Shown here: piece after piece, positions 1 to 34,485 of the stretch
Layout of the letters: every line of letters begins with the position of its first letter
Numbering within the stretch: position 1 is the stretch's first letter
From: Vallitaleaceae bacterium
GTDB lineage: Bacteria > Bacillota > Clostridia > Lachnospirales > Vallitaleaceae
NCBI GenBank assembly: GCA_029935405.1
Contig: JAOZKH010000016.1
Location: 1,351 to 35,835, forward strand
DNA length: 34,485 nucleotides
Direction: 5' to 3'
Program-made: the position numbers and the translations under genes
The notes under the pieces: model-generated
Databases searched by the model: none
Seen by the model: the letters and a program-made list of their open reading frames with translations, nothing else
What the model was told of the DNA's origin: nothing

Positions 1-2
1 CT

Positions 3-392
3 AATGATAATGCTGCTAATAATGACGTTGCTAGTGATAACATTAGCGACAGCAATATTCAAGAAAGTCAAAATAACATGAATACTTCCGCTGATGATCA
101 ATCGACTATTTTTGGTGAAGCTACTGGTATTTCCGATGGTTCTTATACCGGTATTGGTGAAGGCTATAATAACTATATTGTCGTTGAAATAACTATTGTT
201 GATCAACTTATCACCAAGATTGAAGTTACCGATCATGAAGATGATTGGAAATGGTTTATCCGAGCTTATAATACTATTTCAAAAACTATTGTAGATGTTC
301 AAAGTACTGATGTAGATGTTGTAAGCGGATCCACTTACTCTTCTCAGGGAATTATTCAAGGTGTTCAAGATGCTTTAAACTCTGCAAGATAA
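3..392 (+). CDS. FMN-binding domain protein, C-terminal part (5' end outside window)
   Basis: The reading frame is open from the first bases of the window, so this is the C-terminal part of a longer protein. The first 25 or so codons encode an Asn/Asp/Ser-rich low-complexity linker. It is followed by a compact domain starting DGSYTGIGEGY and ending with SGSTYSSQGI, which is the FMN_bind (PF04205) pattern. In that family the Thr of the SG(A/S)T motif, here encoded at 333-335, can receive FMN covalently from an ApbE-type flavin transferase. Such domains usually lie outside the membrane in electron-transfer proteins; the N-terminus that would show a signal peptide is missing. A Met at 78 is internal to the open frame and is not a convincing start. 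The domain call is firm; the role of the whole protein is unknown. Confidence 0.8.
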   Translation, partial: NDNAANNDVASDNISDSNIQESQNNMNTSADDQSTIFGEATGISDGSYTGIGEGYNNYIVVEITIVDQLITKIEVTDHEDDWKWFIRAYNTISKTIVDVQSTDVDVVSGSTYSSQGIIQGVQDALNSAR

Positions 393-454
393 GTTAATGA
401 ATTTAATTATTGTTTTTAATCAAATTCCAATGAAATACACCAAATAACTAAAGA

Positions 455-483
455 TTGACTTGCTATTATATATTTAGTAGATA
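455..483 (+). promoter_or_regulatory. Candidate promoter of the DUF1700-DUF4097 pair
   Basis: A good -35 element TTGACT (455-460) is followed after 17 bp by a poor -10, TAGATA (478-483). The spacer and -10 form an imperfect dyad (CTATTA...TAGTAG, 463-480), so a repressor could bind across the promoter. The -10 matches the consensus at only three positions. Confidence 0.35.
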
Positions 484-524
484 AGCCATTAGAGCTTAAT
501 CAATTTCACTAAGGAGGTAAGTCA

Positions 525-1199
525 ATGAGTAAATATGATTATTTACACTCATTATATCAAGAACTTAAAACACTTGATCCAGATAGACGAAATGAAATTA
601 TGCGTGATGTAGAAAACCAATTTAAAGAGGCAGAAAGTAACGAACTTGATGAATTATTTGTAACTAATAGTTTAGGTTCACCAACAGAATATTCCAGACA
701 ATTTACTATGTCAGATCTTGAATTAGCAACAGATCCAATTATTGAACCACAGGATATTCAACCTACGCATTATACTAAGGAAACACCTACAAATAAAATA
801 GTTTATGCAACTCCACAATCTTCCCAAAAATTACAACCTTCAAATCCCCCTATACTAATGCTATTGATTGCATTTGGAACATTACTATTTAATCTTATTA
901 TTGTTCTTGGTCCATTCGTAGCAGTGTGGAGTGTTTTATTATCATTAATCGTAACAGGTTTTGCCTTAAGTATAACAGGTATTACAGTTTTATTTTATGC
1001 TGCATTATCTATGCCAATAGCATTTGCTAGTGTCCCCCTCGTAATTATGAGTCACCCAATGTTACTATATTGTTTTGGATTTTTGTCATTAGGTATTGGC
1101 GGTTTATTATCAATTGCAATGATATATAGCATAATGTTTTGCGGTATAATTACAGCTCGCTATTTTAATTGGAATTTACGCCTAATAAGGGGGTTTTAA
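525..1199 (+). CDS. DUF1700/HAAS-domain membrane protein
   Basis: The 224-residue protein begins with a helical domain (residues 1-60, MSKYDYLHSLYQEL...) typical of the HAAS/DUF1700 family, in which the domain is thought to act in signalling with PadR-type regulators. A polar linker (about 65-105) follows, and the C-terminal half (about 108-213) is hydrophobic with several membrane segments. The ATG is preceded by AAGGAGGT at good spacing. The next gene starts 1 bp after the stop codon, so the two are almost certainly co-transcribed and probably act together at the membrane. In related bacteria a padR gene often precedes this pair; none lies between the FMN-binding gene and this one. Substrate and signal are unknown. 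Confidence 0.75.
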   Translation: MSKYDYLHSLYQELKTLDPDRRNEIMRDVENQFKEAESNELDELFVTNSLGSPTEYSRQFTMSDLELATDPIIEPQDIQPTHYTKETPTNKIVYATPQSSQKLQPSNPPILMLLIAFGTLLFNLIIVLGPFVAVWSVLLSLIVTGFALSITGITVLFYAALSMPIAFASVPLVIMSHPMLLYCFGFLSLGIGGLLSIAMIYSIMFCGIITARYFNWNLRLIRGF

Positions 1200-1200
1200 T

Positions 1201-2172
1201 ATGAAATCATTTAATAAAACAATGAGCTTTTTAGCTGGATTATTTGCAATTATGATTATTTTAAGCATAGCAGTAGCATCCTCATACATAAATCGAAATA
1301 ACTTATCAGGTTCCGATTTATGGGGAAATTCTTCTCATATTCAATTTTCTGATGATTGGGAATTTAATGGATTATTTAGTAGTAATCATAGAAGTAGTGA
1401 ATTTGAAACACTTGTTTTAACTCAAACAGATACCTTTGATCTTAAATCCGAGTTATTTATTTCTTCATCGATTGAAGAAATAACCTTTATTGAAGAAGAT
1501 AGAAATGATATTATGATTGAGTTCTATAGAGAGTATCCTGACACTTCTACATATAATGTAAAATATGAGGTAACCGAAACAATTGATCGTATCAATATTT
1601 CATCAACACTAAGTATTAGGGGATTAATTATTAATAAAGATTATAGTGGAAATATTAAAGTTCACATTCCAACAGATTATCATTTCAACAAAGTTACATT
1701 AGATTCAAGTGCAACTGTTATGAACACAGATAATATATACACAAAAACCGATGTTCTAACCATACTTGCTGATTTTGGAGATATTGATATAAATATTGAT
1801 CAACCAATAGAAACTGTAAGTATCAATTGTGATATGGGCGCTATTAAAATATATACGTCTAAAGCTATTGGAAACCTTGATATAAGCAATGATATCGGTG
1901 ATTTGTTTTTTAATATAGATGCACCTGTCAATAATGCTAATTTTAGTAGTAATCTTGGTCAAATTTCAGGTGAATTTAAGGATGAAGTTGGTCAAGTAAA
2001 TGCTTCTACAGATCTTGGGAACATAGACATTACATTCCATAAAAATGAAAATATGGTTGTGACTATCGATGTTGATTTAGGTGATAAATCTTCAGATTTC
2101 CCAACAACTAATAACTCTAAAGATTTTAGATTTTCATCAGACTTAGGTAGCGTACAAATCCACAAATATTAA
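1201..2172 (+). CDS. DUF4097-type membrane-anchored beta-repeat protein
   Basis: The 323-residue protein has an N-terminal hydrophobic segment (about residues 9-28) that could be an uncleaved signal anchor, followed by an extracytoplasmic region. From about residue 195 the sequence shows a short repeat with an xLG/xFG/xMG turn: DFGDIDI, DMGAIKI, DIGDLFF, NLGQISG, DLGNIDI, DLGDKSS and DLGSVQI. This spacing fits the stacked beta turns of the DUF4097 (adhesin-like) family. It begins 1 bp after the upstream gene, preceded by AAGGGGG, consistent with a two-gene operon. Its function is not known; a cell-surface or envelope-stress role is inferred only from the family and its DUF1700 partner. Confidence 0.75.
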   Translation: MKSFNKTMSFLAGLFAIMIILSIAVASSYINRNNLSGSDLWGNSSHIQFSDDWEFNGLFSSNHRSSEFETLVLTQTDTFDLKSELFISSSIEEITFIEEDRNDIMIEFYREYPDTSTYNVKYEVTETIDRINISSTLSIRGLIINKDYSGNIKVHIPTDYHFNKVTLDSSATVMNTDNIYTKTDVLTILADFGDIDINIDQPIETVSINCDMGAIKIYTSKAIGNLDISNDIGDLFFNIDAPVNNANFSSNLGQISGEFKDEVGQVNASTDLGNIDITFHKNENMVVTIDVDLGDKSSDFPTTNNSKDFRFSSDLGSVQIHKY

Positions 2173-2210
2173 ACCCACATTTCCATTCAATACTTGTTTC
2201 TTATAATATT

Positions 2211-2271
2211 AATCAGTGGTTAGGGTGTCAAAAGTAAGTTTCAAATACTTTTGACACCTTAACCACTGATT
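2211..2271. repeat. Long inverted repeat (26-bp arms) between convergent genes
   Basis: Left arm 2211-2236 and right arm 2246-2271 are complementary over 26 positions with one difference, which is a G-U pair in the plus-strand RNA. The loop is 9 nt. It sits between the stop codons of the DUF4097 gene (+) and hutP (-), so it may end transcription from both sides, but it has no clear U-tract. Its core, GGTTAAGGTGTCAAAAGT on the minus strand, recurs with small changes at 18711-18728 and 14088-14122, which suggests a dispersed repeat element. Confidence 0.75.
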
Positions 2272-2278
2272 GAATAGA

Positions 2279-2719
2279 TTAAATAGATTGAATACCTAAA
2301 CCTATAGCTTCATGTTCAAAACCTCTTCGAGGAGAACCTATAAAACCATACAAAACAACTGCAATCCAATCTCCACCGGAAGATTCGCCAACAGCTAATT
2401 CACCTCTTATTACTGCAAATGATAATCCAGTAGTTCTAAGTACAGAGTCAAGAGCAATATCTCCACGACAATATCCACTAAGCGCTTCACTTACTGCGTG
2501 ATAAAGTGCATGTTCCTCATGATAGTTTTCACGAATCATGTCCTCTCTATAAACAGCAGTTTCAATAGATGCATATATTTTCTTAACATCCATAGTACCA
2601 ACTTGTCCGCGTAAAAGACGATATCCTTCTTCTTCATATTGCTTAATAAGTTGATTACCTGTTTTTTTATCAGACAGTGCCAAAGTTATTGCTATTTTAC
2701 CAATACCTAACTGTTCCAT
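2279..2719 (-). CDS. hutP: HutP, histidine-dependent RNA-binding antiterminator
   Basis: This 146-residue protein matches the Bacillus HutP family (about 148 residues). HutP binds L-histidine and Mg2+, then binds NAG-triplet repeats in the hut leader RNA and prevents a terminator hairpin from forming. The expected metal and histidine residues are visible: H70 and H74 in EEHALYHAVSEAL, H136 in GFEHEAIG, and conserved arginines R85 and R95 (TRG/LRT-like segments). The ATG is preceded by AGAGG. It is the last gene of the histidine operon, 53 bp after fchA, whereas in Bacillus hutP is the first gene. Being inside the operon it controls, it should create positive feedback once histidine is present. 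A matching target lies in the leader at 9461-9477. Confidence 0.92.
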   Translation of the reverse strand: MEQLGIGKIAITLALSDKKTGNQLIKQYEEEGYRLLRGQVGTMDVKKIYASIETAVYREDMIRENYHEEHALYHAVSEALSGYCRGDIALDSVLRTTGLSFAVIRGELAVGESSGGDWIAVVLYGFIGSPRRGFEHEAIGLGIQSI

Positions 2720-2741
2720 ATTATACCTCTATTCAATATAG

Positions 2742-2789
2742 TAGATTGACAATGTATTAGACTGACAATATATTAGACTGACAACATAT
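2742..2789. repeat. Three tandem 16-bp repeats at the fchA-hutP junction
   Basis: The units are TAGATTGACAATGTAT (2742-2757), TAGACTGACAATATAT (2758-2773) and TAGACTGACAACATAT (2774-2789). The third unit encodes the last codons and part of the stop of fchA; the first two are intergenic, so copy-number change would alter the fchA end and the spacing to hutP. No function is evident. Confidence 0.85.
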
Positions 2790-3396
2790 TAAAAGCAGCT
2801 AAGGTTTCAGCTTCTATTGATAATGCAGTCTTTATTACTTCACTAATTTTTTCTTCCATGTCTTTAACAAAACTTTCATCTTTGATTGAATCAATATTTA
2901 CTTTCACATTTAGACAAGCAGACAGTACTGCTGTTCTTGATAACATAACTGCTACTAAGCCATCAGTTCTTGCATTTTTATTTCCTTTTTTCACAACAAC
3001 TGCTGCTAGTTTTTCAACTTCTAATGATTTTTTTGCCGCTTCAAAAGGTGTTATACTAGCTGCTTTTAATCCTTCTTGTATGGCTTTTGATCTTAATACC
3101 TTATCTTTATCTGTTGTTTTTGGCATAGAAAAAGCTTTCATAACAAGATTAAAGGCATCACTATCTTTTTCAATATCTTCAAGTAAGCTTTTTCGAAGTT
3201 CACTTGCTTTTGCTGCTATATCTACCATTTCATCGTTTACTTCAATATATTTTTTCTTACCTATTGTTATGTTTGCAACCATTTCAGCTAATGCGCCACT
3301 TAAACTTCCACATGCAGCAGCAACGCTTCCTCCACCTGGAACCGGCTCTTTAGATGCTGTTAAATTTCCAAATTCTTCTATTGATAATTTTTTCAT
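2773..3396 (-). CDS. fchA: Formimidoyltetrahydrofolate cyclodeaminase
   Basis: The 207-residue protein belongs to the FTCD cyclodeaminase family. It converts 5-formimino-tetrahydrofolate to 5,10-methenyl-tetrahydrofolate and ammonia in the cytoplasm. The N-terminal PVPGGGSVAAACGSLSGALAEM segment (shown by PGGGS at about residues 20-24) is the family hallmark, and the remainder is all-helical as expected. In animals this domain is fused to the formimidoyltransferase; here it is a separate gene, two genes downstream of ftcD in the same operon. The start ATG follows a GAGG ribosome-binding site. The C-terminal codons are made of the 16-bp tandem repeat at 2742-2789. The upstream 111-bp gap (3397-3507) is a purine-rich tract on the coding strand. 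Confidence 0.92.
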   Translation of the reverse strand: MKKLSIEEFGNLTASKEPVPGGGSVAAACGSLSGALAEMVANITIGKKKYIEVNDEMVDIAAKASELRKSLLEDIEKDSDAFNLVMKAFSMPKTTDKDKVLRSKAIQEGLKAASITPFEAAKKSLEVEKLAAVVVKKGNKNARTDGLVAVMLSRTAVLSACLNVKVNIDSIKDESFVKDMEEKISEVIKTALSIEAETLAAFNMLSV

Positions 3397-3507
3397 TTGT
3401 ATACCTCGTTAAGTTTATTTTATTAATATATATTATTTAATTAACTATCTGTCTTTTTATTTATCTTTTTTTTTATCTTTCTATCTTCTTATTTACTTAT
3501 CTGCATA
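3397..3507 (-). other. Purine-rich hutI-fchA intergenic tract
   Basis: On the coding (minus) strand this 111-bp gap is made largely of A and G with repeated GATA/AGATA words. I see no hairpin, promoter or ORF in it. It may simply be an unstructured spacer that keeps the fchA ribosome-binding site open. Confidence 0.5.
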
Positions 3508-4773
3508 TTACTTGCTTATCCACACAATTTTGCCATTTTTTATAACTTGTTCTACAAGATTCATGCCTAAATGATAAGCCATAAAATCAATTGATGGTTT
3601 ATTAAGAATAATCATATCACCTTTCTTACCAATCTCAAGGCTACCTATTTCATTTTGTTTATTAAGAGCACATGCTCCGTTTATTGTAAGAGCTGTAATT
3701 ATTTCTTCAATAGTCATATGCATTTTAAGAGCAGAAAGACTAATAATTAATGGAATTGAATGTGTAGGACAACTTCCTGGATTAAAGTCTGAAGCTAAAG
3801 CCACACTACAACCACTATCTATCATTTTTCTTGCCTTAGCAAATGGTTCATCTAAACTAAATGCTGTTGCTGGTAATAATGTTGCTATTGTGTCACTATC
3901 TGCTAAATCCTTTATTCCTTGATCAGATACTGCCAAAAGATGATCTGCACTTGTTGCACCTACTTGTACCGCTAGTTCACTTCCTCCTAGCGATACAATT
4001 TCATCTGCATGTATTTTGCACTTAAGTCCTAATTTTTTAGCCTTTAGAAGATAGTATTTAGATTCTTCAACACTAAACACACCTTTTTCACAAAAAATAT
4101 CAGCAAATTCAGCAAGATTTTCTTCTAATACAATCGGCAGCACTTCGTTAATAATAAAATCTATATATTCTTTACCTCGACCTTTATAATCACTAGGCAC
4201 TGAGTGTGGCCCCAAAAATGTAGAAACAATATCAACCACATGTTCTTTATTTAATTCTTGCATAACCTTTAACTGTTTTAACTCAGTATCTTTATCAAGA
4301 CCATAACCGCTTTTACCTTCAACTGTTGTTACACCCATACTAAGCATATGATTAAGTCTATTCATTCCTACATGATATAGCTCATCAAATTCTGCTTTTC
4401 TTGTCATATTAACACTACTAAAAATTCCTCCACCGGCTTTTAGAATATCCATATAACTTTCACCAGCAAGACGCATTTTAAATTCTTGTTCTCTATATCC
4501 ACCAAAAACAAAATGTGTATGAGAATCAATAAAACCTGGTAATACAGTTTTGCCTGAGCAGTCAATAATCTTAGTTGTTACTCCATTATTATTATTTAGA
4601 ACAATATCTTCACTTAAGTCATTCATCGTTCCAACATATGTGATAATACTATCTTCTATAATAACACATCCGTTGGTAATAATATTAAGTTCCATCATAA
4701 GCTTGCCACGCTTTGGTGCCGTCCCAGAAACTGGCACTAATTGTTCTATATTAATTAACGCTAATCTACTCAT
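3508..4773 (-). CDS. hutI: Imidazolonepropionase
   Basis: HutI hydrolyses 4-imidazolone-5-propionate to N-formimino-L-glutamate, the third step of histidine breakdown. The metal-binding SHTHFVFGG motif of the amidohydrolase fold, the later HADE segment (KIHADEIVSLGGSELA) and the SDFNPGSCPT segment near the C-terminus all match the family. I place the start at the ATG at 4771-4773 (protein MSRLALINIEQL..., 421 residues) and not at the first in-frame Met at 4839: the family begins here, and the extra 22 residues would be read from inside ftcD. The gene overlaps the ftcD end by 8 bp, so translation is probably coupled; a weak AGG lies upstream. The last codons happen to contain a perfect DnaA-box 9-mer. 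Confidence 0.93.
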   Translation of the reverse strand: MSRLALINIEQLVPVSGTAPKRGKLMMELNIITNGCVIIEDSIITYVGTMNDLSEDIVLNNNNGVTTKIIDCSGKTVLPGFIDSHTHFVFGGYREQEFKMRLAGESYMDILKAGGGIFSSVNMTRKAEFDELYHVGMNRLNHMLSMGVTTVEGKSGYGLDKDTELKQLKVMQELNKEHVVDIVSTFLGPHSVPSDYKGRGKEYIDFIINEVLPIVLEENLAEFADIFCEKGVFSVEESKYYLLKAKKLGLKCKIHADEIVSLGGSELAVQVGATSADHLLAVSDQGIKDLADSDTIATLLPATAFSLDEPFAKARKMIDSGCSVALASDFNPGSCPTHSIPLIISLSALKMHMTIEEIITALTINGACALNKQNEIGSLEIGKKGDMIILNKPSIDFMAYHLGMNLVEQVIKNGKIVWISK

Positions 4774-5665
4774 TAAGTAACCTATATTCAAGAACTTGAT
4801 TAATAGAAAAATTTTCAAGTCCAAGATAATACTGAGCACTATCTACTAAAGCCTCTAGTGGAACTAATCCAATAACTTCACTCCCAAGTACATTGACACC
4901 ATAGCGCTTGCACTCCATCTTAACTGTTTCAAGCACACGATATATTGCTGTTTTTGAGTAATCAGTTAAATTCATAGATACTTCTACGATTCCACGTTCT
5001 TCAAGTTCAACACCCATCGCTTTACAGTATCTAAAACCACCATTCATATGGCGAATTTGTTTACCAATTTTAGTTGCTATTTCTAAATTATCTGTATCCA
5101 ACTTAATATTATAAGCTATTAATGGCATTCTAGCACCGATTGCTGTTACTCCACCTGTTGCATGAATAGTTTTTGGTCCAAAGTCAGGTATCCACTGCTC
5201 ATCTTCCATTTTTTTTGCCATTCCTTCAAACTGTCCTTTACGAACTTTTGCAAGATTAACTCTATGAGTTTGAGTTGCTGACTTTTCATATAAGAAGAAA
5301 GGGTATTCATACTTAGCACTAGCTTCTTTAGCAACTTCTTTAGCAAGTTCATCTGCTTCTTCAATCGTCATATTCTTAATAGGAATAAATGGAATAACAT
5401 CGACACAACCCATACGTGGATGTTGACCTTCATGTTTAGTCATATCAATATTTTTAATAGCAAGTCCAATAGCTTCTACTATTGCTTCTTTCATTGCTTT
5501 TGGCTCACCAATAACAGTTACAACACTTCTATTATGGTCTTCATCAGAACTATAATCAAGAAGTTTTACTCCCTTTTTACCTCGAAATGCATCAATGATT
5601 TTTTCAAGGTTTTTAAGATCACGACCTTCACTAAAATTTGGCACACATTCAACTATTTTATTCAT
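4766..5665 (-). CDS. ftcD: Glutamate formimidoyltransferase
   Basis: FtcD transfers the formimino group of N-formimino-L-glutamate to tetrahydrofolate and releases glutamate. The 299-residue protein starts MNKIVECVPNFSEGRD, the typical N-terminus of the formimidoyltransferase family, and contains the HPRMGCVDVIPFIPI segment (the folate-site region) and the ATGGVTAIGARMPLIAYN segment. Its length fits the stand-alone transferase without the cyclodeaminase domain, which is supplied by fchA downstream. The ATG follows AGGAGAG. There is no formiminoglutamase (hutG-type) or deiminase gene in the cluster, so this folate route is the apparent exit of the pathway here. The start of hutI overlaps its last codons. 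Confidence 0.94.
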   Translation of the reverse strand: MNKIVECVPNFSEGRDLKNLEKIIDAFRGKKGVKLLDYSSDEDHNRSVVTVIGEPKAMKEAIVEAIGLAIKNIDMTKHEGQHPRMGCVDVIPFIPIKNMTIEEADELAKEVAKEASAKYEYPFFLYEKSATQTHRVNLAKVRKGQFEGMAKKMEDEQWIPDFGPKTIHATGGVTAIGARMPLIAYNIKLDTDNLEIATKIGKQIRHMNGGFRYCKAMGVELEERGIVEVSMNLTDYSKTAIYRVLETVKMECKRYGVNVLGSEVIGLVPLEALVDSAQYYLGLENFSINQVLEYRLLNE

Positions 5666-5740
5666 TTTTTCTCTCCTATACTTATTCCAAATTTATCGAT
5701 TACATTGTGAATTTTATTAAACATTTCATGAGTTTATTAA

Positions 5741-8700
5741 TTATTTTGTGAGTTTATCAATTAACTTGTTACTTGCAACAAATGGTATCGTAATATGATT
5801 ATCTTTACCATATTCACGATTGTATTGCTCAACCGTTTCCATAGCATGTTCATTACGAGCCCAGTTTCTTCTTGCAACACCTACCATTGTATCCCATGGA
5901 ACGCTTGAAAGCAATATTTCATCTACTCTTTCGCTACCGTCAAGAACCATACCAAAACCACCATTAATTGCTTTTCCAATTCCAACACCTCCACCATTAT
6001 GAAGCGCTACTAAACTCATACCTCTTGCTGCATTTCCTGCAAAACATTGTATTGCCATATCAGCTGTAACATTACTACCGTCTTTAATATTAGATGTTTC
6101 TCTAAAAGTTGAATCCGTACCACCTGTATCATGATGATCTCGACCTAACATAATAGTTCCCACAACACCGTTACGTACCATTTCATTAAATTTAAGTGCA
6201 ATATCACGACGACCAATTGCATCTTGATATAATATTCTCGCCTTCGTTCCTACAACTAATTGATTCTTTTTTGCATCACGAATCCATATCCAATTATCTC
6301 TATCTTGACCACGACGATTAGGATCAATAACATCCATTGCCGCCTGATCTGTTTTATCAAGATCTTCCTCTTTGCCACTTAAGCATACCCATCTAAAAGG
6401 TCCATATCCATAATCAAATAACATAGGTCCCATTATATCTTCTACATATGATGGAAAAATAAAACCTTCACTTGTATCATTACCATTTTTTGCAATATCT
6501 GTTGCGCCTGCATCAAAAACAGCTTTCATAAATGCGTTTCCGTAATCAAAGAAATAAGTACCCATCTCAGATAACTTTTTAATCATCTCAAAGTGATGTT
6601 TAAGTGATTTATTAACTAATTTTCTAAAATATTCTTTATCTTCACGAAGTAATCTCGTTCTTTCATCAAAGTCTATTCCTTGAGGACAATAACCTCCATC
6701 ATATGGAACATGACAAGATGTTTGATCAGATAATAAGTCAATATGAATATTCTTATCAACTGCATATTCAAGAAGATCAATAATATTACCATGATAAGCT
6801 ATTGCAATAGTTTTTTTAGCCTCTTTATACTCTTTTGCTAGTGCAAATATTTCCTTTAAATCTGTAGATACTTTTGTTATCCATCCTTGTTTAATTCTTG
6901 TTTCAATTCTTGAATAATCTACTTCTGCAACAATTCCTACTCCACCAGCTATTTCTATAGCTTTTGGTTGTGCTCCACTCATACCTCCAAGTCCTGATGT
7001 TACAAATAAGTATCCTGAAAGATCTTCTGTATCACCAATTCCAAGTTTAAGCCTTCCTGCATTAACAAGTGTATTAAAGGTACCATGTACAATTCCTTGA
7101 GGCCCTATATACATAAAACCACCTGCTGTCATCTGACCATAACTTGAAACGCCCATTGCACAGGCTTTTGACCAATCAGTAGGATTATCAAACATGCCAA
7201 TCATAAGTCCATTAGTTACAATTACTCTAGGACTTCTCTTATGAGACTTAAATAATCCTAATGGATGCCCTGATGAAATAACTAATGTTTGCTCATCTGT
7301 TAATTGTTCTAGATACTTTTTGATTAATCTATACTGCATCCAATTTTGACAAACTTGTCCTGTTTCACCATATGTAACCAATTCATACGGATACAGGGAA
7401 ATATCAAAATCTAAATTATTATCAATCATAACTTGAATTGCTTTGCCTTCCGTACAATTTCCTTTATATTCTTCTATAGGTTTTCCATAGATATGTCCCT
7501 CTGGCCTAAACCTATAACCGTATATACGACCTTTAGTCATTAACTCTTCAAGAAACTCTGGTGCCACCTGGTCATGTAAATTTTTTGGAATATAACGAAG
7601 AGAATTTTTAAGTGCTAACTTAATCTCTCTTTCATTAAGTAATAATTCTCTCTTTGGCGCTCTTCTATATTGTGAATCAATTTCAGGCATTTTTGGTAAT
7701 GTATTATCTAATTTAATAATTACATTATCAGTATCTTTATCTATATTAATTTCTTTTTCTTTGTCTATGTCATATATTAGTGTTGTTAATTTTTCACTTG
7801 TTATTAGTGTTTCACATGAATTAATATCATCATACATTTCTCTATCAGCAGTTAAAATAGGAACTACGCTTCTAATCATTGTATATGCACCTTTTGTAAC
7901 TTTACCAAGGGCTTTTTTCTTGACTTTTTGTGTGTCTTCACTACTATATATATCTTCACTCTTATTTGAAGTATTTACAGAAAGTTGACTTTGCTGTTCT
8001 CTTCTAAGATCTATCGCTTGTGTTGCACACATTAATTCCATAGAAATAACACGTCTTACATTTTTAAGAATCTCTCTAGCTTTTCTTGCTCCAATAGTAC
8101 CCATTGATACGTGGTCTTCTTGGTTTGCTGAAGAAGGAATACTATCTACACTTGCTGGATGTGATAATATTTTATTTTCTGATACTAATGCTGCCGCTGA
8201 ATACTGGACAATCATAAATCCAGAATTAAGACCACCTTCTTTTACTAAAAACCCTGGTAAACCACTTAGAGCTGGATTAACTAAACGCTCAATTCTTCTC
8301 TCTGAAATACTAGCAAGTTCTGAAAGTGCAATTCCCATAAAGTCAAATGCTAATGCTACTGGTTGACCATGGAAGTTACCACTTGAAATACCTTCCTTAG
8401 TATCGCTAAAAATAATTGGATTGTCAGTTACAGAATTCATCTCTATTTCTACTTTTTCTTTAACAAAATTAATTGCATCACGACTAGCTCCATGTACCTG
8501 TGGTGTACATCGAATAGAATATGCATCTTGTACTTTTACTTCACCTTGAACCGTTGTCATTTCGCTACCTTTTAGCATATTTAAAATATTAAGTGCAGAT
8601 TTCATTTGGCCATCATGTGGTCTTACCTCATGAATTCTTGGGTCAAGCGCTGTCGTTATTCCAAGTAATGCTTCATATGTCATAGAAGCACTTAAATCGG

Positions 8701-9364
8701 CAATATCTAATAATTTATCTGCATCATAAACCGTATGTGCTCCAACAGAAGTCATAACTTGGGTTCCATTAATTAAAGCAAGTCCTTCTTTTGATGTTAA
8801 TTCAACAGTACTAATATCTGCTTTTTTCATCGCTTCTTCACCTGACATGATTTCACCACAATATTCAGCCTTACCAAGACCTAACATAGGCAATACCATA
8901 TGTGCCAAAGGAACCAAGTCACCACTTGCTCCAAGCGAACCTTTTTCTGGTACTATCGGATGTACTTTTTTATTTAACATTTCAACCATTGTTTGAATAG
9001 TTTTAAAACGAATACCTGAGTAACCTTTTGAAAGATTGTTAATTCTAAGAAGCATAATTCCTCTAACAATTTCTGTATCAAAATTTTCACCACCACCAAC
9101 GGCATGAGAAATAATTAGATTTTTCTGAAGTTGTTTAGATTCTTCTTTATTAATAACTACTTCACTAAAGTTTCCAAATCCAGTTGTAACTCCGTATACA
9201 ACCTTACCTTCTTCAACAAATTCATCAACTACTGCTCTTGAATCACATATTTTTTCCTTTGCATCATTTGCTATTTGAAGTTTTATATTATGTCTTGTTA
9301 CTGCAATAAACTCATCTAAAGTCAAATGAATACCATCAATAGTTACTTTATCATATTTTTGCAT
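5741..9364 (-). CDS. HutH-HutU fusion: histidine ammonia-lyase / urocanate hydratase
   Basis: One uninterrupted 1207-codon frame encodes two complete enzymes. Residues 1 to about 530 are histidine ammonia-lyase (histidine to trans-urocanate and NH3): the YGVTTGFGNF segment (57-66), the self-cyclising A-S-G of the MIO cofactor in GSLGASGDL (146-148), SGNFHGQP (328-335) and QEDHVS (415-420) are all present. Residues about 548-1207 are urocanase (urocanate to imidazolonepropionate, NAD+ as prosthetic group): IKLDNTLP, ALKNSLRYIP (584-593), RFRPEG, GQMTAGG (743-749), GLGGMSGAQ (791-799), SDQTSC and GRDHHDTGGTD. The linker is only about 15 charged residues, and I see no ribosome-binding site for a separate hutU start. 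The HutH part carries an extra stretch of about 25 residues (456-482) between AIDLR and the conserved LGKVTKGAY. The start ATG follows GTGAGG. It is the first gene of the hut operon, behind the attenuator leader. Confidence 0.95.
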   Translation of the reverse strand: MQKYDKVTIDGIHLTLDEFIAVTRHNIKLQIANDAKEKICDSRAVVDEFVEEGKVVYGVTTGFGNFSEVVINKEESKQLQKNLIISHAVGGGENFDTEIVRGIMLLRINNLSKGYSGIRFKTIQTMVEMLNKKVHPIVPEKGSLGASGDLVPLAHMVLPMLGLGKAEYCGEIMSGEEAMKKADISTVELTSKEGLALINGTQVMTSVGAHTVYDADKLLDIADLSASMTYEALLGITTALDPRIHEVRPHDGQMKSALNILNMLKGSEMTTVQGEVKVQDAYSIRCTPQVHGASRDAINFVKEKVEIEMNSVTDNPIIFSDTKEGISSGNFHGQPVALAFDFMGIALSELASISERRIERLVNPALSGLPGFLVKEGGLNSGFMIVQYSAAALVSENKILSHPASVDSIPSSANQEDHVSMGTIGARKAREILKNVRRVISMELMCATQAIDLRREQQSQLSVNTSNKSEDIYSSEDTQKVKKKALGKVTKGAYTMIRSVVPILTADREMYDDINSCETLITSEKLTTLIYDIDKEKEINIDKDTDNVIIKLDNTLPKMPEIDSQYRRAPKRELLLNEREIKLALKNSLRYIPKNLHDQVAPEFLEELMTKGRIYGYRFRPEGHIYGKPIEEYKGNCTEGKAIQVMIDNNLDFDISLYPYELVTYGETGQVCQNWMQYRLIKKYLEQLTDEQTLVISSGHPLGLFKSHKRSPRVIVTNGLMIGMFDNPTDWSKACAMGVSSYGQMTAGGFMYIGPQGIVHGTFNTLVNAGRLKLGIGDTEDLSGYLFVTSGLGGMSGAQPKAIEIAGGVGIVAEVDYSRIETRIKQGWITKVSTDLKEIFALAKEYKEAKKTIAIAYHGNIIDLLEYAVDKNIHIDLLSDQTSCHVPYDGGYCPQGIDFDERTRLLREDKEYFRKLVNKSLKHHFEMIKKLSEMGTYFFDYGNAFMKAVFDAGATDIAKNGNDTSEGFIFPSYVEDIMGPMLFDYGYGPFRWVCLSGKEEDLDKTDQAAMDVIDPNRRGQDRDNWIWIRDAKKNQLVVGTKARILYQDAIGRRDIALKFNEMVRNGVVGTIMLGRDHHDTGGTDSTFRETSNIKDGSNVTADMAIQCFAGNAARGMSLVALHNGGGVGIGKAINGGFGMVLDGSERVDEILLSSVPWDTMVGVARRNWARNEHAMETVEQYNREYGKDNHITIPFVASNKLIDKLTK

Positions 9365-9402
9365 TTAATTACCTCACTTTTTTCAGATCTTTCCTATAAC
9401 AA

Positions 9403-9448
9403 ACAAAAATAAAAAAAAACAAATAAACTGTACTTAAACAGATTATTT
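9403..9448 (-). terminator. Leader terminator (attenuator) of the hut operon
   Basis: On the coding strand, AAATAA-T-CTGT, a 6-nt loop and ACAG-T-TTATTT form a stem (9448 to 9421) with one T-T mismatch, followed by G and ten T residues. This is a rho-independent terminator between the promoter and the hutH-hutU start, so most transcripts should stop here unless the hairpin is opened. The hairpin is AT-rich, so its strength is uncertain. Confidence 0.75.
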
Positions 9449-9460
9449 GCCTCCATATAT

Positions 9461-9477
9461 CTAATGTCTATAGGCTT
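9461..9477 (-). promoter_or_regulatory. Candidate HutP-binding triplets in the hut leader
   Basis: Reading the RNA sense: AAG-CCTA-TAG-ACAT-TAG, three NAG triplets each separated by exactly 4 nt. That is the spacing reported for the Bacillus HutP target (NAG repeats with 4-nt spacers). The site ends 12 nt before the terminator stem. A cluster of less regularly spaced TAG/AAG/GAG triplets lies downstream of the T-tract (about 9370-9395). Confidence 0.7.
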
Positions 9478-9485
9478 CTTTCTTC

Positions 9486-9514
9486 ATTGTATATTATTCC
9501 TTGGTAATTTGCAA
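9486..9514 (-). promoter_or_regulatory. Promoter of the hut operon
   Basis: On the minus strand a -35 TTGCAA (9509-9514) and a -10 TACAAT (9486-9491) are 17 bp apart. Transcription should begin near 9479, giving a leader of about 115 nt. Just upstream, 9517-9528 is a small CG-rich patch that weakly resembles a cre (CcpA) site, with several mismatches; I do not call it. Confidence 0.75.
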
Positions 9515-9581
9515 TTTAACGCGCTAACATGGTAACACTGAACACTATTTATTCTTCACTAATTATTGTCTATAATAGAGC

Positions 9582-9611
9582 AAAAAAAGTCCTACCCTGG
9601 TGGTAGGACTT
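9582..9611 (-). terminator. Intrinsic terminator of rsmA
   Basis: A perfect 10-bp stem, AAGTCCTACC / GGTAGGACTT (9587-9596 with 9602-9611) with a 5-nt loop, is followed on the minus strand by seven T residues. It ends the rsmA transcript about 100 nt after its stop codon and separates it from the hut promoter. Between the stop and the hairpin (9612-9710) I see only AT-rich sequence. Confidence 0.9.
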
Positions 9612-9710
9612 AGCAATTATTAATCTATTAAAAATAAAAGGGGGATAGTATTACAATATTATAATAACAACTCCGTATGACACTCTGATGAATATAATAT
9701 TACAAAAGTA

Positions 9711-10574
9711 TTAACTCTGCAATTTCTTTGCTAATTCAACAAATTCATCTAAATTCAATGCTTCTCCTCTTATCGTTACAGAAATGCCTAGTTCAGTGAG
9801 TGCTTCTCTAATCTTGTCCTTTGATAATTCTAATTCTTCTTGATGTGATAGTGTATTTACTAAGGTTTTTCGTCGCTGTTGAAAAGCACCTCTAATCACT
9901 TTAAATAAAAACACATCATCTAGACCCATATCTATATATTTATCAGTAGCCTTTAATCTTATTACAGAGGAGCCCACCTTTGGCCTTGGTATAAAACAAC
10001 TTGGTGGTACTTGCACAACTACTTTTGGTTCTGAATAATATTTGACTGCTAAAGTTAATGATCCAAAATCTTTGGTTGATGGATTAGCTTGCATTCTATC
10101 TGCTACTTCTTTTTGCACCATTACTGTAATAGAATCTAGTGGTATATGAGTTTCGAAAATTTTCATGATAATTGGTGTCGTAATATAATACGGTAAATTA
10201 GCAATAATTTTCACTTTTTTTCCTTGCCATTTTTCCTCAATTAATTGATTTAAGTCTATTTTCAAGACATCTTGTTCAATAATGGTTACATTATCATAAT
10301 CAATAAGCGTTTCTTCTAAAATCGGTATTAACTTTTTATCTATTTCTATTGCAATGACTTCCCGTGCATTATCTGCCAAATATTGTGTTAAGCTCCCTAT
10401 ACCTGGTCCTATTTCAATAACAACATCATCTTTTGATAATTCTGCGCCACTAACAATCTCTTCAAGTATTCCCTGATCTACTAAAAAGTTTTGCCCATAT
10501 TTTTTCTTGAGATGAAATCCATATCGTTCCATTATTAATTTAGTTCTAAGCGGTGTTGAAATTTTATTATTCAT
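9711..10574 (-). CDS. rsmA: 16S rRNA dimethyladenosine transferase
   Basis: RsmA (KsgA) dimethylates two adjacent adenosines in the 3'-terminal helix of 16S rRNA during small-subunit assembly, using S-adenosylmethionine. The 287-residue protein shows KKYGQNFLVDQ near the N-terminus, the SAM-binding EIGPGIGSLT (54-63) and the catalytic NLPYYI (126-131). Length and motifs are normal for Firmicutes. It is a monocistronic unit: its own promoter lies in the gap shared with the divergent ArsR gene, and a strong terminator follows. Upstream of the ATG is AAGGA. Confidence 0.95.
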   Translation of the reverse strand: MNNKISTPLRTKLIMERYGFHLKKKYGQNFLVDQGILEEIVSGAELSKDDVVIEIGPGIGSLTQYLADNAREVIAIEIDKKLIPILEETLIDYDNVTIIEQDVLKIDLNQLIEEKWQGKKVKIIANLPYYITTPIIMKIFETHIPLDSITVMVQKEVADRMQANPSTKDFGSLTLAVKYYSEPKVVVQVPPSCFIPRPKVGSSVIRLKATDKYIDMGLDDVFLFKVIRGAFQQRRKTLVNTLSHQEELELSKDKIREALTELGISVTIRGEALNLDEFVELAKKLQS

Positions 10575-10621
10575 ATAGTATCCTTTTCTTTTTAACTGTG
10601 ATTAGATATACAAAACAATGT

Positions 10622-10650
10622 ATTATAACACTGAAATTATTTTTTTTAAA
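10622..10650 (-). promoter_or_regulatory. Candidate rsmA promoter
   Basis: Minus strand: -35 TTTAAA (10645-10650), 17 bp, -10 TATAAT (10622-10627). The -35 is weak, the -10 perfect. Confidence 0.5.
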
Positions 10651-10673
10651 TCGTGATTTTATTAAAATAATCC

Positions 10674-10702
10674 TTTACTTCTTTAAAATAATAGTGTAAA
10701 AT
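10674..10702 (+). promoter_or_regulatory. Candidate promoter of the ArsR-type gene
   Basis: Plus strand: -35 TTTACT (10674-10679), 17 bp, -10 TAAAAT (10697-10702) preceded by TG, an extended -10. It is back to back with the rsmA promoter. The gene's ribosome-binding site AAGGAAGG follows at 10732-10740. Confidence 0.6.
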
Positions 10703-10749
10703 GTAAATAGTTATATCGTAATATTCAAATATAAGGAAGGTTGTGAATC

Positions 10750-11034
10750 ATGAATATCTCAGATTATGAAAATGCTTCTGAACTCCTAAAACTACTAGGG
10801 CATCCAGCTAGATTGTGTATATTACTTGGAATATTAGAAAAAGATAATAGTGGGTGTAACGTAACCTATATGCAGACTTGTTTAAACATACCACAATCAA
10901 CTGTTTCTCAGCACTTGTCTAAACTTAAAGCTGCTGGTATTATTAAAGGTGTAAGAAATGGGTTAGAAATTCAATATCATATTATTAATGACGATATTAT
11001 TAAGGTTATCGTGGCATTAGAATTAATGAAGTAA
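10750..11034 (+). CDS. ArsR-family transcriptional regulator
   Basis: A 94-residue winged-helix protein. LLGHPARLCILLGIL is the usual N-terminal helix pair of ArsR/SmtB proteins, and IPQSTVSQHLSKLKAAGII is the recognition helix, followed by a wing (GVRNGLEIQYHI). Cysteines occur at residues 24, 37 and 45 (RLCI, SGCN, QTCL). Pairs of cysteines in this family serve metal or reactive-sulfur sensing, but the classic CVC metal motif is absent, so the ligand is unknown. It stands alone on the lagging strand between rsmA and a convergent HAD gene; its target is not next to it unless it represses itself or rsmA. The ATG is well placed behind AAGGAAGG. Confidence 0.85.
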   Translation: MNISDYENASELLKLLGHPARLCILLGILEKDNSGCNVTYMQTCLNIPQSTVSQHLSKLKAAGIIKGVRNGLEIQYHIINDDIIKVIVALELMK

Positions 11035-11072
11035 TAGTTTTAAATATTTCCCGGGAAATATTTAAAACTATT
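11033..11072. terminator. Perfect 40-bp palindrome between convergent genes, with a Noc site at its centre
   Basis: Positions 11033-11052 and 11053-11072 are exact reverse complements with no loop. The palindrome joins the stop codons of the ArsR gene (+, 11032-11034) and the HAD gene (-, 11068-11070). An RNA hairpin here followed by TTTTATTA on the plus strand and by TTACTTCA on the minus strand could end the plus-strand transcript. Its centre is the Noc-type site at 11046-11059. Confidence 0.6.
11046..11059. promoter_or_regulatory. Noc-binding site (NBS)
   Basis: ATTTCCCGGGAAAT, an exact match to the Noc-binding palindrome known from Bacillus subtilis. A second exact copy is at 18691-18704 beside noc. 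Confidence 0.85.
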
Positions 11073-11868
11073 TTATTATGAATTTTTCTATAACTTCGGC
11101 AACTGCACTTTCATTATTAGTGCTTTTTGTAACATAGTCGGCTGTATCTTTTACCTCTTGACTACTATTAAACACCGCCACCCCTAATCCTGCATATTCT
11201 ATCATTGATACATCATTAAATCCATCTCCAATTGCAATTACTTCATCTTGTTTAATACCTAATTGTTCTGCCATATATTTGGCAGATAGCCCTTTATTTA
11301 CTTCTTTATTAAGCACTTCCAAATACATTGGTTTAGAATAAAAGATATTAACTCTATCTTTGAATTTCTTGATGAGTATTTTACGCATTACTTCAAGTTT
11401 ATCAGCATCGTTATTATGGAACAAAACTTTTGTAGAATATGGCAATGATTTTATATCCGTAATTGCTTTAACATTCATATTTGTTTGTTCTTGGTATGCT
11501 TTTGAATAATCATTTTCTTTCTCAACAATTAAATATCTATCATAATACAACTGGGTTGTCACATCAAATTTATGTCCAAAGTCAATTAACTCACACATTA
11601 TTTCTTTGGAAATTGGTTTAAGATAAATATTATCTCCATTTATAGTATCAATTCTTGCACCATTGAATGATGTAAAATACTCATGCCCTTCATGTGTATC
11701 TATTTGTTCAATAATTTGCATCATAGAATCATCACTTCGCCCTGATGAAAACATAATAAATACACCTAGTTCTTTAGCCCTTTTTATAGCTTCAATATTT
11801 TCCTTACTTATGGTCAAATCATCTGATAGTAACGTATCATCAAAATCTAATACAATCATTTTATACAT
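11068..11868 (-). CDS. Cof-type HAD-IIB family phosphatase
   Basis: The 266-residue protein belongs to the haloacid-dehalogenase superfamily, Cof/type IIB. Motif I is LDFDDTLL with the nucleophile D8 and acid D10; the conserved FSSGR follows at about residues 40-44, and the Mg2+-binding IGDGFNDVSMIEYAG motif is near 210-224. Members dephosphorylate sugar phosphates, flavin precursors or pyridoxal phosphate, and the sequence does not tell which. The ATG is preceded by AGGAG. A perfect 26-bp palindrome (11880-11905) lies directly upstream of the ribosome-binding site, separating it from the DUF4446 gene. Confidence 0.88.
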   Translation of the reverse strand: MYKMIVLDFDDTLLSDDLTISKENIEAIKRAKELGVFIMFSSGRSDDSMMQIIEQIDTHEGHEYFTSFNGARIDTINGDNIYLKPISKEIMCELIDFGHKFDVTTQLYYDRYLIVEKENDYSKAYQEQTNMNVKAITDIKSLPYSTKVLFHNNDADKLEVMRKILIKKFKDRVNIFYSKPMYLEVLNKEVNKGLSAKYMAEQLGIKQDEVIAIGDGFNDVSMIEYAGLGVAVFNSSQEVKDTADYVTKSTNNESAVAEVIEKFIIK

Positions 11869-11879
11869 AGTTTCTCCTG

Positions 11880-11905
11880 TAAATAGTTAGAATTCTAACT
11901 ATTTA
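11880..11905. repeat. Perfect 26-bp palindrome upstream of the HAD gene
   Basis: The two 13-bp halves (11880-11892, 11893-11905) are exact reverse complements, centred on GAATTC. It overlaps the stop codon of the DUF4446 gene (11895-11897) and ends just before the ribosome-binding site of the HAD gene. It could be an operator or a processing hairpin; there is no U-tract. Confidence 0.8.
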
Positions 11906-12392
11906 TTGTTTCTAATAGAATTTCTTTTTCTTCTGGTGTTAACGTCTCTACTGTTGTACCTCTAGTAACATTTTTAGCATAGAGATATGAAAAGTCATTG
12001 TTATGAATATTGTGCAACATATAACCATCTCTATTATCATCTAACATTACAAGAATAAAGCTTAATTTACCACCTTGTTTTTCAAATGCATTATACTTGT
12101 GTAATATTGTTTTTGAATATGCTTTTTTTAGTTTTATATCAAGTACATCTATACGATTAATTTCATTTGTTTGTGTCTGTCTGATATTTTCTATTTCTTT
12201 TTTATTATTAAGTATGTGTTCATCATATGTTAAACCATTGGTTCCTTTATTAAGTTTTTTGTATTTACTTCTAAATAACGATAGATTGATCATTGTTATA
12301 AATAGCAAAATAAATAGTATTATGCATGCAATCAATAAACCAAATATAAATTCATTCTGTGAGCTTTCAATAAACGGTATTATATTGTCCAT
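11895..12392 (-). CDS. DUF4446 family membrane protein
   Basis: A 165-residue protein with one hydrophobic segment near the N-terminus (about residues 15-38), a helical, probably coiled-coil stretch (about 60-95) and a C-terminal domain containing KYNAFEKQGGKLSFILVMLD and ending in a conserved LTPEEKE-like tail. This is DUF4446, often found directly after parB in Clostridia, and here it begins 14 bp after the parB stop with AAGGAGG before its ATG. The association suggests a role linked to chromosome segregation or the membrane, but none is established. Confidence 0.85.
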   Translation of the reverse strand: MDNIIPFIESSQNEFIFGLLIACIILFILLFITMINLSLFRSKYKKLNKGTNGLTYDEHILNNKKEIENIRQTQTNEINRIDVLDIKLKKAYSKTILHKYNAFEKQGGKLSFILVMLDDNRDGYMLHNIHNNDFSYLYAKNVTRGTTVETLTPEEKEILLETINS

Positions 12393-12406
12393 CCTTCATC
12401 CTCCTT

Positions 12407-13279
12407 CTAATGAGATATTTGTTGAAGCAAATCAACAATTCTATCTAATTCATCATTTGAAAAATATTCTATTTCTATCTTACCTTTGTTATTTTTTGCA
12501 TCGATATTAACTTTAGTGCCTAGAATCTCTTCTACGTTTTTTTGTATAGATTCTATAATTGGATCCATAATACTTTTATCATTTGGTGCTTTTTTCTTTT
12601 TAGGAGTGAGTATTTTTTTGACTAATTTTTCTGTTTCTCTTACGCTTAGTTTTTGATCAAAGATTTGTATTGCAGTTTCTACTTGTGTTTCGTTATCTTT
12701 AATTGCCAATAATGCCCTAGCATGGCCACTAGATAACATTTCATCAATTACCATTTTTTGAACCTTTAAATCTAATTGAATTAAACGAAGTGTGTTAGCA
12801 ATGGCTGATCTTGATTTAGATACTTTTTCTGCAATTTCATCTTGTTTAAGATTAAATTCATCAATAAGTCTCTGATATGCAATCGCTTCTTCAATTGCAT
12901 TAAGATTTTCTCTTTGAATATTCTCAATTAGTGCGACTTCTACTATCTCTTCTTTGGAAAACACTTTAACTATAATAGGTATTTCCTTAAGTCCAGCTAA
13001 TTTGGCTGCACGCCAACGTCTTTCACCTGCAATAATTTCGTAAAATTTTTCTCTTTTAATAACAACTAGTGGTTGTAATACTCCAAAGCTTTTGATTGAG
13101 TCAGCTAGTTCTAATAATTTATCCTCATCAAATTGTTTTCTTGGTTGATTAGGATTTGGTTCGACTAGTGTTATTTTGACTTTCATTATATCTTTATTGT
13201 TTTCAAGAGCAATTTTTTCTTCTAGTTCATTTGGGATTAAAGCTGTAAGTCCTTGTCCCAATCCTCTTTTGCGGGCCAT
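12407..13279 (-). CDS. parB: ParB (Spo0J) chromosome-partitioning CTPase
   Basis: ParB loads on parS, slides as a CTP-dependent clamp, spreads, and helps load SMC near the origin. The 290-residue protein has the N-terminal ParA-contact motif GLGQGLTALIP (6-16), the CTP-binding GERRWR (85-90), ENIQR (119-123) and a helix-turn-helix centred on SKSRSAIANTLRL (154-166). Residues R157, T163 and G185 correspond to positions reported to set parS specificity (R173, T179 and G201 in Caulobacter numbering), in contrast to Q, K and R in the Noc paralogue at 17813-18601. Its start shares one base with the parA stop (TAATG), so translation is coupled. A perfect parS lies upstream of parA. Confidence 0.95.
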   Translation of the reverse strand: MARKRGLGQGLTALIPNELEEKIALENNKDIMKVKITLVEPNPNQPRKQFDEDKLLELADSIKSFGVLQPLVVIKREKFYEIIAGERRWRAAKLAGLKEIPIIVKVFSKEEIVEVALIENIQRENLNAIEEAIAYQRLIDEFNLKQDEIAEKVSKSRSAIANTLRLIQLDLKVQKMVIDEMLSSGHARALLAIKDNETQVETAIQIFDQKLSVRETEKLVKKILTPKKKKAPNDKSIMDPIIESIQKNVEEILGTKVNIDAKNNKGKIEIEYFSNDELDRIVDLLQQISH

Positions 13280-14049
13280 TAATCTACCTCTCTTTCAATA
13301 ACTTCCTGTGCTAATAATCGATAACTTTCAGCACCCTTAGATTTTGAGTCATATAGATTTATTGGTAGTCCATAACTTGGAGCTTCGCCTAATCTAATAT
13401 TTCTAGGAATAATTGTTTGATATATCATTGTATGAATTAATTCTTTTTTAACTTCTTCAACAACTTGTAATGATAAATTTGTTCTGGCATCGTACATTGT
13501 AAATACAATACCTTCAATTTCTAGTCTTGGGTTTAATCTTTTTCTGACTAAATTGATTGTATACATTAATTGAGATAATCCTTCAAGTGCAAAAAACTCA
13601 CATTGAATTGGTACTAAAACGGTGTCAGATGCACATAAAGCGTTGATAGTTAGGATACTAAGTGAAGGAGGGCAGTCAATGATAATAAAATCATAATTAT
13701 ATTTAATTTCTTCCAAATCTTTCTTTAGAATGAAACTACTATTCTCTATACCTATTAATTCAACTTCTGCCCCTGCTAATTCGACATCTGATGGTATTAA
13801 ATCGAGATTTTCAATGACGTTATTTATGCATGTAGTTTTTATATTGTCATCGCCTAGAAGCAATTCATATATTGTACTGTCTAAAGATTTCTTGTCAATT
13901 CCTAATCCTCTTGTTGAATTTCCTTGTGGATCAATATCAATAAGAAGTATCTTCTTGCCTTTTTCAGCCAAGCAAGCAGCAAGATTAATACTTGTTGTTG
14001 TTTTTCCCACGCCACCTTTTTGATTTGCTACAGAAATTACTCTGCCCAT
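13279..14049 (-). CDS. parA: ParA (Soj) chromosome-partitioning ATPase
   Basis: A 256-residue ParA/MinD-type ATPase. The deviant Walker A KGGVGKTT lies at residues 11-18, the DIDPQGN motif near 38-44 and the Walker B-like IIDCPPSL near 123-130. ParA binds DNA and ATP and is released by ParB; in Bacillus the homologue Soj also regulates DnaA. The short form without an N-terminal DNA-binding domain is typical of chromosomal ParA. The ATG follows GGAGGGAG. A 35-bp near-palindrome (14088-14122) lies in its leader, and a TGTTATAAT extended -10 on the minus strand (fwd 14125-14133) may be the promoter, though no good -35 is present. Confidence 0.95.
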   Translation of the reverse strand: MGRVISVANQKGGVGKTTTSINLAACLAEKGKKILLIDIDPQGNSTRGLGIDKKSLDSTIYELLLGDDNIKTTCINNVIENLDLIPSDVELAGAEVELIGIENSSFILKKDLEEIKYNYDFIIIDCPPSLSILTINALCASDTVLVPIQCEFFALEGLSQLMYTINLVRKRLNPRLEIEGIVFTMYDARTNLSLQVVEEVKKELIHTMIYQTIIPRNIRLGEAPSYGLPINLYDSKSKGAESYRLLAQEVIEREVD

Positions 14050-14087
14050 TATTGCTCCCTCCTGTATAAGTTATTGTTCTAATTATA

Positions 14088-14122
14088 ATTAAGGTGTTAA
14101 AACTTAGTTTTGACATCTTAAT
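14088..14122. repeat. Near-palindrome in the parA leader, related to the 2211-2271 repeat
   Basis: Arms of 17 bp around a central T (14105), with two differences that would be G-U pairs in RNA. It carries ATTAAGGTGTTAAAACT, similar to the core of the inverted repeat at 2211-2271. It lies between a possible parA -10 and the parA ribosome-binding site, so it may be an operator or a leader hairpin. Confidence 0.6.
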
Positions 14123-14206
14123 CAATTATAACATACCTCTATAAGCACTACTATAACTATATATATTACTTGTTCATTATATACTTTATGCCTTATTTAA
14201 CTAAAA

Positions 14207-14222
14207 TGTTTCACGTGAAACA
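14207..14222. promoter_or_regulatory. parS centromere site
   Basis: TGTTTCACGTGAAACA, a perfect match to the 16-bp parS palindrome recognised by ParB/Spo0J. It lies about 160 bp upstream of parA and directly next to the degU terminator, about 11.5 kb from the DnaA-box region. Confidence 0.97.
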
Positions 14223-14253
14223 AAAAAGACCACCACTTTACGAGGCAGTCTTT
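14223..14253 (-). terminator. Terminator of degS-degU
   Basis: On the minus strand AAAGACTGCC pairs with GGTGGTCTTT (two G-U pairs), loop 9 nt, followed by TTTG. It begins 9 nt after the degU stop codon. Its U-tract runs straight into parS. Confidence 0.75.
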
Positions 14254-14262
14254 GATAAACGT

Positions 14263-14910
14263 TTAGAAAATATCAACCAAATTATTTTTAATTGCATATA
14301 CCGCTGCTTGTGTACGATCAGATACTTCGATTTTTTTGAAAATATTTGATACATGATTTTTGACTGTTTTTTCACTTATACACAATTCATTAGCGATTTC
14401 TTTATTGAGCAATCCTTGTGTTATTAATTTTAGAACTTCAACTTCTCTCTTGGTCAATTTACTATGTTTTGCTTTATTATCAAGTTCACCGTTAATTTTT
14501 TTAAATAACAACGATGCCATATTAGGTTGAATATACGATTCTCCTTTATGAATAGTTCTTATCGCGCGTATTAAAACATCTGTCTCTGAATCCTTTAATA
14601 CATATCCGTTGACGCCTATTTCAACTGCTTTATATAAGTATTCTATTTCATTATGTATTGTAAGCATCAATACATTTACCTCTATTTTCTCTTTATTGAG
14701 TATTTCGAGAACCTCTAACCCATTTAAAACTGGCATATTAACATCTAACAAAACAACGTCTGGATTAAATTCAATAATTTTATCTAAAGCATCTTGTCCA
14801 TCACCTGCTTGAGCTACTACTTCGATGTCATTTTCTAATTCAATTAATTGTTTTAAACCTTCTCTAACCATTGAATGGTCATCTGCAATAAGAATTCTTA
14901 TTTTTTCCAT
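14263..14910 (-). CDS. degU: DegU-like response regulator
   Basis: A 215-residue NarL/FixJ-type response regulator. The receiver domain has the acidic pair D10-D11, the phospho-acceptor D56 in LLDVNMP (the same number as in Bacillus DegU), and a conserved LKD lysine. The C-terminal LuxR-type helix-turn-helix reads LTKREVEVLKLI...NKEIANELCISEKTVKNHVSNI, and the ending DRTQAAVYAIKN is very close to DegU. I choose the ATG at 14908-14910 because GGAGGG lies 8 nt before it; an upstream GTG at 14919 would overlap that ribosome-binding site. It is downstream of degS and shares its transcript; the output genes are unknown. Confidence 0.88.
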   Translation of the reverse strand: MEKIRILIADDHSMVREGLKQLIELENDIEVVAQAGDGQDALDKIIEFNPDVVLLDVNMPVLNGLEVLEILNKEKIEVNVLMLTIHNEIEYLYKAVEIGVNGYVLKDSETDVLIRAIRTIHKGESYIQPNMASLLFKKINGELDNKAKHSKLTKREVEVLKLITQGLLNKEIANELCISEKTVKNHVSNIFKKIEVSDRTQAAVYAIKNNLVDIF

Positions 14911-14940
14911 TTTCAACACCCTCCATTTTCAATACCGTCT

Positions 14941-16131
14941 TTATTCGATATTGTCTTTAGCTTTATCTTCATGTTTCTCTTCAATAGGTAATATAATATG
15001 TATTACTGTGCCTTTGTCTAATTCAGACTTAATCATGAATTTACCCAGCAATAAATTTACCCTTTCTTTCATCATTGGTAACCCAAAACCTGTGTCATCT
15101 TGTAAACTTGATTGAATATTTTTAGTATCAAATCCAATTCCGTTATCTTGTATAGTCACGTCTGTATTACTGTCATTAAATGAAACTTCCAAAATCACTT
15201 GGTCTGCTTTAGCATATTTTTGAATGTTATTCAACCCTTCTTGAACAATTCTAAAAATAGTTAACGATATTATTTCCGTAATGTTTTCACCTTGTGTAGT
15301 ATTAGTAAAGTTCACTTTAAGTTCAATAGAAAAATCATTTTTTTGTTCTATTCTGTCAATATATCTTTCTAAAGTAGGAATCAAACCTAAATCGTCAATT
15401 GACATAGGTCTTAAGTTATAGATAAGTCGTCTAGTGTCATCAATAGTTCCACGTATAAGAGTTTTTAGTGTCTGTAATTCTAATCTTGTTCTATCTATAT
15501 CTTTATCTAAAAGCTTCAGGCATAATTCAGTTTTTAATATCAAATTACTCAAACTTTGTGCAGGTCCATCATGCATATCTCTAGCAATTCTACGACGTTC
15601 GTCCTCTTGTGCTTGAATTACACGTAAACCCCATATTTCTTTATTTTGAATATCACCTATTTTTTCAGTGATTTGTTTAAGATTGCCAGTCAGCACACCA
15701 TGAGCAATTTCAAAATCATTAGAAAGTTTATCTGCCTTTTCTGCAATTTTACGAACAGATTTTAGATGTATTTCTAGTTCATTACGTCTTTTAATAATAT
15801 TTGTTTCTCGTTCTCTTTCAACAGCTAATTGAATACGTAGAGCATCTGTTTTTTCATATACCGCCTGCATCTCTAGATCAGAATATTTATTAAAATTCTT
15901 ATTAACCACTAACAATCGAGATTTATTTATTCTATACTCTTTATCTAGTTTTTCAACACGATCGATTAAATCACTCGCCTCAATTCTAAGTCTCAAAAAT
16001 TCATCTTCTAATTCTTGATATTCTTTCTTGGCAAAATGACTAATTTCCTTAATTTCATTATTGCTAGTTTCAATAGAACCTATTGTACTACCAATAATAG
16101 AGTCTAATCTTTTATTTTCTTTATTATACAT
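14941..16131 (-). CDS. degS: DegS-like cytoplasmic sensor histidine kinase
   Basis: A 396-residue soluble kinase with no membrane segment. Residues 1 to about 165 are a long coiled coil of the DegS N-terminal type. The dimerisation/phosphorylation helix has RRRIARDMHDGPAQSLSNLIL, the HisKA_3 pattern with phospho-acceptor H187. The ATPase has N-box EGLNNIQKYAKA, G1 DNGIGFD and G2 GFGLPMMKERV. It phosphorylates the adjacent DegU. In Bacillus the pair switches between motility and exoenzyme or competence states and DegS senses cytoplasmic signals; this is a family inference here. The ribosome-binding site is weak. Its promoter is at 16166-16195. Confidence 0.88.
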   Translation of the reverse strand: MYNKENKRLDSIIGSTIGSIETSNNEIKEISHFAKKEYQELEDEFLRLRIEASDLIDRVEKLDKEYRINKSRLLVVNKNFNKYSDLEMQAVYEKTDALRIQLAVERERETNIIKRRNELEIHLKSVRKIAEKADKLSNDFEIAHGVLTGNLKQITEKIGDIQNKEIWGLRVIQAQEDERRRIARDMHDGPAQSLSNLILKTELCLKLLDKDIDRTRLELQTLKTLIRGTIDDTRRLIYNLRPMSIDDLGLIPTLERYIDRIEQKNDFSIELKVNFTNTTQGENITEIISLTIFRIVQEGLNNIQKYAKADQVILEVSFNDSNTDVTIQDNGIGFDTKNIQSSLQDDTGFGLPMMKERVNLLLGKFMIKSELDKGTVIHIILPIEEKHEDKAKDNIE

Positions 16132-16165
16132 ATTTCACACCATCACTCACTAGTTATTCACTATC

Positions 16166-16195
16166 ATTATAGCATTAAATACCTATACTGTACAA
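16166..16195 (-). promoter_or_regulatory. Candidate degS-degU promoter
   Basis: Minus strand: -35 TTGTAC (16190-16195), 18 bp, then TGCTATAAT, an extended -10 with perfect TATAAT (16166-16171). Confidence 0.6.
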
Positions 16196-16274
16196 GTCAA
16201 TATTCTCAGAGATTTATATTTTCAAGTCTATAAATAAATAATATAAATATATACATAGTAATATTTATATTATT

Positions 16275-16296
16275 TAGATTCTTTAGATAGAATCTA
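16275..16296. repeat. Inverted repeat in the degS-hydrolase intergenic region
   Basis: TAGATTCT (16275-16282), 6 nt, AGAATCTA (16289-16296), followed by a second small inverted repeat ATTGTA...TACAAT (16296-16315). It lies about 90 bp upstream of the hydrolase gene in an otherwise AT-rich gap (16132-16383) and could be an operator for it. No convincing promoter for the hydrolase was found. Confidence 0.5.
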
Positions 16297-16383
16297 TTGT
16301 AATTTCACCTACAATAAGTCATAATAATAACAGAGATATTAATATGAAAACTCGTATACTAATCACACAAAAGGATGGTTTAT

Positions 16384-17325
16384 ATGAAAAAAACAAATTG
16401 GTTATTACCTATAATTATATCAGGACTTGCTATAAATACATTTAACAATAAACTTTTTAGTATATCTAAAAATAAATTACGAAATAAAGCATTAGAAAAC
16501 AAAGTCTATAATTGGAAATTCGGTTCAATAAGTTATAAGGTAGGTGGAACAGGTAAATCAATACTACTTATCCACGACACATTTTCAGGTGCTTCTTCTA
16601 TTGAATTTGATAAAATATTACACCAACTTACAAAAAAATACACTGTTTACTGTATTGACTTATTAGGTTATGGCTTTTCAGAAAGAACAAATATTACTTA
16701 TACCGCATATTTATATGTGCAATTAGTAAATGATTTCATCAATGAAATCATGCAAACTGATCATATATCTGTTATAACTTCTGGAAATAGTAATTTATTC
16801 CCATTACTTGTTTCACAACAAGAAAAAGATTTAATCACAAAATGTATTATGATTAATCCAAGTGATATCAGAATTGCTGCGATGAACCCTTCGACTCGTA
16901 ACAATACTGCCAAATATTTATTAGAGCTACCTTTTATTGGTACGACTATATACAACTTAATTCATTGTCGCTTAAATTTTAATAATTTATTCCAGGATGT
17001 TAAAAATCATGACTCAATGAAGTATTATATAGAACAATTTTATCATAATGCACATTATGATACAGCTAATATTAGATATTCCTTTGCATCATATATTGGC
17101 AATTACATGAATTTAGATATACGTGAAACATTACAAAACTCTAATATTAGTTTATATATTATTAGTGGTGAAGAGCGAAACACCAGTTACGAAATAATTC
17201 ATGAACAATATACTAGTTATAACCCTTCCATAGAATGTGCTGTTGTTAAGAATTCATCTGCTTTTCCTCATTTAGAAAATCCTTTTATTACTTATGATTT
17301 TATTCAATTATATTTGCAAGATTAA
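16384..17325 (+). CDS. Alpha/beta-hydrolase-like protein with N-terminal hydrophobic segment
   Basis: A 313-residue protein. After an N-terminal hydrophobic stretch (WLLPIIISGLAINTF) that could anchor it, residues from about 50 show the alpha/beta-hydrolase fold: GGTGKSILLIHDTFSGASS (oxyanion-loop region; HDxxxG normally HGxxG), DLLGYGFSER, and the nucleophile elbow SGNSNL. The elbow should read GxSxG, so the final Gly is Leu; the acid position is IISGEER where GxxD is usual, while the C-terminal His is present (FPHLENP). Activity is therefore uncertain. I take the ATG at 16384, behind AAAGGA, and not the one at 16375, which has no spacing to any ribosome-binding site. It lies on the lagging strand, opposite to its neighbours. 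Substrate unknown. Confidence 0.75.
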   Translation: MKKTNWLLPIIISGLAINTFNNKLFSISKNKLRNKALENKVYNWKFGSISYKVGGTGKSILLIHDTFSGASSIEFDKILHQLTKKYTVYCIDLLGYGFSERTNITYTAYLYVQLVNDFINEIMQTDHISVITSGNSNLFPLLVSQQEKDLITKCIMINPSDIRIAAMNPSTRNNTAKYLLELPFIGTTIYNLIHCRLNFNNLFQDVKNHDSMKYYIEQFYHNAHYDTANIRYSFASYIGNYMNLDIRETLQNSNISLYIISGEERNTSYEIIHEQYTSYNPSIECAVVKNSSAFPHLENPFITYDFIQLYLQD

Positions 17326-17330
17326 ACCAC

Positions 17331-17362
17331 AAAAAAAGGGATTAAACTTAATCCCTTTTTTT
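17331..17362. terminator. Bidirectional intrinsic terminator
   Basis: An 8-bp stem GGGATTAA / TTAATCCC (17338-17345, 17348-17355) with a 2-nt gap is flanked by seven A on the left and seven T on the right, so it can terminate the hydrolase transcript (+) and the noc-GNAT transcript (-). The GNAT stop codon lies inside the stem. Confidence 0.92.
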
Positions 17363-17809
17363 ATGGCAATTTTTAATTATATTCTCTTGAACTAAGTACA
17401 TACTCAAATGTTCAATTCCTGCCTCATTATATATATTACCAAAAGCTATAAAGCCAATTTTTTCATAGAATTTAACTACTGATACTTGTGAATGAACTAT
17501 AATACGTTTATCACCATGTTTAAAACAATGATCGATTAATTTACGAACTATCAAGTCTCCATATTGCTTCCCTCTGTATTCCTTCAGAACTGCTATTCGC
17601 CCAATTAATGGCGTATTATCAATATATATAACCCTTCCTGTGCCAACTGGTATATTGCTCTCATAAACTACAACATGATAACAATTTTTATCATAATTAT
17701 CACGTTCAATGTTTCTATCTATATTTTGTTCTATAACAAATACTTTTTCTCGAACTAAATATTGATCCTCTAAACCTTTAGAACCATGTATTGTCTCTGC
17801 ATATAACAT
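17348..17809 (-). CDS. GNAT-family N-acetyltransferase
   Basis: A 153-residue GNAT protein. The N-terminal helix holds REKVFVIEQN, the central strand VPVG-like segment is IPVGTGRVIYID, and the acetyl-CoA loop is LKEYRGKQYGDLIVRKLI, with the R-G-x-x-x-G pattern of motif A. The late VVKFYEKIGFIAFG is the usual motif B. The acceptor is unknown. It starts 3 bp after the noc stop, and its ribosome-binding site AGAGGT is inside the end of noc, so the two are co-transcribed and probably translationally coupled. A strong terminator overlaps its end. Confidence 0.88.
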   Translation of the reverse strand: MLYAETIHGSKGLEDQYLVREKVFVIEQNIDRNIERDNYDKNCYHVVVYESNIPVGTGRVIYIDNTPLIGRIAVLKEYRGKQYGDLIVRKLIDHCFKHGDKRIIVHSQVSVVKFYEKIGFIAFGNIYNEAGIEHLSMYLVQENIIKNCHKKRD

Positions 17810-17812
17810 ATT

Positions 17813-18601
17813 TTACCTCTCAATTGGAATGTCAATTGTAATTATATATTTATCTTCTTCTTCACGAACAATATATTTAGCTTCCATCCCGGCGCTATTA
17901 ATTGCATCTACTGCTTGCTTAATAGTATTTGTAAACAAGCGTATATCCTTAATAAATCTTTTTACTTCCGGCTTTTTGATTATTTTTTTATCTTTATCTT
18001 TTAATATTTTTTTAACATAACTTTCTGAATCTTTTACATTAAGTTGTTGTTTTTGAATATGTTCTATAGTTTTTATCTGTAACTCATCATTTTTTAGTTT
18101 CAACAAACAACGACCATGTCTTTCAGATAACTTATATTTCATTAATAACGCTTGTGCATTTTCTGAAAGTGTCAAAATACGAATTTTATTTGCAATTGCT
18201 GATTGGCTTTTGCCTACTATTGAAATTAATTCAATTTGTGTAATATTAAAATCAATCATTAACTCTTTATATCCTTTTGCAATTTCTACAAAATGCAAAT
18301 CATCACGCTGAACATTCTCAATCATAGCCAAATAAGCGCTATCTCTTGCGCTAACAGCCTTAACAATAGCAGTTATAGTTTTGTTCTTTATAAGCTCGCT
18401 TGCCCTTAAACGGCGTTCTCCAGCTATTAATTCATATTTGTTTTCTTGATTAAGTCTTACAACTATTGGTTGTAATAATCCATGCTGCCTTATGGAATCA
18501 GCTAATTCTAACAGACTTTTTTCGTCAAAAACTTTTCGTGGTTGGTGAGGGTTAGGTACCACTTCATCAATTGATATCTCAATAATTTCACCTTTATTCA
18601 T
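17813..18601 (-). CDS. noc: Noc, ParB-like nucleoid occlusion protein
   Basis: A 262-residue ParB-family protein. CTP-binding GERRLR is at 61-66, ENVQR at 95-99, and the helix-turn-helix KSQSAIANKIRIL at 131-143. Three positions that separate Noc from ParB read as Noc: Q133 and K139 (R and T in ParB at 12407-13279) and R161 in SERHGR (G in ParB). It sits right after rsmG, the usual place of noc, and a perfect Noc site lies about 90 bp upstream of its start. It lacks both the GLGxGLxALI ParA motif and the short amphipathic N-terminal helix that tethers Bacillus Noc to the membrane; in-frame stop codons just upstream of the ATG exclude a longer form. The ribosome-binding site is TGGAGG. Confidence 0.88.
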   Translation of the reverse strand: MNKGEIIEISIDEVVPNPHQPRKVFDEKSLLELADSIRQHGLLQPIVVRLNQENKYELIAGERRLRASELIKNKTITAIVKAVSARDSAYLAMIENVQRDDLHFVEIAKGYKELMIDFNITQIELISIVGKSQSAIANKIRILTLSENAQALLMKYKLSERHGRCLLKLKNDELQIKTIEHIQKQQLNVKDSESYVKKILKDKDKKIIKKPEVKRFIKDIRLFTNTIKQAVDAINSAGMEAKYIVREEEDKYIITIDIPIER

Positions 18602-18690
18602 AATTCCTCCATTTATTTAGTCTTACATGGCTTCTTTGTTCTATTGTATCTCATTTATTACAAATAATCTATTTAATTTTCTCTATAAAT

Positions 18691-18704
18691 ATTTCCCGGG
18701 AAAT
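18691..18704. promoter_or_regulatory. Noc-binding site (NBS) upstream of noc
   Basis: ATTTCCCGGGAAAT, flanked to an 18-bp palindrome (18689-18706). It lies between the rsmG stop and the noc start, so it may serve autoregulation as well as chromosome binding. Confidence 0.85.
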
Positions 18705-18710
18705 ATCTAT

Positions 18711-18728
18711 GGTTAAGGTGTCTAAAGT
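18711..18728 (-). repeat. Half-copy of the TTAAGGTGT repeat at the rsmG end
   Basis: GGTTAAGGTGTCTAAAGT differs at one position from the core of the inverted repeat at 2211-2271. Only one arm is present; it overlaps the rsmG stop codon. Confidence 0.5.
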
Positions 18729-19450
18729 GGTTTTTTTTGTGGTTTTCCAGCTTTCCTCGGATATTTAGGTGGAGTTAGAGTTTCTTTTCTAATAATAACA
18801 AACCGCCTTTTTACATCGTTGTCTTTTAAACTAATTTCTTTAATTGCCTTGATTTTACCGCCAAGTATTTCGACTGCAGTACGGCTTGTTTCGATTTCAT
18901 CATCAGTTGCAGCAGATTTGTAAGCAACAAAATCACCATTAACACGAACAAATGGTATACAATATTCACTTAATATAGATAACTTACTAACTGCTCTTGA
19001 AACGCACAAGTCATAATACTCTCGATAGTCTTCCATTTTGCCATAATCTTCAGCACGCCCATGTATTGTCTCAATATCTTCAAACTCTAATTCATCTATA
19101 ACTTCATTAAGAAAATTAATTCGTTTGTTAAGTGAGTCAAGTAATGTAATATGTATATGTGGAAATACAATTTTCAAAGGAATACCTGGCAATCCAGCTC
19201 CTGTTCCTATATCAATAACTGTAGTTACATCTCTCATATCATAACACTTATGAATTAGTATACTGTCTGCTATGTGTTTAACAGCAAACTCTGCTTCATC
19301 TGTAATAGCAGTTAAATTCATTACTTTATTCCATGAAGTAAGCATATCAAAATATTTATATATTTGATTATATTGATATTTTTCTAATTTAATGTCCATT
19401 TTATTAAGTTGTATATCAAGATGTTTTTTTATTAAACTATAATTACTCAT
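18722..19450 (-). CDS. rsmG: 16S rRNA (guanine-527 N7) methyltransferase
   Basis: RsmG (GidB) makes m7G527 in 16S rRNA; its loss can give low-level streptomycin resistance. The 242-residue protein has MNLTAIT (44-50), the SAM-binding DIGTGAGLPGIPL (80-92) and the C-terminal segment RRFVIIRKE followed by a Lys/Pro-rich tail. The ATG follows AGAGG. It is 57 bp after mnmG in the usual mnmE-mnmG-rsmG order. Confidence 0.95.
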   Translation of the reverse strand: MSNYSLIKKHLDIQLNKMDIKLEKYQYNQIYKYFDMLTSWNKVMNLTAITDEAEFAVKHIADSILIHKCYDMRDVTTVIDIGTGAGLPGIPLKIVFPHIHITLLDSLNKRINFLNEVIDELEFEDIETIHGRAEDYGKMEDYREYYDLCVSRAVSKLSILSEYCIPFVRVNGDFVAYKSAATDDEIETSRTAVEILGGKIKAIKEISLKDNDVKRRFVIIRKETLTPPKYPRKAGKPQKKPL

Positions 19451-19507
19451 ATAAACCTCTTATGTAAATATTATTTGATACAGATATTTTGATTTCCTAT
19501 TTAACCA

Positions 19508-21406
19508 TTATTTACTGTCTATTATTTTCTGTTGCCTTAATTGTTCAATAAATACTAATAGAACAGAAATATCTGCAGGTGAAACGCCTGAAATTCGACT
19601 AGCTTGTCCAATAGACAAAGGTCTAATTTTATTTAGTTTTTGCGTTGCCTCAATTCTCAAACTTTTAATATCTGTATAATTTATATCTTCTGGTATTAAT
19701 TTCTTTTCAAGTTTTTTGAATTGAGCTACTTGTTTTTTTTGACGTTTAATATAACCTTCATATTTTATCTGTATTTCCACTTGTTCAACAATGTCACTAC
19801 TTAATGGTAATCTATTAGGATCAATTGACTCAATCACTTTATATGTCATTTCAGGTCTTTTAAGTAATTCCTTAAGTGTTATTCCAGAACGAAGTAGAGT
19901 AGAGCCACATTCTCTAAGTATATTTTGTACTTTGTCGTTTGTACCTACTATAACTTTTGAAAGGCGTTGGATTTCTATCTCTATTGCCTGTCTTTTGTGT
20001 ACAAAATAGTTATAACGTTCCTTATTAATCAACCCTACTTTATAACCTTTATCTGTTAATCTTAAATCCGCATTATCTTGTCGTAATAATAATCTGTATT
20101 CCGCTCTTGAAGTCATCATTCTATATGGCTCATTTGTACCTTTTGTTACTAAATCATCAATAAGAACACCAATATATCCTTCAGAACGATCAATAATAAT
20201 CTCTTCTTCTTCTTTAATCTTTAGTCCTGCATTTATACCTGCAATAAGTCCTTGTGCAGCAGCTTCCTCATATCCAGAGCTTCCATTAAATTGTCCTGCA
20301 CTATATAAACCACTTATTTTTTTAAATTCAAGAGTTTGCTTTAACTGTAATGGATTTATACAATCATATTCAATCGCATATGCCGTTCGCATTATTTCAC
20401 AATTTTCTAATCCTGATAATGTACGATACATTTCTTTTTGAACATCTTCAGGTAATGAAGAAGACATACCTTGTACGTACATTTCATTAGTATCTTCACC
20501 TTCTGGTTCTAAAAATATTTGGTGTCGTTCTTTATCATGAAAACGTATGACTTTATCTTCTATTGAAGGACAATACCTTGGACCAGTTCCCTCAATTTCA
20601 CCACCATATAAAGGAGAGCGATGTAAATTATTATCAATAATTTCATGAGTTCTTTTATTAGTATATGTTAACCAACATGATATTTGTTCTCTTTTTATAT
20701 CTTCTTTTGTATTAGTAAAAGAAAATGGAACAACCTTCTCATCGCCTTTTTGTTCATCCATCATCTTAAAATTCACTGTTCTTTTATCTATTCTAGCAGG
20801 AGTACCAGTTTTAAAACGATACATTTCAATTCCATTTGCCACAAGACTATCTGTTAAGTAATTAGCTGCCTGTAATCCATTAGGACCTGAATGAATTACT
20901 ACATCACCATAAATACATTTTGCTTTTAAATAAGTCCCTGTAGCAATAATGACTGCTTTTGCGTAATAAATAGAGCCTGAAATAATTCTAACCCCTTTAA
21001 CTATACTATCTTCAACTAAAATTTCAACAACTTCATTCTGACGTATTTTTAGATTATCTTGATTTTCCATTGTTAATTTCATTGTTTTAGAATATTTATC
21101 TTTATCAGCTTGCGCACGAAGTGAATGTACTGCAGGACCTTTACCTGTATTTAACATTCTAGATTGAATATATGTTTTATCTATATTTTTTCCCATTTCG
21201 CCGCCTAGTGCGTCAATTTCTCTAACTAAATGTCCTTTAGAAGTTCCTCCAATACTTGGGTTACATGGCATCATTGCTATACTGTCAATATTCACTGCAA
21301 AAACAATAGTTTTAAGGCCTAATCTTGCTGAAGCAAGTCCTGCCTCAACACCTGCATGACCACCACCTATGACTATTACATCTAAATTATCTTCTATATA
21401 ACTCAT
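19508..21406 (-). CDS. mnmG: tRNA uridine 5-carboxymethylaminomethyl modification enzyme MnmG
   Basis: MnmG (GidA) works with MnmE to build the cmnm5 group on wobble U34 of several tRNAs, using FAD, NADH and methylene-tetrahydrofolate. The 632-residue protein has the FAD dinucleotide motif VIGGGHAG (12-19), the [23 protein letters not shown] segment with a catalytic Cys near residue 48, and the C-terminal MnmE-interaction region ending in [16 protein letters not shown]. The start follows AAAGGAG and lies 10 bp after the mnmE stop. Confidence 0.96.
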
Positions 21407-21416
21407 AGTAACTCCT

Positions 21417-22799
21417 TTATTTTCCTAAACAAAACTGACTAAATATTTGTTTAATTATATCGTCGTTTACATGATCACCTGTTATTTCACCCAAATGTTC
21501 GTAGGCGCTATGTAGATCAATTGCATAACAATCTTCAGGCATTCTGTTATCAATAGATTCAATAACATTATAAATACTTTCTATTGCTTTTTCAAGTGAT
21601 TGTTTGTGTCTAATATTATGTATAACTGTTTCATTATCTATCTGAATATTTCCAATCATAAACATGTTTTTTATCTGTTCTTGTAGCTGATCTAGACCTT
21701 CAAATTTTAATGCACTAGTTTCAATAATTGTCATTTCTCTTAAATGTTCTTTAAGATGTTCTTTTTTGACCTTTTTATTAAGGTCACTTTTATTCATAAG
21801 AATAATTACTTTTTGATTACTAATTAATTCCATTATTTCGTCATCTTCTGTAGTTAAACATTCCGATGAATCAATAACAAATAATATTAAGTCAGCATTT
21901 AACATTAATTCCTTAGATCTATTCACACCTATTTTTTCTATGATATCTTCTGTAAGTCTAATACCTGCTGTATCAATTAACTTAAGAGGAATACCATGAA
22001 TGTTCATATATTCTTCTAATGAATCTCTTGTTGTTCCTGGAATATCAGTAACAATAGCACGTTGCTCCTTTAATAATGCATTAAGTAATGATGATTTACC
22101 TACATTAGGTTTTCCAACTATAACTGTTTTTATTCCCTCACGAATAATTTTACCATTATCGTAACTACTAATCAAATATTTAATTTTAGTTGCAACTTTT
22201 TCCATTTTTTCTTTTACTTGATCTGCTGACAATTCATCAATATCATATTCTGGATAATCTATAGAAGCTTCAATATGTGCTATTGTTTCTAATAAATTCT
22301 TTTTAATTTTTTCAATTTCATTTTTAATATTACCACTTAATTGATTTACTGATGCATTAAGAGCTAATTCTGTTTTTGAATGAATAATATCCATTACTGC
22401 TTCTGCCTGAGATAAATCGATTCTACCATTCAAAAAAGCACGCTTAGTAAATTCTCCTGGTTCTGCAATTCTAGCTCCACTTCGAAGTACTAATGATAAA
22501 ATACTCTGGAGTACAATCAAACCTCCATGGGCATTTATTTCAATTATATTTTCTCTTGTATATGTATTAGGTTTAAGCATATATGAAACTAATACTTCAT
22601 CTAGTGTTCTATTATACTTTGGATCAATAATATAGCCATAATGAAGTGTATGACTTACAATATTTCTGTTATCCATAGATTTTTTGGGAACAAATATTTT
22701 AGAAATAATTTTTAGTGCTTCATCACCACTTATACGAATAATACCTATTCCGGCTGAAGCTAAAGGTGTACTTATGGCAACAATTGTATCATTTAACAC
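21417..22799 (-). CDS. mnmE: tRNA modification GTPase MnmE
   Basis: MnmE (TrmE) is the GTPase partner of MnmG. The 460-residue protein contains the N-terminal folate-binding domain ([22 protein letters not shown]), the helical domain, and an inserted G domain with P-loop GKPNVGKSS (229-237), DIPGTTRD and DTAG, ending in the C-terminal CLGK (family CxGK). I place the start at the GTG at 22797-22799, because GAAGGAG lies 8 nt upstream and the protein then begins (M)LNDTIVAIS as in the family; the longer frame from 22826 would begin within the hairpin region. Confidence 0.93.
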
Positions 22800-22829
22800 T
22801 TTTATAACTCCTTCTCTAATACCCACGAA

Positions 22830-22852
22830 AGCCCAAACACTTAGTTTGGGCT
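22830..22852 (-). terminator. Hairpin between jag and mnmE
   Basis: A perfect 9-bp stem AGCCCAAAC / GTTTGGGCT (22830-22838, 22844-22852) with a 5-nt loop. On the minus strand it is followed only by TTCG, so it is more likely a weak attenuator or an mRNA-processing or stabilising hairpin than a full terminator. Confidence 0.4.
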
Positions 22853-22864
22853 CGAAGTTTAGGT

Positions 22865-23494
22865 CTATTTTTTCTTGCTAGGTATTATAACAACTTTACG
22901 ATAAGGTTCATCGCCTTCACTATGTGTTGTTACAAATTTATTATTCTGCAATGTTGAATGAATAATTCTACGTTCGTAAGGATTCATAGGTTCTAATGTA
23001 AATTTCTTACCTGTTTTTTTAACTTTATTTGCTAAATTTGCAGCTAATGATTCTAAAGTTTTCTTACGTCTTTCACGATAGTCTTCAGTATCTAATTTAA
23101 TTCGAATATAATGATCTGATTCTTTATTAACTGCTAAACTAGTTAAATATTGTAATGAATCTAGTGTTTGTCCTCTTTTACCAATAAGAACGCCCATGTT
23201 TTCACCACTTAAATCTATATTCATATTGTTCTTTTCATCCATTTTTACTTCAACTTTAACTTCTAATTTCATTTCTCTAAATACATTTGTTAAAAAATCC
23301 ATTCCTACATCTTCTAAGCTTGTCTTTTTACTTACTCTTACTTTTGCAAGTTTATTACTAAATAAACTTAAAAATCCACTTATTCCTTTTTCTATAATTT
23401 CTATTTCTACTTCATCACTTGTCGCACCTAGTTCAATTAGTGCTTCAGTAATGGCGTCTTCAACAGTTCTTCCTGTTTTTTCTACCATATTCAT
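22865..23494 (-). CDS. khpB: Jag/KhpB RNA-binding protein
   Basis: The 209-residue protein has an N-terminal Jag domain (MNMVEKTGRTVEDAITEAL...), a KH domain with IGKRGQTLDSLQYLTSLAVN (GxxG loop in GKRG) and an R3H domain ending RRIIHSTLQNN...THSEGDEPYRKVVI. It binds RNA with KhpA and is linked to cell elongation and division in Firmicutes. I start at the ATG at 23494, because GGAGG lies 9 nt upstream; the longer frame to 23533 would overlap yidC and read through that site. It follows yidC in the usual order. Confidence 0.92.
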   Translation of the reverse strand: MNMVEKTGRTVEDAITEALIELGATSDEVEIEIIEKGISGFLSLFSNKLAKVRVSKKTSLEDVGMDFLTNVFREMKLEVKVEVKMDEKNNMNIDLSGENMGVLIGKRGQTLDSLQYLTSLAVNKESDHYIRIKLDTEDYRERRKKTLESLAANLANKVKKTGKKFTLEPMNPYERRIIHSTLQNNKFVTTHSEGDEPYRKVVIIPSKKK

Positions 23495-23510
23495 CGAATT
23501 AATCCTCCAT

Positions 23511-24527
23511 CTATTTCTTTTTAGTCTTTCCACTTTCTTTATCTTGATGCAAATGTTTATTAATAACTAATTGTTGTCCTAATTGAAATAAACTACCACT
23601 TAACCAATATAAACCTAAACCAGCAGGTAACTGTGTTGCGAAAAATCCTGAAATAAGAGGCATACTATACATCATAGTTTGGTTAGTCGAACCTGCTCCA
23701 GTACTATTATTAGAACTCATCGATGCTTTTGTTGCAAAAAATTGAACAACAACGTTCAATACAGGAATTAAAACACCAATACTCAATAAATCAGGTCTGT
23801 CAGATAAATTAATACCAAAGAAACTATACACATCTGCTAATTCGTTAACTATTGGTTCAACATATATTTGAATTGAAGCAAAAGTTTCATAGAAAGCATC
23901 CCATGTTTCTGATTGAAATTTATATAAAACATCTATAACTTTTTCTGGTATAGTAACATCAAATTTACTAACTTGTGAAAATGCTGATTTATAAATTTCA
24001 TTTGCTTCAACTTCTTTATCTGCTAATAAGGCAAATTTTTCTGCGTAACCACTTGTTCCATTAATATGTTCAACTATTGTATAATACTTATCACCTATAC
24101 TGCCAATATATGCTGGAATATTACGAAGTACTTGATATAATGCAAATATAATAGGCATCTGTACAACTAAAGGTAAACACCCACTAAGTGGACTAACATT
24201 ATGTTCTCTATAAAGAGCACTTGTCTCGGCTTGCATTTTTTGCTGTGATTCTTGGTCTTTTTTTCCTTTATATTTATCCTGTATCTTTTTTACTTCAGGT
24301 TGAACCTTCTGCATTGCCTTCATTGATTTTTGTTGTTTAAAAGCAAGTGGTAACATTAGTAAACGTGTAATAATTGTAAATATAATAATACTTAATCCTA
24401 ATGAATATAATCCAAAAGTATTGCCAAAGAAATTGTATATACCATCCATTAAATAACCAAATAATTTTGCGAAATCACCTATTATTGGTGTTGTTGATTG
24501 TGTTAACAGTACAAGCTGTGAAAACAT
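23511..24527 (-). CDS. yidC: YidC/Oxa1 membrane protein insertase
   Basis: YidC inserts membrane proteins, alone or with SecYEG. The 338-residue protein lacks a lipoprotein Cys signal. A first membrane segment with the family's hydrophilic-groove Arg is at about 40-62 (R55 in TRLLMLPL), followed by a basic cytoplasmic coiled loop (65-110, many K/Q) and further segments at about 117-135, 245-265 and 285-322, with the PAGLGLYWLSGSLFQLGQQ signature. The extracytoplasmic region between segments 2 and 3 (about 138-245) is longer than in Bacillus homologues as I recall them. The basic tail KESGKTKKK could touch the ribosome. The start shares one base with the yidD stop (TAATG) and follows AAGGAGG. 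Confidence 0.94.
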   Translation of the reverse strand: MFSQLVLLTQSTTPIIGDFAKLFGYLMDGIYNFFGNTFGLYSLGLSIIIFTIITRLLMLPLAFKQQKSMKAMQKVQPEVKKIQDKYKGKKDQESQQKMQAETSALYREHNVSPLSGCLPLVVQMPIIFALYQVLRNIPAYIGSIGDKYYTIVEHINGTSGYAEKFALLADKEVEANEIYKSAFSQVSKFDVTIPEKVIDVLYKFQSETWDAFYETFASIQIYVEPIVNELADVYSFFGINLSDRPDLLSIGVLIPVLNVVVQFFATKASMSSNNSTGAGSTNQTMMYSMPLISGFFATQLPAGLGLYWLSGSLFQLGQQLVINKHLHQDKESGKTKKK

Positions 24528-24787
24528 TAATGTTCCTCCTTAATAGGTACAGGATCAACCCCACCCTTTGCAAATGGATGACATCTTAAAATCCTTCGAA
24601 TTGATAAATAACCACCCTTAAAAAATCCATAACGTTCTAATGCTGTTAATGCATAAGAACTACATGTTGGCGTATAAATACATGATGGTTGTTTAAGTGG
24701 AGAAATGAATTTACGATAAAATTTAACTAATAATATCAATACATTTCTTAAACCATTTTTTATTATATTAATATATAACCATTTCAT
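24527..24787 (-). CDS. yidD: Membrane protein insertion efficiency factor YidD
   Basis: An 86-residue YidD. The hallmark [28 protein letters not shown] (conserved C-x-P-x-C-S-x-Y) and [16 protein letters not shown] are present. It assists YidC-dependent insertion at the inner face of the membrane. The frame can be extended to a TTG at 24805, but I choose the ATG at 24785-24787 because GAGAAGAAG lies just upstream. It is the first gene of the unit leading into yidC; promoter at 24851-24879. Confidence 0.93.
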
Positions 24788-24850
24788 AAAATCACTTCTT
24801 CTCAAATCATAAAATTTAAAGTATAAATCTACTTATAATATATCCTTATC

Positions 24851-24879
24851 ATTATAACTGAAAACCAATTAATTGACAA
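24851..24879 (-). promoter_or_regulatory. Promoter of the yidD-yidC-jag unit
   Basis: Minus strand: -35 TTGTCA (24874-24879), 17 bp, -10 TATAAT (24851-24856). Transcription should start near 24844, about 57 nt before yidD. This separates the unit from rpmH-rnpA. The rest of the gap (24806-24984) is AT-rich, with a degenerate dyad at about 24943-24983. Confidence 0.75.
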
Positions 24880-24984
24880 TAATTAACCTTATTAAAATAT
24901 TATTAAATTCTCTTCTACACTTAGTATATTATAATATTTCATATTAAGGTTAATGTTTTAAAACTAATTTTTGATATCATAATC

Positions 24985-25320
24985 TTATATGTGTATTTTA
25001 TGTAATTTTAGTAAGTGTATTATAGCGCTTTCAATTTCATGAAAATTTTTACTTTTTGCTTCTTTTCTAGCAACTATAATAATATCATAGTGATCTTTAA
25101 TTACATGTTTATTTAATCTAAAACTTTCTCTACATAATCTACAAAAATTATGTCTTACTACGCTATTACCAACTTTTTTACTTATAGATATTCCTAATCT
25201 ATGTTCTTCAATAACATTTGGCTTAATATACATAATTAAATATTTATTAGCATAAGAATTTCTTCCACTATAAACGTATTGAAATTCTCTATTATTTTTT
25301 AATGATATAATTTGTTTCAT
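24985..25320 (-). CDS. rnpA: Ribonuclease P protein component
   Basis: The 111-residue basic protein binds the RNase P RNA for tRNA 5' maturation. The N-terminal NREFQYVYSGRNSYANKYL and the SISKKVGNSVVRHNFCRLCRES helix are the RnpA hallmarks. The usual RNR core of that helix (RNRxKRxxRE) reads RHNFCRLCRE here, so it is a divergent version with two Cys. It follows rpmH, as in nearly all bacteria, with a small hairpin between them. Confidence 0.93.
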   Translation of the reverse strand: MKQIISLKNNREFQYVYSGRNSYANKYLIMYIKPNVIEEHRLGISISKKVGNSVVRHNFCRLCRESFRLNKHVIKDHYDIIIVARKEAKSKNFHEIESAIIHLLKLHKIHI

Positions 25321-25360
25321 ATTTGTACATCCATATTTTATTTCCTATAAAACAAGAAAA

Positions 25361-25379
25361 GACCACATATAATGTGGCC
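25361..25379 (-). terminator. Hairpin between rpmH and rnpA
   Basis: A 6-bp stem CCACAT / ATGTGG with a 3-nt loop (25363-25377), followed on the minus strand by TCTTTTCTTGTTTT. It may be a partial terminator that lowers rnpA relative to rpmH. Confidence 0.5.
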
Positions 25380-25392
25380 TAATTAAGTCTTA

Positions 25393-25527
25393 TTAAGCTG
25401 ATAATAATTTTCTACCTTTAGCTCTTCTTCTTGCTAAAACTCTTTTTCCGCCTACAGAACTCATTCTTTTTCTAAAGCCATGTTCTCTGCTTCTTTGTCT
25501 TTTTTTAGGTTGGAATGTTCTTTTCAT
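25393..25527 (-). CDS. rpmH: 50S ribosomal protein L34
   Basis: A 44-residue basic protein, [18 protein letters not shown] to ...GRKLLSA, matching L34 along its whole length; the GFRKRM and RRRAKGR motifs are standard. It is too short for most ORF cut-offs. The ATG follows a perfect AAGGAGGT. It has a consensus promoter at 25590-25618 and is the first gene leftward from the origin, followed by rnpA. Confidence 0.97.
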
Positions 25528-25589
25528 GCTGGCACCTCCTTAAATCTATATAAGCCACTCTTCTTACTTCTTCTAAAAGCGTTATTTCA

Positions 25590-25618
25590 ATTATAGTAAA
25601 ATTATTGCTATTAGTCAA
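25590..25618 (-). promoter_or_regulatory. Promoter of rpmH-rnpA
   Basis: Minus strand: -35 TTGACT (25613-25618), 17 bp, -10 TATAAT (25590-25595). It is the strongest-looking promoter in the window. The RNA would start near 25583 with a leader of about 56 nt. Confidence 0.88.
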
Positions 25619-25901
25619 GTAAAAAATATATATATTTTATTTTAAAAAAGTTATCCACATATTTTATTCCAAATTGTATTTAAATGTGGATAACTAGCTG
25701 CTTTGTCCTTTATCCACATTTATTATATTTTTTGTGGATAAACATACTTTTTTATCCATAATTTACACCTTTTATATTATGGTTATTCTTTAAATTACTA
25801 ATTATTTCTCAAAGCATTGTTTGGATAATTTATATAATTAAAATGTTAATAACTTCTATATTTAATAGTTATCAACATTATCAACAGCTAGTTGTTGATA
25901 A
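25619..25901. other. oriC: oriC, dnaA-upstream part: DnaA-box cluster
   Basis: In the rpmH-dnaA gap, perfect DnaA boxes TTATCCACA occur at 25651-25659 (+), 25685-25693 (-), 25710-25718 (+) and 25733-25741 (-). A near match TTATCCATA is at 25752-25760 (+), and TTATCAACA-type boxes are at 25869-25877 (+), 25878-25886 (+) and 25893-25901 (-); the last two face each other. An almost pure A/T run (25619-25650) lies at the left edge. The alternating orientation and number of boxes mark this as one half of the chromosomal origin. Confidence 0.92.
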
Positions 25902-25941
25902 TATATAAACAGTTTACTTTATTTTTACCATAATATATCAG

Positions 25942-25970
25942 TTGTAAACAACTATTTAATAAGGTATTAT
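25942..25970 (+). promoter_or_regulatory. Candidate dnaA promoter
   Basis: Plus strand: -35 TTGTAA (25942-25947), 17 bp, -10 TATTAT (25965-25970). It lies just downstream of the DnaA boxes, so DnaA could repress its own gene. The leader would be about 57 nt. Confidence 0.6.
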
Positions 25971-26033
25971 TAGTAATACTACAAGTTTAAGTTTTATATT
26001 ATTATATAAGAAATTATTACAGGGGGTATTAAA

Positions 26034-27398
26034 TTGTCACAAGATATACTTAAAAATTGGGATAAGGTACAAGATTTACTTCAATATGAATCAGACATAT
26101 CAAAAGTTTCTTATATGGCTTTCTTGAAAAACTTAATTCCATTAAAAATGGAAAATGATACCATTATTATTCAAGCAGAGGACAATATAGTTATTAATAT
26201 AATAGAAAAAAAATATTTAAAAACTATCCTTATTGCAATAACTGAAGCCATGGGAGAATCTTATGATATTCACTTCGTATTAGAAGGTGATGGATATTTT
26301 AATAAAAAACCTAAAATTTCACCTTCTAAAATAGCAGATCAAAAATATAATGAGAATAATGATTCAAGCACCTTAAATGATAGATACACCTTTGAAACTT
26401 TTGTTGTTGGCAATAATAATAAGTTTGCAAATGCTGCAGCACTAGCAGTTGCTGAAGCACCTGCTGAAGCTTATAATCCATTATTTATCTACGGAGGAGT
26501 GGGACTTGGTAAAACTCACTTAATGCATTCTATTGGCCATTTTATAATGAATGAAAATAGTGAAACAAAAGTTTTATATGTTTCTAGTGAAAAGTTTACC
26601 AATGAATTGATTAATTCTATTCAAAACAATAAAAACGAATCATTTCGTCAAAAATATAGAAATATAGACGTGCTGTTAGTTGATGATATTCAATTCATTG
26701 CTGGTAAAGAAAGAACACAAGAAGAATTTTTTCATACTTTTAACACTTTATATGAAGCAAAAAAACAAATAATAATTTCTTCTGATAGACCTCCTAAGGC
26801 AATTGAAACTTTAGAAGAACGTTTAAGATCTAGATTTGAATGGGGTCTTATAGCAGATATAAGTGCTCCTGATTTTGAAACAAGAATGGCTATCCTTAAA
26901 AACAAAGCCGAACTTGAAGATTTAAACTTAGATGATGATGTATTACAATATGTTGCTACAAATATTAAATCAAATATACGTGAACTTGAAGGTGCAGTTA
27001 ATAAAATAGTAGCATATTCAAGACTTATCCATATTGGATATGCTACTATAACCAAGAAAATTGCTATAGATGCACTTAAAGATTTAATATCTCCTAAAGA
27101 AGACAATATAATAACACCTACTTTAATATTAGAAGTAGTAGGTGAACACTATAATATTAGTATAGCTGATATTACAAGTAAAAAAAGGCCTAGAAGTATA
27201 GCTCATCCAAGACAAATAGTTATGTATCTTTGCCGTATACTTACTGATACAAGTCTTCCTAAAATTGGGGAATTACTTGGAAAACGTGATCATACAACTG
27301 TATTACATGGTTTTTATAAAATATCTAAAGAAATAGAAAAAGATGCTACACTTAAAAACTCTATCGACATAATTACCAAAAAGATAAATGGTAAATAG
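26034..27398 (+). CDS. dnaA: Chromosomal replication initiator DnaA
   Basis: DnaA binds DnaA boxes and opens oriC. The 454-residue protein has the N-terminal domain I (1 to about 85), a short linker, the AAA+ core with Walker A GGVGLGKT (154-161) and Walker B LLVDDIQF, and the C-terminal box-binding signature GKRDHTTVLHG (416-426). The start codon is TTG, supported by AGGGGG 7 nt upstream and by the family N-terminus. Box clusters flank the gene on both sides. Confidence 0.97.
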   Translation: MSQDILKNWDKVQDLLQYESDISKVSYMAFLKNLIPLKMENDTIIIQAEDNIVINIIEKKYLKTILIAITEAMGESYDIHFVLEGDGYFNKKPKISPSKIADQKYNENNDSSTLNDRYTFETFVVGNNNKFANAAALAVAEAPAEAYNPLFIYGGVGLGKTHLMHSIGHFIMNENSETKVLYVSSEKFTNELINSIQNNKNESFRQKYRNIDVLLVDDIQFIAGKERTQEEFFHTFNTLYEAKKQIIISSDRPPKAIETLEERLRSRFEWGLIADISAPDFETRMAILKNKAELEDLNLDDDVLQYVATNIKSNIRELEGAVNKIVAYSRLIHIGYATITKKIAIDALKDLISPKEDNIITPTLILEVVGEHYNISIADITSKKRPRSIAHPRQIVMYLCRILTDTSLPKIGELLGKRDHTTVLHGFYKISKEIEKDATLKNSIDIITKKINGK

Positions 27399-27399
27399 T

Positions 27400-27565
27400 T
27401 GTGGATAATTATCTTTTTTAATATTAATATCCTTTTTATTATATGTTGATAAATTTAAAAAAGTTTTTTAACTGTGTATTTAATTTAATAACATTTTTAT
27501 CCATACACAACCTTATTAAGTTAATAAAAGCCTTATTAACTATGGCTTTATCATATTTATACACA
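27400..27565. other. oriC: oriC, dnaA-dnaN part: second DnaA-box cluster
   Basis: Between dnaA and dnaN a perfect box TGTGGATAA (27400-27408, -) is followed by TGTTGATAA (27444-27452, -), TTATCCATA (27497-27505, +) and TTATACACA (27557-27565, +). The stretch 27406-27440 is almost pure A/T and could be the unwinding element, as in Bacillus, where the dnaA-dnaN gap is opened. An imperfect hairpin lies at about 27524-27552. I could not identify DnaA-trio repeats with confidence. Confidence 0.8.
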
Positions 27566-27643
27566 AATCCACAGCCTTTACTGTTATTATTATTATAAAG
27601 ATATTTATTTATATTATTTTTTTTAGAGAGAGGAGTTATACAC

Positions 27644-28747
27644 ATGCATGTCATATGTCAAAAAGATGAATTACTTACTGGAGTAAATACAGTATTAAAA
27701 GCAGTTTCTACAAGAACGACTTTACCTATTCTTCAATGTATTTTATTAGACGTTTACGAAGATGAATTTAAATTGATAGGTAATGATTTAGAACTGGGTA
27801 TTGAAAGTAATCTTAAAGCTACTATTATTAAACCAGGAAGTATAGCTATAGATGCAAGAATTTTTTCTGAAATAGTAAAAAAACTACCAAATAGTGAAGT
27901 ACATATTAAAGTTGATGAACATCAATTAATGAATATTACTTGTGAAAAATCAGAGTTTAATATACCAGGACAATCAAGTAATGAATTTATTCAATTGCCA
28001 CAAATAACAAAAAAAAACCCGTTAGTAATAAAACAAAGTATATTAAAAGAAATGATACATCAAACAATTTTTTCAATAGCAATTGAAGAAATTAGACCTA
28101 TTTTAACAGGTGAATTATTCGAAATAAAAAACAATAATCTAAATATTGTTTCAGTAGATGGTTATAGAGTTTCTATAAGACAAAAAGAACTAGCTAAACA
28201 ATTTGAAGATATTACAGTTATTATACCAGGAAAAACATTAGCTGAAATACAAAAAATATTGGATAGTGATGAAGAAAACGAAGTAGCAATATATTTTACA
28301 GATAAACATGTTTTATTTGAGATGAATTCAAGTATTATTGTATCACGCTTATTAGAAGGTGATTTTCCAAAATATGATCAGATATTTTCAACTGATTACG
28401 AAACATTAATAAAAGTAGATAGAAAGTCTATTTTATCAAGTATAGAAAGAGCTGCACTTATAGCTAGAGAATCAAAAAAAAGTCCTGTTAAATTTCAAAT
28501 AGAAAATTCTTTACTTACAATTAGTTCAAATACAGATTTAGGTAAAGTACATGAAGAAATAGACATAAAAAAAGAAGGAAATGAACTTGAAATAGCATTT
28601 AATCCAAAATATTTAATTGATGCACTTAGAGTTATTGAAGATAATGAAATACAATTAATTTTTACATCATCATTAAATCCATGTATTATTAAAGATCCTA
28701 TAAAAGAATCATATAAATATTTAATATTACCAATTAGACTTAATTAA
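27644..28747 (+). CDS. dnaN: DNA polymerase III beta subunit (sliding clamp)
   Basis: The 367-residue protein has the three-domain clamp pattern: LKAVSTRTTLPILQCILLD near the N-terminus, the middle TIFSIAIEEIRPILTGELFEI, and the C-terminal ending YKYLILPIRLN (family Y-x-x-x-P-x-R/M-L). It encircles DNA and tethers polymerase. The ATG follows AGAGAGGAG. It is downstream of dnaA across the second DnaA-box cluster. Confidence 0.97.
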   Translation: MHVICQKDELLTGVNTVLKAVSTRTTLPILQCILLDVYEDEFKLIGNDLELGIESNLKATIIKPGSIAIDARIFSEIVKKLPNSEVHIKVDEHQLMNITCEKSEFNIPGQSSNEFIQLPQITKKNPLVIKQSILKEMIHQTIFSIAIEEIRPILTGELFEIKNNNLNIVSVDGYRVSIRQKELAKQFEDITVIIPGKTLAEIQKILDSDEENEVAIYFTDKHVLFEMNSSIIVSRLLEGDFPKYDQIFSTDYETLIKVDRKSILSSIERAALIARESKKSPVKFQIENSLLTISSNTDLGKVHEEIDIKKEGNELEIAFNPKYLIDALRVIEDNEIQLIFTSSLNPCIIKDPIKESYKYLILPIRLN

Positions 28748-28764
28748 ATATAAAGGAGTTTATT

Positions 28765-28974
28765 ATGAATGAATTAAAAATAAATACAGATTTTATTAAG
28801 TTAGGACAACTAATGAAGCTTGCAGGGTTTGCTGATTCAGGATCATATGCTAAAATATTTATTAAAGAAGGTTTGGTTAAAGTAAATGGTGAAATAGATA
28901 TACGTAGAGGAAGAAAAGTTTATCAAGGAGATATAGTATCTTTTGAAGATAATGAAGTAAAAGTAATAGTATGA
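28765..28974 (+). CDS. yaaA: S4-domain RNA-binding protein YaaA
   Basis: A 69-residue S4-like domain protein (LGQLMKLAGFADSGSYAKIFIKEGLVKVNGEIDIRRGRKV) of the YaaA/RlbA family found between dnaN and recF in Firmicutes. It is linked to ribosome assembly in Bacillus. The ATG follows AAAGGAG, and its stop overlaps the recF start by 4 bp (ATGA). Confidence 0.94.
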   Translation: MNELKINTDFIKLGQLMKLAGFADSGSYAKIFIKEGLVKVNGEIDIRRGRKVYQGDIVSFEDNEVKVIV

Positions 28975-30053
28975 TTATAAAAAAATTAAAATTAAATAAT
29001 TTTAGAAATTATAAAAATCTTAATGTAGAGTTTGATTCAAAACTTAATATAATACATGGTAATAACGCTCAAGGTAAGACTAATATTCTTGAAGCAATTT
29101 ATGTATGTGCTACTTCAAAGTCACATAGAACAAATGCATTTAAAGAAATGATAGATATGGAAAGCAATGAAGCACATATAAATTTAGATATTACAAAAGA
29201 TGAATCTGATTATATAATTGATGTTCATCTTAAATCCATTGGAAAAAAACAATTTGCTATAAATAAATTGCCAATTAAAAAATTAGATGAACTACTTGGT
29301 GTACTTCATGTTATTATGTTTAGCCCAGAAGACTTGAGTTTGATAAAAAGTGGACCCAAAGAAAGAAGAAGATTTATAGATATTGAACTTAGTCAATTAA
29401 ATACTATATATTATCATTATCTCCACCAATATCACAAATTACTTAAACAAAGAAATGCATTACTTAAAGAATGTCTAAAAAATAATTCATCTGAAAATCG
29501 TGAACAATTAGATATTTGGGATATGCAGTTTATTCATTATGGATTAAAGGTTATAGAAGCTAGAGAAATATTTATAAATGATTTAAAAGAAATATATAAA
29601 AAGCGCCATTATGATATATCAGGTGGTAAAGAAATGATGGATTTAAAGTATGAGAAAAATGTTGAAATACAAGAATTTGAAACAAAATTAAAAAAAAATC
29701 AAGATAAAGATATTCGTTTTGGATCAACAAGTGTTGGTCCACATAGGGATGATCTTATTTTTGACTTAAATGGAGTAAATTTAAGAAAATATGGATCACA
29801 AGGACAACAAAGAACAGCAGCACTTTCGTTAAAATTATCAGAAATAGATTTAGTAATAGAACGTAAAGAAGAAAAACCAGTATTGTTATTAGATGATGTA
29901 TTATCAGAGCTTGATGAAAGTCGTCAAAAATATTTAATGGATAACTTAACAGGTATACAAACGTTTATTACATGCACAGGCGTAGAAGACTTTATAAGAC
30001 GAAAAGATAGTCATCGAGAGTTCTTTCATGTAATCAACGGAGAAATTGCATAA
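28971..30053 (+). CDS. recF: DNA replication/repair protein RecF
   Basis: RecF is an SMC-like ATPase acting with RecO and RecR on gapped DNA. The 360-residue protein has Walker A GNNAQGKT (30-37), the ABC signature region YGSQGQQRTAALSLKL and Walker B VLLLDDVLSELD. The start overlaps the yaaA stop by 4 bp, so translation is coupled. The gyrB promoter -35 lies in its last codons. Confidence 0.96.
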   Translation: MIIKKLKLNNFRNYKNLNVEFDSKLNIIHGNNAQGKTNILEAIYVCATSKSHRTNAFKEMIDMESNEAHINLDITKDESDYIIDVHLKSIGKKQFAINKLPIKKLDELLGVLHVIMFSPEDLSLIKSGPKERRRFIDIELSQLNTIYYHYLHQYHKLLKQRNALLKECLKNNSSENREQLDIWDMQFIHYGLKVIEAREIFINDLKEIYKKRHYDISGGKEMMDLKYEKNVEIQEFETKLKKNQDKDIRFGSTSVGPHRDDLIFDLNGVNLRKYGSQGQQRTAALSLKLSEIDLVIERKEEKPVLLLDDVLSELDESRQKYLMDNLTGIQTFITCTGVEDFIRRKDSHREFFHVINGEIA

Positions 30054-30074
30054 TTTAGCCATATAGGCTATAAT
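30046..30074 (+). promoter_or_regulatory. gyrB-gyrA promoter
   Basis: Plus strand: -35 TTGCAT (30046-30051, at the recF end), 17 bp, -10 TATAAT (30069-30074). The leader would be about 26 nt, with AGGAGG just before the gyrB ATG. The remB-type (DUF370) gene that lies between recF and gyrB in some relatives is absent. Confidence 0.75.
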
Positions 30075-30085
30075 AACAAGGGTGA

Positions 30086-32014
<1,929 letters not shown>

Positions 32015-32026
32015 GAGGAAATTTTC

Positions 32027-34485
32027 GTGGAAGAAATAAAAAACGAGCGTATAATATCCGTTGAATTACAAGATGAGATGAAAAAATCTTATATCGATTA
32101 TGCAATGAGTGTAATTGCATCAAGGGCATTACCAGATGTCAGAGATGGTTTAAAACCTGTTCAACGTCGTATATTGTACTCAATGAGTGAACTTAACTTG
32201 TCTCCAGACAAGCCTTATAGAAAATCTGCCCGTATTGTTGGTGATACAATGGGTAAATATCACCCACATGGTGATAGTTCAATATATGAAGCAATGGTTC
32301 GAATGGCACAACCATTTTCAGTAAGAGAAATGTTAGTTGATGGTCATGGTAACTTTGGTTCTGTTGATGGTGACAGTGCTGCTGCTATGCGTTATACAGA
32401 AGCAAGGCTAAGTAAGATTGCAATGGAAATGCTTGCAGATATTAACAAAGATACAGTTGATCATGGACCAAACTTTGATGAATCATTAAAACAACCATTA
32501 GTATTGCCAGCAAGATACCCTAATCTTTTAGTTAATGGTACAAGCGGAATTGCAGTTGGTATGGCAACTAATATCCCACCACATAATCTTAATGAAGTGA
32601 TAGATGCAGTTGTTAAAATGATTGATAATAATATTATGGAAGATAGAGAAACTGAACTAGAAGAATTAATGACAATTGTTAAAGGACCTGACTTTCCAAC
32701 ATATGGTAAAATACTAGGTAAATCCGGGTTTACACAAGCTTATAGAACAGGTAAGGGTAGTGTAAAAGTAAGAGCAGTAACAGATATTGAACCAATGCCT
32801 GGTAACAAACAACGAATTATTGTTACAGAATTACCCTATCAGGTTAATAAAGCAAGATTAATTGAAAAAATTGCAGATTTGGTTAAGGAAAAGAAAATAG
32901 AAGGTATTAGTGATTTACGTGATGAATCAGACCGTAGAGGTATGCGTATGGTTATAGAGTTAAAACGTGATGCTAATGCAAATGTTGTTCTTAATAAATT
33001 ATATAAACATACACAATTACAAGATTCTTTTGGTATGAATATGCTAGCTCTTGTTAAAAATGAACCAAGAGTATTAAATCTTAAAGATATGCTTGATTAT
33101 TATTTAGAGCATCAAAAAGATGTTGTTACTAGAAGAACAAAGTATGAACTAAAAAAAGCAGAAGATAGAGCTCATATTTTAGAAGGTTTATTGAAAGCTC
33201 TTGATAATATTGATGAAGTAATCAAGATTATACGTGGATCAAAGTCTACACCAGAAGCAAAGATTAACTTAATGGAAAGATTTGGTTTTTCAGAAGTTCA
33301 AGCGCAAGCTATTGTAGATATGAGACTTCGTGCTCTTACTGGATTAGAAAGACAAAAGCTTGAAAATGAATACAATGAACTTCAAGAATTAATTAAAGAA
33401 TTGAAAGCTATTTTGGCTGATACAAAGAGATTACAGGAAGTAATAAGAGAAGAAATTCTTATTATAAAAGCTAAATATGGTAGTCCACGTCGCACAGAAA
33501 TAACATATGATGAAGGTGATATTGATATTGAAGACCTTATCAAAGAAGAAACAACAGCTATTACAATGACTCACTTAGGTTATGTAAAGCGTATGCCTAT
33601 TACAATTTATCAGTCACAAAATCGTGGAGGAAAAGGCAAAAAAGGTGCAGCTATTCGTGAAGATGACTTTGTTAAACAAATATTCATCACATCAACGCAT
33701 CATTACATTCTTTTCTTCACTAACAAGGGAAAAGTTTATAGACTTAAAGCTTACGAAATTCCTGAGTCAAGTAGAACTGCACGTGGTGTAGCTATTGTTA
33801 ATTTACTTCAACTTGGGCCTGGTGAGAAGATTACAGCTGTTATACCTCTTAAAGAATATACAGATGATAAATACTTGGTAATGGCAACTAAAAACGGTAT
33901 GATAAAAAAATCATCTATAATGGAATACATTAATATTCGTGTAAGTGGTTTACAAGCAATTAATTTACGTGAAAATGATGATTTAATTGAAGTTAAATTA
34001 ACAAATAATCAGCAAGAAATACTTCTAGGAACTAAATTTGGACAATGTATCCGTTTTAGTGAAGATGATGTTAGAGTAATAGGACGTACATCAATAGGTG
34101 TTCGAGGAATTAATCTTAATCCAGAAGATGAAGTTATTGGAATGCAACTCGTATCACAAGGTACTGACATGTTAGTTGTTGCTGAACGAGGACTAGGAAA
34201 ACGTACAAAAATGCGTGAATTTTCTGCACAAAACCGTGGTGGGAAAGGTGTTAAATTCTATAAAATTACAGCAAAAACAGGTAATGTAATTGGTATGAAA
34301 GCTGTTGATAAAGAAAATGAATTAATACTTATTACCAACGAAGGAATTGTTATTTGTATCAGAGTGGCTGATATAAGTACATTTGGACGTATTACATCTG
34401 GTGTTAAACTTATGGATCTTGATAGTCATATTCAAATTGCAAGTGTTGCAAGAGTGAAAGAGATTATTGAATCTCCTGAGGAAGA
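32027..34485 (+). CDS. gyrA: DNA gyrase subunit A (3' end outside window)
   Basis: The frame starts at a GTG (32027-32029), 8 nt after AGGAGG, and is open to the window end: 819 codons, nearly the whole protein. The active-site Tyr is Y123 in [11 protein letters not shown]. The quinolone-resistance region reads [20 protein letters not shown] with S84 and E88, the usual susceptible residues. The GyrA box QNRGGKG (531-537) that allows DNA wrapping is present, and a second QNRGGKG occurs in the last visible blades of the C-terminal beta-pinwheel, which marks it as gyrase and not topoisomerase IV. It is co-transcribed with gyrB. Confidence 0.96.

Follow-up and report, generated by a model that had tools for sequence, protein, structure and literature searches.

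We have identified, in the 34,485-nucleotide stretch of Vallitaleaceae DNA analysed here (the window), a single open reading frame that joins histidine ammonia-lyase (HutH) and urocanate hydratase (HutU) in one chain. The fusion is confirmed as one continuous frame, in which a complete HutH runs through an Asp/Lys-rich linker of 15 residues into an equally complete HutU of the long type. Taken as a whole, the best explanation is very probably a genuine gene fusion that would yield one bifunctional 1207-residue protein, in an operon that was probably acquired. The initial annotation had placed and measured the fused protein correctly; its strand, which that annotation did not give, is minus. 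The fusion is known from one genome, a draft assembly of 250 contigs.

Two complete enzymes in one reading frame

The fused gene and its parts are:

5741..9364, minus strand: hutHU, the HutH-HutU fusion, a single 1207-codon open reading frame (frame reading, Pfam and NCBIfam matches)
7772..9364, minus strand: HutH (histidine ammonia-lyase) part, residues 1-531, with the MIO triad A146-S147-G148 (TIGR01225 and active-site positions)
7922..8002, minus strand: insert of ~27 residues in the HutH C-terminal region, residues ~455-481 (segment-length comparison)
7727..7771, minus strand: linker, residues 532-546, DIDKEKEINIDKDTD (junction comparison, start and Shine-Dalgarno search)
5744..7726, minus strand: HutU (urocanate hydratase, long type) part, residues 547-1207 (Pfam, TIGR01228 and 6uek matches)

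The 1207 codons contain no stop and no frameshift. Pfam assigns Lyase_aromatic to residues 13-465 and Urocanase_N, Urocanase and Urocanase_C, all three urocanase domains (PF17391, PF01175, PF17392), to the HutU part within residues 625-1178. The NCBIfam models for hutH (TIGR01225) and hutU (TIGR01228) score 669.6 bits (cut-off 539.15) and 428.5 bits (cut-off 375), respectively, on the fused protein. A profile search of the assembly gave one match to PF00221 and one to PF01175, both of them hutHU.

The catalytic motifs, which the initial annotation described as intact, hold up in both halves. All 11 active-site positions checked in HutH, the MIO triad and eight more, are conserved when mapped through the alignment from the P. 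putida numbering. In the HutU part, the GLGGMSGAQ motif is retained and so is the cysteine of FRWVC, which is conserved in 109 of 110 long-type rows. Its closest solved relative is 6uek (681 residues), matched over nearly its full length (chain positions 17-664, E 1.6e-169). The cysteine of short-type urocanase (P. putida Cys410) is replaced by leucine in this HutU, as it is in 6uek and in 109 of 110 rows of the long type; on this alignment, leucine there marks the long type, and the cysteine is not a mark of the whole family. Histidine deamination by the HutH part and urocanate hydration with bound NAD+ by the HutU part are predicted from sequence.

The family score, the MIO triad and the 11 active-site positions are shared with the solved HutH structures (1gkm and related entries, 6v6h, 7tqr). 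The protein departs from known HutH proteins (TIGR01225) in an insert of 27 residues ahead of the last helices and in running on into urocanase where the others stop; unlike other long-type HutU proteins (TIGR01228), its HutU lacks a separate start codon. The insert is rich in Ser, Lys, Glu and Asp and is predicted to be unstructured. The segment that bears it is 41 residues long, as against 13-20 in 73 other HutH rows (a few genomes entered twice), none of which has the insert. It amounts to 81 nucleotides, preserves the frame and lies upstream of the junction. In the predicted structure, pLDDT is below 50 at residues 461-482 (insert region) and 534-573 (linker region).

An insert unique to this HutH would also suit a neutral or decaying fusion, in which a new and little-used operon has drifted and one activity has weakened. 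Two further observations point the same way. Among four genomes searched in the genus, only the source genome has hut (a HutHU search found no match in G001, G002 or G003), and the HutU part carries two unique changes, A588S and W750F, at columns invariant in 109 other rows; only seven of the 110 rows, this one included, have as many. However, the long frame is uninterrupted, the other four operon genes are open with family matches, and HutH has no unique change at otherwise invariant columns. The dN/dS values against G552 (HutH ~0.09, HutU ~0.14) are also well under 1, though dS is near saturation against G552 and saturated against G483, and most of this divergence may predate the fusion. We consider such decay quite unlikely and favour a working bifunctional protein.

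The junction and its counterparts in relatives

That the two enzymes are normally separate proteins, as the initial annotation stated, is borne out by all 56 distinct adjacent hutH-hutU pairs among relatives (64 rows, eight places being entered twice). A single in-frame stop divides the genes in 26 of these pairs, and 51 have a Shine-Dalgarno-like motif in the gap. Five operons from another clostridial order (f63) were compared at the junction, and the genes are separate in each. HutH of the nearest relatives stops near the column of residue 531, and conserved HutU sequence sets in near residue 547; the linker limits were read by eye from this comparison, which agrees with the continuous linker of about 15 residues proposed earlier. 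Where relatives have a stop, a Shine-Dalgarno site and a start, the window has the linker.

These relatives bear directly on whether the fusion is an artefact, with two real genes whose intervening stop was removed by a sequencing or assembly error. The draft state of the 250-contig assembly and the 26 pairs that are one stop short of fusion would both allow it, and relatives divided in this way had been named beforehand as evidence against the fusion. They do exist, but the window junction has also lost the Shine-Dalgarno site and the start, and a stop-split junction in relatives is therefore ruled out as a disproof. Had only a stop been lost or one indel occurred, the hutU start and ribosome site would have been spared; since all three signals are gone, one sequencing error cannot explain the fusion. 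Moreover, the 15 linker codons and the upstream 81-nucleotide insert each preserve the frame, and the flanking genes of the contig are in host-genus order rather than those of a foreign contig. An error at the junction is highly improbable.

A single frame could still give two proteins, either by cleavage in the linker or insert or from an internal HutU start, leaving a separate tetramer and dimer. The low pLDDT and the charged and polar composition of linker and insert are compatible with cleavage, and candidate starts exist in an in-frame ATG at 7690 and a rare ATT codon at 7750, which is a possible start. However, the stretch between 7837 and 7690 has no ATG, GTG or TTG in frame, and HutU started from 7690 would miss the conserved VIIKLD segment. 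The predicted anti-Shine-Dalgarno pairing at three candidate internal starts is only -1.1 to -2.9 kcal/mol, compared with -5.8 to -9.9 kcal/mol at the five gene starts of the operon. Ten of 11 other window genes fall at -6.3 to -14.7 kcal/mol; the gene at 28971, at -1.3 kcal/mol, also has no good Shine-Dalgarno site, so a weak score alone is no proof of a missing ribosome site. With neither a start nor a good Shine-Dalgarno site found at the junction, the absence of an internal ribosome-binding site noted in the initial annotation stands. Two separate products are unlikely, and one fused chain remains the preferred reading.

The fusion may have arisen by a frameshift. At 7772 a TGA stands two nucleotides out of frame and may match the hutH stop of G552, in which the hutU frame is offset by one from hutH. 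This origin is possible but unproven, because in G647, a close relative, the two genes share one frame and the junction region is AT-rich.

Frames of at least 900 residues with both motifs occurred in only two of 141 loci (L001 and L002), both from the source genome. Samples of several bacterial groups contained no other fused HutH-HutU, nor did we find a known one in the open-licence part of PubMed Central, in line with the earlier remark that no bacterial example came to mind. Adjacent hutH and hutU of Clostridia and Fusobacteria (among them L025, L027, L028, L033 and f63 loci L131-L135) resemble the window in gene order and often share one frame, but in every case one or more stops keep the two genes apart. 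HutHU also matched 913 plasmid-collection and 14 phage-collection records. Several apparent second cases were rejected. The 1244-codon frame of G021 is a span of 523 + 28 + 693 codons with stops between the genes, the frames of G015 (1204) and G647 (1077) contain stops, G1138 (1022) has HutH and HutU in different frames, and the one-piece match in a Fusobacterium vincentii record (H3) has two in-frame stops between the genes.

The hut operon and its origin

The operon and its surroundings comprise:

2279-9364, minus strand: hut operon (hutHU, ftcD, hutI, fchA-like, hutP)
9415..9454, minus strand: leader hairpin followed by a U-run, terminator-like, upstream of hutHU (RNA folding)
4766..5665, minus strand: ftcD, glutamate formimidoyltransferase (TIGR02024, 408.7 bits, cut-off 221.25)
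3508..4839, minus strand: hutI, imidazolonepropionase (TIGR01224, 458.1 bits, cut-off 298.15)
2773..3396, minus strand: fchA-like cyclodeaminase/cyclohydrolase (FTCD_C; PF04961, 206.3 bits)
2279..2719, minus strand: hutP, transcription antiterminator (NF002838, 159 bits, cut-off 155)
9711..10574, minus strand: ksgA (rsmA), host gene flanking the operon on one side (profile matches and identity)
1201..2172, plus strand: toastrack/DUF4097 gene, host gene flanking the operon on the other side (gene order)
525-1199: HAAS gene beside the toastrack gene (gene order)

The match of hutI starts at residue 56, and its true start is probably inside the called frame. The fchA-like gene falls under the NCBIfam FchA cut-off (190.6 against 275). 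The leader hairpin has a minimum free energy of -13.7 kcal/mol (z -5.34), and none of 200 shuffles was as good. Hairpins stand at the same position before hutH in four related f63 operons; folding energies were computed for three of these, and the G552 hairpin was identified by eye. The locus has two features of a HutP-controlled hut operon, the hutP gene itself and a terminator-like hairpin ahead of the first enzyme gene. HutP binds NAG triplets spaced four nucleotides apart. By eye, G483 has TAG-N4-TAG and the other three f63 leaders NAG-N4-AAG; the window leader has TAG then ATG at this spacing. Rfam gave no match in the window at gathering thresholds, and a repeat search over 5700-9400 found nothing notable.

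KsgA is 65-66% identical to that of three same-genus genomes, as against 39-45% (best match each) in the ten f63 genomes matched, and the HAAS and toastrack pair directly adjoins ksgA in all three same-genus genomes searched (G001, G002, G003). On identity and gene order, ksgA is host-like and the hut operon is an insertion between the toastrack gene and ksgA; the same evidence rules out a contaminant contig.

In quick trees, the window HutU groups with four f63 rows (SH-aLRT 97) and the window HutH with six such rows, which come from four genomes (SH-aLRT 100); sequences of the host family group separately. The highest HutU identity, 78%, is to a Sedimentibacter sequence (L067) outside f63, and the shortest path leads to a Tissierellales sequence (L071), also outside f63, so that plain similarity does not mirror the f63 placement of HutU. 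The order hutH-hutU-ftcD-hutI-fchA-hutP is common to the window (with its first two genes fused) and the four f63 loci that extend far enough for it to be read, and the leader hairpins of the window and f63 are similar. The hut region has a GC content of 0.32-0.34, compared with 0.24-0.31 over most of the window; since the other end of the window is equally high (0.32-0.34), base composition is no evidence either way on acquisition. We infer that the whole operon probably came as one unit from a relative belonging to the f63 order. Judged from these comparisons, the fusion postdates the split from the f63 genomes seen, before or after the transfer. The already adjacent hutH and hutU would then have merged in the host lineage or in an unsampled donor, the hutH stop, hutU ribosome site and hutU start giving way to the charged linker.

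Function, assembly and significance of the fusion

In histidine degradation, the HutH part would convert histidine to urocanate and ammonia, and the HutU part would hydrate urocanate to imidazolonepropionate, which HutI, FtcD and the FchA-like protein would carry on to glutamate and one-carbon folate. The fusion would probably fix the ratio of the two enzymes at 1:1 and put the first two steps under shared expression; any gain from proximity would be modest at most. Urocanate may be channelled, as the initial annotation suggested. Consecutive-step fusions are familiar in histidine and one-carbon metabolism, from formiminotransferase-cyclodeaminase (FTCD) and fused histidine-biosynthesis enzymes. 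Whereas FTCD joins its two halves, they are separate genes in the window, ftcD and the fchA-like gene.

HutH is a tetramer of 222 symmetry and urocanase a two-fold dimer. The symmetry mismatch raised in the initial annotation was overstated, as dimers with a two-fold axis can be combined with a 222 tetramer. HutH parts may form the usual tetramer and HutU parts may pair as dimers, with the linker and insert providing slack. It is doubtful that the insert and linker instead dock HutU on the HutH tetramer in one particle that passes urocanate on with little escape; such a particle might have four chains, with HutH at the core and a pair of HutU dimers, and would be the first HutH-HutU assembly. 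The structure model (mean pLDDT 71, pTM 0.50, from 24 sequences) says nothing on assembly.

HutH and HutU are textbook enzymes of consecutive steps, and the known chemistry of histidine degradation is unchanged by hutHU; what is new is their union in one chain. Since many relatives are one stop codon from fusion and none is fused in the sampled groups, this state seems easily reached but rarely kept. The locus is a clear case of an operon sitting as an insertion in its host with a change not seen in relatives, and it raises the question of how one chain can serve both a tetramer and a dimer. Set against the separate genes of f63, hutHU offers a natural experiment on stoichiometry, urocanate leakage and fitness.

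The fused hutHU frame and its junction

5741-9364, minus strand: hutHU, one frame of 1207 residues, ATG at 9364

The initial annotation had proposed that HutH and HutU share one 1207-residue frame, and this was confirmed, with the frame on the minus strand. Based on Pfam and NCBIfam, the first part of the product is a complete histidine ammonia-lyase and the second a complete urocanase with 3/3 urocanase domains; among the NCBIfam models listed, separate hutH and hutU models match the protein and no bifunctional model does. No further PF00221 or PF01175 match was found elsewhere in the 2.9-Mb assembly. The same databases give the operon, on one strand, as hutHU, ftcD, hutI, an FchA-like gene and hutP. 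The hutI frame as mechanically called from GTG 4839 shares 74 bases with ftcD (4766-4839, minus strand); its true start probably lies further downstream because the family match begins only at residue 56.

Compared by eye with five operons of f63, another clostridial order in which the genes are separate, HutH homology stops at about residue 531 and HutU homology begins at about residue 547, leaving a stop-free linker of 15 residues, DIDKEKEINIDKDTD, in agreement with the length first estimated. No in-frame ATG, GTG or TTG occurs from 7837 to 7690. For the operon's five gene starts, predicted anti-Shine-Dalgarno pairing runs from -5.8 to -9.9 kcal/mol, against -1.1 to -2.9 kcal/mol for three internal start candidates of hutHU, so the earlier claim of no internal ribosome-binding site holds, with the reservation that, among 11 other window genes, ten range from -6.3 to -14.7 kcal/mol and the gene at 28971 is as weak (-1.3).

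In 64 rows with adjacent same-strand hutH and hutU (56 distinct places, 8 listed twice), at least one stop always separates the genes (64/64), and a Shine-Dalgarno-like motif lies within the gap at 51 of the 56 places. Both genes share a frame at 40/56; the set is enriched for such pairs because part of its loci came from a ranking against the fused protein (best 80 of 583). The initial annotation had regarded relatives split by a stop at an identical junction as refuting the fusion; exactly one in-frame stop codon is indeed the sole break between the genes' frames at 26/56 places, but the window junction is changed beyond one stop. A single sequencing error that removed such a stop would have spared the hutU start and its ribosome site, and the fusion is therefore very probably real. 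A frameshift close to the hutH end, or a stop change, is a possible origin. The one-stop loci (L025, L027-L031, L033 and others, 26 in all) belong to Clostridia and Fusobacteria and stand a single mutation short of fusion, yet remain separate.

Rarity of the fusion

Searches with the whole protein or PF01175 matched, in some cases through fragments at contig ends, 49/392 genomes of the order and 54/391 of the class (own genome counted in each), at least 157/398 of the phylum to which a Wohlfahrtiimonas genome belongs, 36/98 of the Fusobacterium phylum, 15/149 of one spirochaete phylum, 5/11 of f63 (overlapping the class sample) and 43/294 in a sample that apparently redraws the order of the 392-genome sample. 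Among the matches listed in these samples, which lie outside Bacteroidota, Actinomycetota, Bacilli and eukaryotes, no second unbroken HutH and HutU frame was found. Across 141 loci, frames of at least 900 residues with both enzymes' motifs occur only at two, both from the source genome. Frames exceeding 1000 residues in genomes G015 and G647 contain listed stops; those in G021 and G1138, without listed stops, were checked and are not fusions. Plasmid records with a match number 913, the best 15 of which were considered and two inspected.

Among the open-licence PubMed Central papers listed and the text portions consulted, no HutH-HutU fusion was found, and there the view that no characterised bacterial example is known stands; the portions name separate hut genes or have no bearing on a fusion (PMC9413887, PMC13320830, PMC10746286, PMC12288474, PMC9002059, PMC8305020, PMC9943010, PMC12375414, PMC4349456, PMC10640624, PMC7106674). 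An unnoticed database entry, even without any study, is likely, since subscription papers and full UniProt architectures lay outside the search.

Integrity and assembly of the two enzymes

7922-8002, minus strand: HutH insert of about 27 polar and charged residues (about 455-481), recognised by segment length against other HutH rows

The catalytic motifs, described initially as intact, are so for HutH: 11/11 active-site positions, named by P. putida numbering and mapped on the HMMER alignment, are kept, among them the Ala-Ser-Gly triad from which the MIO group forms. The HutU part aligns over almost its entire length with 6uek, a solved long-type urocanase. Where the short-type urocanase of P. 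putida has a cysteine, Cys410, the HutU part has Leu, as do 109/110 long-type rows (window counted) and 6uek; the FRWVC cysteine is kept in 109/110 rows. At columns invariant across all other rows, the HutH part has no unique change (72 of 77 rows, two distant and three shorter ones excluded) and the HutU part two, A588S and W750F (110 rows); 7/110 rows, window counted, have at least as many. Against the f63 genome G552, HutH has dN 0.16 and dS 1.7, and HutU has dN 0.19 and dS 1.4; with G483, also f63, as reference, dS is saturated. Both parts show purifying selection, much of it possibly older than the fusion.

The insert-bearing segment has 41 residues in the window versus 13-20 in 73 other HutH rows (a few genomes represented twice), and the insert lies ahead of the last HutH helices, about 50 residues before the junction. 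In an AlphaFold2 model (24 sequences, mean pLDDT 71, pTM 0.50), the HutH core is mostly predicted well and the HutU part is patchy, with pLDDT <50 at residues 461-482 and 534-573; the model is too weak to show how the domains would pack. The symmetry mismatch raised initially, between what we take to be a HutH tetramer and a HutU dimer, is not a severe obstacle, as the dimer's two-fold axis belongs to the tetramer's 222 symmetry. Insert and linker together could provide slack for the HutU parts to pair.

Origin of the operon and role of the fusion

9402-9460, minus strand: terminator-like leader hairpin with U-run upstream of hutHU, from RNA folding

In quick trees, the window HutU groups with four f63 rows (SH-aLRT 97) and the window HutH with six rows drawn from four f63 genomes (SH-aLRT 100), the host family forming a separate group. 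By plain similarity the HutU signal is less clear: the top identity (78%, L067, Sedimentibacter) and the shortest tree path (L071, Tissierellales) both lie outside f63. The order hutH-hutU-ftcD-hutI-fchA-hutP is identical in all four f63 loci of sufficient length, which show 74-76% identity for HutU, 70-77% for FtcD and 65-68% for HutP (hutH being incomplete in L135). This whole-operon comparison supports a source resembling f63.

The adjoining ksgA shows 65-66% identity in three same-genus genomes and 39-45%, best match each, in ten f63 genomes with a match, plus an additional partial match of 48% in G552. The HAAS and toastrack pair adjoins ksgA directly in 3/3 same-genus genomes searched, and a HutHU search of these gave no match. 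Given this adjacency, the lack of a match and the f63-like operon, the hut operon (2279-9364) looks like an insertion between the toastrack gene and ksgA, acquired from outside the genus. A terminator-like hairpin with a T-run follows ksgA (9587-9611, minus strand), near the boundary between host gene and operon.

The leader hairpin has an MFE of -13.7 kcal/mol (z -5.34; equalled by 0/200 shuffles), and hutP is the operon's last gene. Four f63 operons likewise have hairpins ahead of hutH (computed energies for three, reading by eye for G552). In f63 leaders, NAG triplets 4 nt apart, as in the HutP motif, stand directly before the hairpin; in the window leader the second triplet at this site is ATG. 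The leader appears to have been acquired together with the operon. The fusion is younger than the divergence from the sampled f63 genomes and arose either before or after the transfer.

Channelling of urocanate, suggested initially, is possible but unsupported, and we consider it improbable. Judged from sequence, we are largely confident that hutHU is a genuine and rare case of two known enzymes being fused, and that its product most likely works as a bifunctional protein; the chief effect would be to fix a 1:1 ratio for the two opening steps of histidine degradation.

Follow-up and report, generated by a model that had tools for sequence, protein, structure and literature searches.

The leader of the hut operon in the window (the whole 34,485-nucleotide stretch of Vallitaleaceae DNA analysed herein) appears to be a HutP-controlled transcription attenuator with a competing antiterminator helix, a reading to which we assign a probability of roughly 0.85 on the basis of sequence comparison. 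It would most likely act as a switch that stops transcription unless histidine-loaded HutP holds an alternative fold of the RNA. This reading was adopted because of the homology of the element, the covariation found for both helices, the register of the NAG triplets, the intact hutP gene, and the linkage of the element to hutH. The original prediction had already placed a HutP-type attenuator ahead of the hut operon, and homologous leaders, including that of a Bacillus locus (L116), supported this proposal strongly.

Anatomy of the leader and of the hut locus

The features of the leader are as follows.

9486-9514, minus strand: predicted sigma-70-type promoter, TTGCAA-17-TACAAT (consensus scan, 9/12)
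9410-9478, minus strand: putative HutP attenuator element, antiterminator/terminator switch (window-free covariance model, 46.4 bits)
9472-9475, minus strand: 5' strand of the antiterminator helix, GCCT (pairs with 9449-9452; covariation over 33 leaders)
9468-9470, minus strand: NAG triplet 1, TAG (both A and G unchanged across the 45 distinct cores)
9461-9463, minus strand: NAG triplet 2, TAG (likewise no change of A or G across the 45 cores)
9454-9456, minus strand: position of NAG triplet 3, degenerate, ATG (NAG in 44 of 45 distinct cores)
9449-9452, minus strand: shared strand AGGC, both 3' strand of the antiterminator and 5' part of the terminator (pair counts support both helices)
9416-9453, minus strand: intrinsic terminator hairpin (consensus helix of 15 pairs, 10 of them with two-sided changes)
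9405-9419, minus strand: T-tract, T9-A-T5 (from the sequence)

From its -10 box, the minus strand reads TACAAT..AAGAAGCCTATAGACATTAGATATATGGAGGCAAATAATCTGTTTAAGTACAGTTTATTTGTTTTTTTTTATTTTTG, and the transcript is predicted to start at around 9479; promoter-like boxes were also found just upstream of the element in relatives. This strand indeed carries the promoter-like boxes, the hairpin, and, at 9477-9461, the three triplets (AAG CCTA TAG ACAT TAG) that had been claimed originally, and an intrinsic terminator (9453-9416 plus nine T) lies between the promoter and the hut structural gene. The hairpin core, CAAATAAtCTGT-TTAAGT-ACAGtTTATTTG, occupies 9449-9420, and the tract behind it, which had been described as ten T, consists of nine T in a row (9419-9411) followed by A and five T. 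One T/T mismatch caused a simple terminator scan to miss this hairpin. In the window, the terminator base pairs with the T-tract, several of these pairs being G.U, and the hairpin, at about -13.4 to -13.7 kcal/mol, was the weakest of the leader set. The leader RNA folded better than its shuffles (z = -3.4).

The genes downstream of this leader are listed below.

5741-9364, minus strand: hutH-hutU fusion gene, histidine ammonia-lyase plus urocanate hydratase, 1207 aa (ATG at 9364)
4766-5665, minus strand: ftcD, glutamate formimidoyltransferase (TIGR02024, 409 bits)
3508-4839, minus strand: hutI, imidazolonepropionase (TIGR01224, 458 bits)
2773-3396, minus strand: formiminotransferase-cyclodeaminase domain protein, FchA-like (PF04961)
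2279-2719, minus strand: hutP, histidine-responsive antiterminator protein (PF09021 and NF002838)

The gene order 3' of the leader is hutHU-ftcD-hutI-fchA-hutP, with hutP as the last gene of the operon. The hutI reading frame as listed overlaps ftcD (3508-4839 versus 4766-5665), and its true start is probably located downstream of the listed one. In the window, hutH and hutU constitute one 1207-aa frame with a linker of ~100 aa between them; they are separate genes in the close relatives checked (L042, L043, and L045-L047). On the 3' side of hutP, positions 2211-2270 hold a long near-perfect palindrome, ATCAGTGGTTAAGGTGTCAAAAGTA...TACTTTTGACACCCTAACCACTGAT, without a T-tract, which is probably the operon terminator. 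Upstream of the leader, rsmA ends at 9711 and possesses its own terminator at 9611-9587, and thus the terminator before hutH is not part of rsmA.

HutP of the window and its distribution

The HutP encoded in the window matched PF09021 (E 2e-27) and the NCBIfam HutP equivalog NF002838 (159 bits, cutoff 155), and it shared 47% identity with the PDB entry for B. subtilis HutP (1wmq, E 7.5e-36). Its His70, His74, and His136 aligned with the conserved histidines of the family, which were invariant in 83/83 HutP alignments, bearing out the earlier statement that a HutP with three metal-binding histidines is encoded in the same operon. The role of these three residues as metal ligands is known from published work.

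Hut-type HutP is rare near this genome. The broad Pfam family was detected in one of the 22 genomes of the family and in 3 of 295 in the order, and the HutP equivalog in 7 of 391 genomes of the class; HutP was not found in the other 21 family genomes, nor hutH in three other genomes of the same genus. Across the phylum, PF09021 matches were common (257/398 genomes). At the best 30 of these loci no recognisable hut gene was found within ~1.5 kb, and the phylum matches were therefore left out of the hut-type HutP set. Many PF09021 proteins of Clostridia showed little similarity to true HutP.

Common architecture of homologous hut leaders

Scanning of GTDB genomes with the HutP alignment yielded 80 loci, which fall in Clostridia, Sedimentibacter, Dethiosulfatibacter, Sporomusa, Bacilli, and Atribacteria, and ~50 homologous hut leaders were obtained from the HutP relatives on these 80 contigs. 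Many of the loci carry hut genes, either in the order hutH-hutU-ftcD-hutI-fchA-hutP, with hutU first, or with hutP first. Conservation of the NAG spacing, which had been put forward as a check, was evident in related leaders: three NAG triplets at a period of 7 were present in 36 of 57 extracted 200-nt hutH leaders against 3.6 expected, the maximum of 300 shuffles being 10. Alignment of the ~50 leaders in their own register revealed the common architecture GCCYA-NAG-N4-NAG-N4-NAG-RRGGC, which runs directly into the terminator hairpin. L116 encodes a HutP with 99% identity to the B. subtilis protein whose crystal structure is in the PDB, and the L116 leader, which reads GCCCATAGATCTTAGGCGATAGGGGGC...GCCCCTTTTT, carries the same element; this B. 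subtilis-type element aligned end to end with the family element.

Two variations were observed among these loci. In L070, L071, and L072, two tandem HutP elements with the antiterminators CTACTC/GAGTAG precede hutH. The hutU-first operons of L053-L065 (Sedimentibacter and relatives) have no HutP element in front of hutU, and many of them have a TAGACG-N5-TAGACG repeat beside the promoter, and this repeat upstream of hutU is possibly the site of another regulator.

Two mutually exclusive helices

In all lineages, the 5' and 3' flanks of the NAG loop were found to pair in one register, the resulting antiterminator being a helix of 4-7 bp (only 4 bp in the window) that closes the loop with the three NAG triplets. 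The pairs are GCC/GGC in most leaders, ACC/GGT in L042 and several Sporomusa-type loci, TAACCC/GGGTTA in L099, CTACTC/GAGTAG in L070-L072, and CACCT/AGGTG in Mammaliicoccus. Over 33 distinct leaders, 81.8% of cells were paired (68.3% when shuffled) and 39 two-sided changes were counted (17.4 when shuffled). The covariation of this helix was 0.458 against 0.216 shuffled (0/500), with slid registers giving at most 0.154, and that of the terminator helix was 0.607 against 0.269 shuffled (0/500), although the phylogenetic relatedness of the leaders means that these shuffle counts overstate the significance. The same antiterminator helix was proposed by RNAalifold unprompted. Furthermore, changes in the shared strand were matched on both of its partner strands, as in ACC/GGT/ACC (L042), TAACCC/GGGTTA/TAACCC (L099), and ACTC/GAGT/ACTC (L070). 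Since both helices need the strand 9452-9449, the antiterminator and the terminator exclude each other. An outer helix, CCUAUA/UAUAGG, of the minimum-energy fold was also considered and rejected, being absent by eye in L042 and formable only after the terminator has passed.

Across the set, the antiterminator alone is weak, at -1 to -8 kcal/mol with one positive outlier, whereas the terminators range from -14 to -43 kcal/mol. In the window, the antiterminator of about -3.6 kcal/mol is too weak alone against the terminator of -13.4 kcal/mol. Given a weak antiterminator and a strong terminator, the former must be stabilised by something, and by analogy with the published biochemistry of HutP (PMC7430163) this stabiliser would be HutP bound on the NAG loop.

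In the proposed mechanism, RNA polymerase would start at about 9479. When histidine is lacking, the RNA would fold into the terminator hairpin 9453-9416 and transcription would stop at the T-tract. When histidine is present, HutP together with L-histidine and Mg2+ would bind the NAG triplets in the single-stranded loop and clamp the loop ends, with 9475-9472 (GCCU) pairing with 9452-9449 (AGGC). This short antiterminator helix would remove the 5' strand of the terminator and allow read-through into hutHU-ftcD-hutI-fchA-hutP.

Attenuation by HutP could also be pictured without any antiterminator helix, with the protein covering NAG at the terminator base and so blocking the hairpin. A review describes HutP as binding directly to the terminator repeats (PMC8934654), and the terminator stem of relatives does include the A and G of triplet 3 in its base (columns 25-26, paired with 68-69). 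Such a mechanism would, however, leave unexplained the covariation of the 5' flank with the 5' strand of the terminator in several lineages, and direct occlusion would be weak in the window, where triplet 3 is not NAG; we therefore regard it as unlikely. In B. subtilis, antitermination by HutP, its dependence on histidine and Mg2+, and two NAG clusters have been published (PMC7430163). The passages on HutP consulted in PMC8934654 and PMC7430163 make no mention of an antiterminator closing helix, and the title of Oda 2004, cited in PMC12456014, names a 'hut antiterminator RNA'.

Triplet register and the degenerate third triplet

In the register of the family, the triplets of the window are TAG (9470-9468), TAG (9463-9461), and ATG (9456-9454), the last of which touches the terminator base. 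The AAG at 9477-9475, previously read as the first triplet, has a G that belongs to the antiterminator strand GCCT. The alignment assigned the window the same geometry as Bacillus, and the different geometry that had been suggested for HutP here was attributed to this misassignment of the triplets. As a real fourth triplet, the 5' in-register AAG was discarded, since a NAG at that position occurred in 11 of the 33 leaders having the conserved G, about as expected from base composition.

A second site formed by triplets after the T-tract, as the original prediction had envisaged, was not borne out by the relatives, among which 2 of 46 leaders had three NAG at a period of 7 after the terminator (0.8 expected). 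Nor was a second NAG cluster conserved inside the terminators (97 AG, barely above the 82 given by composition; at most one NAG in 17/49 terminators). In place of the second cluster described ~20 nt downstream for B. subtilis (PMC7430163), the window has only two irregular NAG, inside its terminator. Judging from these leaders, a second cluster would not be family-wide, and so not defining for HutP attenuators.

The AUG at the third triplet makes this genome the only exception among 45 distinct cores, and the presence of only two canonical NAG in the loop of the window speaks against the attenuator reading, as does the short antiterminator of 4 bp. The loss of triplet 3 might point to a decaying element, which would have been uncoupled from HutP by it and would now be a partial terminator acting constitutively within an operon gained by horizontal transfer. 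The window terminator, the weakest of the set at -13.7 kcal/mol, would fit such decay, as would the absence of hutH from the 3 same-genus genomes and of HutP from the other 21 family genomes. On the other hand, the locus retains HutP, promoter, and terminator in intact form, together with two intact triplets and the antiterminator pairs, and the 5' in-register AAG could serve as an alternative site, so that decay appears improbable. If the leader is a HutP attenuator as proposed, the element would still work with AUG as its third triplet, probably with a reduced affinity for HutP that is offset by a terminator weaker than any other in the set. On this leader, HutP may use two canonical triplets or a shifted AAG-TAG-TAG register, or may have lost much of its affinity.

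Covariance-model searches and linkage to hutH

The covariance model R2, which was built from relatives without the window and includes L116, matched 9478-9410 with 46.4 bits (E 5e-11 in the window, 4e-9 in the genome), the next match scoring 12 bits within the window and ~21 bits (20.8) across the whole genome. No other HutP element rose above noise in the whole-genome search with this model. A match at E <= 0.001 was obtained in 21 of 22 HutP genomes, and the best two matches in 20 HutP-less genomes (41 and 33 bits) were plain terminators without triplets. Four genomes have a hutH that lies apart from the operon (L139, L144, L146, and L149), and in every case the element accompanied the remote hutH. 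The hutU-first Sedimentibacter operons had seemed to lack the element; this absence proved only apparent, the element being found before hutH elsewhere.

Among Rfam families, including T-box and riboswitches, none exceeded its gathering threshold on the window (best chance matches E 0.37 and 0.88). That the leader is an unrelated one (riboswitch, T-box, or simple terminator) carrying triplets by chance is scarcely credible: the triplet pattern alone is not significant in the AT-rich window (17 matches against 11.9 expected), but a chance origin is already very unlikely given the match of the window-free model, and the Rfam result, the conservation and covariation across phyla, and the separate rsmA terminator at 9611-9587 argue against it as well.

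Possible extent of the HutP regulon

Elements were also located before amino-acid permeases (L080, L082-L084, L087, and L104), hutG-like arginase-family genes (L079, L086, and L098), solute-binding proteins (L075 and L103), and genes for a Na+/H+-antiporter-family transporter (L156), glutamate dehydrogenase (L099), a corrinoid protein (L088), and a hisC-like aminotransferase (L091). Scores were weak for some of these additional elements, and the single cases are to be taken as leads. In many Bacilli and Sporomusa relatives, the 5' region of hutP after the promoter (about -35 to -100; L082-L120) contains NAG-N4-NAG-N4-NAG without a terminator. Such terminator-less triplets were present upstream of hutP in 23 of 55 leaders against 2.3 expected, which suggests autoregulation by HutP. 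CodY sites in the B. subtilis hutP operator are also described in the literature.

We consider it reasonably likely that the HutP box represents an uncatalogued, widespread cis-regulatory RNA family of Clostridia, Sporomusa relatives, Bacilli, and Atribacteria, in which the HutP ring clamps the NAG loop so that the 4-7 bp antiterminator forms, with a regulon that takes in amino-acid uptake and hutG-like genes besides the hut enzymes, and with a probable terminator-less autoregulatory version at the 5' end of hutP in Bacilli. To our knowledge, HutP antitermination is textbook material but has been studied in one Bacillus operon. HutP attenuation as a kind is thus already known, and the sharper claim here would be the comparative mechanism. 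Reviews explain HutP mostly as a protein covering the terminator; what is gained is a definition of the HutP site as a conserved RNA together with covariation evidence for a closing helix of the antiterminator. The covariance model finds predicted HutP targets in anaerobes and Atribacteria; our literature search found no paper on HutP leaders outside Bacillus and no study of histidine control in anaerobes and Atribacteria. The mechanism can be reduced to a simple compensatory-mutation test, and the natural variant with AUG in place of the third NAG lets one ask how many triplets HutP needs.

Comparison with known systems

The window resembles the hut system of B. subtilis in having a HutP with the same conserved histidines and NAG triplet positions 4 nt apart that lie directly 5' of, and overlap, an intrinsic terminator before hutH. 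The Bacillus operon begins with hutP and has its switch between that gene and hutH, whereas in the window the operon opens with the switch and closes with hutP. The window further differs from B. subtilis in lacking a regular second NAG cluster, in the AUG of triplet 3, and in the fusion of hutH with hutU.

TRAP and the trp leader likewise combine a ring-like protein with regularly spaced NAG triplets. TRAP binds about 11 triplets spaced 2-3 nt apart and causes termination, whereas the three triplet positions of the window, 4 nt apart, would favour read-through. The antiterminator RNAs (RAT) of BglG, SacY, and LicT differ from the HutP system in protein fold and in RNA, HutP reading triplets in a large single-stranded loop and the RAT being a short structured hairpin. 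As in the mechanism proposed here, the protein of these RAT systems stabilises an RNA structure that excludes the terminator, as outlined in PMC8934654.
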